Assembly (NCBI GenBank): GCA_025357945.1
Contig: JANYLJ010000056.1
Coordinates: 124,646 to 188,645, forward strand
Reading direction: 5' to 3'
DNA from: Gemmatimonadota bacterium
GTDB taxonomy: Bacteria; Gemmatimonadota; Gemmatimonadetes; Gemmatimonadales; GWC2-71-9
DNA: 64,000 nucleotides
Numbering within the stretch: position 1 is the stretch's first letter; the number at the start of each line of letters is the position of its first letter. Below the pieces are notes generated by a model. It was not told the origin of the DNA. It did not search any database and worked only from the letters and a program-made list of their open reading frames with translations. The position numbers and the translations under genes are program-made. This document shows, piece after piece, positions 1 to 64,000 of this stretch.

Positions 1-1352
1 GTCAAGCCAGTGAACGGCAATGTGGCTCCGATCCAGTCGCGCTTGCTGACATGGACGCCGAGTCGCGTGTCGCTGGTCCAGGCGTCGGAGCCGGTGGCGA
101 GGGTTGCCGCGGCGGAAATGTCCTGCGCCTTGAGGTGCGACCCGGCGCCGTTGACCGGTTCCGAGCCGACCTGTGGATTGTCTTCCGACCATGCTGCGCC
201 GCCGGCCCTCACCGCGAACAGGGTTCTGGGGCCGAAGCGCCAATCGAGCCGTCCGGCACCGCTGCCGCCCTGCCAGGTGCGCACGGCGGGGGCGAGCCAG
301 CGGCTGACGTCGGTGCGGCCGAGCGACTGTGCCGCGGCGCGGACCGCGCCGGCGAGGTCGGCCACGGTATCAGCCGTCGCGAGACCCGGTTCAAACGAAT
401 TCGCCGATGGTTGACGAAGTTGTTGATACTCGGCGCGGATGAACCACGACGCTGTGTCGTGCTTGATCGGCCCGCCCATCGCGACGCCACCCTGCACCGA
501 CATCGCGCTCGAATCGCCGGGATTGTCCGCGGTGCGCCCGCCGAGCTTGGCGCCACTGAAGGTGACCCACGGCTGAATCGTGAGGCGCTCGCCGCCGCGA
601 CGTGATTGCGCGTCCAGGATGGCGCCAAGGGTTCCGGGCCATTCGGCGCTGGTGCCAAAGCCGACGTAACTGACCTGGTCCACACCGTCGCGCGCGAACA
701 GGGGCGCCGATGCGGGTTCATCAGGCAAGCCCGGATGGCGCAGGAGCGCCTCGCGGACGCCATCGACAATCAGGCTGGAAAACGCCGGACGGAGCCCATT
801 GGCGCTGGCGACGAATCCCTGGCGGCCATCGCGTGGCGCGGCTGCCTCGGCGAACATCTCGGCAACACCGCTGATGTCGTGACGCCGGTCGAAGCGGGTG
901 ATTTCTTCGGCGGTTGCCGCGTGTCCGGTTGCCGAGCCGACGAGCGTGACGTTCGCCGATTGCTCGTCCACGCTGGTGATCGGCGGGGGCCGACGTACCA
1001 GGCGGATGGTGAGATGCGACGTGCTCGCGCTCACCACGGTGACGCCACGCATGCGCACCGGCTGATAGCCGAACTCTTCAGCGAGCACGGCATAGCTGCC
1101 GGGTGCCACCACCGCGAACGTCGCGATGCCGGAACGATCGGTCGTGACGGTTTGCAAAGCGGCGCCAGATCGTTCCAGGGTGACGGTGACTTCCTGCAGT
1201 GGCGTACCGCGCTCATCCACGACGGTGGCGACCACGCCGCCAACGCTGAGACTCTGGCCGGCCAGGGCATTGATCGGCAGGCAACACACGGCGGCGCCCA
1301 GGACGAGAAGCGCCGCGCTGGCAACGTGACGCGTGATGAGTTGGATCAGCAT
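1..1352 (-). CDS. TonB-dependent receptor with carboxypeptidase-like N-terminal domain (3' part outside window)
   Basis: Outer-membrane receptor that probably imports a substrate using TonB energy. The reading frame is open from an ATG at 1352 to the window edge, giving about 450 residues without a stop. Residues 1-33 are a signal peptide (RHVASAALLVLGAAVCCLP, then ALAGQ). Residues about 35-115 form a carboxypeptidase regulatory-like beta-sandwich (VVDERGTPLQEVTVTLERSG, then TTDRSGIATFAVVAPGSYAV). Residues about 125-260 resemble a plug domain (FSSLIVDGVREALLRHPG). The remainder alternates short strands rich in Trp, Gly and Asp as in a beta-barrel. No classical TonB box is visible. No strong ribosome site precedes the ATG. 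The substrate cannot be told. The gene is divergent from the kinase operon. Confidence 0.75.
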   Translation of the reverse strand, partial: MLIQLITRHVASAALLVLGAAVCCLPINALAGQSLSVGGVVATVVDERGTPLQEVTVTLERSGAALQTVTTDRSGIATFAVVAPGSYAVLAEEFGYQPVRMRGVTVVSASTSHLTIRLVRRPPPITSVDEQSANVTLVGSATGHAATAEEITRFDRRHDISGVAEMFAEAAAPRDGRQGFVASANGLRPAFSSLIVDGVREALLRHPGLPDEPASAPLFARDGVDQVSYVGFGTSAEWPGTLGAILDAQSRRGGERLTIQPWVTFSGAKLGGRTADNPGDSSAMSVQGGVAMGGPIKHDTASWFIRAEYQQLRQPSANSFEPGLATADTVADLAGAVRAAAQSLGRTDVSRWLAPAVRTWQGGSGAGRLDWRFGPRTLFAVRAGGAAWSEDNPQVGSEPVNGAGSHLKAQDISAAATLATGSDAWTSDTRLGVHVSKRDWIGATLPFTGL

Positions 1353-1672
1353 GGCGGTCCAGGTTCGGGGATCGAGTGAGACGAAGTCGCCAGCCTTGGT
1401 GCAGGAGCGGTGCCATAGCGAGATATCACGTAAACCGCACCGTCGCGTGAGAGGGGAAGATAGTGGTGTTGCGTAAGTGCAACAGGAGGGAAGAGGGACG
1501 ATAGACGAGAGACGAGAGACGAGAGACGAGGGGGTCTGCCCGTTGCCGCGCCCCAGTCCCGCGCCCCACGCTCCCGTCTCTCGTCTCTCGTCTCTCCTCT
1601 CCCGTCTCTCCTCTCTCGTCTCTCGTCTCTGCCCCACGTCAAAATGACACGGCCCGCTGCTAGCTTTACCTC
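1353..1672. other. Intergenic region with large inverted repeat
   Basis: This 320-base gap separates the divergent TonB receptor and the NtrY-like kinase and should hold the promoters of both. No gene is visible. It contains a small 6-bp hairpin (TGTTGC-GTAAGT-GCAACA, 1467-1484) and the (GACGAGA)n inverted repeat listed separately. No convincing -35/-10 pair stands out. Confidence 0.6.
1497..1630. repeat. (GACGAGA)n / (TCTCGTC)n inverted repeat
   Basis: The left arm (1497-1530) is about four tandem copies of the heptamer GACGAGA. The right arm (1571-1630) is about eight imperfect copies of the complementary TCTCGTC, some as CCTCTCC variants. The roughly 40-base GC-rich spacer lies between. 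The arms can pair over at least 20 consecutive bases, giving a very long hairpin or cruciform. It ends about 40 bases upstream of the kinase GTG, so it would sit in the leader of the operon if transcription starts further upstream. Its role is unknown. Slipped-strand variation of copy number is likely. Confidence 0.85.
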
Positions 1673-2851
1673 GTGTCCCGCCTCTCCTTCCGAATCCGGC
1701 TTTTCATCGCGCTGCTGGTCGTCAGCGCCGTCCCGCTGCTGATGGTAGCCGGCGCGGGAGCGTTGTTCTGGGTCAATCAGCCGTCGATCTCGAAGGCAGT
1801 CATTGATTCAGTTGGTTCGACAGCGAAGCGGCTGGTTCAGCAGCAGGCCAACCTCCAGATGACGCGCGACCAGCAGGCGGCGATGCTGGACCACGCCGCC
1901 AACGTCAAGCGACTCATGATTGACGCCACGCAGACCGGTGCCAGGGCGAAGACATTCCGTGGGCAGGCGGCGGCGGCGATCGCCGTGGTCGCCGGTTCGC
2001 TGGTGCTGCTGATTGCCGGCGTTGGCGCCCTGCTTTCGCGGCAGTACGCCGCCCCGCTCAACGAAATCGTGGACTGGACCCGGCGGATTCAGCGGCACGA
2101 ACCGCTGCCGACCGAGCCGAAACCGGACACGATGCCCGAGCTGATCACGTTGCAACGGTCACTCTTCGAACTGCAGCAGGGTCTCGAGCAGGCGCGCGCC
2201 GTTGAACTCGAATCGGAACGGCTGCGGGCGTTCGGCGAAGTTGCCCGGCGCGTGGCGCACGAGATGAAGAATCCGCTGACGCCGATCCGGCTGGCAGTGC
2301 GCCAACTGTCGCGGCGCGCGCCGGCCGACATGCAGGTGGAACTCGAGGTGATCGCCGCGGAATCGGCGCGGCTCGAGACGATGGCGCGCGATTTCGCCGA
2401 GCTCGGCCGCCTCCCCCAAGGAATCGCGGCACCGGTGGACCTGTGCGAACTGCTCGAAGAATTGTTGCAGAACGCGGTTCCCGACGGAATGCAACGGGAG
2501 TTCCGCTCCAACGAGGTGGGTGTCACGCTCGAAGGGTTCTACGACGCGCTTCGGCGCGTGTTCAGCAACCTGCTGCGCAATGCCGTCGAGGCCTGCGAGG
2601 GATCCGGCAAGATCACCATTGCCGTCCACCGCGATCAGGATCGCATCGAGGTCATCTTGAGCGACAACGGACCGGGCATCCCGGCGGAGAAGCGCGAGAT
2701 GATCTTTCAGCCCTATTTCAGTGGCAAGCCGGACGGCACCGGCCTCGGGCTCGCCATCGTGCGGCAGACCATCGAGCAGCACCACGGCACGATCGCGGTC
2801 AGCGACACGCCGGGCGGTGGCGCCACCTTCCTGGTCCGGTTCCCGGCATGA
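1673..2851 (+). CDS. NtrY-like sensor histidine kinase
   Basis: Membrane sensor kinase of a two-component pair; it should phosphorylate the response regulator encoded immediately downstream. Two transmembrane segments (about residues 8-33 and 99-121) enclose a short periplasmic domain of 65 residues. A HAMP-like linker follows to about 175. The dimerisation H-box RRVAHEMKNPLTPI carries phospho-acceptor His196. The N-box is near 300-310 (FSNLLRNAVEACEG), G1 at DNGPGIP (331-337) and G2 at GTGLGLAI. The HEMKNPLTPI variant is typical of NtrY. The start is a GTG at 1673. The stop overlaps the next start by 4 bases (ATGA). The signal sensed is unknown. Confidence 0.92.
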   Translation: MSRLSFRIRLFIALLVVSAVPLLMVAGAGALFWVNQPSISKAVIDSVGSTAKRLVQQQANLQMTRDQQAAMLDHAANVKRLMIDATQTGARAKTFRGQAAAAIAVVAGSLVLLIAGVGALLSRQYAAPLNEIVDWTRRIQRHEPLPTEPKPDTMPELITLQRSLFELQQGLEQARAVELESERLRAFGEVARRVAHEMKNPLTPIRLAVRQLSRRAPADMQVELEVIAAESARLETMARDFAELGRLPQGIAAPVDLCELLEELLQNAVPDGMQREFRSNEVGVTLEGFYDALRRVFSNLLRNAVEACEGSGKITIAVHRDQDRIEVILSDNGPGIPAEKREMIFQPYFSGKPDGTGLGLAIVRQTIEQHHGTIAVSDTPGGGATFLVRFPA

Positions 2852-4209
2852 CGACCCGAATCCTGATCGTCGACGACGAAGCCAATATCCGACGGATGGT
2901 CGGCGCGCTGCTCAAGTCGGAGGAGTTCGAGGTGGCCGAGGCGGCCAACGGCAATGCCGGGCTGCTGGCGATCCCCGAGGTGCATCCCGACATCATCCTG
3001 CTCGACCTGATGATGCCGCCGGGTCCCGACGGGCTGGCCACGCTGGAACGGATCCGTGCCGGCGATCGCGACATCCCGGTCATCATGATGAGCGGCAAGG
3101 CGCAATTGGCCGACGCCGTGCGCGCGGTACAGATGGGCGCGTTCCAGTTTCTTGAAAAGCCACTGGCGCCCGAGTCGCTGCTGGTGGCCGTCCGCTCGGC
3201 CGAGACGCTGGTGCGCACCCAGGCCGAAAACCGCGCCCTCCGCCAGGCGCTGGGGCCGCAGCCCACGCTGGTGGGAACCAGTCCCGCCATCGAGCGACTG
3301 CGCGTGCTGATCGCGCAGGTCGCACCGACCGATGCGCGGGTGCTGATTCTCGGCGAATCGGGTTCCGGCAAGGAGCTGGTCGCCAACGCGATCCACCGCT
3401 ATTCGCCCCGCGCGCGCGGCCCGTTCGTCTCGGTCAACTGTGCCGCGATTCCGCGTGACCTGGTCGAGAGCGAAATGTTCGGTCATGAGCGCGGCGCGTT
3501 CACGGGTGCGACCGATCGGCGCATCGGCCGCTTCGAGTTGGCGGATGGCGGCACGCTCTTCCTCGACGAGATCGGCGACCTGCAGCTCGAAGCGCAGGCG
3601 AAGCTGCTCCGGGTGCTCGAGAGCGGCGAGATCCAGCGGATCGGCGCGGAACGGAGCCAGCGCGTGAACATCCGCGCCATCGCCGCCACCAATCGCCGAC
3701 TGGAACAGGCAGTCCACACCGGGGCGTTCCGCGAAGACCTCTACTTCCGGTTGAACGTCTTTCCGATCGAGGTACCGCCGCTCCGCACCCGGTTGGCCGA
3801 CATTCCGGCGCTGGTGGAACATCTTGCCGCTCGACTGCGGCCACGGCATCCACCGCATTTCACGGCGGACGCGCTGGCGGCGCTGGCGCGTCATTCGTGG
3901 CCCGGCAACGTGCGCGAGCTGGCCAACATCGTCGAGCGACTGACCATCATCGGCGGCGACGAGGTGACCGGCGACCTGGTGCCACGCGTCTTGAATCGGC
4001 CGGGGAGTTACCCCCCGCCCACGACGTCCTTCGTCGATAACGGTCGCGGACTGACGGATCGGCTGGACGACATGGAACGGGAGCTGATCAGTGGCGCGAT
4101 GACGGCCGCGAACGGCAACATTGCCGAAGCGGCGCGCCTGCTCAAGACGGATCGAGGCAACCTGTACCGGCGGATGCGACGGCTCGGCATTCGCGGAGGT
4201 GGCGAATGA
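2848..4209 (+). CDS. NtrX/NtrC-like sigma-54-dependent response regulator
   Basis: Transcription activator that opens sigma-54 promoters when phosphorylated by the upstream kinase. The receiver domain (1-120) has acidic residues D9-D10, phospho-acceptor D53 (IILLDLMMP) and K104. The AAA+ domain (about 139-375) has Walker A GESGSGKE (169-176), the sigma-54 contact loop GAFTGA (216-221) and Walker B GGTLFLDE. A Fis-type helix-turn-helix closes the protein (AEAARLLKTDRGNLYRRM). At 453 residues it is full length. Both flanking junctions are ATGA overlaps, so it is translationally coupled to the kinase and to the outer-membrane protein downstream. Its targets cannot be read here. Confidence 0.95.
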   Translation: MTTRILIVDDEANIRRMVGALLKSEEFEVAEAANGNAGLLAIPEVHPDIILLDLMMPPGPDGLATLERIRAGDRDIPVIMMSGKAQLADAVRAVQMGAFQFLEKPLAPESLLVAVRSAETLVRTQAENRALRQALGPQPTLVGTSPAIERLRVLIAQVAPTDARVLILGESGSGKELVANAIHRYSPRARGPFVSVNCAAIPRDLVESEMFGHERGAFTGATDRRIGRFELADGGTLFLDEIGDLQLEAQAKLLRVLESGEIQRIGAERSQRVNIRAIAATNRRLEQAVHTGAFREDLYFRLNVFPIEVPPLRTRLADIPALVEHLAARLRPRHPPHFTADALAALARHSWPGNVRELANIVERLTIIGGDEVTGDLVPRVLNRPGSYPPPTTSFVDNGRGLTDRLDDMERELISGAMTAANGNIAEAARLLKTDRGNLYRRMRRLGIRGGGE

Positions 4210-5936
4210 TGCGCATGTCCTGGTCGGTGGCGCCGATCGCGGTGCTGCTCGTGACGATGACCCCGGTGTTGCGGAACACCACCGCCGCGGCCCAGGCGGG
4301 ACGGACGCTCGACATCGGCGGGCCGCCCGGCGATTCGACGGCACGAGCGTGTCTGCCGGACTCGATCGTCACCGCGGCCCTCGCTGCCTTCAACAGCCCG
4401 ACCGCGGTACGCGTCTTCGGGGGCGGCCAGATTCCGGCGGGCGCCACGATCAGCGGCAGCTACAGCGTGTTCCAGGGCCAGCTGAAACTGGACGGCACCG
4501 TACAAGGCAACGTCGTTGTGCTCAATGGCGACGCCCGGGTGACCCACACCGGTGTGGTAACCGGCACGATCACTGTGCTTGGCGGACGGCTGGTGCTCGA
4601 TCCCGGTGCCACGGTCGCGGGCCGCTACGAGTGCGAAGCGCAGCCGGCACTCACCAAGCTGCCGAACGGAACCGTCGCACGCCGGCCGCCAAGCCGATCC
4701 ATCGGCAATATTGCTTCCGGCGTGGCCTGGACCGTCGGCGACTACCGGATCACGCCGCACGTCGGGATTGGCCAGTACAACCGCGTCGAAGCGCTGCCGA
4801 TCCAGGGCGGTGCCAACGTCAGCCGGCGCCTGAGCGGGTCCGACAATGTCCGGGCCGAGGTCTTCGCCATCGCGCGCACGGGGCGCGACCCGAGCGGGAG
4901 CCGTTCAGCGCTCGGCTGGCATGTCTCCGGCCTGTATGCTCACCAGGGATCGCTCCCGTTCACGCTGTCCGTTGAGGGTGGCTCGACGATCGACGCCACG
5001 AGCGACCGCCCGTTCTCCGCCATCGAATCCGGCGTCAGTGCCGTGCTGCTGCGGCGTGACTACAACGACTGGTACCTTCGCCACGGCGCCAGCGTGATGG
5101 CCAGCGTGCGAGCAATGCGCGAGGTGACGCTTATTGGCGCGTTCGACATCAGCCATCAGACGACAGTGCTGGCGATCGACGCGTTATCGCTGTTCCGCAA
5201 CACCGAGGCGTGGCGCCCAAATCCGCTGATCGATGATGGCACCTACCAGACGGTCACCGGGCGGGTGGTATGGGATGCCCGCGACCCGCTGGCGCACCCG
5301 GTGCTCAGTTGGTTTGTTCGGGCCGAAATCAGCCGGGTATCAAGCAACGACCTCACGCCGGTATCAGTGCCGGCAACGATCCGTGACGCGCTGCCTGCGA
5401 GTGGATACCGCGAGACGGACGGGGAGCTCGACGTTCGGGCGTCGCTGAGGATTGACCCGGAACAGCGGCTCAACTTCCGGGTCGTTGGCGGCGGGTATCT
5501 CGCTGGCGATCCGCTGACGATCCAGCGCCGGCGTGCGGTCGGCGGTGCCGACCCGCTACTCGGTTATCCCTTCCGCGGCATCAACTGCGATCGCCAGCGC
5601 AAGCCGTACCCGTCCACGCCGGCGCTTTGTGACCGCAGTGCCGCGATCCAGGCGGAGTATCGCCGAACGCTACCGATTGACCTCAGCACCCGGATCAACG
5701 GCTACACGATCGGCATCCGCAAACCCGACCTGGTCCTGTTCGCCGACGCCGGGAGTGCCTGGCTCGCAGGCGACAGCGCGGGCCGGGTCCCGGCCAACCG
5801 GATCCAGTCGCTGCGGGAGTGGCGGTCCGACGTGGGTGTCGGTGTCACCAGCGGGCCATTCGGCCTGTTCCTGGCGAAGTCGCTCGCCGACGCGATCCCG
5901 GTTCGACTGACCCTGCTCCTGACCCAGCGCTTCTAG
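4206..5936 (+). CDS. Secreted polymer-forming domain fused to BamA-like beta-barrel
   Basis: Probable outer-membrane protein of 576 residues. An N-terminal signal peptide (about 1-30, MSWSVAPIAVLLVTMTPVLR then TTAAAQA) is followed at about 70-140 by a bactofilin-like right-handed beta-helix (GGGQIPAGATISGSYSVFQG, then TVQGNVVVLNGDARVTHTG). The rest resembles a 12-16-strand barrel. It includes a surface-antigen-like LLGYPFRG segment and a VLFADAGSAW strand, and ends in a terminal Phe (LLLTQRF), typical of barrels handled by BamA. It overlaps the regulator stop by 4 bases. Polymer-forming domains are usually cytoplasmic, so export of one joined to a barrel is unusual. The function is unknown. 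Barrel assignment is moderately sure. Confidence 0.7.
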   Translation: MMRMSWSVAPIAVLLVTMTPVLRNTTAAAQAGRTLDIGGPPGDSTARACLPDSIVTAALAAFNSPTAVRVFGGGQIPAGATISGSYSVFQGQLKLDGTVQGNVVVLNGDARVTHTGVVTGTITVLGGRLVLDPGATVAGRYECEAQPALTKLPNGTVARRPPSRSIGNIASGVAWTVGDYRITPHVGIGQYNRVEALPIQGGANVSRRLSGSDNVRAEVFAIARTGRDPSGSRSALGWHVSGLYAHQGSLPFTLSVEGGSTIDATSDRPFSAIESGVSAVLLRRDYNDWYLRHGASVMASVRAMREVTLIGAFDISHQTTVLAIDALSLFRNTEAWRPNPLIDDGTYQTVTGRVVWDARDPLAHPVLSWFVRAEISRVSSNDLTPVSVPATIRDALPASGYRETDGELDVRASLRIDPEQRLNFRVVGGGYLAGDPLTIQRRRAVGGADPLLGYPFRGINCDRQRKPYPSTPALCDRSAAIQAEYRRTLPIDLSTRINGYTIGIRKPDLVLFADAGSAWLAGDSAGRVPANRIQSLREWRSDVGVGVTSGPFGLFLAKSLADAIPVRLTLLLTQRF

Positions 5937-5942
5937 TCGGAC

Positions 5943-6536
5943 ATGCGTCGCGCGCGCTACCTCCTCGCCGTCGTGGTAGTCGGCGCCGCATCCGCGGCGT
6001 CGGCGCAGGGACGCGCGATTGCGTTGGCCCGACTGGTGCCACAAGGGAGCGGCCCGCCGTGGGTTGCCGTCCACGTCAGCAACCTGCTCGACGATTCGCA
6101 ATGGCTGGAGCCGTGGCGCAATGCGTATGTCGTGCAAGTGCACTGGAAGGTCCAGCTCTGGCAGAAGAACTTCCTGATCAACACGTCGCAGCCAGCGGTG
6201 GAGTGGGATGTGTACGTGCAACAGGTACCCACGATCGACCTGTTCAATTACACCGAACGCACCACCGGCAGAACAATGCGGAAGTCCTTCGGTACCGTCG
6301 ACTCGCTCAAGGCCTACCTGACCGAAGACGTCAGCATCCCGGGGCCGCGACAGCTGGCGCCCGGCCGGTGGTACTACCGGATTGATGTGCGGGTGGCCAC
6401 GTCGGCGGAAGATCCCCTCGATCCGCGCACCGCAGCGAATGCAGGCGGCGTCGCTCAGGCGATCGTCGGCTGGATCGTCGGCGGTGGCCCGACGCGTGAC
6501 TTGCCGACGGTCACGGTGCCCTTCACGGTCCCGTGA
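5943..6536 (+). CDS. Exported DUF4390-like protein
   Basis: Protein of 197 residues with a clear signal peptide (MRRARYLLAVVVVGAASAAS, then AQG). The mature part is about 175 residues of beta-rich sequence with Trp/Tyr clusters (VHWKVQLWQKNFLI, APGRWYYRIDVRV). It begins 6 bases after the upstream stop, so it closes the kinase operon. In proteobacteria a DUF4390 protein is encoded next to an NtrY/NtrX-like pair, and the length, signal peptide and the W-Y-Y-R-I-D-V segment fit. I could not verify the family, and the molecular role of DUF4390 is not established. Confidence 0.6.
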   Translation: MRRARYLLAVVVVGAASAASAQGRAIALARLVPQGSGPPWVAVHVSNLLDDSQWLEPWRNAYVVQVHWKVQLWQKNFLINTSQPAVEWDVYVQQVPTIDLFNYTERTTGRTMRKSFGTVDSLKAYLTEDVSIPGPRQLAPGRWYYRIDVRVATSAEDPLDPRTAANAGGVAQAIVGWIVGGGPTRDLPTVTVPFTVP

Positions 6537-6549
6537 AGCGTGGCGAGCG

Positions 6550-7101
6550 TCAGCGCGGTCGGATCGCCGCCAGGGCGCCTTCGCCGTAAAAGATGCGGAT
6601 GTACTTCAGCTGCGCTTGCGACAGGCGGCGAATCGCCCACGACAGGTGGACGAAGTGCGGTTCCATTGGCGAGCGCAGCGGGTGCATGCCGATTTCGTCG
6701 GGGAGGCGACTTCCCTTCCGCGTGTTACACGAGGAGCACGCCGTCACCACGTTGGTCCACTCATTGCTGCCGCCGCGGGACTGCGGCACCACGTGGTCGC
6801 GCGTCAGGCACTCGCGCGGCTTGAGTTGCGCCTGCACCCGGGTGCAATACTGACAGGTGTACGAGTCGCGGGCGAAGAGGAAGGTGTTGGTGACTTGGCG
6901 GCGGAAGCGACGGGGGACGTGCACGAAGCGGACGAGGCGGATGATGGCAGGTCGGGGCATTTGCATTCGGACACTGCGCACCAATTCGTCGCCGTCGGCT
7001 TCGACAATTTCCGCCTTACCCTCGATAACGAGCCGCAAGGCGCGTCGCGTGGGGACCATGGTAAGTGGTTCGAAAGAGGCGTTCAGGGCCAGACAGCGCA
7101 C
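6550..7101 (-). CDS. HNH endonuclease family protein
   Basis: Zinc-binding HNH nuclease of 183 residues. The core has CQYC as first zinc pair, the catalytic segment LTRDHVVPQSRGGSNEW, then the second pair CSSCNTRKG; His in DHVVP is the likely general base. The N-terminal 70 residues (NASFEPLTMVPTRRALRLV) are the typical lead of the widely distributed housekeeping HNH proteins, not a phage or restriction type. The start is GTG at 7101 with GGAG about 8 bases upstream. The IS1-family transposon ends 73 bases upstream. Without the transposon, this gene would follow rfbA in the same direction. The biological role is not known. Confidence 0.88.
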   Translation of the reverse strand: MRCLALNASFEPLTMVPTRRALRLVIEGKAEIVEADGDELVRSVRMQMPRPAIIRLVRFVHVPRRFRRQVTNTFLFARDSYTCQYCTRVQAQLKPRECLTRDHVVPQSRGGSNEWTNVVTACSSCNTRKGSRLPDEIGMHPLRSPMEPHFVHLSWAIRRLSQAQLKYIRIFYGEGALAAIRPR

Positions 7102-7166
7102 CCATTGAGCTCCGTTCGGGGACCCCTATGGATAACCCCGATCGGTGCGTTGTTTCAAGGGTGGCG

Positions 7167-7174
7167 GGGCACGG
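7167..7174. repeat. Target site duplication, left copy
   Basis: GGGCACGG directly abuts the left terminal repeat and is repeated directly abutting the right one. An 8-bp duplication fits IS1-family insertion. Confidence 0.85.
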
Positions 7175-7207
7175 GGTAGTGTCCTAGTTCGGAAAGTGAC
7201 AATCCGG
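7175..7207. repeat. Left terminal inverted repeat
   Basis: Thirty-three bases that match the reverse complement of the right end at 26 positions. The outer 15 are identical and an inner ACAATC block is also conserved. It is the likely transposase binding and cleavage site. Confidence 0.88.
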
Positions 7208-7215
7208 CCCGGCAG

Positions 7216-7230
7216 CTAGCAGGTTGCTAG
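7216..7230 (+). terminator. Short hairpin followed by T-run inside left end
   Basis: CTAGCA-GGT-TGCTAG is followed by TTTT, just inside the left terminal repeat and 10 bases before the first passenger gene. The stem is only 6 bp. It may stop transcripts entering from outside, as many insertion sequences do, or act as an operator for the 7240 gene. Evidence is weak. Confidence 0.3.
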
Positions 7231-7239
7231 TTTTCTGCT

Positions 7240-7485
7240 ATGACCGAATCCGCGCGTCGTCGTTGGGGAATCGTAGGCCGCGCCGCGCCGGAGCCTTTTA
7301 CCTACCCTGACGGCAGGCCCGGTCTCTCCGTGCGGTTGGACATCCAATGTCCGGATTGCGGAGTCACCGGGGTTCAGATCATCCGTGGAACGCCCGAAAA
7401 CGAGTCCGACAGCGAAGTCCCCTGCGGCTTCTGCGGTGGAGTCTTTGGGCGTCCGCTCAACCCATTCTTGCCGTTGGACCTCTGA
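7240..7485 (+). CDS. Small zinc-ribbon-like protein, transposon passenger
   Basis: Protein of 81 residues with two CxxC pairs (IQCPDCGVTG and VPCGFCGGVF) 24 residues apart, the arrangement of a small zinc ribbon. The N-terminus is basic and proline-rich. No family is recognised. The ATG at 7240 lies 32 bases inside the left terminal repeat, so the gene belongs to the mobile element. Its stop overlaps the next gene's ATG (TGATG), so both are probably co-translated. It could be a nucleic-acid-binding accessory protein, but nothing beyond the zinc motif supports this. Confidence 0.65.
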   Translation: MTESARRRWGIVGRAAPEPFTYPDGRPGLSVRLDIQCPDCGVTGVQIIRGTPENESDSEVPCGFCGGVFGRPLNPFLPLDL

Positions 7486-7733
7486 TGCCCAAGAAACCCG
7501 CCCCCAAGATGCGCCCCGACGTGAACGAGACGGCCTACCGGGTCATGCTGGAGGCCACTGGGCAAATTCCCAAGACCGACCCGGCCAAGAAAGCCAAGAA
7601 CCCCGACGCGGTGGCGCGGGGTTCGAAGGGTGGAAAGAAGGGCGGTAAGTCGCGGGCGCAGACTCTTAGCCCTCAGAGTCGGTCAGAGATTGCGTCGAAG
7701 GCCGCTTTGATTCGGTGGAAGAAGGCACCGTAG
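7485..7733 (+). CDS. Small basic conserved protein, transposon passenger
   Basis: Protein of 82 residues, very Lys/Arg-rich. It has a glycine-lysine tract (GSKGGKKGGKSRAQ) followed by LSPQSRSEIASKAALIRWKK. This C-terminal pattern (GGKKGG..RA..LSP..R.EIA.KAA..RW) recurs in small basic proteins of many bacteria and in insertion-element neighbourhoods; its role is not established, with nucleic-acid binding a reasonable guess. ATG at 7485 overlaps the preceding stop. Its last 68 bases overlap the 3' end of the opposite-strand fic gene, which is unusual and suggests that one of the two tails was extended secondarily. Confidence 0.65.
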   Translation: MPKKPAPKMRPDVNETAYRVMLEATGQIPKTDPAKKAKNPDAVARGSKGGKKGGKSRAQTLSPQSRSEIASKAALIRWKKAP

Positions 7734-8916
7734 TAGCAAGCGTCAATGAAATCTGCGGCGATCCACTAGTAGTCGTGCTCGGCGTCGGCGCATTTGGCAT
7801 GTCCGGATATGGATTAGGGATCACGCCGTCCTCCTCTACATTCTTCCGAGCGTTCGCGACTAGGTCTGCCGCACGATAGCTCCGAGCGCGTTTCTCTCCT
7901 TCCGCGAGCAACAACCCGCCCTCCGCTAGCGCCGTTAGATCGCGACTCGCAACCTGTTGGGAAATGTCAGCCGCCGAACGATAGGTAGCGTTTACGACCT
8001 TGAAACCCTGCGCCGCGTCCCAGAGGGCGAGGGCCGTGCGCTCTGGAAGTCCGCGCGATGCCGCCAGTTCTGCGAGCGCATCATAAAGTCGCTCGCCTTC
8101 CCGGACACGGCGAAGCATTGTATTGGCTTGGTAAAAATGCGCCCGGAGACAAAAGCGCACGAATGGCCGCGCATTGTTGCCAGGATGCCAAGACCCCCGC
8201 CCCACTTCGGTCAGTACGTCGTAGTAGGGGCCTTGATGATATCCGAGATATTCCTCGATGCTAGAAAAGGTCGGCTCAAGAATCCCGCCCAAGCCGAGAA
8301 CCAATGTCTGTAGGCAGCGAGCCATCCGTCCGTTGCCGTCACGGAATGGATGAATCATTGTCAGGTTGAGGTGCGACAACGCCGCGCCCACCATATTCGG
8401 CACAGTTGGTTCCGGGTTTCTCATCGACTCAACTAAGTCGCGCATTAAGTCGGCTACTTGGCCGAAATCTGGACCCTCGTATACCTGCTGGCGCTTGTCT
8501 TCGTCGTAGACATAGGTCGCGTTCTCTCGCCACATGCCTGGCGTCTTGTCTAGATCGTGCTCAAGCATCATGAAGTGAAGGCTCTTGACGACCTGTTCCG
8601 ACCAGACAAAATGCGGATCGCGTGCCAGCTGAAGCACGTGGGTCATTGCCCGGCGGTACCCCTCGATTGCCCGAACAGTTTCCTCGTTTGCCTCGACGGA
8701 TTCGCCCTGAGCCGCAGCGACTACATCCTGTCGGGCGATCCGGTACCCCTCGATGCTATTCGATCCCCTGATCGCCCGGCCCATCGTGCTACGGCGCAGC
8801 AGCCCGTTCCACCGGCGCGGGACGGCAAGCGTGTGCTGGAGGCCCTGCTTGGTCTCCAGAATTCGTCCTATCACATCTCGGTCTATCGGCTCAAGCCGCG
8901 GGACTGCGAAGATCAT
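7666..8916 (-). CDS. Fic-domain AMP transferase, class II, with winged helix (transposon passenger)
   Basis: Fic enzyme of 416 residues predicted to transfer AMP from ATP to a protein hydroxyl. The active motif HPFRDGNGR (189-197) is complete, with catalytic His189. An N-terminal inhibitory motif SNSIEG (52-57) matches [ST]xxxE[GN], which places it in class II, self-inhibited in cis, so no separate antitoxin is required. Residues about 305-350 (AADISQQVASRDLTALAEGG) resemble a winged helix, so DNA binding and autoregulation are possible. The last 60 residues are Ser/Thr/Pro-rich and antisense to the neighbouring small gene. ATG at 8916 has GAAAGGG 7 bases upstream. The target protein is unknown. 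Confidence 0.92.
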   Translation of the reverse strand: MIFAVPRLEPIDRDVIGRILETKQGLQHTLAVPRRWNGLLRRSTMGRAIRGSNSIEGYRIARQDVVAAAQGESVEANEETVRAIEGYRRAMTHVLQLARDPHFVWSEQVVKSLHFMMLEHDLDKTPGMWRENATYVYDEDKRQQVYEGPDFGQVADLMRDLVESMRNPEPTVPNMVGAALSHLNLTMIHPFRDGNGRMARCLQTLVLGLGGILEPTFSSIEEYLGYHQGPYYDVLTEVGRGSWHPGNNARPFVRFCLRAHFYQANTMLRRVREGERLYDALAELAASRGLPERTALALWDAAQGFKVVNATYRSAADISQQVASRDLTALAEGGLLLAEGEKRARSYRAADLVANARKNVEEDGVIPNPYPDMPNAPTPSTTTSGSPQISLTLATTVPSSTESKRPSTQSLTDSEG

Positions 8917-8934
8917 GGATATACCCTTTCATTG

Positions 8935-8958
8935 TGTCCGACGGACATATATTATATG
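8935..8958. promoter_or_regulatory. Paired palindromes between fic and transposase (candidate operator/promoter)
   Basis: The 125-base divergent gap between fic and the transposase contains two adjacent perfect palindromes: TGTCCG-A-CGGACA (8935-8947) and CATATA-T-TATATG (8946-8958). Their centres are 11 bases apart, one helical turn, and the second is AT-rich enough to serve as a -10 region in either direction. The site lies 19 bases upstream of the fic ATG. Arrangement and position suggest an operator controlling fic and possibly the transposase. The Fic winged helix is one candidate binder. Confidence 0.45.
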
Positions 8959-9041
8959 TATATGGATCGTACCGCAAGGGAACGTTGGTGCCCATCATGC
9001 GGAGACTTGACAATGCTTGAGCAATTGGCTAGATTCATTCA

Positions 9042-9899
9042 ATGAACAAGCTGACGACGGAAAAGTGCGCTGCCATCGTCCGGGCCTTAGTCGAGGGAAC
9101 CTCGGTCCGGGGGACCGCCCGCATGGTAGGAGTCTCCAAAGACACCGTTTTGAAGCTGCTGGTGGAGCTTGGCGACTTCTGCTCGATCTACCAGGACTAC
9201 CGGCTCCGTGACCTGAATACGACTCGGGTAGAGGCGGACGAGATTTGGGCGTTCGTGGGCGCAAAGCAGCGGAACGCGACTCGTCAGGGCGATGGCGACG
9301 TGTGGACCTTCACGGCGATTGATGCCGATTCCAAGCTGATGATTTCGTGGCTGGTCGGCCCACGCGACAGCAGCAGCGCCAACCCCTTCATGGCCGACGT
9401 GGCAAGCCGGATGCGGAACCGGATTCAGTTGACGACGGACGGCCACAACATGTACATCGAAGCCGTGCGGAAGGCGTTCGAGTTCGCCCGCGTGGACTTC
9501 GCCATGCTCGCCAAGAGCTATGCCAGCCCGCAAGACGCAAGCGGTCCGCGCCGGTATTCGCCGCCGGTGTGCGTCGGGGCGGTCAAGGAACGGCGCGTCG
9601 GTCGCCCGAAGATGGAACTTGTGTCCACGTCGTTCGTGGAGCGGGCGAACCTGACCATGCGGATGCAGATGCGCCGGTTTACCCGGCTGACCAACGGCTT
9701 CTCCAGGAAGGCCGAGAACCACGCACACGCCGTCAGTCTCGCGTTCATGCACTACAACTTCTGCCGTAGCCATACGACGCTGACGAAGGCCGCGAAAGGC
9801 ATCCACACGACCCCGGCGATGGCAAGCGGCTTGACGAACCACGTGTGGACGGTGGAAGAGATTCTGGCGATGATGGATGAGACCGCGCAGATCGGATAA
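9042..9899 (+). CDS. IS1-family transposase
   Basis: DDE transposase of 285 residues. A helix-turn-helix occupies about 10-45 (SVRGTARMVGVSKDTVLKLL). The catalytic core starts with EADEIWAFVGAK and has likely catalytic residues D66, D133 (LTTDGHN) and E200 (STSFVERANLTMRMQ). The DEIWAFVG lead and the E-x-x-N-x-x-x-R signature are characteristic of IS1-type transposases. The protein is one continuous frame, so no frameshift is needed as in classical IS1. It matches the GG-initiated ends and 8-bp duplication. ATG at 9042 lacks a clear ribosome site, consistent with low expression. It ends 2 bases from the convergent protease gene. Confidence 0.9.
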   Translation: MNKLTTEKCAAIVRALVEGTSVRGTARMVGVSKDTVLKLLVELGDFCSIYQDYRLRDLNTTRVEADEIWAFVGAKQRNATRQGDGDVWTFTAIDADSKLMISWLVGPRDSSSANPFMADVASRMRNRIQLTTDGHNMYIEAVRKAFEFARVDFAMLAKSYASPQDASGPRRYSPPVCVGAVKERRVGRPKMELVSTSFVERANLTMRMQMRRFTRLTNGFSRKAENHAHAVSLAFMHYNFCRSHTTLTKAAKGIHTTPAMASGLTNHVWTVEEILAMMDETAQIG

Positions 9900-9901
9900 G
9901 G

Positions 9902-10435
9902 CTAGCGGCGTTTCTTCTTGGCTCTGTTGCGCGTAAAATTGAACGGCTGATACGCGGGGCCTTGTGCTGCTTTCGCGTCCTCCACAAAATCGCGCGATTC
10001 GATGGAGGGAACCCGAAAGGTGAACAACGTCTTGCCGCCGACGTTGGTGATTACGAAATCGCCCTTCGTGATGATGTCCATGCCGATAAGCGCCAAGCCG
10101 CCGTTTACCTCGCCTTCGGTGACCTGGACATTGGCTATCGCAACGTTGTTGGGTAGCGCAACATTAACCATGAACGCATCACGCCACCCCGCGCTATTGA
10201 CGCCTGTACCCCAGACCTTGGTGAACGGACTCAGGCCGCACTTGGTAACGATGTCCTTTGAGATCATGGAGTTCGTGGCGCCCGTATCCCAGATTGCCTC
10301 GAACTCCTGATACGCCGGATGGGATGCTACGGGGACCGAGGCTGGATCGAACGCGGCACAGACCCCAATTCTTGTTCGGAGGTCACGCGCAAGCCCAGTG
10401 TAGTGATTGGTAAACGCATGAAACGTCTTCGTCAC
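9902..10435 (-). CDS. Retropepsin-like aspartic protease (transposon passenger)
   Basis: Protein of 177 residues with one aspartic-protease half: catalytic DTGATNS near residues 50-56 (EAIWDTGATNSMISKDIV), a second psi-loop-like segment LALIGMDIITKGDFVI (ALIGMD), and beta strands between. Retropepsin-type enzymes act as homodimers with one DTG per chain. The C-terminus is strongly basic (NRAKKKRR). The start ATG overlaps the stop of the DUF5678-like gene by 4 bases, so the two are translationally coupled. Substrate unknown. It could process a product of the element or of the host. The fold is fairly sure and activity is inferred. Confidence 0.8.
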   Translation of the reverse strand: MTKTFHAFTNHYTGLARDLRTRIGVCAAFDPASVPVASHPAYQEFEAIWDTGATNSMISKDIVTKCGLSPFTKVWGTGVNSAGWRDAFMVNVALPNNVAIANVQVTEGEVNGGLALIGMDIITKGDFVITNVGGKTLFTFRVPSIESRDFVEDAKAAQGPAYQPFNFTRNRAKKKRR

Positions 10436-10698
10436 CGCGCAAGAACTACTCTGCTGTGGTATACCTGGGTGACGCTTTCCTTCCCCGGCTCCGCCTTCTG
10501 CACGAGGAACGTCCCAACCGGATAAAGCTTCGAGCTTTTTTGAAAAGCGGTTGTGGCGTCGTTGTAATCCCCGACCACACTCTGGCCGTGAATGACCACG
10601 AAGCGCCCCCGATACTTCTCGGCAAGCTCAGCTTGGTGCGACAGGTAGTAGTCGAACTCCTGCTTCAACGCATTCTCATTGGAAGTCACTTGCCTCAC
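10432..10698 (-). CDS. DUF5678-like small protein, partner of retropepsin (transposon passenger)
   Basis: Protein of 88 residues with the pattern of DUF5678-type proteins: an N-terminal helix ending in LAEKYRGRFVVIHGQSVVGD, then NDATTAFQKSSKLYPVGTFLVQKAEP. These read as one alpha/beta unit in which YRGRFVVIHGQ is the hallmark. Such proteins are often encoded beside retropepsin-like proteases, as here (4-base overlap). The start is GTG at 10698, with AAGGGGG just upstream; a second in-frame GTG 9 bases downstream is also possible. The function is unknown. Coupling suggests it is a substrate, regulator or partner of the protease. Confidence 0.7.
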   Translation of the reverse strand: MRQVTSNENALKQEFDYYLSHQAELAEKYRGRFVVIHGQSVVGDYNDATTAFQKSSKLYPVGTFLVQKAEPGKESVTQVYHSRVVLAR

Positions 10699-10707
10699 CC
10701 CCCTTCG

Positions 10708-10731
10708 TGCTTGTGAAACCCTTCACAAGCA
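10708..10731. promoter_or_regulatory. Perfect 10-bp inverted repeat upstream of passenger operon
   Basis: TGCTTGTGAA-ACCC-TTCACAAGCA lies 9 bases upstream of the DUF5678-like start. Transcribed on the minus strand it forms a perfect 10-bp hairpin next to the ribosome site. It could be a transcription-factor operator or a translational control hairpin. Confidence 0.45.
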
Positions 10732-10818
10732 AGGCAGAACCTACTCTATCGGCGCTTTAGCGCCATCCCTGAACCTACGCGTAATAGGGACGTTCGGTGG
10801 CAAGGCCGGTGCCACATT

Positions 10819-10851
10819 CCCGATTGTAACGGCTCAAACTAGGACACTACC
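10819..10851. repeat. Right terminal inverted repeat
   Basis: The reverse complement begins GGTAGTGTCCTAGTT and matches the left end at 26 of 33 positions. Confidence 0.88.
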
Positions 10852-10859
10852 GGGCACGG
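10852..10859. repeat. Target site duplication, right copy
   Basis: GGGCACGG, identical to 7167-7174. Only 12 bases separate it from the stop codon of rfbA, so insertion was just past the gene. Confidence 0.85.
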
Positions 10860-10871
10860 GGCGCGGGACGA

Positions 10872-11750
10872 TCACGGCAGTATCTTGTCCGCCGCGAGGC
10901 GGGTGAGGTAGGCCCCGTACGGCGTATTCCGCATTTCGTGGGCGGCGCGGAGCAGCGCGTCGCGATCGATCCAACCCAGGCGGAAGGCGATTTCTTCGGG
11001 ACAGGCGACCTGCAGTCCCTGCCGCCTCTCCAGCGTGGCGACGAAACTCGCCGCTTCCTGGAGCGAGTCGTAGGTGCCGGTGTCGAGCCAGGCGAAGCCG
11101 CGACCGAGCACCTCCATGCGAAGCCGCCCACGACGGAGATACTCGCGATTCACGTCGGTGATTTCGTACTCGCCCCGGGCCGACGGACGCACGTCGGCGG
11201 CAATCGCAGTCACCTCGGCGTCGTAGAAGTAGAGCCCGGTAATGGCGAGGTTGGAGGTGGGCGCGAGCGGCTTCTCCTCCAGGCTCACGACCCGGTACTG
11301 ATCATCGACGTGGGCGATGCCGTAGCGCTCCGGATCAGCCACGTAGTATCCAAAGATGGTCGCGCCGGAGCGCTGAGCCGCCGCCCGCTGTAACCGGTGG
11401 ACCAGGCCGTGGCCGTAGAAGATGTTGTCGCCGAGCACGAGGGCGCAGTTGTCGCCAGCGATAAAATCGCGGCCGATGACAAAGGCCTGCGCCAGCCCGT
11501 TGGGAACCGGCTGCTCCGCGTATGACAACGACAGCCCCCATTGTGAACCGTCGCCGAGCAGGGCGCGGAACTGCGGCTGCTCGTGGGGCGTGGTGATCAC
11601 GAGGATGTCGCGAATGCGGGCCAGCATGAGGGTGGTGAGCGAGTAGTAGATCATCGGCTTGTCGTACACCGGCAGCAGCTGCTTGCTCACACCGCGGGTG
11701 ATGGGCCAGAGCCGGCTGCCGGTGCCACCCGCGAGGACGATACCCTTCAT
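10872..11750 (-). CDS. rfbA: Glucose-1-phosphate thymidylyltransferase
   Basis: Cytoplasmic enzyme making dTDP-glucose from dTTP and glucose-1-phosphate, the entry to dTDP-6-deoxysugars. The 292-residue protein has the nucleotidyltransferase signature [15 protein letters not shown], the [14 protein letters not shown] segment and the metal site [10 protein letters not shown], plus [15 protein letters not shown] near the C-terminus. ATG at 11750 overlaps the stop of rfbB by 4 bases (ATGA), which fixes the start. It is the last sugar gene before the transposon. The feedback-inhibited RmlA fold is expected. Full-length and intact. Confidence 0.97.
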
Positions 11751-12808
11751 GACGGCACGCCGAGTCCGAGGCGCTCGCCGCGGTAGGCGCCGGTGGCGAT
11801 CCGGCTGACCCATTCCTGGTGCGCGAGATACCAGTCGACCGTGCGGCGGAGGCCCGCGTCGAAGTCTTCGCGCGGCTGCCAACCGAGTTCGCTGCGCACG
11901 CGTGTCGCGTCGATGGCGTAGCGCAAGTCGTGCCCGGGGCGATCAGCCACGAACGTGATCAAGCGCTCGTGAGGGCCGGCTGGATCGGGGTGCCGCTCGT
12001 CGAGCAGGGCGCAGATGCGCCGGACCACGTCGATGTTCCGGCGCTCGTTGCCGCCGCCGATGTTGTAGGTGCGCCCCGGCACACCGCGTGCCAGCACCAG
12101 CCGGAGGGCGCGGGCGTGATCGTCGACATGAAGCCAGTCGCGGATGTTCTCGCCACGGCCGTAGACCGGCAGTGGCTCGCCGACGAGTGCCTTCTGGATC
12201 GTGAGCGGAATCAGTTTTTCGGGGAAGTGATACGGCCCGTAGTTGTTGGAGCAGTTGGTGACCAGCAGTGGCAACCCGTAGGTACGCTGCCACGCGCGCG
12301 CGAGATGATCGGCGCCGGCCTTGCTCGCCGAATAGGGCGAGCTCGGGTCGTACGGCGTGCTCTCGGTAAAATGTCCGTCGGCGGCCAGGGAACCGAACAC
12401 CTCGTCGGTCGAGACATGGACGAAGCGGAAGGCCGCCGCGGCCGCGGGCGCCAGCGTACGCCAGTACCGCAAGGACTCCTGCAGCAGCGTGTAGGTGCCC
12501 ACCAGGTTGGTGCGGATGAAGTCGCCAGGACCATCGATCGAGCGGTCGACGTGTGATTCGGCGGCGAGGTGAAACACGCCGTCAGGCCGGGATTCGGTGA
12601 ACACATCGCGGAGGGTGGCCGCGTCGCAAATGTCGGCCCGGACAAAGTGGTGCCGCGGATGATGGAGCGCCTCGGCCAGCGACTCGAGGTTGCCGGCGTA
12701 GGTGAGCTTGTCGAGCGTGACGACGTGATCCTCGCCCTCGGCGATGAGCTGGCGTACCAGCGCCGATCCGATGAAGCCGGCGCCGCCGGTTACGAGATAG
12801 GTCGGCAT
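11747..12808 (-). CDS. rfbB: dTDP-glucose 4,6-dehydratase
   Basis: Extended short-chain dehydrogenase that converts dTDP-glucose to dTDP-4-keto-6-deoxyglucose. The 353-residue protein has the Rossmann motif [12 protein letters not shown], the STDEVFG segment (Thr and Asp/Glu of the dehydratase active site), [10 protein letters not shown] (Tyr-x3-Lys) and [14 protein letters not shown], all diagnostic of RmlB. ATG at 12808 lies 10 bases after the epimerase stop. It is coupled to rfbA. No rfbC or rfbD homologue follows, so the keto-sugar may be reduced by the neighbouring epimerase-family protein or completed elsewhere. Confidence 0.97.
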
Positions 12809-12818
12809 CGGTCCGCCC

Positions 12819-13766
12819 TCAGGCGGCAGTCCCAGCCGGCGCGTCGCGCAGATGCGGCTCGTAGCTGGCGATGGTGCGCCGGATGCCCTCGTCGTATCCC
12901 ACTTTGGGCGACCAGCCCAGCGACCTGAGCTTGCTGATGTCGGCGGTAAAGTCCACGATGCCGACGACATCGTGGAAGCGCGGCGGTGCCATCGCACCAA
13001 CGACGGACTTCCGCCCGGTCTGCCGATGGACCGAGTCGATCAGGTCGCCAAAGCGCACCGGCTCACCGGAACCTACCAGGTACAGCTCGCCGGCTGGCGC
13101 GGCGCGGGCCACGGTCACCAACGCGTCCACGGCGTCGTCGATGTAGACATAGTCGCGGACGAAGTCGCCACCGCGGTAGATGTTGATCGGGGCACCTCGC
13201 ATGGCATTCCAGATGAGGTAGTGGAAGGCACCCTTCCTGGTGTTATCGAAGCGGTCGCCGGGCCCGTAGACGTTGGTGAGCCGGCAGATGTTGAAGTGGA
13301 AGTCGTACAGGCGACCGTAGACCCTGCAGAACTGCTCGGCGCAGAGCTTGGTGGCGGGATACGTTCCCAACGGCTCGCAGCGACTCTCTTCGTTCGCGGG
13401 AAGGTCGGTCAGGTTGCCGTAGACACCGTACGTGCTGACATACAGAAACCTGGGCTTGTGCTCCTTGCACGCTTCGAGCAGCGCGATCGTGCCGGTGAGG
13501 TTGGTATCGACGTCGAGATACGGCTCACTCAGGATGTTGTAGTTGTCCACAGTGCTGGCACAATGGATGACGACGTCGATCCCGGCGATGTCGGCCGCGA
13601 CCAGTCCCTGGAGCGTCCCCACCCTGACGGTGACGCGCTCGGACTGGTTCAGGCGGTCGAGCCCCTGCTCCGATCGCGCCAGCACAGTGACGCCGTGCTC
13701 GCCACAGAGACGGTTGGCAATGGCGCTGCCAACGAAGCCGAGGCCACCGGTAATCAGGACATTCAC
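12819..13766 (-). CDS. NAD-dependent epimerase/dehydratase (extended SDR)
   Basis: Nucleotide-sugar epimerase, dehydratase or ketoreductase of 315 residues. NAD-binding motif [13 protein letters not shown] is at the N-terminus. The active site has VSTYGVYGN and [10 protein letters not shown] (Tyr-x3-Lys), with [11 protein letters not shown] and [18 protein letters not shown] in the substrate region. It heads the operon with rfbB and rfbA. The position suggests it processes the dTDP-4-keto-6-deoxysugar or an unrelated UDP-sugar; sequence alone does not decide. The start is ATG at 13766, in the divergent gap to the GT-C gene. Confidence 0.88.
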
Positions 13767-13975
13767 GTCGGCCCTCCGGCGTTGGGAGCTGGACTGGTGT
13801 GGGCGAGGCGCGGCACCGGTGAAGCCCGGGCGCTACACCACCCGCCATGACAGAATAATAAATACCGTGTCCGGGCATCCCGGTGGCGATCCGTCCGGGC
13901 GCCGGCCCCGGCGTCGTTGCAAGCTTCGGGCCCCGAATCGCCTCAGGGGCGCGCTATTTGCTGCCCGAGCATGCC

Positions 13976-15595
13976 ATGGCAAATAACGGCGGAACCACCC
14001 AGGACACCGGCCGGGTCGCTGACCTCGGTGGCACGGCGGGGACGCGAGAGCAACTCACGCGCTGGCTGGTGTTCCTTGGCTATATCGCGCTGGTGGTGTT
14101 CACCGCCGCCCACCACGAGATGTGGCGCGACGAGGTGCGGGCGTTGTCGCTCGCGCACGAGGGGACGCTCAGGGACCTCTTCGGCGAACTGAGGTACGAA
14201 GGTCACCCCGCCGTGTGGTACTTGCTGTTGCGTGCCGGGTACTTCGTCACCGGGTCGCGCCTGGTACTGCCCGCCTTGAGCCTGATCGTGGCCGCCGCAG
14301 CCGGGTACCTGCTGCTGCGGTTCGCGCCGTTTCCGTGGCCCCAGAAAATCCTGCTGGTGCTGGGTGTCTTTCCGCTGTTCGAATACAGCGTGGTGGCGCG
14401 GAATTACGGCATCGGCATGTTGTTGATCCTGGTACTCGCCCTGCTGTATCCCAAGCGGCTGCAGCGGCCGGTGGCGTGGGGTGTGTTGCTGGCGCTGCTG
14501 GCGAACACCAGCGCACACGCCGCCGTGATTGCGGTGGCCGTTCTGCTCGGAACCGGCTGGGACTTTCTTGCTGCGTGGCGCACGCACGCGACTGGCCCAG
14601 CTCCGCGAATCCAAGCCCGCCGAGTCTGGTTCGGTGCCGCGATCGCGATCGCCGGCTTGATCGCGGCTCGCGCCACGGTGTCGACCAACCAGCTGCCCGA
14701 TGAGCCTGGTGGGATGCCCCGGGCGCAGACCGTCGCCCACCAGATGGCGCTTGCCGCGCTCAACCCCGGGCGCTATCTCGGCGCGCTGTTGCCGTTGCCC
14801 ACGGTCGAACTCGGCGACAGCCAGGGCCCACTGCGCCGGTCCACTGCGCAGGCGGTGGCGATCGACGCCATCCTGGTGCTGATGGTGGTCGGGTTGTGGG
14901 GAGAGTGGTCGTTACTGCTCATCGTGCTTACGGCGATTACGGGGAGCGGTGCTCTCTTCCGGACGGTATATGGCGCCCACATGCGGCACCTCGGCCTGAT
15001 CTGGTTTGTGCTCGTGCTGGTGTACTGGGAGCTGGCGCGTCGGCAACGACTCGACGGCGCGGCGGCGCGGCAGCACCGGAGGACCTGGTGGACGCTTGCC
15101 GTGCCGTTGACCGCCGTGATGGTGTTGCAGGCTGTTGAAGGCCTGCGCCGGGTACGGCAGGATGCCATCTGGCCGTGGTCGTCCGGGAAGGCGGTCGGCG
15201 AGTTGCTGCAACGGCCCGAGTATCGCGACGCGGTGGTGATGGCGACCTTGGACTACTGGCTTGAAACGCTGCCGTACTACACCCGGAACCGGCTGTATTT
15301 TCACAACCAACGACATTTCGACTCACACGTTCGCTTCAGATCGCCGTTCTTCGGCGATCATTCCCTGCCCTTCCTCCTCGGCGCCGCCGACACCGTCGCG
15401 ATGGCGACCCGCTCCCCGGTCCTGATGCTGGTATCCGATAGCGACATGGTGCACGCTTCGGCGGCTGACTCCCTGTTGCTCAGCAGGCAAACCATCGAAG
15501 TGGCGGCCTTGAATCATGCTATCACCGATGAATCGTATCACGTCCTGAGACTCATCAGCGCTCCGGACACGAGCCGGCCCCGCCCGCCCTACTGA
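13976..15595 (+). CDS. GT-C-type membrane glycosyltransferase (ArnT/PMT-like)
   Basis: Polytopic membrane protein of about 539 residues that probably transfers a sugar from a polyprenyl-phosphate donor on the periplasmic side. About ten hydrophobic segments follow TM1 (WLVFLGYIALVVFTAA). The first outer loop begins HHEMWRDEVRALSL, the acidic DE motif common to GT-C enzymes, and ELRYEGHPAVWYLLL follows. The C-terminal 120 residues are soluble and periplasmic. ATG at 13976 was chosen because the upstream extension to another ATG at 13883 is not protein-like; no good ribosome site supports either. The 3' end overlaps the convergent GH30 gene by 7 bases. Confidence 0.75.
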   Translation: MANNGGTTQDTGRVADLGGTAGTREQLTRWLVFLGYIALVVFTAAHHEMWRDEVRALSLAHEGTLRDLFGELRYEGHPAVWYLLLRAGYFVTGSRLVLPALSLIVAAAAGYLLLRFAPFPWPQKILLVLGVFPLFEYSVVARNYGIGMLLILVLALLYPKRLQRPVAWGVLLALLANTSAHAAVIAVAVLLGTGWDFLAAWRTHATGPAPRIQARRVWFGAAIAIAGLIAARATVSTNQLPDEPGGMPRAQTVAHQMALAALNPGRYLGALLPLPTVELGDSQGPLRRSTAQAVAIDAILVLMVVGLWGEWSLLLIVLTAITGSGALFRTVYGAHMRHLGLIWFVLVLVYWELARRQRLDGAAARQHRRTWWTLAVPLTAVMVLQAVEGLRRVRQDAIWPWSSGKAVGELLQRPEYRDAVVMATLDYWLETLPYYTRNRLYFHNQRHFDSHVRFRSPFFGDHSLPFLLGAADTVAMATRSPVLMLVSDSDMVHASAADSLLLSRQTIEVAALNHAITDESYHVLRLISAPDTSRPRPPY

Positions 15596-17052
15596 GCGAC
15601 GAGCGTGGTAATGCTCTTCGCCGGCAGCGACGTGACAAAATGGGGAGCGTCGAGGGCTACATCCGGCAGCGCTCGGCCGCTCTCGAACGAGCTGGTCCGC
15701 ATGGCGGTGAGCGCGCGCACGCAGCCAATGCCGGCTCCCAGTTCGAAGCGCACCGCCTTGTCGCTATTGCTGACGTTGAGGGCGACCACGACCACCTTGG
15801 TGCCGTCGAAATAGCCGCTGACGCGGATGGCCGGATCGTTCGCGGCATCCGCCGATACCCGCACCGTGCCGGGCCGGACAAAGGCAGAGTACTGCCCCAT
15901 CACCGAAAACTGCTTGTTGCGGTAGAAGCCGGTGTACGTATCGCCGGTTGACTGGATCACGATCAACTGCGCCAGGTCCCAGGCACCGAAGAATCCCCAA
16001 ACGTAGTCCACCGCGCTCACGTTGTAGTCGCTCAGTAGCGCGTGCATGGTGGTCGCCCAGGTGAACCAGTCGGTGGTGTACCACTCCGACATCCAGAGCG
16101 GGAGGCCGTACTGCTTCGCCAAGGCCGAGAGGGCCGCCAGCGAGGCGAAGTTCGGGTTCAGCGGCGGGAACGTGGCGTCGTAGAGATGGAACGAGATCGC
16201 CGCGACGTATTGCCGGGCCGCTGGATCGGCGAGCACCACCTGTGCCCGGTTAAGCGCTTCGGTCGGGTTGACGTCGTCGGGGATCACCAGGCGGGTCGGG
16301 ATCCCCTCGGCTGCGAGGCGCGCGCCGATGATCTTGACGGCGTCGCGGATGAACGTGGCCGGCAGCGTGACGCCGCCCCCTTCGTATCCCGGCTCGTTCG
16401 CAATGGACCAGTACGGCATCGTCTGGCCGAGGTCGCGCCAGCGGCGGATCATCGCCAGTGACCACTCCACGTACTCAGCCGGATCGGTTCTACTCATCCA
16501 CGCTTCGGGGTAGATCGGTGCTCCATACCACGTGGTCACGCCGAGAGGGCGGACCGCCTGTACGAAGGCGACGTGGCCATCCAGCTGCTTCCAGGCGAAG
16601 TTGAACTTGGTCAGGTCGGTGACGTTGGGGTCGGCGTTGTCGTTGACCGGCTCGGTCCCTTGCTCGGTGGCATAACGAACCCGGGTGAGACCGATATCGG
16701 TGTAGAGTGCCTTGAGGATCAGCGCCTGCTGATCCGGCGGCACGACGACCGCACCGCGCTGCGTTGCCTGGCTGAAGGTGTTGGTGAGGTGGGGGTCGTC
16801 AAAGAGCCGCTCGCTGGTCCCGAAGCCAGCGATGGTCTGGAACTTTCGCGACACGTCCAAAGTGATCGTGGCGTCACTCGCCGGCAGCGGGGCGGTAGAT
16901 ATGCTGCAGCTTGGCGGCGGGGGCGGCGGTGGGGGCGGCGGTTGAGTGACAACCTGGGCCGCACAGGCCGAGACGCCGAGTAAGCCGCCTAGCGCCGCCA
17001 TCCGGCTCACCTGGAACCATTGCGAGTAAGATCGAATGAGTGTCACGGCCAT
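15589..17052 (-). CDS. GH30-like glycoside hydrolase lipoprotein
   Basis: Exported hydrolase of 487 residues. The lipobox GLLGVSAC puts the lipidated Cys at 30. A tract of ten prolines (38-47) links it to the catalytic domain, which starts with TITLDVSRKFQTIAGFGTSE, the opening of GH30. Likely acid/base Glu220 lies in SIANEPGYEG and nucleophile Glu323 in WMSEWYTTD. The last 90 residues form the beta-sandwich that flanks the GH30 barrel. Start at ATG 17052 has GAGGG 6-7 bases upstream. GH30 enzymes cut beta-1,6-glucans, glucuronoxylans and similar chains. In this cluster it may trim or recycle the exported glycan. Confidence 0.82.
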   Translation of the reverse strand: MAVTLIRSYSQWFQVSRMAALGGLLGVSACAAQVVTQPPPPPPPPPPSCSISTAPLPASDATITLDVSRKFQTIAGFGTSERLFDDPHLTNTFSQATQRGAVVVPPDQQALILKALYTDIGLTRVRYATEQGTEPVNDNADPNVTDLTKFNFAWKQLDGHVAFVQAVRPLGVTTWYGAPIYPEAWMSRTDPAEYVEWSLAMIRRWRDLGQTMPYWSIANEPGYEGGGVTLPATFIRDAVKIIGARLAAEGIPTRLVIPDDVNPTEALNRAQVVLADPAARQYVAAISFHLYDATFPPLNPNFASLAALSALAKQYGLPLWMSEWYTTDWFTWATTMHALLSDYNVSAVDYVWGFFGAWDLAQLIVIQSTGDTYTGFYRNKQFSVMGQYSAFVRPGTVRVSADAANDPAIRVSGYFDGTKVVVVALNVSNSDKAVRFELGAGIGCVRALTAMRTSSFESGRALPDVALDAPHFVTSLPAKSITTLVAQ

Positions 17053-17141
17053 TTCGTTGCCCTCAGGTCGAGTCCGAGCCAGAAAGCACGTCTCCGCAGG
17101 TAAGACGTCCGACGCTTGCGCGTGCACACTCGAAGCCCCAG

Positions 17142-17990
17142 TCACGCTAATCGGAGTGGAGCGGCGCTCTGCATCTCCAATCCGTCATTTGCCGCATACG
17201 AAGGATGGTCAAGCAGGTGCGCGAGATACATCATTTCGCACCAGAGGTCATTCGACAACGGCCAGGGCATGAAATGGCGCAGGCCGTAAATCGGAGACAC
17301 CTTGCAAGCGGAATGTTGGGCATTAAAGTCCGAAATCGCGAGACGCTCGCCGTTACAGTCGCTAAACGTACCCCCCATGATGTCGTCCATGTAGCAGTGA
17401 ATTCGCGGGAGCAGCATGGCAGGCGGCGCCGCGAACAGTTGGAACGCATCCATGGTGGATGAGTAGTAGTCTAGGTCAAAGGAGGCGAAGCCTATCGGGT
17501 CTACGGGTCTTTCCAGGAAGGCCGGAAGGGTCTCGGCGACCGGACCGAGAACGAGGGTAGCCCTTCGCAGTACAGACCGCAGTCGCGCCTCGTCCATCAG
17601 GTAGGTCGCCGCGGAGTACAGGTGTGGCAGGTCACGCACGTCCTGGGGTTTCGGGAGTCCGCGGCCAGTGTCGAAGCCGTATACGTGTACCGCGATCCCG
17701 AACGCACGCTCAACCTTCTCGGCAATCTGCTCCAGCGCGACGAGTCCTCGACCGCCCGCGACGCCGAACTCTATGGCGGTGACCCCGCCGCAGCCGAGAC
17801 GTCGGGCGAGTGCGGCCGCTTGAAGCACGCCCCAAGTGTATGCGGGTCGGATCTCGGCCGCTCCGCCTTCGGCGACGATTTTCCAACAAAGGTTGTTGAG
17901 CCACTGATAGCTGTAAGGCTCGACAGCGCGGCGATCGCGTAGGAGCGCGGCGACGGTGTTGCGTACCTTCCGCCTGACATATGGCAGCAC
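17142..17990 (-). CDS. Class I SAM-dependent methyltransferase (TylF/macrocin O-methyltransferase-like)
   Basis: Predicted O-methyltransferase of about 282 residues. Motif I is AIEFGVAGGRGLVALEQIAE, followed by VHVYGFDTGRGLPKP, as in TylF-type enzymes. FASFDLDYYSSTMDAF carries the acidic residues that bind metal in this family, and YMDDIMGG follows. The open frame continues 300 bases upstream, but the extension has no protein character. I chose GTG at 17990, preceded by AGAGG at 6 bases, which gives a usual family length. It is upstream of the GH30 gene in the same direction (89-base gap). A sugar hydroxyl is the probable acceptor. Confidence 0.78.
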   Translation of the reverse strand: MLPYVRRKVRNTVAALLRDRRAVEPYSYQWLNNLCWKIVAEGGAAEIRPAYTWGVLQAAALARRLGCGGVTAIEFGVAGGRGLVALEQIAEKVERAFGIAVHVYGFDTGRGLPKPQDVRDLPHLYSAATYLMDEARLRSVLRRATLVLGPVAETLPAFLERPVDPIGFASFDLDYYSSTMDAFQLFAAPPAMLLPRIHCYMDDIMGGTFSDCNGERLAISDFNAQHSACKVSPIYGLRHFMPWPLSNDLWCEMMYLAHLLDHPSYAANDGLEMQSAAPLRLA

Positions 17991-18265
17991 GAGGGACCTC
18001 TGGCAATTTGAGCTCGATTCAGCCGCCCAGTCGACAATTCGTCCGTGGTCAAGTATACCCCCAGCGCCGTGCCGTGATCCAGTTCGTTCGTGTACCGCGG
18101 CCACCGCACACACGTTGAGGAGCAACGACCTGGTCGGATCGGCGATAGCAGCGTTCAACACCTCCCATATCTGCACCCTCACCGACCTCCGCTCGGGCGG
18201 GCGATTGTCGTTGCACTCGAAGCATCGCATAACACTGATCGTCACATCACGCGGATGTCCGACAC

Positions 18266-20008
18266 ATGGTAGCTTACACCAGCGAGACAATACTGCTGGA
18301 CCGAGCGCCGCTTTTACTGGCGCCTCACGTCGGGGAGGGGAGGGATTGTCTGCGGTTCGCCTTGCTCTTCAATGGAAGATCGCTACAGCATTGGCACCTG
18401 CGCTGCCTCGAGTACGTGGAGCGCGGTGCCACGCTCGCCTGCGTCATCATCGCGGCGAACGAGCGAAGTTCTGAGCGATCATCTACCGCGTCGATGCTGA
18501 TGCGCCGTTACGCCAGGTCCGTCAAGCGCAAAGACATGGCGAACGTCACCCGCCGTTTCGAACATCTGCGAACCTTCGGTGCAGAGGATCCAGGCGACAT
18601 TGATCGCACGGTGGTCGACTTCACGCTGAAACTCGGTCACGGGCCGACACCCGCCTGGGCCGTACGGGCATCGCGCCATGGCGTTTGGTTCTTTGAACAC
18701 GAGACCAATGAAGACTTGCTGCCGTTCCTTCGAGAGTTCTACTTCTCGGAGAGCGTCACGACCACCACCTTGCTCGCGGCTCGTGAACTGGACGGTGAAT
18801 TCGCAGTGCTGGAGGAGGGCTGGTTCCGAACCGAAAAGCGCTCCTACATCGAGCATCGCGACCGGATCCTCGCAGGCATTTCGGAGTGGCCTGCACGAGC
18901 CTGTCGCCGGCTCGCGCAGACCGGTGCCGATCGCGGCATACGTATGATCCGCTCGGCGCCGTCCGACATTACTCCCCCGCGGCACCTGCACTTCTCCGGG
19001 TTGATCGCCCGGATTGCACGCCAGCGCCTCAGCTTCGCCTGGGCGCGACTCTTCCGGCACCTGCAGTGGAATATCGGCATCCTCCGCGTCCCGGTCGAAT
19101 CGCTTCTCCGCTCTGGCGGATATCACGACGGTGATATCGAGTGGTTTCCCCTCGGTGATCGACACGGATTCCTCGCCGATCCCTTCGGAGTCATTCGTGA
19201 TGGGACCCTGCACATACTCTGCGAGCATTTCAGCTACCACTCGGGCAAAGGCACCATCTGCTCACTGATCCACACCGATCAGGGGTTCACCAGGAATCCG
19301 GAACCGGTGATGGAACACGCGGTTCACCTGTCTTATCCGTTCATGGTCGAGGACCATGGCGACATCTACTGCATACCGGAAAGTTCCAACGCCGACGAGG
19401 TGGCCCTATTCCGGGCCGACGAGTTCCCCGGCAGCTGGTCGAAAGTCTGCGTGCTCGTCGAACATGTTGCCGGAGTCGACCCGACCGTATTCCATCACGA
19501 GGGGCGGTGGTGGCTGATGTGCACCCAGAAGGGACGGGAAGTGGAAACCGCGCTGTGGATCTGGCATGCGCCCGCCCTCGCGGGTCCGTGGACGGCACAC
19601 ACTCGAAACCCGGTCAAGACCGACGTTCGCAGCGCCCGCCCCGGTGGCATGCCGTTCGTGCGGGAAGGCGTCCTGTTCCGGCCGGCGCAGGACTGTTCGC
19701 GGGCGTACGGGTGGCGAATCGTCGTCCAGAAAGTGACCGCGCTTACGCCATCGGAGTTCGTTGAGGAGCCTGTCGCGGTTGTCGAAGCTTCGCCCCACAG
19801 CAGGTTTCCGCTCGGGCGACACACGCTCACGCCGGTGGGAGATGTTGTTCTGGTCGACGGACATCGCGCGATCTTTGTGTGGCGCTCCTTCTTGTCGTTG
19901 ATGAGAATGTCCGCGGCGGACCTCTGGGGAAGGATTCGGCGCGGCCGTCAACCTGCCGGAGAAACGCCGCGGAATCCTGCCACTGTTGACGGTAGAAGCG
20001 GCGGCTAG
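18266..20008 (+). CDS. Formyltransferase-like domain fused to GIPC-transferase-like beta-propeller
   Basis: Protein of 580 residues with two parts. Residues 18-230 resemble bacterial methionyl-tRNA-formyltransferase-like sugar enzymes (LRFALLFNGRSLQHWHLRCL; VDFTLKLGHG; ASRHGVWFFEH). Residues about 285-560 form a five-bladed propeller like that of glucosamine inositolphosphorylceramide transferase 1 N-terminal domain (GFLADPFGVIRDGTLHILCE; SYPFMVEDHGDIYCIPES; GVDPTVFHHEGRWWLMCTQ). The usual N-x-H-x-S-formyl motif is not evident, so formyl transfer is uncertain. ATG 18266 follows a 275-base gap. The 3' end overlaps the GNAT gene by 4 bases. It is probably a sugar-modifying enzyme of unknown reaction. 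Confidence 0.72.
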   Translation: MVAYTSETILLDRAPLLLAPHVGEGRDCLRFALLFNGRSLQHWHLRCLEYVERGATLACVIIAANERSSERSSTASMLMRRYARSVKRKDMANVTRRFEHLRTFGAEDPGDIDRTVVDFTLKLGHGPTPAWAVRASRHGVWFFEHETNEDLLPFLREFYFSESVTTTTLLAARELDGEFAVLEEGWFRTEKRSYIEHRDRILAGISEWPARACRRLAQTGADRGIRMIRSAPSDITPPRHLHFSGLIARIARQRLSFAWARLFRHLQWNIGILRVPVESLLRSGGYHDGDIEWFPLGDRHGFLADPFGVIRDGTLHILCEHFSYHSGKGTICSLIHTDQGFTRNPEPVMEHAVHLSYPFMVEDHGDIYCIPESSNADEVALFRADEFPGSWSKVCVLVEHVAGVDPTVFHHEGRWWLMCTQKGREVETALWIWHAPALAGPWTAHTRNPVKTDVRSARPGGMPFVREGVLFRPAQDCSRAYGWRIVVQKVTALTPSEFVEEPVAVVEASPHSRFPLGRHTLTPVGDVVLVDGHRAIFVWRSFLSLMRMSAADLWGRIRRGRQPAGETPRNPATVDGRSGG

Positions 20009-20979
20009 AAATTGTCCAGGTCGCCGAATGTGAACCGGAGCTTTTCGGGCGGGATCTGCGAACGCAGGTTCTGGTAGACTACAGTCAGACACGGCAATGC
20101 TCGGTATCGATTGCCGAAATAGCTCGTGAAGCGAGTCTCCGTTGACGACTGGAAAACGATCTGCTGGATGCCGAGCCGAACGGCGAAGCGCTCGAGCATC
20201 CAGATGGTCTTGTCCATGTCATCCTGCGCCGACGCCTCCAGGTCACCAATGAGAAGGCCGCGCCGAACCTTCAGCCACACCCGACCGCCGTCCGTCGCAA
20301 GAACGCGGCTACCCGCAAATGACTTGTAGGCGTGAAACTCGGCGCGGCGCGACGTCGCCGCAAAGCCTTCCGATAGGAGCGAGTTGTCGAAGACCGTGTT
20401 GGCAGGCACGTGCGCGTTCATGGCTCGTTCGAGTTGACGCTGGTAGAGTCGGTCCACAGGCCCACCAACACGACGGGCGAATCGTTCCACCCACAATGTG
20501 CGGATCGCGTGACGATATTCGACGAGGTCGTCAAGATGGATGTAACCGAGGCTCCGAATGAAGCCAGGGTAGGAATCGCCAGCAGGGTGCGGGAACGCGA
20601 AAAGGAACGAAACGCCGGCGGAATCGCATAGTTCCCGGGCCATACCCGCCAACTGTGAAAACAATCCCCGGCGGCGGTGGGCATGATGCGTCGCAGCGTC
20701 GACGGCCTGCGCGGCGATTTCCGTACGGGTTCCCCAGCGGATGGGCCACGGTAACATCCCGAACGACGCAACGGCCTCACCCGAATCTGTGAACGCGACA
20801 CAGGAGAATCCCTCGATCCCGTCGAACGTGCATCCGTATTTACCGCGCAACCAGTCAAGCGTAAAATCGCTCCGGCGAAAGGCTTTCCGGAAGAATGGAA
20901 CCAACGGTTCCATCTCGGCCGGGCCGACGCGAACAAGCCGATAGCGAGTCCCGTGCACCACGAGTTGCCTTTCCGACAT
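20005..20979 (-). CDS. GNAT-family N-acyltransferase
   Basis: Acyl-CoA-dependent acyltransferase of 324 residues. The coenzyme A-binding region reads AAQAVDAATHHAHRRRGLFS (motif A, RRRGLF), followed by GVSFLFAFPHPAGDSYPGFI and LGYIHLDD, which is the beta-alpha-beta core of GNAT enzymes. A second, less conserved domain (about 190-324) may be a degenerate GNAT repeat. These proteins acylate amino sugars in polysaccharide loci. It is convergent with the preceding gene and divergent from the GT2 gene at 21196, with a 216-base gap that should carry both promoters. The acceptor is unknown. Confidence 0.82.
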   Translation of the reverse strand: MSERQLVVHGTRYRLVRVGPAEMEPLVPFFRKAFRRSDFTLDWLRGKYGCTFDGIEGFSCVAFTDSGEAVASFGMLPWPIRWGTRTEIAAQAVDAATHHAHRRRGLFSQLAGMARELCDSAGVSFLFAFPHPAGDSYPGFIRSLGYIHLDDLVEYRHAIRTLWVERFARRVGGPVDRLYQRQLERAMNAHVPANTVFDNSLLSEGFAATSRRAEFHAYKSFAGSRVLATDGGRVWLKVRRGLLIGDLEASAQDDMDKTIWMLERFAVRLGIQQIVFQSSTETRFTSYFGNRYRALPCLTVVYQNLRSQIPPEKLRFTFGDLDNF

Positions 20980-21195
20980 CCATCGACCCTTTCGCTAGCG
21001 CCGCACCCGGTCGGGAATCCGCCGAGCTGTTGCGACATCACCGCCGAACAATACGACCGACATGTACCTGGTGCCACAAAATATCGCTCCATGGCGACCA
21101 CACAATGCAAGGTGCGGTGAAGACCCCGCGCAATGGCGACGGGCTTGGTGCAGTGATAGTTTGAGCCACCGCCCAAGAGGACTACCGCACTGGCC

Positions 21196-22224
21196 TTGCC
21201 CTCAGCTCCGCCGCGCGTCACCATCGTGGTCCCAGTCTATAACGGGGCACCATTCCTGCGTGAATGCCTGGATTCAATCCTGGCACAGACATGGCCGCAC
21301 TGCGAAATCCTGCTCATGGACGACGCATCGACAGACGCGACCCCGGAAATTGCACGCGCCTTCGGCGACGCCATCACGTACTACCGGCAGTCGGCAAACC
21401 GCGGGCAATTCCGAAACGTGGAAGACGGCATTGCGCGTGCAACGGGCCAGTACATCGCCGTCTATCACGCCGACGACATTTATGATCCTGACATTGTCGC
21501 TTCGGAGGTGGAATTTCTCGAGACGAATCCCGATGTCGGGCTGGTGTTCTCCCTCATCCGACTGATCGACGGTGTCGGCCGCGAGTACGGACGCCTTGAC
21601 CTGCCACGCTCGCTCCGGAGCCGGGGAAGCCTGGGCTACGCCGACGTGCTCAATGGCGTTCTGACGTACAAGAACGTATTCCTGCCTACGCCCGGTGCCA
21701 TGGCCCGCGCCGACTTGTACGCCAAGGTGGGCGGGTTCCGCACGGAATTTGGCAGTGCCGCGGATCTCGACATGTGGCTGCGATGCGCCCGCCTCGGGCG
21801 AATCGGTCTGGTGGAACAGCACCTGCTCCGCTACCGGCATACTGCCGGCAGTGTCGCGCAATCATACCAAATAGCCCGAACCGAGCCGGAGAACTTCTTC
21901 GCGGTAGTGGAACGTGAGATCGCTGAATACGGAGGAGAAATGGTCACACCCGCCGCGCGGCGCGCCTTCAAGGCCCACCGTGCGGTAGACGGCCTCCGTA
22001 TTTGTGTCAACCACTACATCAGGGGAGACGTGACGGCCGCACGGATCACCTGGCGAGGTGTGCCGGTGCATGGCTTGCTGGCGAGTGGAAAGATCCGGCG
22101 CCCAAGGCATCTCCTCCTCTGGTCAGCGCTTGGGGTACTCTGCAGGCTTCCTCATATTCCGCGAATCGGATCGGCACTTCACTGGCGCTATTACCGTCGA
22201 CTGCCATGGTGGGAACGCAAGTGA
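21196..22224 (+). CDS. Family 2 glycosyltransferase
   Basis: Inverting GT-A transferase of 342 residues. The nucleotide-binding start is VTIVVPVYNGAPFLRECLDS and is followed by LLMDDASTDATPEIA. The DxD-type metal site is VYHADDIYDPDIV, and the acceptor region includes GAADLDMWLR-type sequence (FGSAADLDMWLRCARLG). No membrane segment. A TTG at 21196 is the only suitable start in frame; AAGAGG lies about 17 bases upstream, too far for an ideal site, so the start is uncertain. The stop overlaps a GTG but the flippase is in another frame. Sugar and acceptor are unknown. Confidence 0.88.
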   Translation: MPSAPPRVTIVVPVYNGAPFLRECLDSILAQTWPHCEILLMDDASTDATPEIARAFGDAITYYRQSANRGQFRNVEDGIARATGQYIAVYHADDIYDPDIVASEVEFLETNPDVGLVFSLIRLIDGVGREYGRLDLPRSLRSRGSLGYADVLNGVLTYKNVFLPTPGAMARADLYAKVGGFRTEFGSAADLDMWLRCARLGRIGLVEQHLLRYRHTAGSVAQSYQIARTEPENFFAVVEREIAEYGGEMVTPAARRAFKAHRAVDGLRICVNHYIRGDVTAARITWRGVPVHGLLASGKIRRPRHLLLWSALGVLCRLPHIPRIGSALHWRYYRRLPWWERK

Positions 22225-22258
22225 AGCGATCGCTGGCCCCGAACCACGGCACCGTGAA

Positions 22259-23755
22259 GTGATCCGCGCCCTTGTGACGATTGGCGCACTGCAGTTTCTC
22301 TCGATGCTGTTGCTGCTGATCCGTACCAAGATCCTGGCCGTGATGCTCGGGCCAGAAGCCGTCGGGACCATCGCGGTGATCGACAAGCTTGTCGCGGTAA
22401 TCGTACAGACGCTTTCACTTTCGCTGCCGTTCGCCGCGCTGCGGTTCCTCCCGGCCGCCCTAAGGGAGTCGCCGCAAGCCATGGACGCCCTCTATCGTCG
22501 CATGCGGAACGTCCTGATTGGGACGATCGTGTCGGCCACACTGGTCTGCGTTGCCATTTCGGTCGTCGCGCCATCGATCTGGGGTCGTGAGCTCGCCGCA
22601 CACCAGCGAATACTGCTGCTCGCGTTCGCTGGCATGCCGGTCATCGCCATGGTCCCGTTCTTGACCAACGCATACGCCGGCAACATGGAACACTGGCGGG
22701 CGATGCGATTCGCCATCGCGAATGCGAGCGGACTCGTGGTGGCGGCGGCCGCGGCTGGGATCGGACTCGGTCTCGCCGGATTCTACGGTGTTTATGCGGC
22801 GGTCGGCGGCGTGCTCGTCGTGGTGGCGGCACGTACGCTGGTGCGGATACGCCACGCCGCCCGGACCGCGATTCCCCTGAAACAGGCATTTCAGCTCCCG
22901 CGCGCGGTGTGGAGGTTCGCAGCCGCGCTGGTGACGCTCACCTTCGCGTCGCCGTACGCTGCCCTGTTCGTCCAGTACACGGCGCTCAGGTTGTACGGCG
23001 CCGTCGGATCGGGGATCTTACAGTCGGCGATCGGGATTTCGATGTCGATCCGCGCCCTGCTTGGTGCCGCCCATGCCGTGTTCCTGACACCGCATGTCAA
23101 TCGGGAGGACGACGCGTCGGCGCGGATGGCGTGGACAAACGAGTTTCAGCGTGCAACCGTGTTGCTATTCATCATTGTGCTCCCGCCGCTACTGGTGTTT
23201 CCTGATGTCGCCCTGCGCGTGATGTACTCCGGCAAGTTCGTGGGTGCATCGGCGTTTGTCGCACTGTTCATCGCGGCCGAGGTGCTTACCTTGCTGTCGG
23301 GAACGTATCAATCGCTCATCGTCGCCGATGACCGCATGCTCTTCCACGTGATCCAGAACCTTGCGGCCCAGGCGCTGCTGGTCGGCGTCGCAGCGCTCGC
23401 GATGCCGCGCCTGGGACTGGCAGGCGCCGGATTGGCGGCGCTCGTAGCACCGCTCTTCCTGGGCGGATCCACACTGTTGTTTCTCCGACGTCGATACGAC
23501 ACCCATGTCTCACGTGAGGCCGGGCTGATGGCGCTGGTCACCGCGGGAATCCTGGTCGTCGGCGGCAGCATTGGGAGCCGTTATCCCGGCTTGTCGCCCG
23601 GATTGCTGGTGGCGAAGGCCGCGGCATGCGCGCTCATCTGGGTCGTGACGTACACCATCATGCCGGCGCAGGACCGCTCGCGCCTTCGCCACGGGGTCGT
23701 ACACCTCTCGCACGACGTCGTGGCGCGCTTGGCGCGCACAAAAGGCGCCGCCTGA
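22259..23755 (+). CDS. Wzx-type polysaccharide flippase
   Basis: Polytopic membrane protein of about 498 residues with 12-14 hydrophobic segments, starting with LVTIGALQFLSMLLLLIRTK. It resembles polysaccharide transporters of the MATE-like (MOP) superfamily: LAVMLGPEAVGTIAVIDKLV in the first helical pair, FLTNAYAGNMEHWRAM in the middle and VADDRMLFHVIQNLAAQALL near the C-terminus. It would flip lipid-linked oligosaccharides to the periplasm. No ATG exists near the start. GTG at 22259 fits the first membrane segment best, but GTG 22274 is possible. It follows the GT2 gene at 35 bases and is probably co-transcribed. Confidence 0.83.
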   Translation: MIRALVTIGALQFLSMLLLLIRTKILAVMLGPEAVGTIAVIDKLVAVIVQTLSLSLPFAALRFLPAALRESPQAMDALYRRMRNVLIGTIVSATLVCVAISVVAPSIWGRELAAHQRILLLAFAGMPVIAMVPFLTNAYAGNMEHWRAMRFAIANASGLVVAAAAAGIGLGLAGFYGVYAAVGGVLVVVAARTLVRIRHAARTAIPLKQAFQLPRAVWRFAAALVTLTFASPYAALFVQYTALRLYGAVGSGILQSAIGISMSIRALLGAAHAVFLTPHVNREDDASARMAWTNEFQRATVLLFIIVLPPLLVFPDVALRVMYSGKFVGASAFVALFIAAEVLTLLSGTYQSLIVADDRMLFHVIQNLAAQALLVGVAALAMPRLGLAGAGLAALVAPLFLGGSTLLFLRRRYDTHVSREAGLMALVTAGILVVGGSIGSRYPGLSPGLLVAKAAACALIWVVTYTIMPAQDRSRLRHGVVHLSHDVVARLARTKGAA

Positions 23756-23879
23756 TGCGTGGCCACGGAATCCTTCGCGTTGCTCGCACTTCTCCGAGCC
23801 CGATGCTGCCGCTGCTGGGGCTCTGGACCGAACGCCTAGTCCGATCCATCTCGACCACCAGATCCGTCAAGATCGCAAC

Positions 23880-25007
23880 GTGACAGACAATTTCCAGACC
23901 GGCGCCGGTGTTTCGTTGTTTATCGAGCCACCATCGCATCACTTCCTCGGCGACGGCCTGTTCGAAACAAATGCCGCACCCTTCGGCGGCGATCAGCTGA
24001 TGGCCCCCTATACCCACTTGCGAGCGGTACTCAACGCGCGTGGCGTTGCGGTCCATACGGCGGACGCGCTGCCTCCCGAGCGAGAGGGCGGCCAGAAGAT
24101 CTACGTGTCGATCGGAAACGATTCGCGATATGAGTCGCTGACCAAGCGGCCAGACGTCACGCTGAGCGCCGTCTTCACTATGGAATGCCCAGCTTTTGAT
24201 CCGGGGTTCTATCGCAGGCTCGCGCGGATGAGTCGATGTTTCCGGCGAACCTATTCGTGGAGTGACGCGGAGTCGCTCGAGCCATATGTTGGTGAACGCC
24301 TCAAGCTTGAGCGGTTCTTCTGGCCGCAATCGTTCGACCGGGTGCACGAAAGCCTCTGGACGCGCACCGATCGCCGCCTGCTCGCCATCATGAACGGGAA
24401 CAAGCTGCCGGCGTTCAACCTGGCGACGCTGCATATCGAACGACTGCGGGCGATCGAATACTTCAACCGCACCGGCGAGATCGACCTCTACGGTCGGGAG
24501 TGGGACCAGCCGCCGTACCGGGTGGGCGGACGACAGATCCCGTACACGGTCCGGCGGATTGAGCGCCAGGCGCGCGCGCTCTGGCAACGGGTCCACCCGG
24601 ATCCGCTGCTTGCCGCGGCCCGTAAGGCGTGGCGGGGGCCCGCCGTGTCGAAGTCGCAGACGATGAGCGGCTACCGGTTCGCCATTTGCTTCGAAAACAT
24701 GGCCCTCAAAGGCTGGATCACGGAGAAACTCTTCGACTGTCTGTTTGTGGGTACCGTGCCGATCTACCTAGGTGCTCCGGAGATCCAGGAATATGTCTGG
24801 CCGGAGTGTTATGTCGATATGCGGAAGTTTGGCAGCTTTCATGAACTGCGCGAGTACATCGTGGCCATGCCGGACAACGAGTGGAACGCCTACCGTGACG
24901 CAGCCCGTGATTACCTCGCGTCCGCGGACTTCCGGCGGTTCCGCAAGGAAGCCTTCGCTGACATTTTCCTGAAGATCATCGACGAAGACGCAGGCAGGAC
25001 ATCGTAG
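23880..25007 (+). CDS. Family 10 (alpha-1,3/4-fucosyltransferase-like) glycosyltransferase
   Basis: Protein of 375 residues. The C-terminal donor-binding motif YRFAICFENMALKGWITEKL followed by FDCLFVGTVPIYLGAPEIQE is the signature of GT10, which uses GDP-fucose. It includes the conserved FExN, TEK and YxG elements. The N-terminal half is variable, as usual for acceptor domains (VFTMECPAFDPGFYRR; YSWSDAE). GTG at 23880 is the start. The stop overlaps the mtnA GTG (TAGTG). No GDP-fucose synthesis genes are visible in the window, so the donor must come from elsewhere or differ. Confidence 0.87.
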   Translation: MTDNFQTGAGVSLFIEPPSHHFLGDGLFETNAAPFGGDQLMAPYTHLRAVLNARGVAVHTADALPPEREGGQKIYVSIGNDSRYESLTKRPDVTLSAVFTMECPAFDPGFYRRLARMSRCFRRTYSWSDAESLEPYVGERLKLERFFWPQSFDRVHESLWTRTDRRLLAIMNGNKLPAFNLATLHIERLRAIEYFNRTGEIDLYGREWDQPPYRVGGRQIPYTVRRIERQARALWQRVHPDPLLAAARKAWRGPAVSKSQTMSGYRFAICFENMALKGWITEKLFDCLFVGTVPIYLGAPEIQEYVWPECYVDMRKFGSFHELREYIVAMPDNEWNAYRDAARDYLASADFRRFRKEAFADIFLKIIDEDAGRTS

Positions 25008-26053
25008 TGCGCGTCAACGGCAAGCATTTTCGCACGCTGTGGCTCGCGGCAGACGGCCGCTCGATCAACATCATTGACCAAACTCGGCTGCCTGCCGAGT
25101 TCTGGGTCGTGCGGCTGGAACATCTGGCTGAAGTCGTAGCCGCCATCCGCGCGATGCAAGTCCGCGGCGCACCGCTGATCGGCGTCACGGCGGCCTACGG
25201 AATCTGTCTCGCGCTCGCCGACGATCCGTCGGACAAGGCACTCCGAACTGCGTACGACCAGTTACTCGCAACGCGTCCCACGGCGGTCAATCTTCGCTGG
25301 GCTCTCGACCGGATGGCGACCGCGATCAGCGCGACCGCCGTGGATGATCGTGTTGGGACGGCCTACGCACTGGCAGCGAAACTCGCCGAGGACGACGTCG
25401 CCACCTGCGAACAGATCGGGGTACATGGCGAGCGAATGCTGCGCACACTCTGGGACCAGAAGGGAACGCGACAGCCGCTGCAGCTCCTCACTCATTGCAA
25501 CGCCGGTTGGCTCGCCACGATCGATTGGGGCACCGCGCTGGCAGCGGTATATCGCGCACACGACGGCGGCCTGCCGATTCATGTCTGGGTGGACGAAACC
25601 CGGCCACGCAACCAGGGCTATCTCACGTCGTGGGAGCTGGCGCAGCACGGCGTGCCGCACACTGTCATTGTGGACAATGCCGGCGGGCTCCTGATGCGCC
25701 AAGGGAAGGTGGATCTCTGCGTGGTCGGTACCGACCGGACCGCGCGCAACGGCGACGTGGCCAACAAGATTGGCACCTATCTGAAGGCGCTGGCAGCGCA
25801 TGACAACAGCGTGCCGTTCTACGCCGCGGTCCCGTCGATGAGCATCGACTGGGACCTCGCGAATGGCGACGATATCCCGATCGAGGAGCGCGACCCCGGC
25901 GAGGTGCACTCGCTCCCCGGCATCGCAGCCCACAACCCCGGATTCGACGTCACTCCGGCACGGCTGGTGACCGGCTTGATCACCGAGCGCGGCGTGTGCG
26001 CGGCGTCCGAACCGGGTCTGCTGGAACTCTTTCCCGAGCAGGGCGCCGGCTAG
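25007..26053 (+). CDS. mtnA: S-methyl-5-thioribose-1-phosphate isomerase
   Basis: Isomerase of 348 residues that converts an aldose-1-phosphate, 5-methylthioribose-1-phosphate or 5-deoxyribose-1-phosphate, into the ketose. Family markers are MQVRGAPLIGVTAAYG (50-65), LLTHCNAGWLAT with catalytic Cys164, and VVGTDRTARNGDVANKIGTY with catalytic Asp243. VHSLPGIAAHNPGFDVTP replaces the usual ...NPAFDVTP ending. The start is GTG 25007, overlapping the previous stop. Its neighbour across a 4-base convergent overlap is an aldolase/dehydrogenase that could act on the product. No mtnK is nearby. The eukaryotic eIF2B-like subfamily is less likely given the catalytic residues. Confidence 0.9.
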   Translation: MRVNGKHFRTLWLAADGRSINIIDQTRLPAEFWVVRLEHLAEVVAAIRAMQVRGAPLIGVTAAYGICLALADDPSDKALRTAYDQLLATRPTAVNLRWALDRMATAISATAVDDRVGTAYALAAKLAEDDVATCEQIGVHGERMLRTLWDQKGTRQPLQLLTHCNAGWLATIDWGTALAAVYRAHDGGLPIHVWVDETRPRNQGYLTSWELAQHGVPHTVIVDNAGGLLMRQGKVDLCVVGTDRTARNGDVANKIGTYLKALAAHDNSVPFYAAVPSMSIDWDLANGDDIPIEERDPGEVHSLPGIAAHNPGFDVTPARLVTGLITERGVCAASEPGLLELFPEQGAG

Positions 26054-28029
26054 ATCACCCGATCGCTACCGCCATCGATCGGGATCTGCGCGCCGGTGGT
26101 CTTGGCGAACGTGGGGCCTGCCAGTGCGAGCACAGCGCTCGCGACATCGCGGGTGGAAATCTCGACCCGCAACACGTTGTTCCTGCAATACTCCTCCACC
26201 GTCATGCCGTACTGCGCGGCCCGCGCCGCCAAAACTTCCGGCGTCCACAAGCCGGTGTCGAAGACCAGGTGCGGATGGACCGTGTTGACCCGGATGCCGT
26301 CCCGGCCGAGTTCTAGCGCGGCAACCCGCGCGAGTTGAGCGAGGCCGGCCTTCGCCACCGAATACGCCGCCGCGCCGGGCCCGGGAGCCGGAACGTTCTT
26401 GGAGCCGATGATCACGACGCAGGGATCGAATCCCAGTCGAAGAAATGGTACGGCACTCCTGAGCAGTACCAGGTGACTCGAAAGGTTCAACGACAAACTG
26501 TCGTCCCACGAACCTTGATCCATCGACTCGATCCGCTGGCTCGGTGGAAAGACGCCGGCGTTGCTCACTACAATGTCGAGCCCGCCGAAGCGGCTGACGC
26601 ACTCCGCGACCGAACGATGCACCGCATCGTGATCGCGGGCATCGGTGACCAGTCCCCACATCCCATCCTTCGCCAGTTGCACGACGCCGGCGCTGATGTC
26701 GGTTGCGACGACGGCCGCGCCCTGGCCGTACAACGACTCCGCCACCGCTCGGCCGATCCCGCTCGCGGCACCGGTCACCAGCGCGACCTTGCCCGACAGC
26801 ACCGGGCTGGCGCCGCCCTGTCTGAGCTTCTCCTGCTCGAGTTCCCAGTACTCGACCGCGAACAGGTCGGCTTCGGGAAGCGCGCGCCAACCACCCAGCC
26901 GCTCGGCGTACTCGATGGCGCGGGCTGTGTGTCGCGCGAGATCGGTGATGATCGCGGCTTCGCGCGCCGACGATGCGACCGACACCGACCCGTTTCCCTG
27001 CCACACCACCCACCGCGGCGCCGGATCAAGACAGGCGAGCCCAGGAGTGGCATGCCGGGTGTAGTACTCGCGATACCGTGTCGCGTAGCCCGCGACCGCA
27101 TCGGTCCAGTTGCCACCAGCCACCAGCGGCACCGGCTTGGTGCGAATTACGTGATCCGGGGTGAGCGGTCCGCGCGTCGCGATCGCGGCGACGTCCGCGC
27201 GGCTGCTGAAGGCGACAGCCTCCGGCGAGCGGTCGAGAAGCGCCACCACCGGCCCTCCCTTCGCCCAGCCGACGGCGTGCCGAAGCTGCGCCAGGCTCAG
27301 GAGTTCGGCCCGCTCGAGCGAGGCGGCGCGCGGCGCCGTGCCCGATGCAACGGGGGAAGCGTGCTGTTCCAGGTGTCGTTCCGCGCGGGTCACCAGCGCG
27401 ATCATCCGCTCGTAACTGCTCTTTGCATCGGGACCGAACGTGAAGATGCCGTGGTTGAGCAGGACGATCCCATCGAGCTGTTCCCAATCCGTCGCGCGCG
27501 TCAGCTCGCGCACTGCCCGCGCCAGCACGAATCCCGGCATCACGTAGGGGACCACCAGCACGGTGTCGCCGTAGATCTCGTGAATTCTCCGCGCCCCGCC
27601 CGGGGTGTTGCTCACCGTGACCACGGCGTCGGCGTGGGTATGATCGACAAACGTGAACGGGATGATGGCGTGGAGAATCGCCTCGACCGAAGGAGTCGGC
27701 GCGTTGGGATCAATCATCGCGGCGCGCTGCACGCGCACCATGTCGGTGTCGGTGAGCGAGGGGAGGTCGGCCATCCGGCGCAGGACGTCGAGCCTCACCG
27801 GTGCGAACCCGGCGGCTGCGACGGTGGCCAGATCCCAGCCGCTGCCCTTGATGTAGAGGATCTCTTCGAGGTCGCCGAAGAGGTTCTGAACGCTCGCCTT
27901 GACCGAAGTGTTCCCGCCGCCGTGCAGGACCAGCGCCGGATCGGCGCCGAGGAGTCGCGAGGTGTAGACCCGCAGGTCGAGCGGCGTGGTGCACCGGGCG
28001 GCGTCGGCGGCGTTCCAGCGGCTCTGCAT
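26050..28029 (-). CDS. Bifunctional class II aldolase / short-chain dehydrogenase (RhaD-RhaE-like)
   Basis: Fusion enzyme of 659 residues. The N-terminal class II aldolase domain (about 1-390) has LVLHGGGNTSVKA, the zinc ligands in FVDHTHADAVVTVSNTPGG and LLNHGIFTFG. The C-terminal SDR domain (about 412-659) has VALVTGAASGIGRAVAESL, IVVSNAGVFPPS and YSVAKAGLAQLARV (Tyr-x3-Lys). This layout matches bifunctional rhamnulose-1-phosphate aldolase/lactaldehyde dehydrogenases, which split a ketose-1-phosphate into DHAP and an aldehyde and then oxidise or reduce the aldehyde. ATG at 28029 was chosen because the 366 bases upstream overlap the GT4 gene. It could alternatively act on the MtnA product. 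Confidence 0.9.
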   Translation of the reverse strand: MQSRWNAADAARCTTPLDLRVYTSRLLGADPALVLHGGGNTSVKASVQNLFGDLEEILYIKGSGWDLATVAAAGFAPVRLDVLRRMADLPSLTDTDMVRVQRAAMIDPNAPTPSVEAILHAIIPFTFVDHTHADAVVTVSNTPGGARRIHEIYGDTVLVVPYVMPGFVLARAVRELTRATDWEQLDGIVLLNHGIFTFGPDAKSSYERMIALVTRAERHLEQHASPVASGTAPRAASLERAELLSLAQLRHAVGWAKGGPVVALLDRSPEAVAFSSRADVAAIATRGPLTPDHVIRTKPVPLVAGGNWTDAVAGYATRYREYYTRHATPGLACLDPAPRWVVWQGNGSVSVASSAREAAIITDLARHTARAIEYAERLGGWRALPEADLFAVEYWELEQEKLRQGGASPVLSGKVALVTGAASGIGRAVAESLYGQGAAVVATDISAGVVQLAKDGMWGLVTDARDHDAVHRSVAECVSRFGGLDIVVSNAGVFPPSQRIESMDQGSWDDSLSLNLSSHLVLLRSAVPFLRLGFDPCVVIIGSKNVPAPGPGAAAYSVAKAGLAQLARVAALELGRDGIRVNTVHPHLVFDTGLWTPEVLAARAAQYGMTVEEYCRNNVLRVEISTRDVASAVLALAGPTFAKTTGAQIPIDGGSDRVI

Positions 28030-28067
28030 CAGATCTCGCTTGCCGGACTGTGGGGCCGAGGCCACGC

Positions 28068-29279
28068 TTACGTCGAGCTTCCCGGCCGAAGCATCGCTAC
28101 GGTATCGTACACCGCGAGCGCCTGCGCCCGCCACGCCGCGCGCCCGAATCTGTCCACGATGCGCCGGTGCATGCCGTCGGCGTGAAAGCTGTTCCGTTGT
28201 TCTACTGCCCGGAGAATTCCGTCGGCTAGGGCGTGCGCGTCGTCGGGCGCGACCAGCACTCCGTCCTCCGTCGTCACGAACTCCTCGGGGCCGCCGCAAC
28301 GCGTCAGAACAAGCGGTGTGCCGCAGGCCAATGATTCGGCCGCCACGCTGCAGAACGTTTCGCGCCGCGTCGACGATACCACCACAAAGGCGCACCGACG
28401 CATTGCTTCGGCGACGGCGGCCGGCTCGGCACCACCCTCGAACCGCACCGCCGCTTCGAGACCAAGCGTCCGAACCAGTCCGCGGATCTCCCGCAGATCC
28501 CGCCCGTAAGTCAGGAAGGCATTCGCCGCGAGGATCCGAAGGTGTAATGCGGGCAACACACGACGGGCTTCGGCCAGGGCCCGCAACAGCACATCAACGC
28601 GCTTTACTTTTCGAATCATCCCGACGTACAGTAGTTCGTGCGGATCGCGCCGTCGCGCAATCGGTGTGAAGATCGAGTCATCGACAACATTGGGGAGCAC
28701 CCGCGTTTCAATGCGCCCGTTGGCCCATGCATCCACGTCGTTGCGCAGGAATCCGCTTACCGTCGTCACGAGGCGTATGTGGGGCAGTGCCGCCGCCACC
28801 TGCCGTCCATCACGCACCAAATCGACCAACCACGGCGTCCAGAGCGCGTGCTCGGAGGTCATGACCGGAATGCCAAGTGCGCGTCCGATCACGCTCGCCA
28901 CGACGCCTCCGGGATAGATGAAGTGCGCGTGGATCAGGTCGAACGGTGTAGCCGCATGCAGCTGGCGCGCGAGCGCCAGCACGGACGGAATGGCCAGCCT
29001 GGCATCGAACCCGTGAGTGAAGTGCTCCACAGACCCGGGTACCCGCGGATAGTGAATCTCGACGCTCCCCCGCGTCTCCCGCCGGGGGATGCGCCGGAAC
29101 CGCGCGAGCGCCCGAATGGGCACGAGCGGCGGCACCCAGGGCGTGGGTACGATCACTTGGACGTCCGCCGCCGAGGCCGCCGCCTGGACCATGCGTTCGA
29201 CCCACAATCCTCGCAACGGCTCAGTGTTGGTCGGATAATGCCACGACAGCACCAGGACCCGTAATCGCCGGTCCGTCAC
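28068..29279 (-). CDS. Family 4 glycosyltransferase
   Basis: Retaining GT-B enzyme of 403 residues. It opens with LRVLVLSWHYPTNTEPLRG (glycine-poor GT4 N-terminus with a WxxPxxxxP-like loop). The donor domain has LLYVGMIRKVKRVDVLLRAL and the E-x7-E segment RRETFCSVAAESLACGTPLV, with the first E as catalytic support. The start is GTG at 29279, preceded by GGGAG at about 8 bases and 14 bases after the upstream methyltransferase stop, so the two are probably co-transcribed. No membrane segment is visible. Donor unknown. Confidence 0.88.
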   Translation of the reverse strand: MTDRRLRVLVLSWHYPTNTEPLRGLWVERMVQAAASAADVQVIVPTPWVPPLVPIRALARFRRIPRRETRGSVEIHYPRVPGSVEHFTHGFDARLAIPSVLALARQLHAATPFDLIHAHFIYPGGVVASVIGRALGIPVMTSEHALWTPWLVDLVRDGRQVAAALPHIRLVTTVSGFLRNDVDAWANGRIETRVLPNVVDDSIFTPIARRRDPHELLYVGMIRKVKRVDVLLRALAEARRVLPALHLRILAANAFLTYGRDLREIRGLVRTLGLEAAVRFEGGAEPAAVAEAMRRCAFVVVSSTRRETFCSVAAESLACGTPLVLTRCGGPEEFVTTEDGVLVAPDDAHALADGILRAVEQRNSFHADGMHRRIVDRFGRAAWRAQALAVYDTVAMLRPGSST

Positions 29280-29293
29280 GGTTCGCGCTCCCG

Positions 29294-30064
29294 TCAACGC
29301 GCTGCTTGCCAGGGTGTCATCACCGCCCACCGCATCAGCATCGGGTGACCCGCGCGGTCTCGGCGGCACTCATCGAGCGCTTCCTGGGCTTCCCACGCCG
29401 CCAGGCCGTCGAGGGCCGGGTATCGCGCCGGGTCGCGCGACGTTTCGGAAATGATCCGGACGTCGTGGGTCGCCGCGAAGCGGGCGGTGAGCGTCTCGGT
29501 GATCCCGGGAACGAACCCATCGTGGAGCTCCACCAGGAGCCGCGCGTTGCGGAGCCAGGGAGCCATGTCGGGTAGAAGGACCTCGGTCTCGAAGCCCTCG
29601 CAATCGCAGATCACGAGGTCGGCGGGATCGGGGAGCTTCCCGAGGGCGTCGGCGGTGCAGTATCCGTGAAGGACGATGCGGTCCGCTACGCCATTCGCTC
29701 GAGCGAGCTCGCTGCAGAGGGCGCGGCGTCCGGCGTCCGTCTCGAAGGCATGGACCCGCAACTCTGGAATTGCTCGGGCGACGCCGACAGCATAGTAGCC
29801 CTCCGCGCTCCCGATATTCACGACCGTGCGGGGAGCGGACTGGAAGATCTCACCGAGGACCCCGTGGAGCTCCTGCTCGTAAGAGCCGATGAGTTTGGCC
29901 ACAATCCGGCCCACGGCCGTACGCCGAGTGTACCGCATCCCTGCGAAAGGACCGCCGGAGACGACGAGGCTATGGCGGCGGATGAAGCGCCGCGCGAGGC
30001 GCGCATACCTGCCGAAACGCGACTGGAGGAACCAGTAGGCTGCGGGAAGTCGCGTCATTTCCAA
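29294..30064 (-). CDS. FkbM-like SAM-dependent methyltransferase
   Basis: Protein of 256 residues with a Rossmann methyltransferase core. Motif I is VVNIGSAEGYYAVGVARAIP, motif II VHAFETDAG, and the acidic motif is LVICDCEGFETEVL, the D-x-E-G-x-E pattern of FkbM-type O-methyltransferases. Then comes LLVELHDGFVPG. The N-terminal 60 residues are basic and may touch the membrane. ATG 30064. It is followed after 14 bases by a GT4 gene. A sugar hydroxyl is the likely methyl acceptor. Confidence 0.82.
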   Translation of the reverse strand: MEMTRLPAAYWFLQSRFGRYARLARRFIRRHSLVVSGGPFAGMRYTRRTAVGRIVAKLIGSYEQELHGVLGEIFQSAPRTVVNIGSAEGYYAVGVARAIPELRVHAFETDAGRRALCSELARANGVADRIVLHGYCTADALGKLPDPADLVICDCEGFETEVLLPDMAPWLRNARLLVELHDGFVPGITETLTARFAATHDVRIISETSRDPARYPALDGLAAWEAQEALDECRRDRAGHPMLMRWAVMTPWQAAR

Positions 30065-30257
30065 GCCCCGCCTTCAGGGTGGACGCGGGCCCGGGGTGAC
30101 ACGATGAACGCTGGGTAGAATGGGAAGTTCAATCGCGGCCTGGCATGTATGACAACGAATGTCTTCCGCATAAGTCGACTCCCAGTGAGCTAGCGCGATT
30201 CGGACTGCAACGGACGTTCAGCAAGGCGCGATAGGAAAGCATCCGGCGGAGTAGTGC

Positions 30258-31277
30258 CTACCGCTCCGTCAGCAGCCGCTCGAAATCGGCTTTGACCGTG
30301 GTGGCGTTCTTGGTGTCGTAGTACCAGCGAATCGTGCGATCGAGCCCGTCGCTGAACGATACCTGCGGCTCCCAGCCGAGCAGGCGCTTGCCAAGCGAGT
30401 TGTCGCAGACACGGTTGTAGGGTCCGGTAGGCTTGGTGGGGTCGGGCTGCAGCCGGGCCTTCACGCTGGTACGGTCAAGGATCATCTGCGCCGCGTCGAT
30501 CACCCGCGTGCGCTCCATGGTACCGAGGTTGACGGCGGTGCCGTCGTCAATCCTCTCGGCCGCACGAATGGTTCCCTCGACGATGTCGCTGACGTAGGTC
30601 CAGTTGCGGATCTGTTCGCCGGTGCCCCAGACAATGAACGGGTCCTGCTTGACGAAAGCGCGCGCGATCATCGCAATCACCGCGTGGTTTTCCAGGCACC
30701 GTTCGCCATAGGCCGTGAAGTAACGGAGCGACGCGCACTTGAAGCCGTAGTCCCGGTGATAGGCCTGCAGCGTCAGCTCGCACATCAGCTTGGCCCAGCC
30801 GTAGAGGTTGTCGGCGGCGTAGGGCGGCTGCACCAGGTCCTCGGTCAGGTAGAGCACGTGCGAAGGGTCGTGCTGCAGGTGCTCGGGATAGACGCAGCCG
30901 GAGGAGGCGTACGTGAACTTCTCCACCCCGCCGCGATGGGCGGCGCGGATCACCAGACCGTCGAGCGCCAGGTTGGTGGCACACGCCGCCTGGTGGAGAT
31001 CGATGTACCCCCGGCCGCCGTGGTTCGCCGCCAAGTGAAACACGTGCTCCATCCCGTCGACGGCGCCCTCAGCGGCGCCCGGCGAGAGGAGGTCGACTTC
31101 GAGGAACTCCACGGCCTTGCGGTCGAGCAGGCGCTGCACATTGGCGCGGGTGCCACTCGAGAGATCGTCGGCAATGCGGACCGACGCGCCGCGGGCGACC
31201 AGCGCGTCGACCAGGTGCGAGCCGATGAACGAACAGCCGCCGGTGACGAGTGCGCGCTTCCCCTGCCAGTACCCCAC
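30258..31277 (-). CDS. NAD-dependent epimerase (GDP-mannose 3,5-epimerase-like extended SDR)
   Basis: Extended SDR of 339 residues. The NAD motif is ALVTGGCSFIGSHLVDALV. The active site reads TYASSGCVYPEHLQ and YGWAKLMCELTLQAY (Tyr-x3-Lys), and the substrate loop is RYFTAYGERCLENHAVIAMI. A Ser-Ser-Gly-Cys-Val-Tyr-Pro-Glu stretch resembles the ASSACIYPE motif of GDP-mannose 3,5-epimerases, in which the Cys is catalytic. UDP-glucuronate or UDP-galactose epimerases are alternatives. Its ATG is 3 bases downstream of the radical SAM stop, so they form one operon. A 193-base gap with no visible gene follows it. Confidence 0.87.
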   Translation of the reverse strand: MGYWQGKRALVTGGCSFIGSHLVDALVARGASVRIADDLSSGTRANVQRLLDRKAVEFLEVDLLSPGAAEGAVDGMEHVFHLAANHGGRGYIDLHQAACATNLALDGLVIRAAHRGGVEKFTYASSGCVYPEHLQHDPSHVLYLTEDLVQPPYAADNLYGWAKLMCELTLQAYHRDYGFKCASLRYFTAYGERCLENHAVIAMIARAFVKQDPFIVWGTGEQIRNWTYVSDIVEGTIRAAERIDDGTAVNLGTMERTRVIDAAQMILDRTSVKARLQPDPTKPTGPYNRVCDNSLGKRLLGWEPQVSFSDGLDRTIRWYYDTKNATTVKADFERLLTER

Positions 31278-31280
31278 GAC

Positions 31281-32369
31281 TCAGTTACCCGACGCGCGCT
31301 TGGCGCCGATGAACGCCCGCGTAAGCTGCACCGGCTGGAACACGATGCTGGGCCACATGAACACTTCGGTGGTGCAGTAGCACTTCTTGGCTTCGATCTG
31401 CTGCCGCAGCGTCTTCGCCTCCGCGGAGTCCCAGATCTCGAAGAAGGACTTGTCGCGCAGGTTGCCAAGCGGCGCGTGAGTCTCGCAGACCGAAACGTCG
31501 CCGTTGGCGTAAATCACGCCCGTCAGGACCCCGGCGCGACAGGGGATGAACTGTGATTCCGACCGCATGGTCTCCACCTTGGCCCACTGCAGCATCGGTT
31601 CGACGCTGGTGCCGAAGCGACCGACCTCGCGGTCCTTCCAGGTTTCGGCGATGAAGCGGTAGAGGTCCTGGTACTGCGCCAGTGCCGGCCCGGAGAGTGA
31701 GGGATTCTTGGGATCGCCACGGATGACGGCGAGGTTCTGGTGCTCCATCGCCGGGCAGCGATCGTGCAGGTAGACCGCAAGCTGGCGGATCTCATCCATG
31801 TTCTCGCTCATCGCCACCGTGTTGGCATGGATGCGGAGCCGCGGATCCTCGCGCTGCAGCACCGCCAGCATCTCGTAAGTTTCCATCGCCTTCTCGAACG
31901 ACTTGGGGTTGCCGCGGAAGCGATTGTGATATTCCGGCATGCCGTCGAGTGACAGTTCGGCCACGAAGAGCTTCAGTTCCTTGTTCTTGAGCACGCCGCG
32001 AATTGACGCCTCGGTCTTGTCGGTGAAGTATCCGTTGGTGGGCACGTAGATCTGCTGGGCGCCGTTGTTCTGGATGAACAGGGTGCAGATCGCGGCGAAA
32101 TCCTTGTTGATGAACGGCTCGCCGCCCGAAAGATTGAGCGTCTCGATCCGGCCGAGCTCCTCGGAGAGCTTGGTGAACTCCGCCAGGCTCAGGTCGTTGC
32201 GCTTGTTGAGTTCACGCCAGTAGAAACAATGCTCACAGGTGAGGTTGCAGATCGAGTTGATGAACACGATCAGGAAGGGAGGCGTGTCACCCCGATGGTG
32301 CGCCCGCGCCCGAAGGGTCAACCGTGCGTGCCGGCGGAGCCGGGTGGCGAAATTCATCGCATGCCTCAC
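31281..32369 (-). CDS. Radical SAM/SPASM-domain protein
   Basis: Iron-sulfur enzyme of 362 residues. The radical SAM cluster motif CNLTCEHC (Cys41, 45, 48) is complete. [14 protein letters not shown] is the SAM-binding GGE motif. A C-terminal SPASM-like set of cysteines ([40 protein letters not shown]) probably binds an auxiliary cluster. The reaction is unknown. In a polysaccharide operon it could modify a sugar, a lipid carrier or a peptide. Genes before and after are a GT2 and an epimerase. ATG at 32369 or 32357 could start it. Confidence 0.88.
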
Positions 32370-32414
32370 AAGGGAAAAATGAAGGTTGGCAACGCAAGTT
32401 ACATACCGGCCGGG

Positions 32415-33326
32415 TCACCGCCATTGAAGGCGGCTTTTCCCCTCGCCGGCGAGGTAACCGACCCCCTCGCCCAGCGACCAGGCGACCAGCAGCACCAGCA
32501 GCCAGGGCGACGCCGCCGTCAGTCGGGCGATATGGCGCCGAGACCGCAGCGTGGCTGCCACGATCCGACCCAGCAGCAGGGCCGGCAGCAGCACCGTCGC
32601 GGCCGCCAAGGCGACGCGCCGGAGCACACCTTTTCCCGCAACACGCCCCGAGGCGTATCCGCGAGCCTGGGCGTAGGCCAGCCGGACCGCCGCCCCCGCT
32701 GAGTTGCGCTTGCTGTGCACCACGATGGCGGCCGACGACAGATACATCCCCGAACCGCGCTGCGTGCATTCCCGCTCGAGCACCGCTTCCAACACCTCGT
32801 CTTTCAATTGCGGCGCCAGCTCCGCCAAAAAACTGCGCTGCCACGACATGTTCGCGCCCGAGAGCGACGGTATTGCTCCCGAAGCAATCGGCGGCATGAA
32901 GCGAGCATAATCGTAGAAATACACCGCCCAGTCGATCGGGCTGCCGCCCGCGGCGAGGTCTACCGGTCCACCGACGCCGGCAACGGACGCCCGATGACCC
33001 GCAACGATGGCATTGCGCCACCCCGGTGCGCAGACGCAGTGATCTTCGATGAACGCGACGATCGTTCCGGTTGCCCGGGCGAGTCCCGCCGCGCGAAGCT
33101 CGGGCACGGTGCCAGCGGCGGGAGCCACGTCAATCAACCGCGCGTCGCCCGCCGCCAGGTTCACGGCATCGAGTGCGAAATTGCGCGCCACGATGATCTC
33201 GTCGGAGGCTGCGCCGACCTGCGTGACGACGGAATTGAGGCAACGACGAAGTTCGTGACCACCGGTCCACGCGGCGATCACCACCGAGAGCCGTGGCTCC
33301 GCTGGGCGCGCGTCGCCGGCGGGCAT
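32415..33326 (-). CDS. Membrane-anchored GT2-like glycosyltransferase, ED-motif paralogue A
   Basis: Protein of 303 residues. The N-terminus LSVVIAAWTGGHELRRCLNS is the GT2 start. The normal DxD is replaced by AFIEDHCVCAPGW. The acceptor half has PSLSGANMSWQRSFL. Two C-terminal hydrophobic segments (about 230-250 and 270-290) end in AWSLGEGVGYLAGEG. Three genes at 38446, 39324 and 40181 share this plan, including the C-terminal AW..GE..GY. It is 1 base upstream of the Gfo/Idh stop. The E-D-H acid pair probably still coordinates the metal-nucleotide, but this is inferred. Confidence 0.78.
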   Translation of the reverse strand: MPAGDARPAEPRLSVVIAAWTGGHELRRCLNSVVTQVGAASDEIIVARNFALDAVNLAAGDARLIDVAPAAGTVPELRAAGLARATGTIVAFIEDHCVCAPGWRNAIVAGHRASVAGVGGPVDLAAGGSPIDWAVYFYDYARFMPPIASGAIPSLSGANMSWQRSFLAELAPQLKDEVLEAVLERECTQRGSGMYLSSAAIVVHSKRNSAGAAVRLAYAQARGYASGRVAGKGVLRRVALAAATVLLPALLLGRIVAATLRSRRHIARLTAASPWLLVLLVAWSLGEGVGYLAGEGKSRLQWR

Positions 33327-33327
33327 G

Positions 33328-34422
33328 CTAGCGAGTCAGATCCGGTGGCGGTGGCGCGAAGGATTCGATTTCGACGCTCCGGGCGTCTGCCGCGGACTGG
33401 TATGCCGCGAAAACAAGCCTCAGCGACTCGCGGTTGTCGCGGGCCGACGCCGGTGGCCGGGTGCCCGCGTCGAGCGCGTCGAGGAACGCGCCGAAGTGCC
33501 GGGCGGTCGCCGGGGCGAACGGATTCTGCGGGTCGGCCGCGAGCACCCGCGAACGATTCCCTTGCTCGAGCACCGCGCGTCCGCCACCGACCAGGCGCAG
33601 GTCGACGAACGGCCGGCGTTGCCTGGTGTGTACTCCGACCGCGGCGCGCACCTGGCCGCCGATCGAGGTGTGAATCGCCGCGTGCTCGCCGTCGAGCCGG
33701 AAATCCAGGTAGCGCTCGGGCCCCTTGCTGAGCCGATCGAGCACCGCGGAGGCCGCACGTCCGTCGGCAAAATCCATGGCGACCAGGTTGATTGCGTCCC
33801 ACGACACGCTGGCGTCGGGCCGCGGCATGTGCGCCAGGATCCGGGTAGGTGTGGCGCCAAAGAAGAAGCGCACCAGGTCGAGTACATGGATCCCGAATTC
33901 CATGCCGACCCGGCGCTGCATGGCGCCTCGCCAACCCGCCTCGGTGTGGGCCGTGGGCCGCATGGTGTGCCACGCGTGGAGATAGAGCAGCCGGCCGAAT
34001 GCCGCACTACCGATCTCGTCGCGCGCGGCGGTGTGAATCCGCATCGCGGGAAACTGGTTGTTCACCACCACTTGCAAGCCACACTTCTCGGCCGCGACGA
34101 TGATTGCGTCGGCGTCCGCCAGTGTGCTCGCCAGCGGCTTCTCACAGAACACGTGACAGCCAGCGCCGAGGGCAAGCTCGGCATGAGCACGATGGAAATC
34201 CGGAGGTGAGCAGACCGCGACGATGTCGGGTCGCGTGCGGTCGATCATCTCGCCTGGGTCGGCAAACACCGCCGGCACGCCGTGGCCACTTGCCCAGGTT
34301 CGCGCTTGGGCGTCGGGGTCGCACCCGCCGACGACGGCGACCCGGCCGACAAGTGACGCATAGGCTGGCAGGTGAATGTTGCGCGTGACCGCGCCGAGTC
34401 CGATGATGGCGATGCGCTTCAC
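33328..34422 (-). CDS. Gfo/Idh/MocA-family oxidoreductase
   Basis: NAD(P)-dependent sugar oxidoreductase of 364 residues. The Rossmann start is RIAIIGLGAVTRNIHLPAYA. VCSPPDFHRAHAELALGAGCHVFCEKPLA carries the conserved EKP motif, here CEKPLA, with catalytic Lys. C-terminal residues form the substrate alpha/beta domain (GWRGAMQRRVGMEFGIHVLD, with the HxxD element). GTG start at 34422 overlaps the preceding GT4 stop by 4 bases (GTGA). It probably oxidises or reduces a nucleotide sugar. A second, dissimilar member sits at 36734. Confidence 0.9.
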   Translation of the reverse strand: MKRIAIIGLGAVTRNIHLPAYASLVGRVAVVGGCDPDAQARTWASGHGVPAVFADPGEMIDRTRPDIVAVCSPPDFHRAHAELALGAGCHVFCEKPLASTLADADAIIVAAEKCGLQVVVNNQFPAMRIHTAARDEIGSAAFGRLLYLHAWHTMRPTAHTEAGWRGAMQRRVGMEFGIHVLDLVRFFFGATPTRILAHMPRPDASVSWDAINLVAMDFADGRAASAVLDRLSKGPERYLDFRLDGEHAAIHTSIGGQVRAAVGVHTRQRRPFVDLRLVGGGRAVLEQGNRSRVLAADPQNPFAPATARHFGAFLDALDAGTRPPASARDNRESLRLVFAAYQSAADARSVEIESFAPPPPDLTR

Positions 34423-35546
34423 GTGGCCGCCTGCTGTCGTGCGATGGGAATCATCAGGTCGAGATAGCGACGGGTGATCAGTCGCCAGTCGTATGCCGCG
34501 GCACGGCGAGGCCCGTCTTGTGCCATCTGCCGGCGCAACGCCTCGTCGCCGAGCACATGAAGCATTCCGGCCACCAGGGTGTCCACCCGCGCGTCGGGAA
34601 GAAGATGGGCGACGCCGCCGGCGAATTCCGGGAAGGCGGTGTTGTCGAGCGCTATGACCGGCGTACCGCACGCCATCGCTTCGAGCACGGGCATGCCGAA
34701 TCCCTCGTACGACGATGGATAGATGAACAGCGCCGCCGCATTGTACACCGAAACCATCTCGGCGTGGGTGACGTGCCCGCGAATTACCACGTCCTGCTCC
34801 AGCCCCAGCTCGGTGATCACGGCGCGGAACGGCGAAGTTCCTGGCAGATCGGCACCGACGATCAGCAGCTTGTGGGGCAGCCCGTGCGTCCGCTTGAGCA
34901 CGGCGAACGCACGGATCAGCGCTGACAGGTTGCGGCGTTCGGTCGGCTTGCCGACGTAGGCGATGTATGGCACGTCGGCACCCAGCACAGAGGTGCGCCA
35001 CCGCGCCAGTGCCTCTCGGTCTTCGAGCGGGCGAAAGACCCTGGTGTCGACCCCGTCAGGGACCACGTGAATGCGTTCGGCCGGCAGTCGGTAGTAGTGC
35101 ACCATGTCGCGCTTGCTGTATTCGCTCACAGTTGACACGCCGTCGGCACGCCACGCGCTGAGGGTGTAGATCACCCGGGCCCGGGTGAGCGTCCACCACG
35201 GGAATGCCTGGGGGTAGCCTTCGTAGGATCCGTGATGAATGAGGAACGTCGGTGAGCGCGCGAATAGCGGCATGACGTAACTGGGACAAAGCAACAGCCC
35301 GCGCCGGCCGTGGGCCCGGGCAAGGGTGACCTGCTCCCACCAGGCGAGCGATCGCCGCGTCGGCAGCACCACGTTGATCGCGCCCTTGGGTAGGTACGTC
35401 TGATCATCGAGCGGTGTCGGTGTGTAAACCCGTATCTCGGTGAATGGATGTTCCACCTCGTCGAGGGAGCGAAGCAGCGCCTCAATGACGCGGGCCACAC
35501 CCGATCGCTTCACGCTGAGGCGGACACCGTTGACGCCGAGAATCAT
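34419..35546 (-). CDS. Family 4 glycosyltransferase
   Basis: Retaining GT-B transferase of 375 residues. The donor domain has YIAYVGKPTERRNLSALIRA and the characteristic YPSSYEGFGMPVLEAMACGT (E-x7-E). The acceptor domain has SVKRSGVARVIEALLRSL at the N-terminus and SYEGYPQAFPWWTL. It overlaps both neighbours by 4 bases (a methyltransferase upstream, Gfo/Idh downstream), which argues for one coupled unit. No signal or membrane segment. Donor sugar not known. Confidence 0.9.
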   Translation of the reverse strand: MILGVNGVRLSVKRSGVARVIEALLRSLDEVEHPFTEIRVYTPTPLDDQTYLPKGAINVVLPTRRSLAWWEQVTLARAHGRRGLLLCPSYVMPLFARSPTFLIHHGSYEGYPQAFPWWTLTRARVIYTLSAWRADGVSTVSEYSKRDMVHYYRLPAERIHVVPDGVDTRVFRPLEDREALARWRTSVLGADVPYIAYVGKPTERRNLSALIRAFAVLKRTHGLPHKLLIVGADLPGTSPFRAVITELGLEQDVVIRGHVTHAEMVSVYNAAALFIYPSSYEGFGMPVLEAMACGTPVIALDNTAFPEFAGGVAHLLPDARVDTLVAGMLHVLGDEALRRQMAQDGPRRAAAYDWRLITRRYLDLMIPIARQQAAT

Positions 35547-36595
35547 GCCGGCGGCCGCGCTGGCCGGCGAGCCGCGACGACCTGCAACACGGGAAAGACT
35601 CCCAGGAAGAGGCGTCCCAGCCCGGGAACCCGAGAAGCGACCGACCAGACGCGCGCGAGCGCGCGCTCGGCGCGGCCCATCGCGGCAAGATCCGGCTCGG
35701 TCACCGCGGGAACAGCAAAGTGGTGCACCGGCAAATGGGCCTGCTCGAGACCCCGCGCGAGCTCACGCCGCGAGAGCAGGTGCTTCTTCTCGTACGCCAG
35801 GCCACGACGCCAGCGCACATACCCGGGCATCCAGCGGCGCGGCAGGAAGCCGACTCCCCAGATCCGCACGTGTGGCTCCGGGGCGAGGGAGAACCGGTTG
35901 GTGGTCCAGACGAACACACGACCCGCCGGTGCCAGGACCCGGGCGCACTCGCCCAGCACGGCGGGCGCATTGGTGACGTGCTCGAGCAGGCTCACCGACG
36001 CGACAGTGTCGAACGCGCCATCGACAAACGGCAAGTGATCGGCACAACAGCAGATCAGGTTAGCGGGAAGGCCCGCTTCCTCCAGGCCCCGGCGCGCCAC
36101 GACCAGCCAGCGGAATCCGATGTCGGCGCCGACGCAAACATTGAAGCGATCGTGCATGGCGCGAGCCAGCATGCCGGCACCGCAGCCCAGGTCGAGGAAA
36201 CGCCGGCCGGTGCCGAGCAGGTCGGCGTAACCGGCAATGCGCGTCGCGTCGGTAGTGACGTGATGGATCGAGCGCGCACTCACGTCGGGCGGCGTGGCCG
36301 GATAGGTCGGCAGCGTCCAGTAGTACGCGACCAGTTCGGCGAAGGTGCGCTCCTCGGCGGCCCGCTGGAGTTTCTCGCCCTTGCGGTAGTCGTCTTCGAG
36401 CGGAATGAGTGGGTCTTCGTAGAGGCGGAAATCCGGGATGCCGAGCACGATTGGGTAGCTGTGCCGACACGCAACGCAACGGTAGGTCTCCGCGACCCGT
36501 TCCACCTCGCTGCGGCAGCGGGGGCAGCGAAGCCAGCCCGCCAACCCCAGCGTGAGCGATGCCCTTGAGGCCACTGCGGTGGAAATGATGGTCAC
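35543..36595 (-). CDS. SAM-dependent methyltransferase with Trm112-like zinc ribbon
   Basis: Protein of 350 residues. An N-terminal zinc ribbon (CPRC at 24-27 and CVAC at 40-43) is followed by HSYPIVLGIPDFR, typical of Trm112-like leads of bacterial methyltransferases. Motif I is RRFLDLGCGAGMLARAM, then VGADIGFRWLVVAR, DHLPFVDGAFDTVASVSLLE and RVLAPAGRVFVW. It is a class I enzyme likely to act on a sugar or lipid-linked intermediate. It heads the minus-strand operon. A 138-base divergent gap separates it from the plus-strand Gfo/Idh gene. Confidence 0.87.
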   Translation of the reverse strand: MTIISTAVASRASLTLGLAGWLRCPRCRSEVERVAETYRCVACRHSYPIVLGIPDFRLYEDPLIPLEDDYRKGEKLQRAAEERTFAELVAYYWTLPTYPATPPDVSARSIHHVTTDATRIAGYADLLGTGRRFLDLGCGAGMLARAMHDRFNVCVGADIGFRWLVVARRGLEEAGLPANLICCCADHLPFVDGAFDTVASVSLLEHVTNAPAVLGECARVLAPAGRVFVWTTNRFSLAPEPHVRIWGVGFLPRRWMPGYVRWRRGLAYEKKHLLSRRELARGLEQAHLPVHHFAVPAVTEPDLAAMGRAERALARVWSVASRVPGLGRLFLGVFPVLQVVAARRPARPPA

Positions 36596-36733
36596 GCTCC
36601 TCTACGATTCCGAGTCACTCGCAATATGCAAAGCCGCGAAGGCAGCAACCTCAGCTCCGCGCCGCTTGCACGAGTTGTACCATTCCGAACTATCATACAC
36701 CCTCGCAGGGCCACCAGAACGGAATCCTTTGAC

Positions 36734-37756
36734 GTGACACATGGTTCGCCAGGACTATCGGTCGTGATCGTCGGCGCCGGCTTGATGGGGCGGTGGCACC
36801 TTGACGCGGCCCGGAGATCGGGTGCGCGGGTCGTGGCCGTCGTCGATCGCGACCCCGGCCGGGCTCACGCCCTTGGCGGTCGTGCGCTGGTGCGCGCCTC
36901 CCTCGCCGAGGCGTTGCAGGAACCGGTCGATGTGGTACACGTCTGCACGCCGGCGAGCACGCATGTGCCACTGTGTCACGAAGCGCTCGCGGCCGGTTGC
37001 CACGTCATCGTCGAGAAACCTGCCACACCCACTGCGGCCGAAGCGGTAGCGCTCGACGCGATGGCACGCGCGGCGGGACGGCTGGTGGTGCCGGTGCATC
37101 AGTTCCTGTTCCAGCCCGGCGTGCAGGCAATCCAGGCACACATCCGCGGAATCGGGCCGATACACCACCTTGAGTTTGCGACGGCATCGGCAGGGGCCGA
37201 TGCCCGCGGTGCAGATCGCGATACGGTGGCTGCCGAAATCCTGCCGCACGCCCTTTCGCTGTCGCGCAACCTGCTCGACGTGCAGGTATCGATGCTCGAG
37301 TGGCAACTGGAACGGCCCGCGCCGGGCGAGTGGCGTGCCCGCGCCACCACGCCGCAGGGATGTTCGATTACCGCGTTGATTTCACTGCGAGCGCGGCCGA
37401 CGTTCGCGTCGCTACGCGTGCTCGGCGAACGCGGCAGCGTGGTCGCCGACCTGTTTCACGGCTTTGCCGTGTTCGAACCGGCCGGTGCCTCACGCAGCTA
37501 CAAGATGATCCGGCCATTGGCGGTCGGAATCAACACGGCCACTCGCGCGGCGGTGAATCTCCTCGGGCGCACGGTGCGTCGTGAACGCGCATACCCCGGG
37601 CTTCGCGCGTTATGTGCCGCGACATATGCGGCGATACGCGGTGGTGAAGTCCCATTCGCCAGCGGCGAGATCGTCGACGTGGCTACGGTGCGCGACGGGT
37701 TGCTCCAGCTTGCGTCGCTTCGCGGTGGCGCCGCACGCCCAACGCCTGCAACGTGA
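36734..37756 (+). CDS. Gfo/Idh/MocA-family oxidoreductase
   Basis: Protein of 340 residues. SVVIVGAGLMGRWHLDAARR is the NAD motif, VHVCTPASTHVPLCHEALAA follows, and the catalytic EKP is in HVIVEKPATPTAAEA. The C-terminal domain has HQFLFQPGVQAIQ and the EILPHALSLSRNLL stretch (H-x-x-x-x-x-R in place of HxxD). A GTG at 36734 was chosen; upstream open sequence is not protein-like. The last 74 bases overlap the convergent ferric-reductase-like gene. Substrate unknown, probably a nucleotide sugar. Confidence 0.85.
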   Translation: MTHGSPGLSVVIVGAGLMGRWHLDAARRSGARVVAVVDRDPGRAHALGGRALVRASLAEALQEPVDVVHVCTPASTHVPLCHEALAAGCHVIVEKPATPTAAEAVALDAMARAAGRLVVPVHQFLFQPGVQAIQAHIRGIGPIHHLEFATASAGADARGADRDTVAAEILPHALSLSRNLLDVQVSMLEWQLERPAPGEWRARATTPQGCSITALISLRARPTFASLRVLGERGSVVADLFHGFAVFEPAGASRSYKMIRPLAVGINTATRAAVNLLGRTVRRERAYPGLRALCAATYAAIRGGEVPFASGEIVDVATVRDGLLQLASLRGGAARPTPAT

Positions 37757-38360
37757 GCACGGCGACGCTCGCGGCCACCAGCACAACTACCAGCCATAGC
37801 CGCTGCGTGCCGATCGCCTGATACAGTGCGGCGTGTGCGATGGTGAGACCAAGCACCACATACGCGCTCCGTTGAACGGTCCGCCACCGCGTGGTACCGA
37901 GGCCGCGCAACGCGATGTCGTTGGAAATCAGCGCCAGCACGAGTAGCAGAAGCGCCGCAACGAGGCCGGTGTCGTTGGCCGCCCCGAAGGCGTCGGCGCG
38001 CAACCCCGCGATGCTCGGGTGGCCCGGCTCGGAAAAGAAGTACAGGTGCATCCGCCCACGAAGATGAACGGTGAGCCCGATTGCGGCATGGCTGACGCCC
38101 ACGATCGCCGACCAGATGCCAAAGTCACGGCGGCGGTTGAACGACACCGGATTGGGCTGGCTGCGCAGCAGGTTGAGCGGGCCCAACGAGAGCGTCATGG
38201 CGAGAAGCACGAGTGCCACATACGCGGTCGCGGTGCTGATTCGCTCGCGGAGATCGCCGTGCAGCACGGGCACCAGCGCTGCCGTTGCACCAGTGCAAAC
38301 GATGGCCAGGAGAGCGTGTCGCCGCGCCCGCAAGCGGCCTTCGGCGGTCAGTGCTATCAT
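37683..38360 (-). CDS. Ferric-reductase-like transmembrane protein (MsrQ-like)
   Basis: Integral membrane protein of 225 residues with six hydrophobic segments. Histidines inside membrane segments (GVSHAAIGLTVHLRGRM and LGLTIAHAALY) match the heme-ligand pattern of ferric-reductase-like/YedZ-MsrQ proteins, and RRDFGIWSAIVGV and WRTVQRSAYVVLGL are typical. It would pass electrons through b-type hemes. No catalytic MsrP-type partner is nearby. It overlaps the Gfo/Idh 3' end by 74 bases on the other strand and is divergent from the ED-motif GT2 operon. Assignment moderately sure. Confidence 0.68.
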   Translation of the reverse strand: MIALTAEGRLRARRHALLAIVCTGATAALVPVLHGDLRERISTATAYVALVLLAMTLSLGPLNLLRSQPNPVSFNRRRDFGIWSAIVGVSHAAIGLTVHLRGRMHLYFFSEPGHPSIAGLRADAFGAANDTGLVAALLLLVLALISNDIALRGLGTTRWRTVQRSAYVVLGLTIAHAALYQAIGTQRLWLVVVLVAASVAVLTLQALGVRRHREATQAGATRRAP

Positions 38361-38445
38361 GGCAGCAACGAAGCCGCCCGGCGTCGTTCTTGCAAATCCT
38401 GCACGGCTGCCAGACTACAACCACTCCCTTCGCCACCGGAGCGCC

Positions 38446-39324
38446 GTGTCCGCGTTCGAGATCTCCGTCATCCTGGCCGAAGCTCAGGGCCAGCCGGATC
38501 TTCGGCCCGCGCTCGCGTCGATCGAACGCGCCTGCGCTGGCCTCAGCACGGAGGTGCTGGTGGTGCGCCCTTCCGGGCGGCCGCCGTTGTCGTCGTGGCC
38601 CGCGCTCATGGTCCGCGAGCTGGTGACCGACGAGGCGACGCTGGTGCCCCAGCGCTGGGGCGTCGGAGTGCGAGCGGCAGCAGCCCCAGTGTTCGCCTGC
38701 CTGACCTCGGAATTCACGGTTCACGAGGACTGGGCTCGCGCACTCCTCGACGCGCTCGGCAATGGTGCGGTGGGAGCGGCCGGTGCAATCGAACTTGGCA
38801 CCCATGCCGGCGCCACCGCCGCCGCCGTCTACCTGGTCCGGTTCAGTTCGTACCTCCCGCGCCCGGGCGCGGAGCCTAAGGCGGCCGAGAACATTCCCGG
38901 CGACACGGCCGCGTACCGTCGGGACGCGGTGATGCGCTTCCCCGACCTCCTGGCCGATGGTTTCTGGGAGATCGAGTTCCACCGGCGATTCGCGGCAGCG
39001 GGCCAGCAATTGCTGGCACTCCCGCAGCCGCTGGCCACCTTCCGCCCAAAGCGTGGCCTGGGCGCGTCACTACTGTTGCGCTATCGCCACGGTCGCGAGT
39101 ATGGTGTCACCCGGGTCGTGAGGCACCGCCACCACGCCTGGCGGCTGATCCTGGGCGCGCCACTCGTGCCATTCGTGCTTGTCGGCCGGATCGTCCGGCG
39201 GGTAATGGCGGTACCCGGGCGACGCAGGCTCATGTTCGGCGCCTTCCCTGCGCTGATGATGATCAGTGCGGCGTGGGCCGCTGGTGAGGCCGCCGGAGCG
39301 TGGTCTGCCCGAGGTCAGCGGTGA
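38446..39324 (+). CDS. Membrane-anchored GT2-like protein, paralogue B (lost acidic motif)
   Basis: Protein of 292 residues, first gene of the long coupled operon. The overall plan is that of the paralogues at 32415, 39324 and 40181: an N-terminal GT2 fold (FEISVILAEAQGQPDLRPAL), a middle region (GDTAAYRRDAVMRFPDLL, then FWEIEFHRRFAAAG) and two C-terminal hydrophobic segments ending AWAAGEAAGAWSARG. The metal site that reads ED[HN] in the others is FACLTSEFTVHEDW here, so the key Asp is missing and activity is doubtful. GTG 38446 has GGAG 5-6 bases upstream. It overlaps the next gene by one base (TGATG). Confidence 0.72.
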   Translation: MSAFEISVILAEAQGQPDLRPALASIERACAGLSTEVLVVRPSGRPPLSSWPALMVRELVTDEATLVPQRWGVGVRAAAAPVFACLTSEFTVHEDWARALLDALGNGAVGAAGAIELGTHAGATAAAVYLVRFSSYLPRPGAEPKAAENIPGDTAAYRRDAVMRFPDLLADGFWEIEFHRRFAAAGQQLLALPQPLATFRPKRGLGASLLLRYRHGREYGVTRVVRHRHHAWRLILGAPLVPFVLVGRIVRRVMAVPGRRRLMFGAFPALMMISAAWAAGEAAGAWSARGQR

Positions 39325-40181
39325 TGATCTCGGTGGTTCTCGCGTCGTGCCGCCCGGCCCCGCTGATGGTGGCAGCAGTGAGCCGGTTGTTGCCCCAATG
39401 CCGCAGCATCGGCGTCGAGTTGATCGTGGCGCGCGTCGGGGACTCCCGGCCGGACTCCGATCCCATCGTCGACGGCTGCCGCATGGTGCGTTGCCCCAGC
39501 GGCGCGACAATCCCCCAAGTCCGTGGGGCGGGGCTGGCGGCGGCGAGCGGCGACTGGGTCCTGCTCACCGAAGACAACTGCGTGGTCCGCCCCGATTGGG
39601 TCGAGCGCCTGGTGGCCGGCTTCACGCCTGACGCCGACGTGGTCGGCGGCGTCATGGCGAACGCCCAGTCCGAGCGTTCCATCGACGCAGCCGCCGGCTT
39701 TACCGAGTACGGCTTCTACGGTCCGTTCCAGAAGGCAGGCGCAGTACCGGCGCTGGCGTGCGCGAACGTCGCCTACCACCGGCGGGTGGTCGCCGACGTC
39801 GTATCGTGGTCGTTGGCGGGTCAGTGGGAATCCGGGATTCACGGCCGCCTCGCCCAGCAGGGAGTCCAGTTCCGGCTGGTAACCGATGCCGTGGTGGAAC
39901 AGAATGTCCAGCATCAGGTCGGCACGTTCTGCCGGAATCGTTATCAGCACGGCCGTGATTACGCCGTGCTCCGGAGCAGTCACCTGGGATCGGTCAAGCG
40001 ATTCGTGCTGGCGTGCGCAACTCCGCTGCTGCCGGCAGTGTTGACCTGGCGAGTCTGGCGCCGCGCGGGGCGCTCGGCACCGAGTGACTTCTTGCGTGCG
40101 CTACCGTTTACGCTGACTTTTTTCGGGGCGTGGTCGGCCGGCGAGGCGGCGGGGTATCTGCGCGGGAATGGTGCCGGGTAA
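39324..40181 (+). CDS. Membrane-anchored GT2-like glycosyltransferase, ED-motif paralogue C
   Basis: Protein of 285 residues. GT2 start ISVVLASCRPAPLMVAAVSR, acid motif VLLTEDNCVVRPDW in place of DxD, acceptor region WSLAGQWESGIHGRLAQQG, then RYQHGRDYAVLR and two C-terminal hydrophobic segments ending GAWSAGEAAGYLRGNG. Start ATG 39324 overlaps the upstream stop, and its own stop overlaps the next ATG (TAATG). Shared design with the two flanking genes indicates tandem duplication. Probably adds a sugar to a lipid- or membrane-bound acceptor. Confidence 0.78.
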   Translation: MISVVLASCRPAPLMVAAVSRLLPQCRSIGVELIVARVGDSRPDSDPIVDGCRMVRCPSGATIPQVRGAGLAAASGDWVLLTEDNCVVRPDWVERLVAGFTPDADVVGGVMANAQSERSIDAAAGFTEYGFYGPFQKAGAVPALACANVAYHRRVVADVVSWSLAGQWESGIHGRLAQQGVQFRLVTDAVVEQNVQHQVGTFCRNRYQHGRDYAVLRSSHLGSVKRFVLACATPLLPAVLTWRVWRRAGRSAPSDFLRALPFTLTFFGAWSAGEAAGYLRGNGAG

Positions 40182-41071
40182 TGCCAGCTGACTTGTCAGT
40201 TGTGGTGCCCTCGGTGAACGGCTGGGACGACCTCTCCCGGTGCCTTGCCGCGCTCGAATCCGAGCGCGGCGACCTGGAGCTCGAGGTGCTGGTGCCGGAG
40301 CGCTGCGGCACGGCCGTACGCGAGCAGGCGGCGACGCGGTTTCCGTGGGCCACCCTGCTTCCGGTCCCCGCCGCCGCGACGATACCCGACATGCGGGCAT
40401 TGGCGTTCGACCGGGCGACCGCTCCGTCGGTGGCGGTGATCGAGGACCATGTCATCGTGCCGCGGGGGTGGGCACGTGACTTGCTCCTCGCCAGGCGCAC
40501 GGCTCGGGTGGTGGGAGGGGCGGTTTGCAACGCGGCCACCGAACGACTGGTGGACTGGGCGGCGTTCCTTTGCGAATACAGCCACCTGTTGCCGCCGCTC
40601 GAGGGCGGCGAGAGCAAGTGGCTCACCGGCAACAATGTCGTGTACGACAGGGCATTGCTGGACCAGCATCGCGGCGCCACGCATTCCGGGCGGTGGGAGA
40701 ACCACCTGCACCAGGTGCTGCGTGACGCCGGCATAACGCTTACCTGTCGCCCCGAGATCGTGGTCGGTCACCGGAAGCACTACACCGTCGGAGAATACTT
40801 GGCGCAGCGGTTCCTGTACGCCCGCAGTTACGCCGGCGCACGCGTCGCGGGGAGCAATCCCCTGCGACGCGCGCTGTATGGCGCAGCCGCATTCGCACTG
40901 CCGCCGATCCTGTTCTGGCGGACGGTGTCGCGCAGCCTCGGGAAACAGGTTGGCCCGGCACTGGTGTGGCGTGCCATGCCGCTGATCGCGGTGTTCGTCT
41001 GCGCGTGGGCCGGCGGCGAGATCGTCGGCTACTGGTTTGGCGCTGGCGATGCCATGAGCAAGGTTCGCTGA
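40181..41071 (+). CDS. Membrane-anchored GT2-like glycosyltransferase, ED-motif paralogue D
   Basis: Protein of 296 residues with LSVVVPSVNGWDDLSRCLAA, the motif VAVIEDHVIVPRGW, TGNNVVYDRALLDQH, and RWENHLHQVLRDAG in the acceptor half. RFLYARSYAGARVAG precedes two hydrophobic segments that close with CAWAGGEIVGYWFG. It is closest in motif to paralogue A (EDH). ATG 40181 overlaps the previous stop, and its stop overlaps the flavoprotein ATG (TGATG). Confidence 0.78.
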   Translation: MPADLSVVVPSVNGWDDLSRCLAALESERGDLELEVLVPERCGTAVREQAATRFPWATLLPVPAAATIPDMRALAFDRATAPSVAVIEDHVIVPRGWARDLLLARRTARVVGGAVCNAATERLVDWAAFLCEYSHLLPPLEGGESKWLTGNNVVYDRALLDQHRGATHSGRWENHLHQVLRDAGITLTCRPEIVVGHRKHYTVGEYLAQRFLYARSYAGARVAGSNPLRRALYGAAAFALPPILFWRTVSRSLGKQVGPALVWRAMPLIAVFVCAWAGGEIVGYWFGAGDAMSKVR

Positions 41072-42561
41072 TGGCTGCCGCCCGGCCAGCGCCTCGCGTG
41101 GTGGCGCCACTCCGCCCGGGAGATCGCATCGTCGTGGTGGGCGCCGGGCCCGCCGGCCTCACCGCCGCGTTCCTGCTGGCCGAGGCGGGGTACGCCGTGA
41201 CCGTGCTCGAAGCCGACAACATCGTCGGCGGCATCTCCCGCACGGCACAGTACAAGGGGTTCCGCTTCGACATTGGCGGCCACCGCTTCTTTACCAAGAT
41301 CAAGCCGGTCGAGGATTTCTGGAACGAGATCCTCGGTGACGATTTCATCAGCGTGCCGCGAATGTCGCGCATCCACTACGACGGCAAGTACTTCGACTAT
41401 CCGCTCAAGGCGTACAACGCCCTCAGCGGACTCGGCATCATCAACGCAGTGCGGATCCTGTGGAGCTATGTGCAGGCGCGCCTGCACCCGTCGGAACACG
41501 AAGACAACTTCGAGCAGTGGGTCACCAACCGATTCGGGCAACGGCTGTATCAGATCTTCTTCAAGACCTACACCGAAAAAGTGTGGGGAATTCCATGCAC
41601 CGAAATCCGGGCCGAGTGGGCGGCGCAACGGATCCAGGGCCTGTCGCTGGCGCGGGCCATCCTCAACGCCACAGCGATCCAGCGCCGCAGCACCGCCATC
41701 AAGAGCCTGATCAACGAATTCCGTTATCCGCGGCTGGGGCCGGGCCAGATGTGGGAGGCGTGTCGCGACCGCATCGTCGCCATGGGCGGCGAGGTGCTCA
41801 TGCAGCATTACGTGTCCGAGGTCACCTGCCGCGGCGACCGCGTCACCGGTGTCGTGGCGAACACGCCCGAGGGCGCGCGGGTATTTGCCGCCGATCATGT
41901 GATTTCGACCACCGACGTGCGATCGCTGGTGCGTGCCTTGGCGCCGGCACCAGCGCCAGCGGTGCGCGCGGGTGCCGAGGGATTGCGATACCGTGATTTC
42001 CTGGTGGTCGCGCTGATCCTCGAGACGGAGCATCTTTTTCCCGACAACTGGATCTACATCCACACGCCCGGCGTGAGAGTGGGTCGCATCCAGAACTTCA
42101 ACAACTGGAGCGCGGCGATGGTCCCCGAGCCAGGCCGCACCTGCCTCGGCATGGAGTATTTCTGCTTCGAAGGAGATGGCCTCTGGGAATCGACCGACGC
42201 CCAACTGATCGAACTGGCGGCGGGCGAACTGGTGCAACTCGGGTTGGCGCCCGCCGGGCTGGTGCGTGACGGCACCGTGATCCGGACGCCAAAGGCGTAT
42301 CCGATCTACGACGCAGCCTATCGCGGCCACCTCGACGCGGTGCGCCTCGGTATCGATCCGATCGCGAACCTGCACACCGTCGGCCGCAACGGCATGCACA
42401 AATACAACAACCAGGATCATTCGATGCTCACGGCGATGATGGCCGTGTGGAACATGCAGGGTGCCGGCCACGACATCTGGGAAGTCAACACCGACTTCGA
42501 GTATCACGAGGAGCAACGCCTGGAGCCACCGCAGCCAACGCTTTCGGGGGCGGCAGCCTGA
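41071..42561 (+). CDS. FAD-dependent oxidoreductase, UDP-galactopyranose-mutase-like
   Basis: Flavoprotein of 496 residues. The FAD motif is RIVVVGAGPAGLTAAFLLAE, followed by GYAVTVLEADNIVGGISRT and GFRFDIGGHRFFTK, as in the amine-oxidase/UGM group. TYTEKVWGIPCTEIRAEWAA and RIQNFNNWSAAMVPEP are family segments. The C-terminus has GRNGMHKYNNQDHSMLTAMM, the FAD-binding tail. It is longer than classical Glf (about 370-390 residues), so it may act on another nucleotide sugar or lipid-linked sugar. Its place between glycosyltransferases in a coupled operon supports sugar metabolism. Confidence 0.82.
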   Translation: MAAARPAPRVVAPLRPGDRIVVVGAGPAGLTAAFLLAEAGYAVTVLEADNIVGGISRTAQYKGFRFDIGGHRFFTKIKPVEDFWNEILGDDFISVPRMSRIHYDGKYFDYPLKAYNALSGLGIINAVRILWSYVQARLHPSEHEDNFEQWVTNRFGQRLYQIFFKTYTEKVWGIPCTEIRAEWAAQRIQGLSLARAILNATAIQRRSTAIKSLINEFRYPRLGPGQMWEACRDRIVAMGGEVLMQHYVSEVTCRGDRVTGVVANTPEGARVFAADHVISTTDVRSLVRALAPAPAPAVRAGAEGLRYRDFLVVALILETEHLFPDNWIYIHTPGVRVGRIQNFNNWSAAMVPEPGRTCLGMEYFCFEGDGLWESTDAQLIELAAGELVQLGLAPAGLVRDGTVIRTPKAYPIYDAAYRGHLDAVRLGIDPIANLHTVGRNGMHKYNNQDHSMLTAMMAVWNMQGAGHDIWEVNTDFEYHEEQRLEPPQPTLSGAAA

Positions 42562-43736
42562 GCCTCCGCATCGGCGTCGATGCCACGTGCTGGGCCAACG
42601 GGCGCGGGTATGGCCGCTTTGCCCGCGAACTCATGCGGCACCTGGTCGTGGTGGCACCGCAGCACGAGTTCGTGTGCATCGGCGATCGCGCCGCCTTCGC
42701 GGCCCTGCAGCTGGACGCAGCGAACGTGCGCCAGGTCGAGGTCGACCAGGGTGCCGCGCCGACGGTGGCCGCCGCCGCGGACGGGTACCGGTCGCCTCGC
42801 GACATGTGGCGGCTGACGCGCGCCGTGAAGCGCGCGTCGCCCGATGTCTTCTTCTCGCCGTCGGTGTACAGCTACTTCCCGGTGCTTCCGGGCCCGCGAA
42901 TCGTGGTCACCATTCATGACGCGATTGCCGAGCGCTTTCCCGAGCTCACCCTGCCGAGCGTGCGGGCGCGCCTGTTCTGGCGCCTCAAGGTGGGCCTGGC
43001 CCTGCGTCAGGCGCGCCTGGTGTTGACCGTGAGCGACTATGCCGCGAGCGAGATCATGGCGGTCCACCGGATCCCGGCATCGCGCATCCGGGTAGCGGTC
43101 GAAGCGCCGGCAGCGGAATATTTTCCCACAACAGCCGCCGAGGCCGCGATGGCGGGCGCCGCGGCGGGAGTACCGGACGGCGTGGCGTGGTTCACCTATG
43201 TTGGCGGCTTCAGTCCCCACAAGCGGATCGACGTGATCCTGCGGGCGCATGCGGAACTGGCCCGCACCGAGCATCCGGCGCCGCACCTGCTGCTGGTGGG
43301 TCGCCAGAGTGGTGACGTGTTTCTCGGCGCGGGCGATGCGTTGCGGTCACTGATCGCCAACCTAGGCACCGGCACCCTGGTCCACTGGACCGGCTTCGTG
43401 CCGGATGAAACGCTCCGCGCGCTGCACACCGGAGCGGTGGCGTCGTTGTTGCCGTCGGAATGTGAAGGCTTCGGCCTGCCGGCGGTGGAAGCAGCCGCGT
43501 GTGGCACCCCGGTGATCGCGACGCTGGCCAGTCCGTTGCCGCAATTGCTTGCCGGGGGTGGCATCTTCGTACAACCGGGCGACATCGCTGGATTGGCGAC
43601 GGCAATGCGGCAGTTGCTGCGCGACGTTGCCAGCCGGCGGACGATGGGAGCGGCCGCGCGGCGGGGTGCGTCAGCGCTGTCGTGGAACCGGACGGCCGAT
43701 GCCACGCTCGCCGCACTCGAACAGGCCGCGGCGTGA
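42558..43736 (+). CDS. Family 4 glycosyltransferase (CTG start)
   Basis: Retaining GT-B enzyme of about 392 residues. It begins LRIGVDATCWANGRGYGRFA, a GT4 N-terminus with the glycine-rich acceptor loop. The donor domain has WFTYVGGFSPHKRIDVILRA and the E-x7-E segment LLPSECEGFGLPAVEAAACG. No ATG, GTG or TTG lies near the N-terminus in frame. A CTG at 42558 makes a CTGA overlap with the flavoprotein stop, like other overlaps in this operon, so re-initiation at CTG is likely; the nearest in-frame upstream GTG would add 37 residues overlapping the flavoprotein. Confidence 0.85.
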   Translation: MSLRIGVDATCWANGRGYGRFARELMRHLVVVAPQHEFVCIGDRAAFAALQLDAANVRQVEVDQGAAPTVAAAADGYRSPRDMWRLTRAVKRASPDVFFSPSVYSYFPVLPGPRIVVTIHDAIAERFPELTLPSVRARLFWRLKVGLALRQARLVLTVSDYAASEIMAVHRIPASRIRVAVEAPAAEYFPTTAAEAAMAGAAAGVPDGVAWFTYVGGFSPHKRIDVILRAHAELARTEHPAPHLLLVGRQSGDVFLGAGDALRSLIANLGTGTLVHWTGFVPDETLRALHTGAVASLLPSECEGFGLPAVEAAACGTPVIATLASPLPQLLAGGGIFVQPGDIAGLATAMRQLLRDVASRRTMGAAARRGASALSWNRTADATLAALEQAAA

Positions 43737-45001
43737 TCGGGCTCCGCATCTGCATGCTCACCACCTTCTATCCGCCGTACTCGTTTGGCGGCGATGCGAT
43801 CGACGTGCAGCGATTGTCGCAGGCGCTGGTACGCCGCGGTCACGACGTGACAGTCGTGCACGACACCGACGCGTTCCGGGCGCTGCACCGTGGCCCGATC
43901 GCGGAGCGCCCGGAGCAGGATGATGACCATGGCGTGAAGGTGATCCGGTTGCACAGTCGTGCCGGGGCGCTCTCGCCCCTGCTGGTACAGCAGCTCGGCC
44001 GGCCCGTCCTGCACGCCCGACGCTTGCGACGCTTGCTCGGCCCCGGGCAGTTCGATGTGGTCAACTTTCACAACGTGTCGTTGATCGGCGGGCCCGGGCT
44101 GCTGCATTATCCGCGTGATGCGGTCACGCTCTACATGGCGCACGAGCATTGGCTGGTGTGCCCGACGCATGTGCTCTGGCGGTTTCGCAAGGAACGGTGT
44201 GACCAACGGCATTGCCTGCGCTGCGTACTCTCATACCATCGGCCGCCGCAACTCTGGCGCTATACCGGTGCGCTCGATCGTGCGATCGCGGGGGTCGACA
44301 GCGTCATCGCGATGAGCGAATTCAGCCGCGACAAGCACCGCGAGTTCGGCTTGAAGCAGCCGATGGAAGTGTTACCATGTTTCGTTCCGGACGACGCGTC
44401 AGGCGACTCGGCCGTGGGCGATTCACCGCACCTGCGCCCGTTCGTCTTCTTCGCGGGACGCCTGGAAGTCATCAAGGGATTGGATGACGTGATTCCGGTT
44501 TTCCGGAACCTGCCCGACCTCGACCTGGTGATCGCCGGGGACGGCGAACACGCGGCGCACCTGCGCCGCATGGCGAGCGGGATGCCCAACGTTCACTTCC
44601 TGGGACGTCGTCCGCCGGAAACGCTGGCGCCATTCTACCGCCACGCGCTGGCGTCGCTGGTGCCTTCGGTCGGCTACGAGACATTCGGCATGGTGGCGAT
44701 CGAAGCGTTCGCGCAGGGGACGCCGGTCATCGCCCGCGGCATTGGTCCGTTTCCGGAAGTACTGCAGCGGTCCGGCGCTGGTGAACTCTTCAACCTGCCC
44801 GCCGAACTCGACGCCATACTCCGGCGCTTGCAACACGACCCGGCGTATCGCGCGACGCTTGCTGCCGGGGCGCGACAGGCGGTTTGTCAGTACTGGAGCG
44901 AATCTGTCGTCGTACCCGCATATCTTGACATCGTGCGGCGCGCCGCCGCAAGGCGCGGCCGGACAGCGGTCAGTCAAGCCCTCGCGGATCAGGCGGCGTA
45001 A
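43733..45001 (+). CDS. Family 4 glycosyltransferase with Cys-rich insertion
   Basis: GT-B transferase of 422 residues. It opens with RICMLTTFYPPYSFGGDAID. An insertion around residue 140 (HEHWLVCPTHVLWRFRKERC, then DQRHCLRCVL) has four cysteines and probably binds zinc; it is known in one GT4 subgroup. The donor domain has FVFFAGRLEVIKGLDDVIPV and the E-x7-E stretch VGYETFGMVAIEAFAQGTPV. GTG 43733 overlaps the prior stop by 4 bases (GTGA). The stop overlaps the deacetylase ATG. Confidence 0.88.
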   Translation: MIGLRICMLTTFYPPYSFGGDAIDVQRLSQALVRRGHDVTVVHDTDAFRALHRGPIAERPEQDDDHGVKVIRLHSRAGALSPLLVQQLGRPVLHARRLRRLLGPGQFDVVNFHNVSLIGGPGLLHYPRDAVTLYMAHEHWLVCPTHVLWRFRKERCDQRHCLRCVLSYHRPPQLWRYTGALDRAIAGVDSVIAMSEFSRDKHREFGLKQPMEVLPCFVPDDASGDSAVGDSPHLRPFVFFAGRLEVIKGLDDVIPVFRNLPDLDLVIAGDGEHAAHLRRMASGMPNVHFLGRRPPETLAPFYRHALASLVPSVGYETFGMVAIEAFAQGTPVIARGIGPFPEVLQRSGAGELFNLPAELDAILRRLQHDPAYRATLAAGARQAVCQYWSESVVVPAYLDIVRRAAARRGRTAVSQALADQAA

Positions 45002-45732
45002 TGCGCGCGATCCTCACCTACCACTCGATCGATCGCTCCGGCTCGATCATCTCGGTGACGCCGGAAGCGTTCCGCGCGCACGTCGAGTGGCTGGCCACGG
45101 GAGCGGTGCGGGTCGTCTCGCTGACCCAACTGCTCGCGCTCGGCGACGAGGTGGACGCCGTGGCGCTCACCTTCGACGACGCGCTCGCGAGCGTGGCGAC
45201 GGAAGCGGCACCGCTGCTCGCGGTGCATGGCTTCCCGGCCACCGTGTTCGTGGTGACGCGGCACGTCGGTGGCGATAACCGCTGGAATGGCGCGCTCGAT
45301 CGCGGCATCCCGGTGCAGGCCGTGCTTGGCTGGGACGTGCTGGCGCGGCTGCAGACGCAGGGAATTGCCGTCGGCGGGCACACCCGTCATCACCGCCACC
45401 TGCACCACTGCGACCATGCTGAACTGATCGACGAACTCGCCGGCGGCGCCGACGACATCGCCAGGGCGTTGGGTGAGCGGCCCGACACGTTCGCCTACCC
45501 GTACGGCGACGTGGACGCGCGCGTGGCCCGGGCGGCGAGCGGGCAGTTTGCCATCTGCTGCACCACAGCATTCCAGCCGGTGCGCGCCGGCGACCGGCCA
45601 GAACTCATCCCGCGCCTCGATGCGTGGTACTTCCGTGACGCTGCCCGACTCCAGCGCTGGGGCACCTGGACGTTTCGTCAATCGATTGCGGTGCGGGACA
45701 CGCTGCGCCGTATCCGGCGGACCTTCCATTGA
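45001..45732 (+). CDS. Polysaccharide deacetylase (NodB-type)
   Basis: Enzyme of 243 residues predicted to remove N- or O-acetyl groups from sugars. It has ILTYHSIDRSGS, motif 1 LTFDDALASVAT (catalytic and metal Asp in TFDD), motif 2 GGHTRHHRHLHH (metal His pair of HTxxH) and FAYPYGDVDARV. No signal peptide, so it acts in the cytoplasm or on a cytoplasmic lipid-linked sugar. ATG 45001 overlaps the GT4 stop. The next gene starts at a TTG in an overlap with its stop. Confidence 0.9.
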   Translation: MRAILTYHSIDRSGSIISVTPEAFRAHVEWLATGAVRVVSLTQLLALGDEVDAVALTFDDALASVATEAAPLLAVHGFPATVFVVTRHVGGDNRWNGALDRGIPVQAVLGWDVLARLQTQGIAVGGHTRHHRHLHHCDHAELIDELAGGADDIARALGERPDTFAYPYGDVDARVARAASGQFAICCTTAFQPVRAGDRPELIPRLDAWYFRDAARLQRWGTWTFRQSIAVRDTLRRIRRTFH

Positions 45733-46778
45733 GCGCCGCGCCGGAACTCTCGGTGATCGTACCCGCATATCGCGCGGTTCAGCTGCTTCCCGATACCCTC
45801 GCGGCACTCGTCGCGAGCGACCTGCCGCGGGACCGGTGGGAACTGATCGTGGTGGACGATGCCAGTGGCGACGACACCGGCGCCATTGCCGCACGGTGGG
45901 CCGACCGGGTGCTGATCCTCGACGGGCCGCCGGGAGGACCGGGACGCGGCCGCAACGCCGGTGCCACGATCGCGACCGGCCGCTGGCTGGTGTTCGTCGA
46001 CCAGGACGTGCGCGTGCATCGCGACACCCTGAGCCGGATCGCCACCAACGCGGCGGAACAACCCGATCTCGTCGCCATGTTCGGCACGTACGATGCGCAT
46101 CCCGCGGAACGCGGCGTGTTGTCGGAGTATCGCAACCTGCTCCATCGGCAGGTGCACTGCGCCGGTGCCGGGAACGCGGAAACCTTCTGGGCCGGTTGCG
46201 GCGCGGTGCGCCGCGATGCGTTCGAAGCGGTCAACGGCTTCGACGTGGTCCGCTTCCCGCGCGGACAGATCGAGGACATCGAACTCGGGTATCGCCTGCG
46301 CGACCGCGGTGGGCGGATCCTGCTCGACCCGAGCATCCAGGGCACTCACCTCAAGCGCTGGACGTTTGGCGTAATGCTGCGGACCGACCTTCGCGACCGC
46401 GGCATTCCCTGGATGCGGCTCCTGCTTGAACGCGGCCACCGGAACGCAGCCGCGCTCAACACCGACCGCACCGAGCAGCTGAAGGTGGTGCTGGCGGCGG
46501 GGGCCGTGATGTTGCTGCTCGCCGCACTGCCGCTGCGGGATCCGCGACTGGCGATCGCCGGGCTGGCCGCCGTGGTGGCACTGCTCGTGAGCAACGCCCG
46601 GACATACGCCTGGTTTGCCCGGCAACGCAGCTGGGGGTTCGCCCTGCTGGTGATTCCGCTGAACCTGCTCTACTACGTCGGCAACGCCGTTGCGGCTGCG
46701 GCCGGGGTGTGGCAGCACCTGACTGCGGCTCGCTCGACCGCGCGGCGCATGCAGCCGGAACGTGGCGCCGATGCGTGA
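45729..46778 (+). CDS. Family 2 glycosyltransferase with C-terminal membrane segments
   Basis: Protein of 349 residues. LSVIVPAYRAVQLLPDTLAA and VVDDASGDDTGAIAARW form the nucleotide-binding part. The DxD site is WLVFVDQDVRVHRDT (DQD). GQIEDIELGYRLRDRGGRIL is the ED/EL acceptor motif. Two or three hydrophobic helices follow (about 245-320). TTG 45729 overlaps the deacetylase stop (TTGA). It keeps DxD, so it is not one of the ED-motif paralogues. Confidence 0.87.
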   Translation: MSAAPELSVIVPAYRAVQLLPDTLAALVASDLPRDRWELIVVDDASGDDTGAIAARWADRVLILDGPPGGPGRGRNAGATIATGRWLVFVDQDVRVHRDTLSRIATNAAEQPDLVAMFGTYDAHPAERGVLSEYRNLLHRQVHCAGAGNAETFWAGCGAVRRDAFEAVNGFDVVRFPRGQIEDIELGYRLRDRGGRILLDPSIQGTHLKRWTFGVMLRTDLRDRGIPWMRLLLERGHRNAAALNTDRTEQLKVVLAAGAVMLLLAALPLRDPRLAIAGLAAVVALLVSNARTYAWFARQRSWGFALLVIPLNLLYYVGNAVAAAAGVWQHLTAARSTARRMQPERGADA

Positions 46779-46796
46779 TACCGCCGGAATCCGTCT

Positions 46797-47585
46797 GTGA
46801 CGGGGCCCCGGATCTTCGCGCCGGAATACTATGCCCGCATGCGGGCACTCGAGAGCGGGTCGTGGTGGAACGCGGCCATGCGCGACACAGCAACACGCTG
46901 GCTCACCCGCGCGGCCTTGCCGGATCACGGCCTGATGCTCGATGTCGGCTGTGGTTCCGGCCAGACGATGACGTGGTTTGCCCGGCACTGGCCGGCGTGG
47001 CGAACGCTCGGCCTCGACGTGTCGCGGGACGGACTGCACGCGGCACGACAGGGAGCCGACCACCGGGTCCTCGGCGCGTCGGCCACGGACCTGCCACTGC
47101 CCGACGGCACGGTCGACGCGATCATCACGCTCGATGTCCTGCAGCATCTCCCGTTGCATGGCGGTGACACGCAGGCGCTCGCGGAAATGCGGCGGGTGCT
47201 GAAACCGGGCGGCGTACTCCTGGTCCGGACCAACGCCCAGTCGTGGCCGCGCACCTCCGACGACGAACAGTATAACTTTCACAAGTATGCCACCGGCGAG
47301 TTGCGGGGCAAGCTGGCTGCGGCGGGGTTCGTGGTGCACCGACTCGGCAGTCTCAACGCGTTGCTTGGACTGGCCGAGATTCCTCGCGAGCTGCGGGTCC
47401 GGCGCGTGGTGGGTACCGGATACGCCGGGCTGTTGGCGAAGGCACCGCGTCCCGACCCGCTCTGGCGGATCAAGCACGGCTGGCTTCGACTGGAAGGAAG
47501 CCTGGTGGGCGCCGGGTTGTCGCTGCCGTTGGGCCGCACGATTCTCGCCCTCGCTCACGCCGATGCGAAAGGTGGCCAGCAGTGA
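46797..47585 (+). CDS. Class I SAM-dependent methyltransferase
   Basis: Protein of 262 residues. LMLDVGCGSGQTMTWFARH is motif I, TLGLDVSRDGLHAARQG motif II, LPLPDGTVDAIITLDVLQHL and MRRVLKPGGVLLVRTN complete the core. N-terminal FAPEYYARMRALESGSWWN resembles methyltransferases that act on polysaccharide intermediates. GTG 46797 lies 18 bases after the GT2 stop. Its stop overlaps the next gene's GTG. Substrate unknown. Confidence 0.87.
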   Translation: MTGPRIFAPEYYARMRALESGSWWNAAMRDTATRWLTRAALPDHGLMLDVGCGSGQTMTWFARHWPAWRTLGLDVSRDGLHAARQGADHRVLGASATDLPLPDGTVDAIITLDVLQHLPLHGGDTQALAEMRRVLKPGGVLLVRTNAQSWPRTSDDEQYNFHKYATGELRGKLAAAGFVVHRLGSLNALLGLAEIPRELRVRRVVGTGYAGLLAKAPRPDPLWRIKHGWLRLEGSLVGAGLSLPLGRTILALAHADAKGGQQ

Positions 47586-47947
47586 ACCAAGCCCTGTCGT
47601 CGTCCGACGCCGCCGAAGCGATCATGTTCGCCTTCGCGCCGCTGCACAAGCGCGCGATGGGAACGGCGCTGGGCATCGCGGCGGCGATCGCCGTGTTCGT
47701 TGCGACGGCGATCCCGCTGCTGCGGGGTGGCCAGCACATCCCGCTCGACCTGCTGGCGGCGTATTTCCGCGGCTACAGCGAGTCGTGGCGCGGCGCCGTG
47801 ATCGGTGCCGCCTGGGCAGGATTCGTCGGCTTCGTGTTCGGATGGTTTCTCGCCTTCAGCAGCAACTTTGTGCTTGCCGTCCGCCTGCTCACCTTGCGGG
47901 CGCGGGCCGAGTACGCGCAGACCCGCGACTTCCTGGATCACATATGA
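47582..47947 (+). CDS. Small membrane protein, tandem family member 1
   Basis: Protein of 121 residues with two hydrophobic segments: GTALGIAAAIAVFVATAIPL and VIGAAWAGFVGFVFGWFLA. Between them is the sequence LLRGGQHIPLDLLAAYFRGY. The next gene has the same plan with KGGENVGQHLRLLAVYFPGY, so both belong to one family marked by GG-(x)n-LLAxYFxGY. GTG 47582 overlaps the methyltransferase stop by 4 bases. No known function; the position suggests a cell-surface glycan role, perhaps in complex with the downstream member. Confidence 0.68.
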   Translation: MNQALSSSDAAEAIMFAFAPLHKRAMGTALGIAAAIAVFVATAIPLLRGGQHIPLDLLAAYFRGYSESWRGAVIGAAWAGFVGFVFGWFLAFSSNFVLAVRLLTLRARAEYAQTRDFLDHI

Positions 47948-47975
47948 CGGCGCGACGTCCTTCATGGAGCGAACC

Positions 47976-48284
47976 ATGTCCCAACTGACGCCGGACGAAA
48001 CTCGCGAGCTGCGGCGCGCGATTCGCCGCCTCAACGCACAGGCATGGGGCGTCTCGTTCGGCGTCCTGTTCGGATTTACGCTGTTCCTCGCCACCATCAT
48101 CCTGGTGGTCAAGGGCGGCGAGAACGTGGGACAGCACCTGCGGCTGCTGGCGGTGTACTTCCCCGGCTATCGCGTCACCACGGCCGGCGCGTTCGTGGGA
48201 TTCATCTACGCCTTCGTGGTTGGCTACGCATTCGGCAAGCTGGTGGGCTTCGTTTACAATCGCATCGCAGGCCCGACCGCCTGA
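47976..48284 (+). CDS. Small membrane protein, tandem family member 2
   Basis: Protein of 102 residues with two hydrophobic segments: GVSFGVLFGFTLFLATIILV and FVGFIYAFVVGYAFGKLVGF. KGGENVGQHLRLLAVYFPGY lies between them. The start ATG 47976 has GGAG at 7 bases; an ATG at 47964 is also in frame. It is followed after 61 bases by a GMC oxidoreductase gene. A degenerate copy of its middle and 3' part lies at 49855-50060, on the other side of that gene. Function unknown. Confidence 0.72.
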   Translation: MSQLTPDETRELRRAIRRLNAQAWGVSFGVLFGFTLFLATIILVVKGGENVGQHLRLLAVYFPGYRVTTAGAFVGFIYAFVVGYAFGKLVGFVYNRIAGPTA

Positions 48285-48345
48285 GGCGGCGACGGGTAGC
48301 CGATCCGCTGCTGACACTCGCATGCAACTTCCGCCCCGATCGGTC

Positions 48346-49779
48346 ATGAGCAGGAAGGACCCTCCCGGAACGACATCGCGCCCCACCGTCCTGATCGTCG
48401 GTGCCGGGCTCGGCGGATGCGTGGTCGCCCATGCCCTTGCGGACACCCACGATGTGACGGTCGTCGAGTTGGGGGTCCTGGTCTCCGACATGCAGGCGCG
48501 GCTGAAGGACATCGGTGTGCCTGCACGTCTTGATCCCCACGTGGGCGCCGGTCCCGGAGGGACGACTGCTCTCTGGCACAACGGGCTCATCGAAGTCAGT
48601 GAGAGTGTGTTTGACGAATGTTGGCCATTCCCGAAGTCCGAAATGGCACCCTGGTACGACGAGGCGTATCGGCTGCTCGGCGGCGTCGAACGATTCCTGG
48701 TTGAGGACGCCGGTGCGGCCTTGCGCGGGAAATTCCGTGAAGCGGGCCTTGCCGCAGACCAGATGCCCACCATGTTTATTCCGGCGCGTCGGCGCAATCT
48801 CTGGGAGACATTGAGCCTCCGTGACCGTGTGCGCTTCGTTCGTGGCGAGGTCACCCGGCTGGAGGTGGACGGCGGGAACCGGGTCCGGCAGGCTGTTGTA
48901 GCGACCGAGAACGGCGAACAGCGCCTGCAGGCCGACCTGTTCGTGCTGGCGGCGGTCGGCCTGGGAACGCCGGTCTTGCTGCAGGCGCTCGCCGATGAAG
49001 TCCCACTTCCGGCGTTGCGTCTTGCCGGGTGTTTCTACGAGGACCACCCGATGGCGTTTGTCGGCCTCGTGACCCTGCGAGTTCCACTCTATCGCTTCTG
49101 GAATTATCGTGTCCCTCGCGCTGGGGGGAGTCTGCGCATGCCGCTGGTGGTACACCATGACGGCTTGCAGGTATCCTTTCAGCTTCGGCCGGCGGTCAAG
49201 GAAGGCCAGCGGGAGAAGGTGGCCACGATGATCACGCAGCTCCGGAACAATCCCCTGAACCTGCTCAACTATTTCAGGGTTCTCCGGCACCCCGACGACC
49301 TGCTGGACATCCTCTCATATCGCTTCGGAATTCGCCTGCCGACTCGCCACTATTCACTACTGATGGTCGCGGAACAACCGCGGACGCCGGAACGCTCCGT
49401 CTCGAGCGAAGTCGACCCCGTTTCCGCGCAGCGATGGATTACCAGGAACTGGCAGCTATCCGCGGCATACCTCTCGACATTGCGGAACGCAATCACGGGA
49501 TTCATCGCCGGTCTGGGAAACATTGTGATCTCCTCACGAGTCTTTGCCAACTGGGACCAATCGCTTGATACGGCCGCCCATCATTCAGGTACGGCGCGCA
49601 TGTCCGCCTCGGCCAGCGACGGTGTCTGCGACCGCAATGCCCGGGTGCATGGCATGCAGAACCTCTTCGTGGCGGATGGTTCACTCCTGCCGGGAACCGG
49701 GATCGCCAATACCGGCCTGACGATCGCCGCGGCGGCGTTGCGTCTCGGACATCACCTCAAAGCCGGCCAGGGAGATTGA
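48346..49779 (+). CDS. GMC-family FAD oxidoreductase
   Basis: Flavoprotein of 477 residues. The FAD motif is VLIVGAGLGGCVVAHALA. The C-terminal GMC signature is AAHHSGTARMSASASDGVCD, with the HSGT element and the catalytic His region, then NLFVADGSLLPGTGIANTGL and TIAAAALRLGHHL. The substrate cap (about 90-330) is unlike known sugar oxidases, and the catalytic base assignment is tentative. ATG 48346 is chosen; 48322 is also possible. Flanking copies of a small membrane gene (47976 and 49855) suggest this gene arrived by insertion between duplicated segments. Substrate unknown. Confidence 0.84.
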   Translation: MSRKDPPGTTSRPTVLIVGAGLGGCVVAHALADTHDVTVVELGVLVSDMQARLKDIGVPARLDPHVGAGPGGTTALWHNGLIEVSESVFDECWPFPKSEMAPWYDEAYRLLGGVERFLVEDAGAALRGKFREAGLAADQMPTMFIPARRRNLWETLSLRDRVRFVRGEVTRLEVDGGNRVRQAVVATENGEQRLQADLFVLAAVGLGTPVLLQALADEVPLPALRLAGCFYEDHPMAFVGLVTLRVPLYRFWNYRVPRAGGSLRMPLVVHHDGLQVSFQLRPAVKEGQREKVATMITQLRNNPLNLLNYFRVLRHPDDLLDILSYRFGIRLPTRHYSLLMVAEQPRTPERSVSSEVDPVSAQRWITRNWQLSAAYLSTLRNAITGFIAGLGNIVISSRVFANWDQSLDTAAHHSGTARMSASASDGVCDRNARVHGMQNLFVADGSLLPGTGIANTGLTIAAAALRLGHHLKAGQGD

Positions 49780-49854
49780 CGGACAGACGCACCCAGCCCT
49801 GCCTGCCGACGCGACCACCGGGCAACAGTTGCGATTCCGTTTCGACGGCGACCG

Positions 49855-50060
49855 GTGGCCGACCTCGTTCGGCGTCCTGTTCGGACTCACGCTGTTCCTC
49901 GCCGCCATCGTCCTGGTGATCAAGGGCGTCGAGAACGTGGGACAGCACCTGCGGTAGCTGGCGGTGTACTTCCCGGGCTATCGCGTCACGACGGCGGACG
50001 CGTTCGTGGCATTCGTCCATGGTTTCGTGGTGGGCTACGCCTTCGGCAAGCGGGTGACAA
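49855..50060 (+). pseudogene. Degenerate copy of small membrane protein gene (family member 2)
   Basis: Nucleotides 49855-50060 closely match 48044-48262. Translated in frame this reads SFGVLFGLTLFLAAIVLVIK, then GVENVGQHLR, then a TAG where the intact gene has CTG, then LAVYFPGYRVTTADAFVAFV and VVGYAFGK. No start codon or recognisable N-terminus precedes it; the preceding 75 bases are unlike the intact gene. The stop and missing 5' end make it a remnant rather than a working gene. Confidence 0.8.
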
Positions 50061-50328
50061 TAAAGCCTGCGGCGTCAAACCACCCCACTCGACACCATAG
50101 TTGCATCAACGCAACACGATTGCTGCGATCCGGCTTCAGTTGACCGCCACAGTCGTATGCAAGTCGTTGAAAAACAATGAGTTACCTACACATACTCAGG
50201 GTACGGGCCTTGCATCACACGCCATGACTGGCGCGCAGCCGTGGTCCGTGGTTCTGCGCGGCCCAGTGCTTTGCAGCGTACACCAAGCGTTGCCAACGGC
50301 CAAACTTTTATTGGACTGGAGACCGCGT
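50061..50328 (+). promoter_or_regulatory. Upstream region of the lipoprotein gene at 50329
   Basis: This stretch is noticeably less GC-rich than the coding sequence. It includes TTGAAAAACAATGAGTTACC near 50167, the most AT-rich run, which may hold a promoter. The ribosome site TGGAG (8 bases before the ATG) is at the end. No further gene is visible. A weak -35-like TTGAAA with ACATAC 17 bases later cannot be distinguished from chance. Confidence 0.35.
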
Positions 50329-51189
50329 ATGACTCAGCAACAGCGCCGTAGCTTGGCGACCGCCTTGATCGCAGTGGTCGGGGCCGTCGTGACGGGATGC
50401 GGCAGCGCCGACAACGGCACCTCGCCGATCACGCTCAAGTCGCCCACCACCAGCTACCTGGTTGGCACCATCGTGACCGCCACCCCGAACCCGGAGCCGG
50501 CCAAGATCAAGCTCTGCAAGATCGGCAACGTGGACGGCACATTCACGATCACTGCCACCGGCGGAAGCCCGAGCGTCATCGTCAGTCCAGTGACGGTAGC
50601 GGCGGGGACGTGTGTTGAGGTGGTCGATAACGCCGTCGATGCCCAGGCGAACGTGACGATCACCGAGACGTCGGCCGGTTTGGTCAGCGACACCGCCCGG
50701 TTGAACGCCGTTCCCGGCAGCGTCGGGACCGTCCAGACGTACACCGATGGTGTCACACCGTTGAACGTCAATACGTTCCATGGGTGGACCGTAGTGTACG
50801 TAAACTTTGTGGCGCCGCCGGCCAGCACGCAGGGCTGCAGCCCGGGTTACTGGAAGAACCACACCGCGGCCGGCAAGTGGCCTTCGCCTTATACCCCGGG
50901 CACGACCTTCAGCTCGGTGTTCGGAGCAACCAACAATCCATTCGGCACCAAGACGCTGCTTCAGGTCCTGCAGACCGGCGGCGGCGGAATCACGGCGCTT
51001 GGACGGCAGACGGTTAGTGCCTTGCTGAACGCACAGGCGCTGGGAGCGGCAAACTTCGGCATCGATGCGGCGACGGTGATCAGCGACTTTGACGCTGTAT
51101 ACCCCGGCACCAGCGCGGCTCAACAGACGCTGCAGACCTACTTCGAATCGCTGACCGACGTCAACGGGCGAGTCTGTCCGCTCAACTGA
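50329..51189 (+). CDS. Secreted lipoprotein with CSPGYWKNH motif
   Basis: Protein of 286 residues. The signal peptide ends in a lipobox-like VVTGC at residue 24. Residues 35-190 are Thr/Val-rich beta-sandwich (KIKLCKIGNVDGTFTITATG). Residues 190-286 start with GCSPGYWKNHTAAGKWP, which recurs in secreted proteins of several phyla and is usually followed by a helical domain like the one here (FGTKTLLQVLQTGG; LLNAQALGAANFGIDAATVI). It is a surface-exposed or periplasmic protein of unknown function. ATG 50329 with GGAG at 8 bases supports the start. Two hairpins follow the stop. Confidence 0.75.
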   Translation: MTQQQRRSLATALIAVVGAVVTGCGSADNGTSPITLKSPTTSYLVGTIVTATPNPEPAKIKLCKIGNVDGTFTITATGGSPSVIVSPVTVAAGTCVEVVDNAVDAQANVTITETSAGLVSDTARLNAVPGSVGTVQTYTDGVTPLNVNTFHGWTVVYVNFVAPPASTQGCSPGYWKNHTAAGKWPSPYTPGTTFSSVFGATNNPFGTKTLLQVLQTGGGGITALGRQTVSALLNAQALGAANFGIDAATVISDFDAVYPGTSAAQQTLQTYFESLTDVNGRVCPLN

Positions 51190-51201
51190 CGGAATCCTGA
51201 C

Positions 51202-51224
51202 CTGCCGGTCGAACTGACCGGCAG
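51202..51224 (+). terminator. Perfect 9-bp hairpin after lipoprotein gene
   Basis: CTGCCGGTC-GAACT-GACCGGCAG, 12 bases after the stop codon. It lacks a T-run, so it may be a 3' stem rather than an intrinsic terminator. Confidence 0.5.
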
Positions 51225-51241
51225 CCGCAGCAAGAAAGGCA

Positions 51242-51283
51242 CGACGAAGCCCCGCCCTTGATCACGAGGGCGGGGCTTCGTCG
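51242..51283. terminator. Bidirectional hairpin terminator candidate
   Basis: A 17-bp perfect stem (51242-51258 and 51267-51283) around an 8-base loop. Stem sequence CGACGAAGCCCCGCCCT. It lies between the convergent lipoprotein and amidohydrolase genes, 2 bases from the latter's stop, and can serve both strands. The long GC-rich stem is the best terminator in the window. Confidence 0.7.
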
Positions 51284-51285
51284 CC

Positions 51286-52509
51286 TCAGTGGACCCGCCG
51301 CCCGCCTGACCATGTCGCCGCAACATCGGCGGTGCCGCTCGCCAGGACCGCGTCCGCGGGCGACGTCGCGGCGGGGATGCGAATGGCAGTCATGTCGGCC
51401 CACTTACCCACCGCAAGGCTGCCGCAACTCGTCTCAAGTCCGAGCGCTTCGGCGCCACCCAGGGTGAGCGCCCGCACCGTCTCGGCCGCGCTCCAGCCAG
51501 TGAGTTTCCGCGCTTCGCGCGCTTCGGCAATGAGATCGAGCGGCGACACGCTGACCTCCGAGTCGGTGCCGATGCCGATACGAAGGCCGTGGTCGACGTA
51601 ACGTGCGACCGGAGCGTCGACGTGGTGGTGACGTCGATTGCTCCGCGGGCAATGTGCGACGGCGACGCCACGACGGACCATGATCGCGGTGTCGGCAACG
51701 TCGGTGTGGATGGCATGGGCGCAGAGGGTACGCGGCGTCAGCACACCATGGCGATCGAGCCAGGCGATCGGCGAAATCGCCTCGTCGCTGACTCGCTCAA
51801 CGCCGCGGGCGCGGAGCGCCTCGGCAAAGATGCCGGTGAAGTCGCGCAGCAACGCTGATTCGTCTGCGGGTTCAGCCACATGGACGCCGATCGGCACGCC
51901 GTGCGAACGGGCGAGATCGCTGACGGCCCGATAGAGTGGTCCGCTCACGGTGTACGGCGCGTGGGGTGACACACCGACCTGGACCCGACCGGTGGCGTGC
52001 CTGGCGAGACGGTCGAGTTGGCGGGAGAATCGTTTCATCACCACCGGCGTCTCTTCCGTATGCATGTCGAACGCCTCGTGGTGCGCGATCCCGTTCGCCC
52101 CCAACTCGTGCATCGCCGCGATCACCGAGCCGGTGTTACCCATGTCGCAGATGGTGGTGACGCCGGCGGCCCAGCATTCCCGAATGCCGCGTGACGCCGC
52201 GTGAAAGAAGTCTTCGTCGGTACGCGTCGCCTTGAGGGCGATGATGTGCTTGATCCACTCCCAGAAGTCCGCTTCCTCGGCCATGCCGGCGAAGCCGGTG
52301 AGTTCGAGATGGGTGTGGCTGTTGACCAGACCGGGGAGGAGGACGGCGTCTTCGAAACGCTGGATCAGGGCGTCCGGCGGGACGGGCACCGCAGCATCCG
52401 GCCCGATCGCGGCAATGCGGCCGCGCTCGTCGATCAGCACGGCCCCATCGGCGATGGGTGGTGCATCGACCGGCAGCAGCCACGGTGCGGCGAGCCGCAG
52501 GCCGGCCAA
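51286..52509 (-). CDS. Amidohydrolase (cytosine/adenosine deaminase-like)
   Basis: Metal-dependent hydrolase of about 407 residues. VNSHTHLELTG gives the first metal His pair (HTH), VSPHAPYTVSG and GVHVAEPADE the next histidines, LCAHAIHTDVADTAIM follows, and GIGTDSEVSVSPLDL carries the catalytic Asp. The pattern is that of the amidohydrolase superfamily including deaminases of nucleosides and of aminofutalosine. The N-terminal strand set is LLPVDAPPIADGAVLIDERG. TTG at 52509 or CTG at 52521 are possible starts; the latter has GGAGG at 6 bases and forms a CTGA overlap with the PBP stop. Substrate not assigned. Confidence 0.85.
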   Translation of the reverse strand: MAGLRLAAPWLLPVDAPPIADGAVLIDERGRIAAIGPDAAVPVPPDALIQRFEDAVLLPGLVNSHTHLELTGFAGMAEEADFWEWIKHIIALKATRTDEDFFHAASRGIRECWAAGVTTICDMGNTGSVIAAMHELGANGIAHHEAFDMHTEETPVVMKRFSRQLDRLARHATGRVQVGVSPHAPYTVSGPLYRAVSDLARSHGVPIGVHVAEPADESALLRDFTGIFAEALRARGVERVSDEAISPIAWLDRHGVLTPRTLCAHAIHTDVADTAIMVRRGVAVAHCPRSNRRHHHVDAPVARYVDHGLRIGIGTDSEVSVSPLDLIAEAREARKLTGWSAAETVRALTLGGAEALGLETSCGSLAVGKWADMTAIRIPAATSPADAVLASGTADVAATWSGGRRVH

Positions 52510-52517
52510 CCGCAGGT

Positions 52518-54695
52518 TCAGTTGCCGCCTCCGCTGCCGGGGCGGAATGGCGAATGAATCGGGCAGAACTCCTTCGGTTCGGTGCCCTTGGCGAACATCC
52601 GCGTCTCCCGAAGGTTGGCCGGACAGAATGGCGTGGCGCGGAGACCGTTGGTCTTGTCCACTTCGACCGCAATGGAATCCGTCGCGAGGACCCAGTCGCC
52701 GGGATTGTTCCGGCGCTGGTAGATCTCCGCCATCATCGCCTTCCACGCGGGTGCCGCGAGCTTGGCGCCCTGCGCGTTCTTCATGATCGGCTGCGGGTTG
52801 TCGAAACCCATCCACACACCGGCGACCAGGTCCCTGGTGAAGCCGATGAACCAGACGTCACGGTATTCGCTGGTGGTACCGGTCTTCCCGCCGGCGGGAA
52901 TCCGGAAGCCGGCGTTGTACACTGACGAGGCGCCGGTGCCGTACCGCACGACGCCCACGAGCGCCTGGTTCATCGTGAACGCGGTGGTCGGGTCGAGGAC
53001 CGGAATGGGTGCTGTCGCCTGCGGCGACCAGATGTTCTTGCCGTTCTTGTCTTCCACCCGGAGGATCGCGTTCGGCACCACACGTGGGCCGAGATTGGCG
53101 AACACGCTGTAGCCGGCGATGAGTTCGATCGGGTGCAGGGCCGCCGATCCGAGGAAGATCGAAGGGACCGCGTCGGTTTCGTCCCGCAAGGTGGTGATCC
53201 CGAACTTGCGCGCTTCGTCGACGACGGCCTGCGGCCCGACGGTCATTCCGACGTGCACGGCAATGGTGTTCTTCGACTGCCAGAGGCCCTGTCGTACCGT
53301 CAGCGTCGAATCGCTGTAGTGCTGTTCGTAGTTCCGCGGTACCCACGGGTCCTGATTGGGGCCGAGCTGCACCGGGAACGCGGCATCGTGAAAGGTCTGG
53401 TCCAGCGACAGGCCGGCTTGCACGGCGGTGGTGTACACGATTGGCTTGAAGCTCGAGCCCGGCTGCCGGAGTGCCTGCGTCATGCGATTGAACTTGGAAT
53501 CGCCGAAGTCGCGGCCGCCGACCAGCGCAATGATGTTGCCAGTCTTCGCCTCGAGCACCACCGCGCCGCCCTGCAGATACGGCGTCTCGCTGCGCTCGAG
53601 GTCGTCGTCCGACTTCTTCTCCATGTAGTCGCGGTAGGACTGGTGCGTGAACCGGCCGACGCCGGTAATGCCATTCGCTTCGATCTTTTCGAGCTGCACA
53701 TTCAGTGCGGTCACGGCCGCCTGCTGGGCGTCGAGATCGAGTGTGGTATAGATGCGCAAGCCGCCGGTATACACCTCGCTGCCAAACTTCGCCTGGACGA
53801 TCTGGCGCACGTATTCGACGAAATACTCCGCCACATCCTGATAGTCGCTGCGCGCCGACAGGGTCAGCGGAAAGGCCTTCCATCCCTCGGCTTCTTCCGT
53901 CGTCAGGTTGCCGGCGTCGCGCATCGCTTCGATCACGACGTTGCGGCGTCGCACGGCCGACGTCGGATGCTTGCGCGGGTTGTAGGTCTCCGGCGCCTTC
54001 GCCAGCGCCGCCAGGCTGGCGGCTTCCGCGACATTGACATCGCTCGCCGACTTGCCGAAATAGCGTCGCGCGGCAGCCTCGACGCCGTAGGCGCCGTTGC
54101 CGAGGTTGATCTTGTTCAGGTAGAGCTCGAGGATCTGGCTCTTGGTGAACTTCTTCTCCAGGGCCAGGGCCACCCGGATCTCGCGGATCTTTCGCGGGAT
54201 CCCTTTGATGCCCCGGATCTGCCGGTTGATTTCCTCGGGAAAAAGGTTGCCGGCGAGCTGCATCGTGATGGTCGAGAAGCCCTGACTCAGGCCGTGGAGG
54301 AACACGATGTTCTTGAGCGTGCCGAAGAAGCGGACCCAGTCCACGCCGTGATGTTGATAGAACCGCTTGTCCTCGATCGCCAGGAAGGCGGCGGGCACCG
54401 CCGGCGACATCGACGTGAGTGACAGCACGGTCCGGCGGGTGGTGCCGAAATCGCTGATCTGCCGGCCATCGGCGGCGTAAATCCGGGACGCCTGGTCCTC
54501 GTTATTGCCGTTGATGCCCGAGATGGCGGGGCAGCGGTCGTTGGCGCAGGCACGCGTCCACACGCCGATCAGCAGGAAGGCGAAAAACACCGTCCCGCCG
54601 AGGAGGGTGAGTCCGACATTGCGGCGATTACGGGGGTTCTGCCAGAAACCGCGGATGCGGGCCATACGGGAAGATGTCGGTCCAGCCATGGGCAT
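52518..54695 (-). CDS. Class A penicillin-binding protein 1A (bifunctional)
   Basis: Peptidoglycan glycosyltransferase and DD-transpeptidase of 725 residues, anchored by one membrane helix (VGLTLLGGTVFFAFLLIGVW). The GT51 domain has catalytic Glu108 in AIEDKRFYQHHGVDW and RKIREIRVALALEKKFTK. The transpeptidase has SSFK (Ser414 nucleophile) in LRQPGSSFKPIVYT, the SKN motif (474-476) and KTGTT (604-608). Glycine-rich end GSGGGN. I chose ATG 54695 because an ATG at 54755 would overlap the tyrS region. It is divergent from tyrS and coupled to the amidohydrolase. Confidence 0.95.
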   Translation of the reverse strand: MPMAGPTSSRMARIRGFWQNPRNRRNVGLTLLGGTVFFAFLLIGVWTRACANDRCPAISGINGNNEDQASRIYAADGRQISDFGTTRRTVLSLTSMSPAVPAAFLAIEDKRFYQHHGVDWVRFFGTLKNIVFLHGLSQGFSTITMQLAGNLFPEEINRQIRGIKGIPRKIREIRVALALEKKFTKSQILELYLNKINLGNGAYGVEAAARRYFGKSASDVNVAEAASLAALAKAPETYNPRKHPTSAVRRRNVVIEAMRDAGNLTTEEAEGWKAFPLTLSARSDYQDVAEYFVEYVRQIVQAKFGSEVYTGGLRIYTTLDLDAQQAAVTALNVQLEKIEANGITGVGRFTHQSYRDYMEKKSDDDLERSETPYLQGGAVVLEAKTGNIIALVGGRDFGDSKFNRMTQALRQPGSSFKPIVYTTAVQAGLSLDQTFHDAAFPVQLGPNQDPWVPRNYEQHYSDSTLTVRQGLWQSKNTIAVHVGMTVGPQAVVDEARKFGITTLRDETDAVPSIFLGSAALHPIELIAGYSVFANLGPRVVPNAILRVEDKNGKNIWSPQATAPIPVLDPTTAFTMNQALVGVVRYGTGASSVYNAGFRIPAGGKTGTTSEYRDVWFIGFTRDLVAGVWMGFDNPQPIMKNAQGAKLAAPAWKAMMAEIYQRRNNPGDWVLATDSIAVEVDKTNGLRATPFCPANLRETRMFAKGTEPKEFCPIHSPFRPGSGGGN

Positions 54696-54757
54696 GAAGC
54701 TATCCGGGCGGTGGTCGGGTTGCACGGGTGACGCGGCCGGCGGCATCTTGAGCACAG

Positions 54758-56044
54758 ATGCCGACTCTCCTTGATGTGCTCTCCAGCCGCGGAATGCTGC
54801 ACGACGCGACGGCCGACCTCGGCCCCCGGTTGGCGGCGGGGCCGATCACGGGCTACGTCGGCTTCGATCCCACGGCGGACTCGCTCCACATTGGATCCCT
54901 GATGCCAGTGATGGCGCTCGCCTGGCTGCAGCGACTGGGCGGCCGGCCGCTGGTGCTCATTGGCAGCGGGACCGGCATGATCGGCGACCCATCGGGGAAG
55001 CGGGCCGAACGGCAGATGCTCTCCGCAGAGGCGATCAGTGCGAATGCATCCGCGATTCGCTCGCAGCTGTCGCGATTCCTGGATTTCGGCAGCGGGCCAA
55101 CCGGCGCGCAAATGTTCGACAACGCCGCGTGGCTGGCGCCGCTCTACCTGCTCGAGTTCCTGCGCGACGTGGGCAAGCATTTTACCGTCAACTACATGCT
55201 GCAGAAGGACTCGGTGAGGTCGCGGATGGAGACCGGGATCTCGTTCACCGAGTTCTCCTACATGCTGATCCAGGCCTACGACTTTACCGAGTTGGCAAAG
55301 ATCGCCGGCTGCGAGCTGCAGCTCGGCGGCAGCGACCAGTGGGGCAACATCACCGCCGGCATCGAGCTCGGTGCGCGACGCGATGGCCGCAAGCTGCACG
55401 GTGCGGTGTTGCCGCTGCTCACCACAGCGTCGGGTGCCAAGTTCGGGAAAACCGAAGCGGGCAACGTCTGGCTCGATCCCGCGAAGACGTCGCCGTATGC
55501 GTTTCACCAATTCTGGTTGCAGGTCGACGACGCCGACGTGGAGCAGTTGCTCAGGTACCTGACGTTTATCGAGCTCGACGAGATCGCAGCACTGATGCGC
55601 CAGCACGCCGGTGATCGCGCAGAGCGGCTACCGCAGCGCCGGCTGGCGGATGAGGTCACTACACGGGTGCATGGCGCCGACGCGGTGCGTCGCGCCACCG
55701 ACGCTGCGCGAATCCTGTTCGGCGCTGGCGATGTACGCGATGCCGACCCGGCGACCCTGGCCGTCGTGGCGAACGAGGTGCCGGCCACCGACGTCACGCG
55801 CGGTGAACTCGATGCCGGGATTCCGATCACCGATGCGTTGCATCGCAGCGGACTGGCAACGTCCAAGGCCGAGGCGCGGCGCGGTCTCGCGGGAGCCGGG
55901 TTTTCGGTCAACGGCGTGATCGCGACCGAGTCGCGGGTGATCACTGCGGCGGACCTGCTCTCGGGCGAGATCGTGCTGCTACGAAAGGGCAAGCGCAACT
56001 GGGCCGTGCTCCGAGCAGGCGGCGAGGGCTGGTCGGCGAGGTGA
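54758..56044 (+). CDS. tyrS: Tyrosyl-tRNA synthetase
   Basis: Class I synthetase of 428 residues that charges tRNA-Tyr. [20 protein letters not shown] contains the HIGH-like [24 protein letters not shown] is the tyrosine-binding segment. [15 protein letters not shown] replaces KMSKS. The C-terminal 70 residues form an S4 RNA-binding domain ([20 protein letters not shown]). ATG at 54758 lies 62 bases from the PBP start on the other strand, so a shared divergent promoter region is likely. Full length. Confidence 0.97.
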
Positions 56045-56129
56045 TTCGCCCTGCACCGCCAGCTCTGCCTGCCGATACTGCCCCAAGGCAAATCATTCGC
56101 CTGAACCTGTCCGCCCCGAATGCAGGTAT

Positions 56130-57104
56130 ATGATCCGTCCCCATGTCGCGGCCAGCCTGATCGCACTATTCGGCGTTGCCCTCGGTTGTGACGCCCCGAC
56201 GGGTCGCACCGATCCGCTCGTACCGCTCCCGCCACCTGGCATTCAACCAGACCTCGGCTTGAACGCCGACCTGCACGGGAAGCAGATCTTTCCGGTCAAC
56301 GACCTGTGGAATCAGCCGATCGACACGGCGCAGGTCGAGCCGAGTTCGGCGCTGATCCTGGGCACCATCGGCCTGACCAAGCCACTGCACCCCGACTTCG
56401 GCGCCAATTGGTCGGGTGGACCGTTCGGGATTGCCTACGTCGTGGTGGACAACAGCACGCCGCGGTTCACCGTTCCTTTTACGTACGCCGACGAAAGCGA
56501 TCGGGGTCCCTACCCGGTCCCGGCGAATCCGCCGATCGAGCCAGGCGACGGCCACCTGCTGGTGATCAACCGCAGTGAATGGAAGCTCTACGAGCTGTTC
56601 GCACTTTCACCCAGCGGTTCCGGCGGATGGAACGCGGGATCGGGGGCGATCTTCGACCTGACCACCAACACGCAACGACCGGCCGGGTGGACGTCGGCCG
56701 ATGCCGCTGGCCTGCCGATCCTGCCGGGATTGGTGCGGTACGACGAGGTGTACCAGCGGGGCGAGATCGACCACGCGCTCCGGTTCACCGTGCAGCGCAC
56801 CCGTGCGTCGTATGTGGCACCGGCGAGTCACGTGGCGAGTTCACTGGCCGGCCTGCAGTATGCCCCGATGGGGACGCGGGTCCGGCTCAAGGCCGGCTTC
56901 GACATCTCCCACTATCCGGCACCGGCGCAGGTGATCCTGCAGGCGCTCAAGAAGTACGGCATGATCGTGGCCGACAATGGCAGCGACTTCTACCTGTCCG
57001 GCACGGCGGATGCCCGCTGGAACGATGATGTGAACAACTCGCTGAAACAGGTGAAGGCGGGTGACTTCGAAGTGGTGCGGCTGAGCGGGGTGATCACCCC
57101 ATAA
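56130..57104 (+). CDS. Lipoprotein of unknown function
   Basis: Protein of 324 residues. Signal peptide with lipobox GVALGC (Cys about residue 20). The mature part has strand-rich segments such as ADLHGKQIFPVNDLWNQPID, GDGHLLVINRSEWKLYELFA and GLVRYDEVYQRGEIDHALRF, and ALKKYGMIVADNGSDFYLSG near the end. It resembles secreted lipoproteins from soil bacteria, for which no function is known. ATG 56130 has no strong ribosome site. It lies 85 bases after tyrS. It is followed by the Wzm gene after 107 bases. Confidence 0.78.
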   Translation: MIRPHVAASLIALFGVALGCDAPTGRTDPLVPLPPPGIQPDLGLNADLHGKQIFPVNDLWNQPIDTAQVEPSSALILGTIGLTKPLHPDFGANWSGGPFGIAYVVVDNSTPRFTVPFTYADESDRGPYPVPANPPIEPGDGHLLVINRSEWKLYELFALSPSGSGGWNAGSGAIFDLTTNTQRPAGWTSADAAGLPILPGLVRYDEVYQRGEIDHALRFTVQRTRASYVAPASHVASSLAGLQYAPMGTRVRLKAGFDISHYPAPAQVILQALKKYGMIVADNGSDFYLSGTADARWNDDVNNSLKQVKAGDFEVVRLSGVITP

Positions 57105-57116
57105 CCGCATGATTTG

Positions 57117-57145
57117 TTTCCGACGCCACGTTCTCCCGATATATT
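57117..57145 (+). promoter_or_regulatory. Possible promoter of the wzm-wzt operon
   Basis: TATATT at 57140-57145 sits 67 bases before the wzm ATG in an otherwise GC-rich gap. TTTCCG (57117-57122) lies 17 bases upstream as a poor -35, with TTGTTT at 57114 20 bases upstream as alternative. Confidence 0.3.
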
Positions 57146-57211
57146 GCCCCGTTGCACCCGGCGCGCATCGCGCGTGTGGACGCCTCATGAACCCAGCTGC
57201 CCCAAGGCCTG

Positions 57212-58039
57212 ATGATCCGCACCATCCTCGGCGACCTCTGGACATCGCGTGAACTCTTCCTGCAGCTGGTACGGCGCGACCTCAAGCTCCGCTACCGCCA
57301 GGCCATCATGGGCTTCGCCTGGGCGCTTTTCCTGCCCGTGCTCACCATCAGCGCCGGCCTGATCCTGCGGATGGCGTTCGAACGCAACGGCGGATCGGGC
57401 ACGGCGCCGAGTCTCGGCGGAATCGCCATCAAGTCGTGGGCGTGGGCATTCTTTGCCGGCGCGATGAACTTCGCGACGGTGAGCCTGCTGTCGAACGCGT
57501 CCCTGGTCACCAAGATCTATTTCCCGCGTGAAGTGCTACCGCTTTCGGCGATCGTGGCGCAGGGCGTGGACTCTGCCTTCGGGCTCGCCGTCCTGCTGCT
57601 GGTGGGCTACTGGCTCGGCTTTCACTGGTCGCTGCAGCTGTTCTGGCTGCCGCTGTTGATCATCGCGCTGCTGCTGCTCACGACCGGACTGGCGTTCCTG
57701 TTCGCGTGTGCGAACCTGTTCTTCCGCGACGTCAAGTACATCCTGCAGGTGCTGCTGACGTTCGGGATCTTTTTCACCCCCGTGCTGTTCGAGCCGGCGA
57801 TGTTCTCGACGCAGGTCGGACACCTGCTGATGCTGAATCCGCTCACGCCGATCTTTGAGGGCCTGCGGCTCACGCTCGTCGAGCGTACGTCGCTGCTCCA
57901 TGCGTTGTACACGCCGTCGGGGATCCTGGTGTGGTCACCGTGGGAACTGGTGTACGCGTTCGCGAGCGGTATCGCGTGCGTACTGGTGGGGATGGTCGCC
58001 TTCCGCCGCAGTGCGGCCCACTTCGCGGAGTATTACTGA
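57212..58039 (+). CDS. wzm: Polysaccharide ABC exporter permease
   Basis: ABC-2-type membrane subunit of 275 residues with six membrane helices (AWALFLPVLTISAGLILRMA; LFWLPLLIIALLLLTTGLAF; FASGIACVLVGMVAF). N-terminal RELFLQLVRRDLKLRYRQAI is the cytoplasmic interface helix typical of Wzm. It would form the pore for a finished glycan. AAGG precedes the ATG at 57212 by 5 bases. The stop overlaps wzt ATG (TGATG). No capsule-type sensor found. Confidence 0.93.
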   Translation: MIRTILGDLWTSRELFLQLVRRDLKLRYRQAIMGFAWALFLPVLTISAGLILRMAFERNGGSGTAPSLGGIAIKSWAWAFFAGAMNFATVSLLSNASLVTKIYFPREVLPLSAIVAQGVDSAFGLAVLLLVGYWLGFHWSLQLFWLPLLIIALLLLTTGLAFLFACANLFFRDVKYILQVLLTFGIFFTPVLFEPAMFSTQVGHLLMLNPLTPIFEGLRLTLVERTSLLHALYTPSGILVWSPWELVYAFASGIACVLVGMVAFRRSAAHFAEYY

Positions 58040-59226
58040 TGGCCGGCCAGGTGTTGTTCGACGCGGTCTGGAAGCGGTTCCATCGCGGCCTGGCGCACGA
58101 CTCGCTGCGCGACCTCATCCCGGCGCTGGCGCGGCGGCTGCGGCCCGGCGCCGCCACGGCCCCGCCGGAGCTGCGCGACGGCGACTTCTGGGCGGTGCGC
58201 GACGTGTCGTTCGAGGTCAACCCGGGCCAGGCGCTCGGGATCATCGGCGGCAACGGGGCCGGCAAGTCGACCACCCTCAAGCTGCTGACCAAGGTGCTGA
58301 TGCCCACCCGCGGCATGGCGCAGATCACTGGCCGGGCCGGCGCGTTGATCGAGGTCTCCGCCGGGTTCCATCCCGACCTGACGGGCCGCGAGAATGTGTT
58401 CCTGCAGGGCGCGATCATGGGCATGCCGATGCAATTGATCCGCGAACGCTTTGACGAGATCGTGGACTTCTCCGGGGTCAGTGCGTTCATCGATACGCCG
58501 GTGAAGCGGTACAGCAGCGGGATGAACGCCCGACTCGGCTTCTCGATCGCCGCGCACCTCGAGCCCGAGGTGCTCATCGTCGACGAGGTGCTCTCGGTCG
58601 GCGACGCGGAGTTCCAGACCCGCGCGTTCGGCCGGCTCCGGAACCTGGTGCGCAGCAACATCCCGGTAGTGATCGTATCGCACCAGCTGGATCGCATCGT
58701 GGAACTCTGCACCGACTGTATCCTGCTGCAATCGGGACAGGCGATGTTCCACGGCCCGCCGCAAACGGCGGTGCAGGAATACCTGCGGGGCACCAGCGCG
58801 CGCGGGCTTTCGCTGGAAGAGGCGACGTCGGCCGGCATCGGTATCCTCGAACTCACCGCGCCGGAACCGCAGCCGGTGACGTCGGGGTCCAGCTTCACCT
58901 GCCGCGTCATCGGCGAAGTGACGGCAGCGGAGCCGCCGCCGCACGTGGAGCTGGGGATCGCCATCGTCGATGCCGCAACCAACCAGCAGATGTACTGGAC
59001 CTGGTTCCGCTCGATCGGCGCGCATCCCACCCGTCAGGGCAAGTTCACCGCCGATTTCGAGATCCAGGCCAACATGCCGGCGGGACTCTACCGCATCGAT
59101 ACATCGGTGTGGCACGAGCAACGGCAGGTCATCATCGGCCAGGGCCCGAATCGCATCTTCCAGGTGATGCCCGGCCGGCCGTTCTTCGGGACACACCAGC
59201 TCAACGCCGCGGCCACCATCTCCTAG
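58039..59226 (+). CDS. wzt: Polysaccharide ABC exporter ATPase
   Basis: ABC ATPase of 395 residues. Walker A GGNGAGKSTTLK, the signature YSSGMNARLGFS in place of LSGGQ, Walker B VLIVDEVLSVGD and the switch His in VSHQLDRIV. The C-terminal domain (about 265-395, TSGSSFTCRVIGEVTAAEPP and FTADFEIQANMPAGLYRIDT) is a Wzt carbohydrate-binding sandwich that reads the modified end of the glycan before export. Convergent with the GT2-GT4 fusion gene by a 4-base overlap. Confidence 0.95.
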   Translation: MAGQVLFDAVWKRFHRGLAHDSLRDLIPALARRLRPGAATAPPELRDGDFWAVRDVSFEVNPGQALGIIGGNGAGKSTTLKLLTKVLMPTRGMAQITGRAGALIEVSAGFHPDLTGRENVFLQGAIMGMPMQLIRERFDEIVDFSGVSAFIDTPVKRYSSGMNARLGFSIAAHLEPEVLIVDEVLSVGDAEFQTRAFGRLRNLVRSNIPVVIVSHQLDRIVELCTDCILLQSGQAMFHGPPQTAVQEYLRGTSARGLSLEEATSAGIGILELTAPEPQPVTSGSSFTCRVIGEVTAAEPPPHVELGIAIVDAATNQQMYWTWFRSIGAHPTRQGKFTADFEIQANMPAGLYRIDTSVWHEQRQVIIGQGPNRIFQVMPGRPFFGTHQLNAAATIS

Positions 59227-61367
59227 GCGCGCTCCGCTGGGCTGAGGACCTGATTCAGGCGCTCCGCGAACGCCGCCAGGCTGAACACCGCGTGATAACG
59301 TTCGAGTGCCGCAGCCGCGAGCGCCCGTTCACCGCGCGGGTCAGCGTCGAGTCGCTCGATCGCGGCCACGATTTCGTCGGGACGCCCGGGCGTGGTCAAC
59401 ACGCCGCAATCACCGATGACCTCCTCGAACGCGGCAATCCGGGCCGCGATTACCACGATGCCACGCGCCATCGCCTCCAGCGCGACGAGTCCGAAACTCT
59501 CGTAGCGGCTGGGCACCACCACGAACCGCGTTTCTGCCCAGTAGCGTTCGAGGTCGGCGTCCGACGCGGCGTCGACAACCTCGACCGCTCCGGCGGCGGC
59601 CTCGCCCGTCCACTGCGCCGCCCACCGGCCCACCGCCGTCCAGCGGTACATCGAGCCGCGCTCACGCGCGATCGCCGCAGCGTCCAGGAAAACGTCGACG
59701 CCCTTGCGCCGTTCCATCGCGCCGAGAAAGAGCACCCGGTCGCGGGGCGCGTCAGTCGCTCCGCGTAGCGGCGGCATGATCGCGAGCGGGAGCGTCGTGA
59801 ATCGCGCCAGCGGCACACCGGTTTCGTCGGCGAGGCTGCGCGCGTGCGCGCGTGTCGCCGCGACGAGGTGCCTGGCCCGGTGCGCGGTGAACCGGTCCCA
59901 GCGGATTGCGGCCCGACCTTCGGCGTCCGGCGCCGTCGCGGCGAAAGTCGCGTGCTGGCGAGACGTGGTGTGCAGCCGCAAGAAGCATCGCCGACCGAAT
60001 GCCATCACCACTGCCCAGCCGATGCCACCTTCGTGGGGTACCTCGATGGCATCGAACCGATGCGCCGCGTCTACGCGCCGCACGGCTCGCCACAGGGCCA
60101 GACCGTGGATGACCGGACGCAGGAATGCCAGTCGCCAGTGCACCTGCGGGAGACGCACCCCGCGAAGCGTGAGGCCTCCCTCCTGGCGCGGCTCGGGGAC
60201 CGGACCAGAGTACACCAGGCACAGCACGTCGACGCTCCACCCTTGCCCGAGCAGTGCCGCGATCATGAGGCGCGCGTAACTCTCCATCCCACCCGGCCTG
60301 GAAGCGGCGAACCCGGGATAACTCGTGGTGACGAGTACAAAGCGGCGCGCGTTCACCGTCGATGCAGCATCAATCGCGGTGTCGTCGATTCCCCGGACAC
60401 GGTCCCGGCGGCGCGTCACGCCGTCAATCTGGCTGAAGCGACGTGGCTCCTTGCGGCAGCGCAGGTAGGCCGGCCAGAACGCGATCCGCTGCATCAAGCG
60501 CATCTCGGGCAGCGCCAGGTTGCCGTTGGTCAACCGTCCCGAGGCCGCGCGATGCAGCGTCAGCCGCAACGTCGCGCCGAGCCAGCGCAGGTGCGGAAAC
60601 GAAAACCGGCGGCCCTCCCAGTGGTGCACCAGAAAGGCCTGTATCTCTGCGCGCCGACCCGCCTGCTTCGCGAGCCCCGCCCGCGTGAATCTCGCTGCCT
60701 CGACCCAGTGCTCCATCACGATGTCGTGCCGGAGAACGAGCTTGAACCCGACGGCGACCAGCCGATGCGAGATCAACGTGTCGGGCGCCCAGGCCACGTC
60801 TTCATCGAAACCGCCGATGGCCCGGAACACGTGGCGACCGATCGCCATGTTGGCGCCGACGAGGAGCGGTTCGCGGGTCGCTTCCCAATGCGCGGTCGAC
60901 GCGAGCCACTCTTCGTGTTCGGGCCTGATCCAGGACGGCTTGACCTGTTCGGCAATGAGGACTCCGCCGCCGACCGCGTCTGCTTCGCCCGAGAGGACCG
61001 GCTCGCTCAGCTCGGCCAGCCAGTTATCCGGCGGGCGAACGTCGTCGTCGAGGAACATGATCACCCGTCCGCGCGCCTGGCGCAGCGCGGTGTTCTGGCT
61101 CCGCGGGAGTCCAGGCTCGGCCACAAGCAGGCGATGGATCGCCACGCCCGGCCACTGAAAGTCGCGGATCACCGCCGCCGAACCATCGACGGAGCCGTTG
61201 TCAACGATGAAGGCCTCGACGGTTTTCCCGACTGGCAGTTTCAACCGGCTGACCGAAGCCAGCGTCTCGCGCAGTGACGCGACGCGGTTGCGGGTACAGA
61301 GGATCACGCTGATGTCCAACGCATCCGCAGCGTCCCCGTCGTGGCCCCCGATACCCAGCGCCGTCAT
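59223..61367 (-). CDS. Fused GT2-GT4 glycosyltransferase
   Basis: Two-domain enzyme of 714 residues. Residues 18-320 form a GT2 (ISVILCTRNRVASLRETLAS; DxD site VIMFLDDDVRPPDNW; GGFDEDVAWAPDTLISHRLV). Residues about 345-714 form a GT4 (FVLVTTSYPGFAASRPGGME; RVLFLGAMERRKGVDVFLDA; VVPSRYESFGLVALEAMARG with E-x7-E). Fusion probably makes consecutive sugar transfers. It is 19 bases downstream of the GT2 gene at 62310, in a three-gene minus operon. Confidence 0.9.
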   Translation of the reverse strand: MTALGIGGHDGDAADALDISVILCTRNRVASLRETLASVSRLKLPVGKTVEAFIVDNGSVDGSAAVIRDFQWPGVAIHRLLVAEPGLPRSQNTALRQARGRVIMFLDDDVRPPDNWLAELSEPVLSGEADAVGGGVLIAEQVKPSWIRPEHEEWLASTAHWEATREPLLVGANMAIGRHVFRAIGGFDEDVAWAPDTLISHRLVAVGFKLVLRHDIVMEHWVEAARFTRAGLAKQAGRRAEIQAFLVHHWEGRRFSFPHLRWLGATLRLTLHRAASGRLTNGNLALPEMRLMQRIAFWPAYLRCRKEPRRFSQIDGVTRRRDRVRGIDDTAIDAASTVNARRFVLVTTSYPGFAASRPGGMESYARLMIAALLGQGWSVDVLCLVYSGPVPEPRQEGGLTLRGVRLPQVHWRLAFLRPVIHGLALWRAVRRVDAAHRFDAIEVPHEGGIGWAVVMAFGRRCFLRLHTTSRQHATFAATAPDAEGRAAIRWDRFTAHRARHLVAATRAHARSLADETGVPLARFTTLPLAIMPPLRGATDAPRDRVLFLGAMERRKGVDVFLDAAAIARERGSMYRWTAVGRWAAQWTGEAAAGAVEVVDAASDADLERYWAETRFVVVPSRYESFGLVALEAMARGIVVIAARIAAFEEVIGDCGVLTTPGRPDEIVAAIERLDADPRGERALAAAALERYHAVFSLAAFAERLNQVLSPAERA

Positions 61368-61386
61368 GCAGGCACTCTCCGCAGTG

Positions 61387-62310
61387 TCATGCCGCGCCGC
61401 GCCGGCGCAGCCGTGAGAACCAGACTGCTCCCAGGATGAACTTCACCGCCAGCTTGAAACGGAGCGCCACGTGCTCGGTGTCGCGCACCCGCACCGACCA
61501 CGGCCGATACCACCACGACGCCAGCAGGTGGCCCAGCGCCTGGGAACGTTTGCCTTCATCAAAAAAACAGTGCGCCGCGTCCAGGTGCATGTAGGCGAAC
61601 GCGCTGCGACGGTCGCGTGCATACTGGGGGTTTGCGACGAAAAATCCGGTCAACACCCGAAGATAGTTGGCAAACATCCGCTGGGCGTTGCGGCTCATCT
61701 GCCCCGAATGATCGCGATAGCGCCAGCAGGGCGTCGAGACCTGGAGTGCGCGCACCGCGACGGCCAGGCGCAGCCACATGTCCCGGTCTTCGACCGACGT
61801 GAGTGTTTCGTCGAAGCCGCCCACCAGGTCGAAGGCGTTCCGTCGAATCAGGGTGGACGACCCGGTGACCGGAACGCCGAAGAAAAAATCGTGCACCCCG
61901 ATCTCGCGCGTCGCGGGAGCGTCGGGAAGTTCAGCGGGCATCTCGCTACACGTCGGCGATCCCACGAGCCCGACAGATGCGTCAATCCCGGCGACACCGA
62001 GTTGCCGCTCGGTCTTACGGGGATGCCAGAGGTCGTCGGCGTCGAGCAACGCGACCCAGTCACCGCGCGCGTGGCGGATGCCTGTGTTCCGGGCGGCGGA
62101 GAGTCCCTTGTTGTCCTGGTAGACGTATCGGATGCGGTCGAGGTAAGGCGCCAGACGCTGACGAGTGTCGTCGGTGCTTCCGTCATCGACCACGATCACT
62201 TCGAGGGGTTGCCAGGTCTGATTGAGCGCGCACTCGATCGCTTCGGCGACAAATCGCCCGTAGTTGTAGCACGGGATCACGACGCTCACCAGCTCGCGTT
62301 CGGCGGTCAT
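61387..62310 (-). CDS. Family 2 glycosyltransferase
   Basis: Protein of 307 residues with LVSVVIPCYNYGRFVAEAIE, VVDDGSTDDTRQRLAPYLDR, the DxD site VALLDADDLWHPRKTE and the acceptor stretch VEDRDMWLRLAVAVRALQ. No membrane segments. ATG at 62310 overlaps the preceding GT4 stop by 4 bases. Probably acts in the same pathway as the GT4 and the fusion enzyme. Confidence 0.9.
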   Translation of the reverse strand: MTAERELVSVVIPCYNYGRFVAEAIECALNQTWQPLEVIVVDDGSTDDTRQRLAPYLDRIRYVYQDNKGLSAARNTGIRHARGDWVALLDADDLWHPRKTERQLGVAGIDASVGLVGSPTCSEMPAELPDAPATREIGVHDFFFGVPVTGSSTLIRRNAFDLVGGFDETLTSVEDRDMWLRLAVAVRALQVSTPCWRYRDHSGQMSRNAQRMFANYLRVLTGFFVANPQYARDRRSAFAYMHLDAAHCFFDEGKRSQALGHLLASWWYRPWSVRVRDTEHVALRFKLAVKFILGAVWFSRLRRRGAA

Positions 62311-63476
62311 CGCCGGGCGCCCCGCTTGACCACCTCGGCGTACAACTCGACCATCTGCTGGCCCATCCGCTGGCTCGAAAACCCGGTTTCAGAGCGCTGG
62401 CGGCCAGCTTCGCCGAGACGCTGACGCCGGGCGGGATCGCGAAGCAGCGCGATGATGGCCGCCGCGAGCGACTCCGGGTCGCGCGGCGGGACCAGGACCC
62501 CGGTGCGATCATGGTCGATGATTTCAGGAATTCCGCCGGCCCGCGTTCCGATGACCGGCGTGCCCCAGCGCATTGCCTCGAGAAAGATCAGCCCGAACGA
62601 TTCGTATACCGACGGCGCAGCGAACAGGGTCGCCCGGCGGAGCCAGCTCTCGACGTCGGCGTCGGGCAGCCGGCCGAGTAGCTGGACCCGACGCTGCACC
62701 TCGGGCGGGAACTCTTCGCGCAGGTACTGGGCATGGGTGCGGCCGCCCGGGCAGTGCGGCCGGTCAGCACCGATCAGGACGAACGACGCATCCGGAAAGT
62801 CGCGCAGTACGAGCGGCACGGCGTGCAACAGGTCGATGGTTCCCTTGCGGTGCTCGAGCCGGCCGAGGTACACCACTGTCTGCGCATCGCGATCGTGCGG
62901 ATCCACATGCGCGGGTGCCGGGGCGATCCCGTGCGGGATCACCCGGATCTGTTCCGGGTCAACGCGCAACTCTTCCGCGATGATCAACCGATGCGACTCT
63001 GAATGCGTAGCAAGCGCATCCGCCATGCGGGCGGTCAGGCGCTCGCGCCGTACGTCAGCCCTGCGGGCGCGGGTGGGCTTCAACCCGTCAATGGCGATGG
63101 TTTCCAGCGAGGACGTGTGCAAGCGGACCACCAACGGAACCCGACGGCGCCACGCGAAATAGGGGGCCAACCCTTCCCAGTTGGGAAACTCCACCACCTC
63201 GAGCTGTTGTCGCGTGACCAGGTCCAACATGGCTCGGCCCACCTGCCAGCAGGCGCCGGCGCCCGGATAGATCCGGTCGAGCAGCGGCGACCAGTCTGCC
63301 GCGCACCGATGGACGGACACGGCACCGTCCTCGGTGCGCGGACCCACGCCCGGGGTGAGCACATGGACCTCGTGCCCGGTCGCGCACATCGCCGCGGCTG
63401 CTTCGCGAACATACTTGCCGATCCCGCCCTCGCCCGAGACCGACGGGTAGGTCGGGGTGAACATCCCAATCTTCAA
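62307..63476 (-). CDS. Family 4 glycosyltransferase
   Basis: GT-B enzyme of 389 residues. IGMFTPTYPSVSGEGGIGKY is the N-terminal glycine loop. The donor domain reads VVYLGRLEHRKGTIDLLHAV and PSVYESFGLIFLEAMRWGTP (E-x7-E), then VIGTRAGGIPEIIDHDRTGV. First gene of the minus operon 63476-59223. ATG 63476. The 271 bases upstream contain no gene. Confidence 0.92.
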   Translation of the reverse strand: MKIGMFTPTYPSVSGEGGIGKYVREAAAAMCATGHEVHVLTPGVGPRTEDGAVSVHRCAADWSPLLDRIYPGAGACWQVGRAMLDLVTRQQLEVVEFPNWEGLAPYFAWRRRVPLVVRLHTSSLETIAIDGLKPTRARRADVRRERLTARMADALATHSESHRLIIAEELRVDPEQIRVIPHGIAPAPAHVDPHDRDAQTVVYLGRLEHRKGTIDLLHAVPLVLRDFPDASFVLIGADRPHCPGGRTHAQYLREEFPPEVQRRVQLLGRLPDADVESWLRRATLFAAPSVYESFGLIFLEAMRWGTPVIGTRAGGIPEIIDHDRTGVLVPPRDPESLAAAIIALLRDPARRQRLGEAGRQRSETGFSSQRMGQQMVELYAEVVKRGARR

Positions 63477-63747
63477 GCGTCGCTCCAGGGCGCGGGGTGG
63501 CGCCTGCGAGTGGAAGGATCATGCCAGTGGCGGGACCACCGAAACGGGTGGCATCCGCCGAAAAGCCGGGGACGGCGCCCAGAAACGGCGCGGTCCGGAT
63601 TCTGCGCTACAACGGGGATCTGCAGCTGCCGATACTCCCCGGCATCAGATCGGTCTTTCGTCACCTCTTCTTGGGCCGTAACTTAGCCGTCGCGGTGCCG
63701 AGTCGGATCACATCCATGTGTGTCGTGGAAGGAATCAAGGAATATCG

Positions 63748-64000
63748 ATGCGTACCGGTAGTTTTCTTTTCGTCCTGCTCCTGAGCGGTTGCAGTCACGA
63801 CTTGGTGCCCGTCACGGCCACCGCGACACCCCAGCCGACGTTGGGCAGCCTGACCGTTGCCATTGTCGGCCTCCCAGGTACTGTCGCGGCACAACTCACC
63901 GTGACCGGGCCCCGAGCGTATCAGCATGCGGTCACCGTGGCGGTCACGTTGGATTCGCTGATACCCGGCGAATACTACCTGTACGCTGCGAGAACCACGG
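63748..64000 (+). CDS. Lipoprotein, N-terminal part (continues outside window)
   Basis: Short signal peptide MRTGSFLFVLLLSGC with lipobox LLSGC (Cys15). The mature start SHDLVPVTATATPQPTLGSL leads into a beta-sandwich-like domain (LTVAIVGLPGTVAAQLTVTG; LDSLIPGEYYLYAARTT), like a carboxypeptidase-regulatory or Ig-like fold. ATG 63748 follows AAGGA at 6-7 bases. No stop before the window edge at 64000. Divergent from the GT4 gene at 63476. Confidence 0.72.
   Translation, partial: MRTGSFLFVLLLSGCSHDLVPVTATATPQPTLGSLTVAIVGLPGTVAAQLTVTGPRAYQHAVTVAVTLDSLIPGEYYLYAARTT

What the first reader, a model, noticed from the sequence alone, without database searches (positions are those of the whole stretch)
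9902..10698. Retropepsin-like protease coupled to a DUF5678-like protein as mobile cargo
Seen: 4-base overlap of the two genes and an intact DTGATNS motif. Known: retropepsin-like bacterial proteins exist, yet substrates are mostly unknown. Inference: a small two-gene module that recurs as transferable cargo, with the DUF5678-like protein as partner or substrate.
Basis: partly seen in the sequence, partly recalled or inferred. Interest (0 to 1): 0.55.

Follow-up and report, generated by a model that had tools for sequence, protein, structure and literature searches.

The report
Retropepsin and DUF5678 mobile gene pair
A small gene of unknown function and a gene for an HIV-protease-like enzyme sit together here, and nearly always elsewhere in bacteria and their phages, which suggests that the small protein is the enzyme's dedicated partner and can be tested as such.

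Summary
In detail: a 177-aa retropepsin-like protease (P, 9902-10435 -) overlaps by 4 nt a DUF5678-like gene (D, 10432-10698 -). The pairing is near-obligate. Among 167 P loci fetched by P alone, 161 have a D-like ORF directly upstream on the same strand; one of the six exceptions is cut by a contig end. Hosts span 24 named phyla plus temperate-phage contigs and Leptospira phage LE1. Asked the other way, Pfam's own DUF5678 model in 50 genomes gives 46 places: 31 precede this P family, 10 precede intact retropepsins of other subfamilies, 1 precedes a remnant, 4 precede none. No third gene is conserved. A congeneric genome lacks the 4.6-kb segment that holds the pair, and carries its own pair elsewhere. 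P has the whole retropepsin fold (model of a relative). D is a small alpha/beta domain with a conserved but unstructured C-terminal tail (T-Q-T-F-H-S-R-V in most) whose motif differs with the protease clade. P ends in a SecA-like SEC-C motif or a basic tail. Best reading: D binds and controls P, the tail engaging the protease (antitoxin-like inhibitor favoured, substrate the main rival). Nothing biochemical is shown. I found no paper on it; PADLOC lists a similar untested candidate, PDC-M08.

The parts
9902..10435 (-). P: retropepsin-like aspartic protease, 177 aa, GTG start overlapping the stop of D
   Evidence: fold by model of relative L011
10432..10698 (-). D: DUF5678-like protein, 88 aa (85 aa if it starts at the GTG at 10689)
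   Evidence: model; start discussed from sequence
10268..10288 (-). Catalytic motif D-T-G-A-T-N-S, P residues 50-56
   Evidence: D50 and G52 in 100% of the 139 rows of A6
10070..10090 (-). Second loop L-I-G-M-D-I-I, P residues 116-122 (equivalent to I-I-G-R-N of HIV-1 protease, an equivalence recalled from memory)
   Evidence: G118 and M119 invariant in 139 rows
9905..9934 (-). Basic C-terminal tail of P (R-N-R-A-K-K-K-R-R), replaced by a SEC-C motif in about half of the relatives
10441..10473 (-). Conserved C-terminal tail of D (V-T-Q-V-Y-H-S-R-V-V-L), low confidence in the model of D alone
10708..10731 (.). Perfect 10-nt inverted repeat with 4-nt loop just upstream of D; not a family-wide feature
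   Evidence: 0 of 500 shuffles reach it; family not clearly above control genes
9042..9899 (+). IS1-like transposase gene converging on P, 2 nt from its stop codon
   Evidence: ends not defined
7666..8916 (-). Fic-family protein (SoFic-like) in the same variable segment
7166..11758 (.). Segment absent from congeneric genome G012, where the flanking HNH and rmlB-like genes abut

Best explanation
D and P form a mobile two-gene module, translated D first, in which D is the dedicated protein partner and regulator of P. P is a one-domain retropepsin, presumably cytoplasmic, that should work as a homodimer. D consists of a small alpha/beta domain plus a flexible, protease-clade-specific C-terminal tail. 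The tail resembles an extended retropepsin ligand (T-Q-T-F-H-S-R-V, aromatic or Ile in the middle) and most likely lies in or beside the protease cleft, holding P in check, much as a type II antitoxin tail does with its toxin. The C-terminus of P (SEC-C zinc-type motif or basic tail) probably places it on a cellular structure such as the ribosome, nascent chains or SecB-like chaperones. The module would be kept by temperate phages and chromosomal islands because release of P gives them an advantage (superinfection exclusion, defence or maintenance). Shown: gene pairing, conservation, fold of P, class-specific tail, mobility. Inferred: complex, inhibition, localisation, benefit.
For: D directly upstream of P on the same strand in 161 of 167 loci found through P alone, and nowhere else among 26,438 ORFs scanned. 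Reverse tests: 41 of 46 DUF5678 places in 50 genomes, and 10 of 14 places in 249 genomes of the window's phylum, directly precede an intact retropepsin. D-P distances correlate (r 0.46; 999 permutations reach at most 0.17). No conserved third gene. D tail conserved but pLDDT under 50 in D alone; position 80 is F, Y or I in 137 of 139. Tail motif differs with the protease clade. Model of a D-P read-through chain has pTM 0.79, more than I expect if D were unplaced against P (my estimate, no PAE). Catalytic D50 and G52 in all 139 rows. SEC-C or basic C-terminus in 111 of 146 by my rules. D without intact P is commoner (9 of 60 D-first places) than P without D (5 of 167 besides one contig edge), as expected if P is harmful alone.
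Against: No assay; no coordinates or PAE, so the interface was not seen. The linked chain forces D and P together. The coupling analysis between D and P columns did not point to the active site (inconclusive). D has no recognised DNA-binding domain, and the palindrome upstream of D is not a family feature, so TA-like autoregulation is not supported. P also occurs without D in one phage group. One D (L228) has an in-frame stop beside an intact P, which an obligatory inhibitor would not allow unless it is a sequencing error or P is weak. The conserved tail fits a substrate equally well.
Confidence: 0.45

Rival explanations
1. D is the dedicated substrate of P. P cuts within the conserved C-terminal tail, and the cut switches on or off an activity of D or frees the tail as a signal.
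For: The tail is conserved, flexible when D is alone and of retropepsin-site character, with a hydrophobic residue in the middle in 137 of 139. It resembles the HIV-1 matrix/capsid cleavage site in pattern (recalled, no call). The tail motif follows the protease clade.
Against: D has no recognisable effector domain: among 146 D proteins Pfam gives DUF5678 in 92 and otherwise only three single weak hits. Substrates of housekeeping proteases are rarely encoded beside them in nearly every genome. D occurs without intact P in 9 of 60 D-first places.
Confidence: 0.25
2. D is an adaptor that brings other substrates to P, or an activator or chaperone that P needs to fold or dimerise.
For: D lies upstream and is translated first or together with P. 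The DUF5678 core is shared across several protease subfamilies while tails differ. RimB and other A2 peptidases are described as working with partner proteins (PMC11957791 opening text and Discussion).
Against: No direct evidence. P is found without D beside truncated phage J-like genes with an intact active site.
Confidence: 0.2
3. The module is an anti-phage or superinfection-exclusion system: phage infection frees P from D and P then cuts a host or phage protein. (This can hold together with the best explanation; it is about the benefit.)
For: Present on many temperate-phage contigs, some copies next to CI-like repressors or integrases. P weakly matches PADLOC PDC-M08B in 77 of 139, and PADLOC pairs it with an 86-position PDC-M08A. 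SoFic-like neighbour in the window.
Against: PDC-M08 is only a candidate in that database. The window's D has no PADLOC match, and 1 of 146 D proteins matches PDC-M08A, at E 0.0037. Chromosomal neighbours are not enriched for any family.
Confidence: 0.2
4. The adjacency is an accident of this genome and the overlap carries no meaning.
For: None beyond the small size of both genes.
Against:: adjacency in 161 of 167 P-first loci and in 51 of 60 D-first places, over 24 named phyla.
Confidence: 0.01

Closest known systems
APRc, retropepsin-like protease of Rickettsia conorii (PDB 5c9f, 5c9b, 5c9d)
   Same: Best structural match of the P domain of relative L011: Z 12.6 over 121 residues, rmsd 3.3; Foldseek E 1.6e-7. 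One-domain bacterial retropepsin.
   Different: 19% identity. I recall no DUF5678 partner for APRc (not tested).
RimB, retropepsin-like protease acting on ribosomal protein RpsF (PMC11957791: opening text and Discussion seen)
   Same: Bacterial retropepsin-like protease with a cis-encoded partner (RimK) and a link to the ribosome.
   Different: RimB removes poly-glutamate and is encoded with RimK. The Pfam hits of window P do not include the RimB/DUF785 family, and no RimK-like gene adjoins the pair in the window (by reading the neighbouring ORFs).
RloA secreted retropepsin-like proteases of Pseudomonas aeruginosa (PMC12239564: abstract and section list seen)
   Same: Bacterial retropepsin-like fold; operon with regulators.
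   Different: They have signal peptides, glutamate-rich targets and other operon partners.
PDC-M08 (PADLOC-DB candidate, two components A and B)
   Same: B models match P weakly (77 of 139 members, best 8.6e-8); A is an 86-position model, the size of D. Probably the nearest listed two-gene arrangement.
   Different: D of the window does not match PDC-M08A; 1 of 146 D proteins does, at E 0.0037. No paper in the library names PDC-M08.
Type II toxin-antitoxin modules
   Same: Small mobile bicistron, first gene overlapping the second, flexible C-terminal tail on the first product.
   Different: Protease of retropepsin type as second product; no DNA-binding domain recognised in D; toxicity untested.

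Membership tests
Retropepsin-like aspartic protease (clan AA) | Catalytic hydrophobic-D-[TS]-G-A motif | tested here: met
   DTGATNS; WDTG in 144 of 146 relatives (a W precedes D)
Retropepsin-like aspartic protease (clan AA) | Second hydrophobic-hydrophobic-Gly loop and complete one-lobe fold | tested here: met
   LIGMDII in the window; relative L011 aligns to 102 of 104 residues of EIAV protease, Z 10.5, and to APRc, Z 12.6. Fold of the window protein itself not modelled
Retropepsin-like aspartic protease (clan AA) | Pfam gathering score of PF13975 or PF13650 | tested here: inconclusive
   Window P is just below both cut-offs; relatives L003, L004, L006, L007 are above, L005 is below
Retropepsin-like aspartic protease (clan AA) | Homodimer with proteolytic activity | not testable with these tools
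   No assay or multimer prediction
DUF5678 (PF18929) | Score above the Pfam gathering cut-off | tested here: met
   24.1 bits against 23.2; 92 of 146 D relatives match at E 0.01
PADLOC PDC-M08 | Match to component B | tested here: inconclusive
   PDLC04402, E 1.2e-4, 20.2 bits, no curated cut-off given
PADLOC PDC-M08 | Match to component A | tested here: not met
   Window D: no PADLOC family at E 1; 1 of 146 relatives at E 0.0037
Type II toxin-antitoxin | Two small overlapping genes, antitoxin usually first | tested here: met
   54 of 139 pairs overlap by my start choice; D first in 161 of 161
Type II toxin-antitoxin | Autoregulation by a DNA-binding antitoxin at an operator | tested here: inconclusive
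   Palindrome in the window, but family not clearly above control genes (arms of 8 or more: 12.4% of 145 against 8.7% of 679); no DNA-binding domain found
Type II toxin-antitoxin | Toxicity of the second gene neutralised by the first | not testable with these tools
   Needs expression in a laboratory strain
RimB-type protease | Membership in the RimB/DUF785 sequence family | tested here: not met
   Pfam hits of P at E up to 1 are PF13975, PF13650, PF09668, PF08284, PF00077 only

The most novel reading that the evidence does not exclude
DUF5678 is a general retropepsin-partner domain: across bacteria and phages each retropepsin subfamily has its own DUF5678 protein whose C-terminal tail is tuned to that protease. 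The pair is a new class of mobile protease-based module, a retropepsin 'toxin' or effector held by a tail-in-cleft inhibitor and tethered to the ribosome or Sec machinery by SEC-C or basic tails, used in conflicts between phages and bacteria.
Probability: 0.3. Interest if true: 0.82.

Novelty: new variant of a known kind. Interest (0 to 1): 0.62.

Why it matters
DUF5678 has no known role, and bacterial retropepsins have few known partners or substrates. A near-obligate pairing seen over 24 named phyla, in temperate phages and across several protease subfamilies gives the DUF a direct, cheap hypothesis (partner of the protease next door) and gives the protease a first candidate ligand with a named motif. 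If the tail is an inhibitor it would be a natural, protein-based retropepsin inhibitor; if it is a substrate it would be the first cognate site for a large family of orphan proteases.

Tried and rejected
Accidental adjacency: rejected by forward and reverse co-occurrence. Single-gene story with a conserved larger operon: rejected, since 130 chromosomal neighbours gave no recurring Pfam family (the 25 families shown were seen in 1 member each) and few neighbours are tightly linked (5 of 141 upstream, 8 of 134 downstream). Plasmid spread: no match to P or D in the plasmid collection; the L006 protein matched 568 plasmid records, and the 20 listed rows are annotated mostly as YchJ, UPF0149 or SEC-C proteins, i.e. 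its SEC-C tail. Head-maturation protease: the pair has no fixed place beside capsid genes; not supported. Co-variation of D tail with P active-site columns: tried with 139 pairs, top pairs scattered, inconclusive. Operator upstream of D as a family trait: not supported. IS ends around the IS1-like gene: not found. Promoter and terminator scan: nothing. A fold for D among solved structures: no match with E at or below 0.001, best VIA Z 3.7; only viral predicted structures matched, two of the four named DUF5678 of pandoraviruses. Literature: DUF5678 occurs in one unrelated paper (listing only); no paper for retropepsin with aspartic protease and toxin-antitoxin, for three of retropepsin, SEC-C, aspartyl protease, prophage, or for retropepsin-like with prokaryotic and gene neighborhood. 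Subscription papers and preprints are not in that library.

Limits: of 293 genome and 102 viral relatives only the best 80 of each were returned and studied; most are MAG or viral contigs, so host names are uncertain. The 50 genomes were those of loci L009-L060 (L020 and L046, near-duplicates, left out), chosen because they carry a P; so the 31 paired places are partly circular, while the 15 other DUF5678 places are not. In those 15, partners were recognised by reading ORFs for D-[TS]-G and, for the 10 intact ones, by Pfam (best E 2e-8 to 6e-3, several below cut-off). P starts were chosen by me as nearest the D stop, which favours tight spacing; the profile-based gap (median 15 nt, range -28 to 142) does not depend on that. 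The 139-row alignment A6 left out 7 of the 146 non-redundant P proteins, mostly those with uncertain starts. The neighbour sets given to searches were 130 of 131 and 104 of 106 selected (three very long proteins left out), and only u1/d1 genes of 90 aa or more on plus-oriented loci.

Full report
What is there. On the minus strand, a DUF5678-like gene (D, 10432-10698) is followed with a GTGA overlap by a retropepsin-like protease gene (P, 9902-10435). Pfam places D in DUF5678 over its cut-off and P near the aspartyl-protease models just below theirs. The pair is single-copy in its genome. An IS1-like transposase gene converges on P and ends 2 nt from its stop; a SoFic-like gene follows. G+C of the pair is 56%, against 65.6% for the window.

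Is it a unit elsewhere? A first scan of 298 genomes of the phylum with P found 3 other genomes with P, and all 3 have a DUF5678-like ORF directly upstream. A scan of viral contigs with P gave two phage contigs, both with D directly upstream. An alignment of these six P proteins then found 293 relatives in one-genome-per-species contigs and 102 in viral contigs; the best 80 of each were kept. Over all 167 loci then held (some are duplicates; 146 clusters of P at 90% among those with D), a profile made from six D proteins hits exactly one place in 161 loci, always directly upstream of P on the same strand, and nothing else among 26,438 ORFs. Six loci have no D: one starts at a contig end, and five are phage contigs in which P overlaps the stop of a truncated J-like tail gene (four of the five read in full). 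Among 146 non-redundant pairs, 139 have a usual start codon by my choice; 128 of these lie between -8 and +18 nt and 26 have the 4-nt overlap. No D-P fusion was seen among the 161 pairs.

Reverse tests. In 249 genomes of the window's phylum the D profile found 14 places in 12 genomes; 10 directly precede an intact retropepsin gene, 1 precedes a remnant in which the active-site half is deleted (L223), 3 have none. The Pfam model alone found only the window's own copy there, so it is insensitive for this phylum. In 50 genomes that carry a P, the Pfam model found 46 places: 31 precede a P of this family. The other 15, which are not circular, include 10 that directly precede an intact retropepsin of other kinds (D-S-G-A-D...L-G-Q/R, or D-T-G-A-S...L-L-G-R-D), one beside a remnant (L267), and four with none (L263, L274, L300, L302). 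All ten of these proteases have weak to clear Pfam aspartyl-protease matches. So DUF5678 proteins appear to be general cis-partners of bacterial retropepsins, not only of this family.

Anatomy of P. In 139 aligned proteins D50, G52, A53, G118, M119 and P143 are invariant, with W49, T51 and T136 nearly so. A model of relative L011 aligns to Rickettsia APRc (Z 12.6, 121 residues, rmsd 3.3) and to nearly the whole of EIAV protease (Z 10.5, 102 of 104 residues) (Foldseek). The C-terminus is modular: 67 of 146 end in a SecA-like SEC-C motif, 44 in a basic tail and 35 in neither by my rule, though several of the 35 carry cut or extended versions. On the P tree the SEC-C state changes 20 times. SecA-type metal-binding domains bind SecB (passages of PMC8076867); binding to ribosomes is my recollection. 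This suggests, but does not show, that P is placed at ribosomes or the Sec pathway.

Anatomy of D. The model of window D (146-sequence alignment, mean pLDDT 76, pTM 0.60) shows helix-helix-strand-strand-helix-strand, then a tail with pLDDT under 50 at residues 73-82. The tail is nevertheless conserved: consensus Y-T-Q-T-F-H-S-R-V-x-F, with F, Y or I at position 80 in 137 of 139. D proteins beside the L-I-G-R-D clade of proteases often end differently (for example S-N-P-A-L...G-V-P), and those beside the D-S-G-A-D clade differently again. A conserved, flexible, clade-specific tail on a protein encoded beside a protease is what a protease ligand should look like. A chain of L011 D and P read through the stop (37-row alignment) has mean pLDDT 86.8 and pTM 0.79. 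I estimate about 0.55 if D were not placed against P; no PAE or coordinates were available, and the short link forces closeness, so this is weak support.

Mobility. On the P tree of 139 rows the genome/viral state changes 28 times, and the phylum label changes 34 times over 60 labelled rows. D and P distances correlate (r 0.456; 999 permutations at most 0.171). The 72 rows from genome contigs include 59 with a named phylum, 24 phyla in all, besides the window's own. On viral contigs, neighbours of the pair include repressors (6 of 104 match a CI-like repressor family) and integrases (5 of 104). Leptospira phage LE1 carries D as a hypothetical gene and an open P frame that is not annotated as such. 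In genome G012 of the window's genus the flanking HNH gene lies directly beside the rmlB-like gene, so window 7166-11758 (Fic, transposase, P, D, rmlA) is absent; whether gained here or lost there is not known. G012's own pair lies on another contig.

How it most likely works. The simplest account is that D binds P and controls it, the tail engaging the protease. An inhibitor role is slightly favoured: D comes first and overlaps P, the catalytic residues are always kept, and D without an intact P (9 of 60 D-first places) is commoner than P without D (5 of 167 loci, one phage group). Against it stand an in-frame stop in one D beside an intact P (L228), no DNA-binding domain, and no family-wide operator. 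A substrate role for D is the main rival. All steps beyond pairing, conservation, fold and mobility are inference.

Known relatives. RimB and RloA are bacterial retropepsin-like proteases that act on glutamate-rich targets and have other partners (PMC11957791: opening text and Discussion; PMC12239564: abstract and section list). PADLOC's candidate PDC-M08 has a retropepsin-like component B that matches P weakly and an 86-position component A of the size of D, which one of 146 D proteins matches at E 0.0037. It may be a distant cousin of this module; it is untested as far as I could find.

Noticed in passing
L154, L157, L160, L162, L164 (around 5560-8470 in each): In one phage group P lacks D and instead starts over the stop codon of a J-like tail-tip gene (named by eye) that ends after about 360 aa at the same point. 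A truncated tail-tip gene coupled to a retropepsin is unexplained.
   Followed up: partly
L230 (Leptospira phage KF114879), about 5759-6490: The sequenced Leptospira LE1-type phages carry the pair; D is annotated hypothetical, while the protease frame is open but not annotated as a gene.
   Followed up: partly
D model m0db06570abb3 (window 10432-10698): Foldseek against viral predicted structures matches proteins of pandoraviruses, two of them named DUF5678 (E 2e-4 and 9e-4), so the domain also occurs in giant viruses of amoebae. Whether a retropepsin is adjacent there was not tested.
   Followed up: no
L261, L262, L264, L266, L268, L280, L299, L301, L303, L304: DUF5678 proteins also precede retropepsins of other subfamilies (D-S-G-A-D type, mostly in candidate-phyla genomes), with different D tails.
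   Followed up: yes
window 7166-11758: Variable segment between an HNH gene and the polysaccharide (rml) genes; congeners have other content or nothing at this place.
   Followed up: partly
window 9042-9899: IS1-like transposase whose stop lies 2 nt from that of P; a partial 76% copy lies elsewhere in the genome (G000:C70). Element ends were not found.
   Followed up: partly
window 10708-10731: Perfect 10-nt inverted repeat just upstream of D; operator-like here but not shared by the family.
   Followed up: yes
L223 and L267: Two DUF5678 genes are followed by retropepsin remnants that lost the active-site half while D stayed intact.
   Followed up: partly
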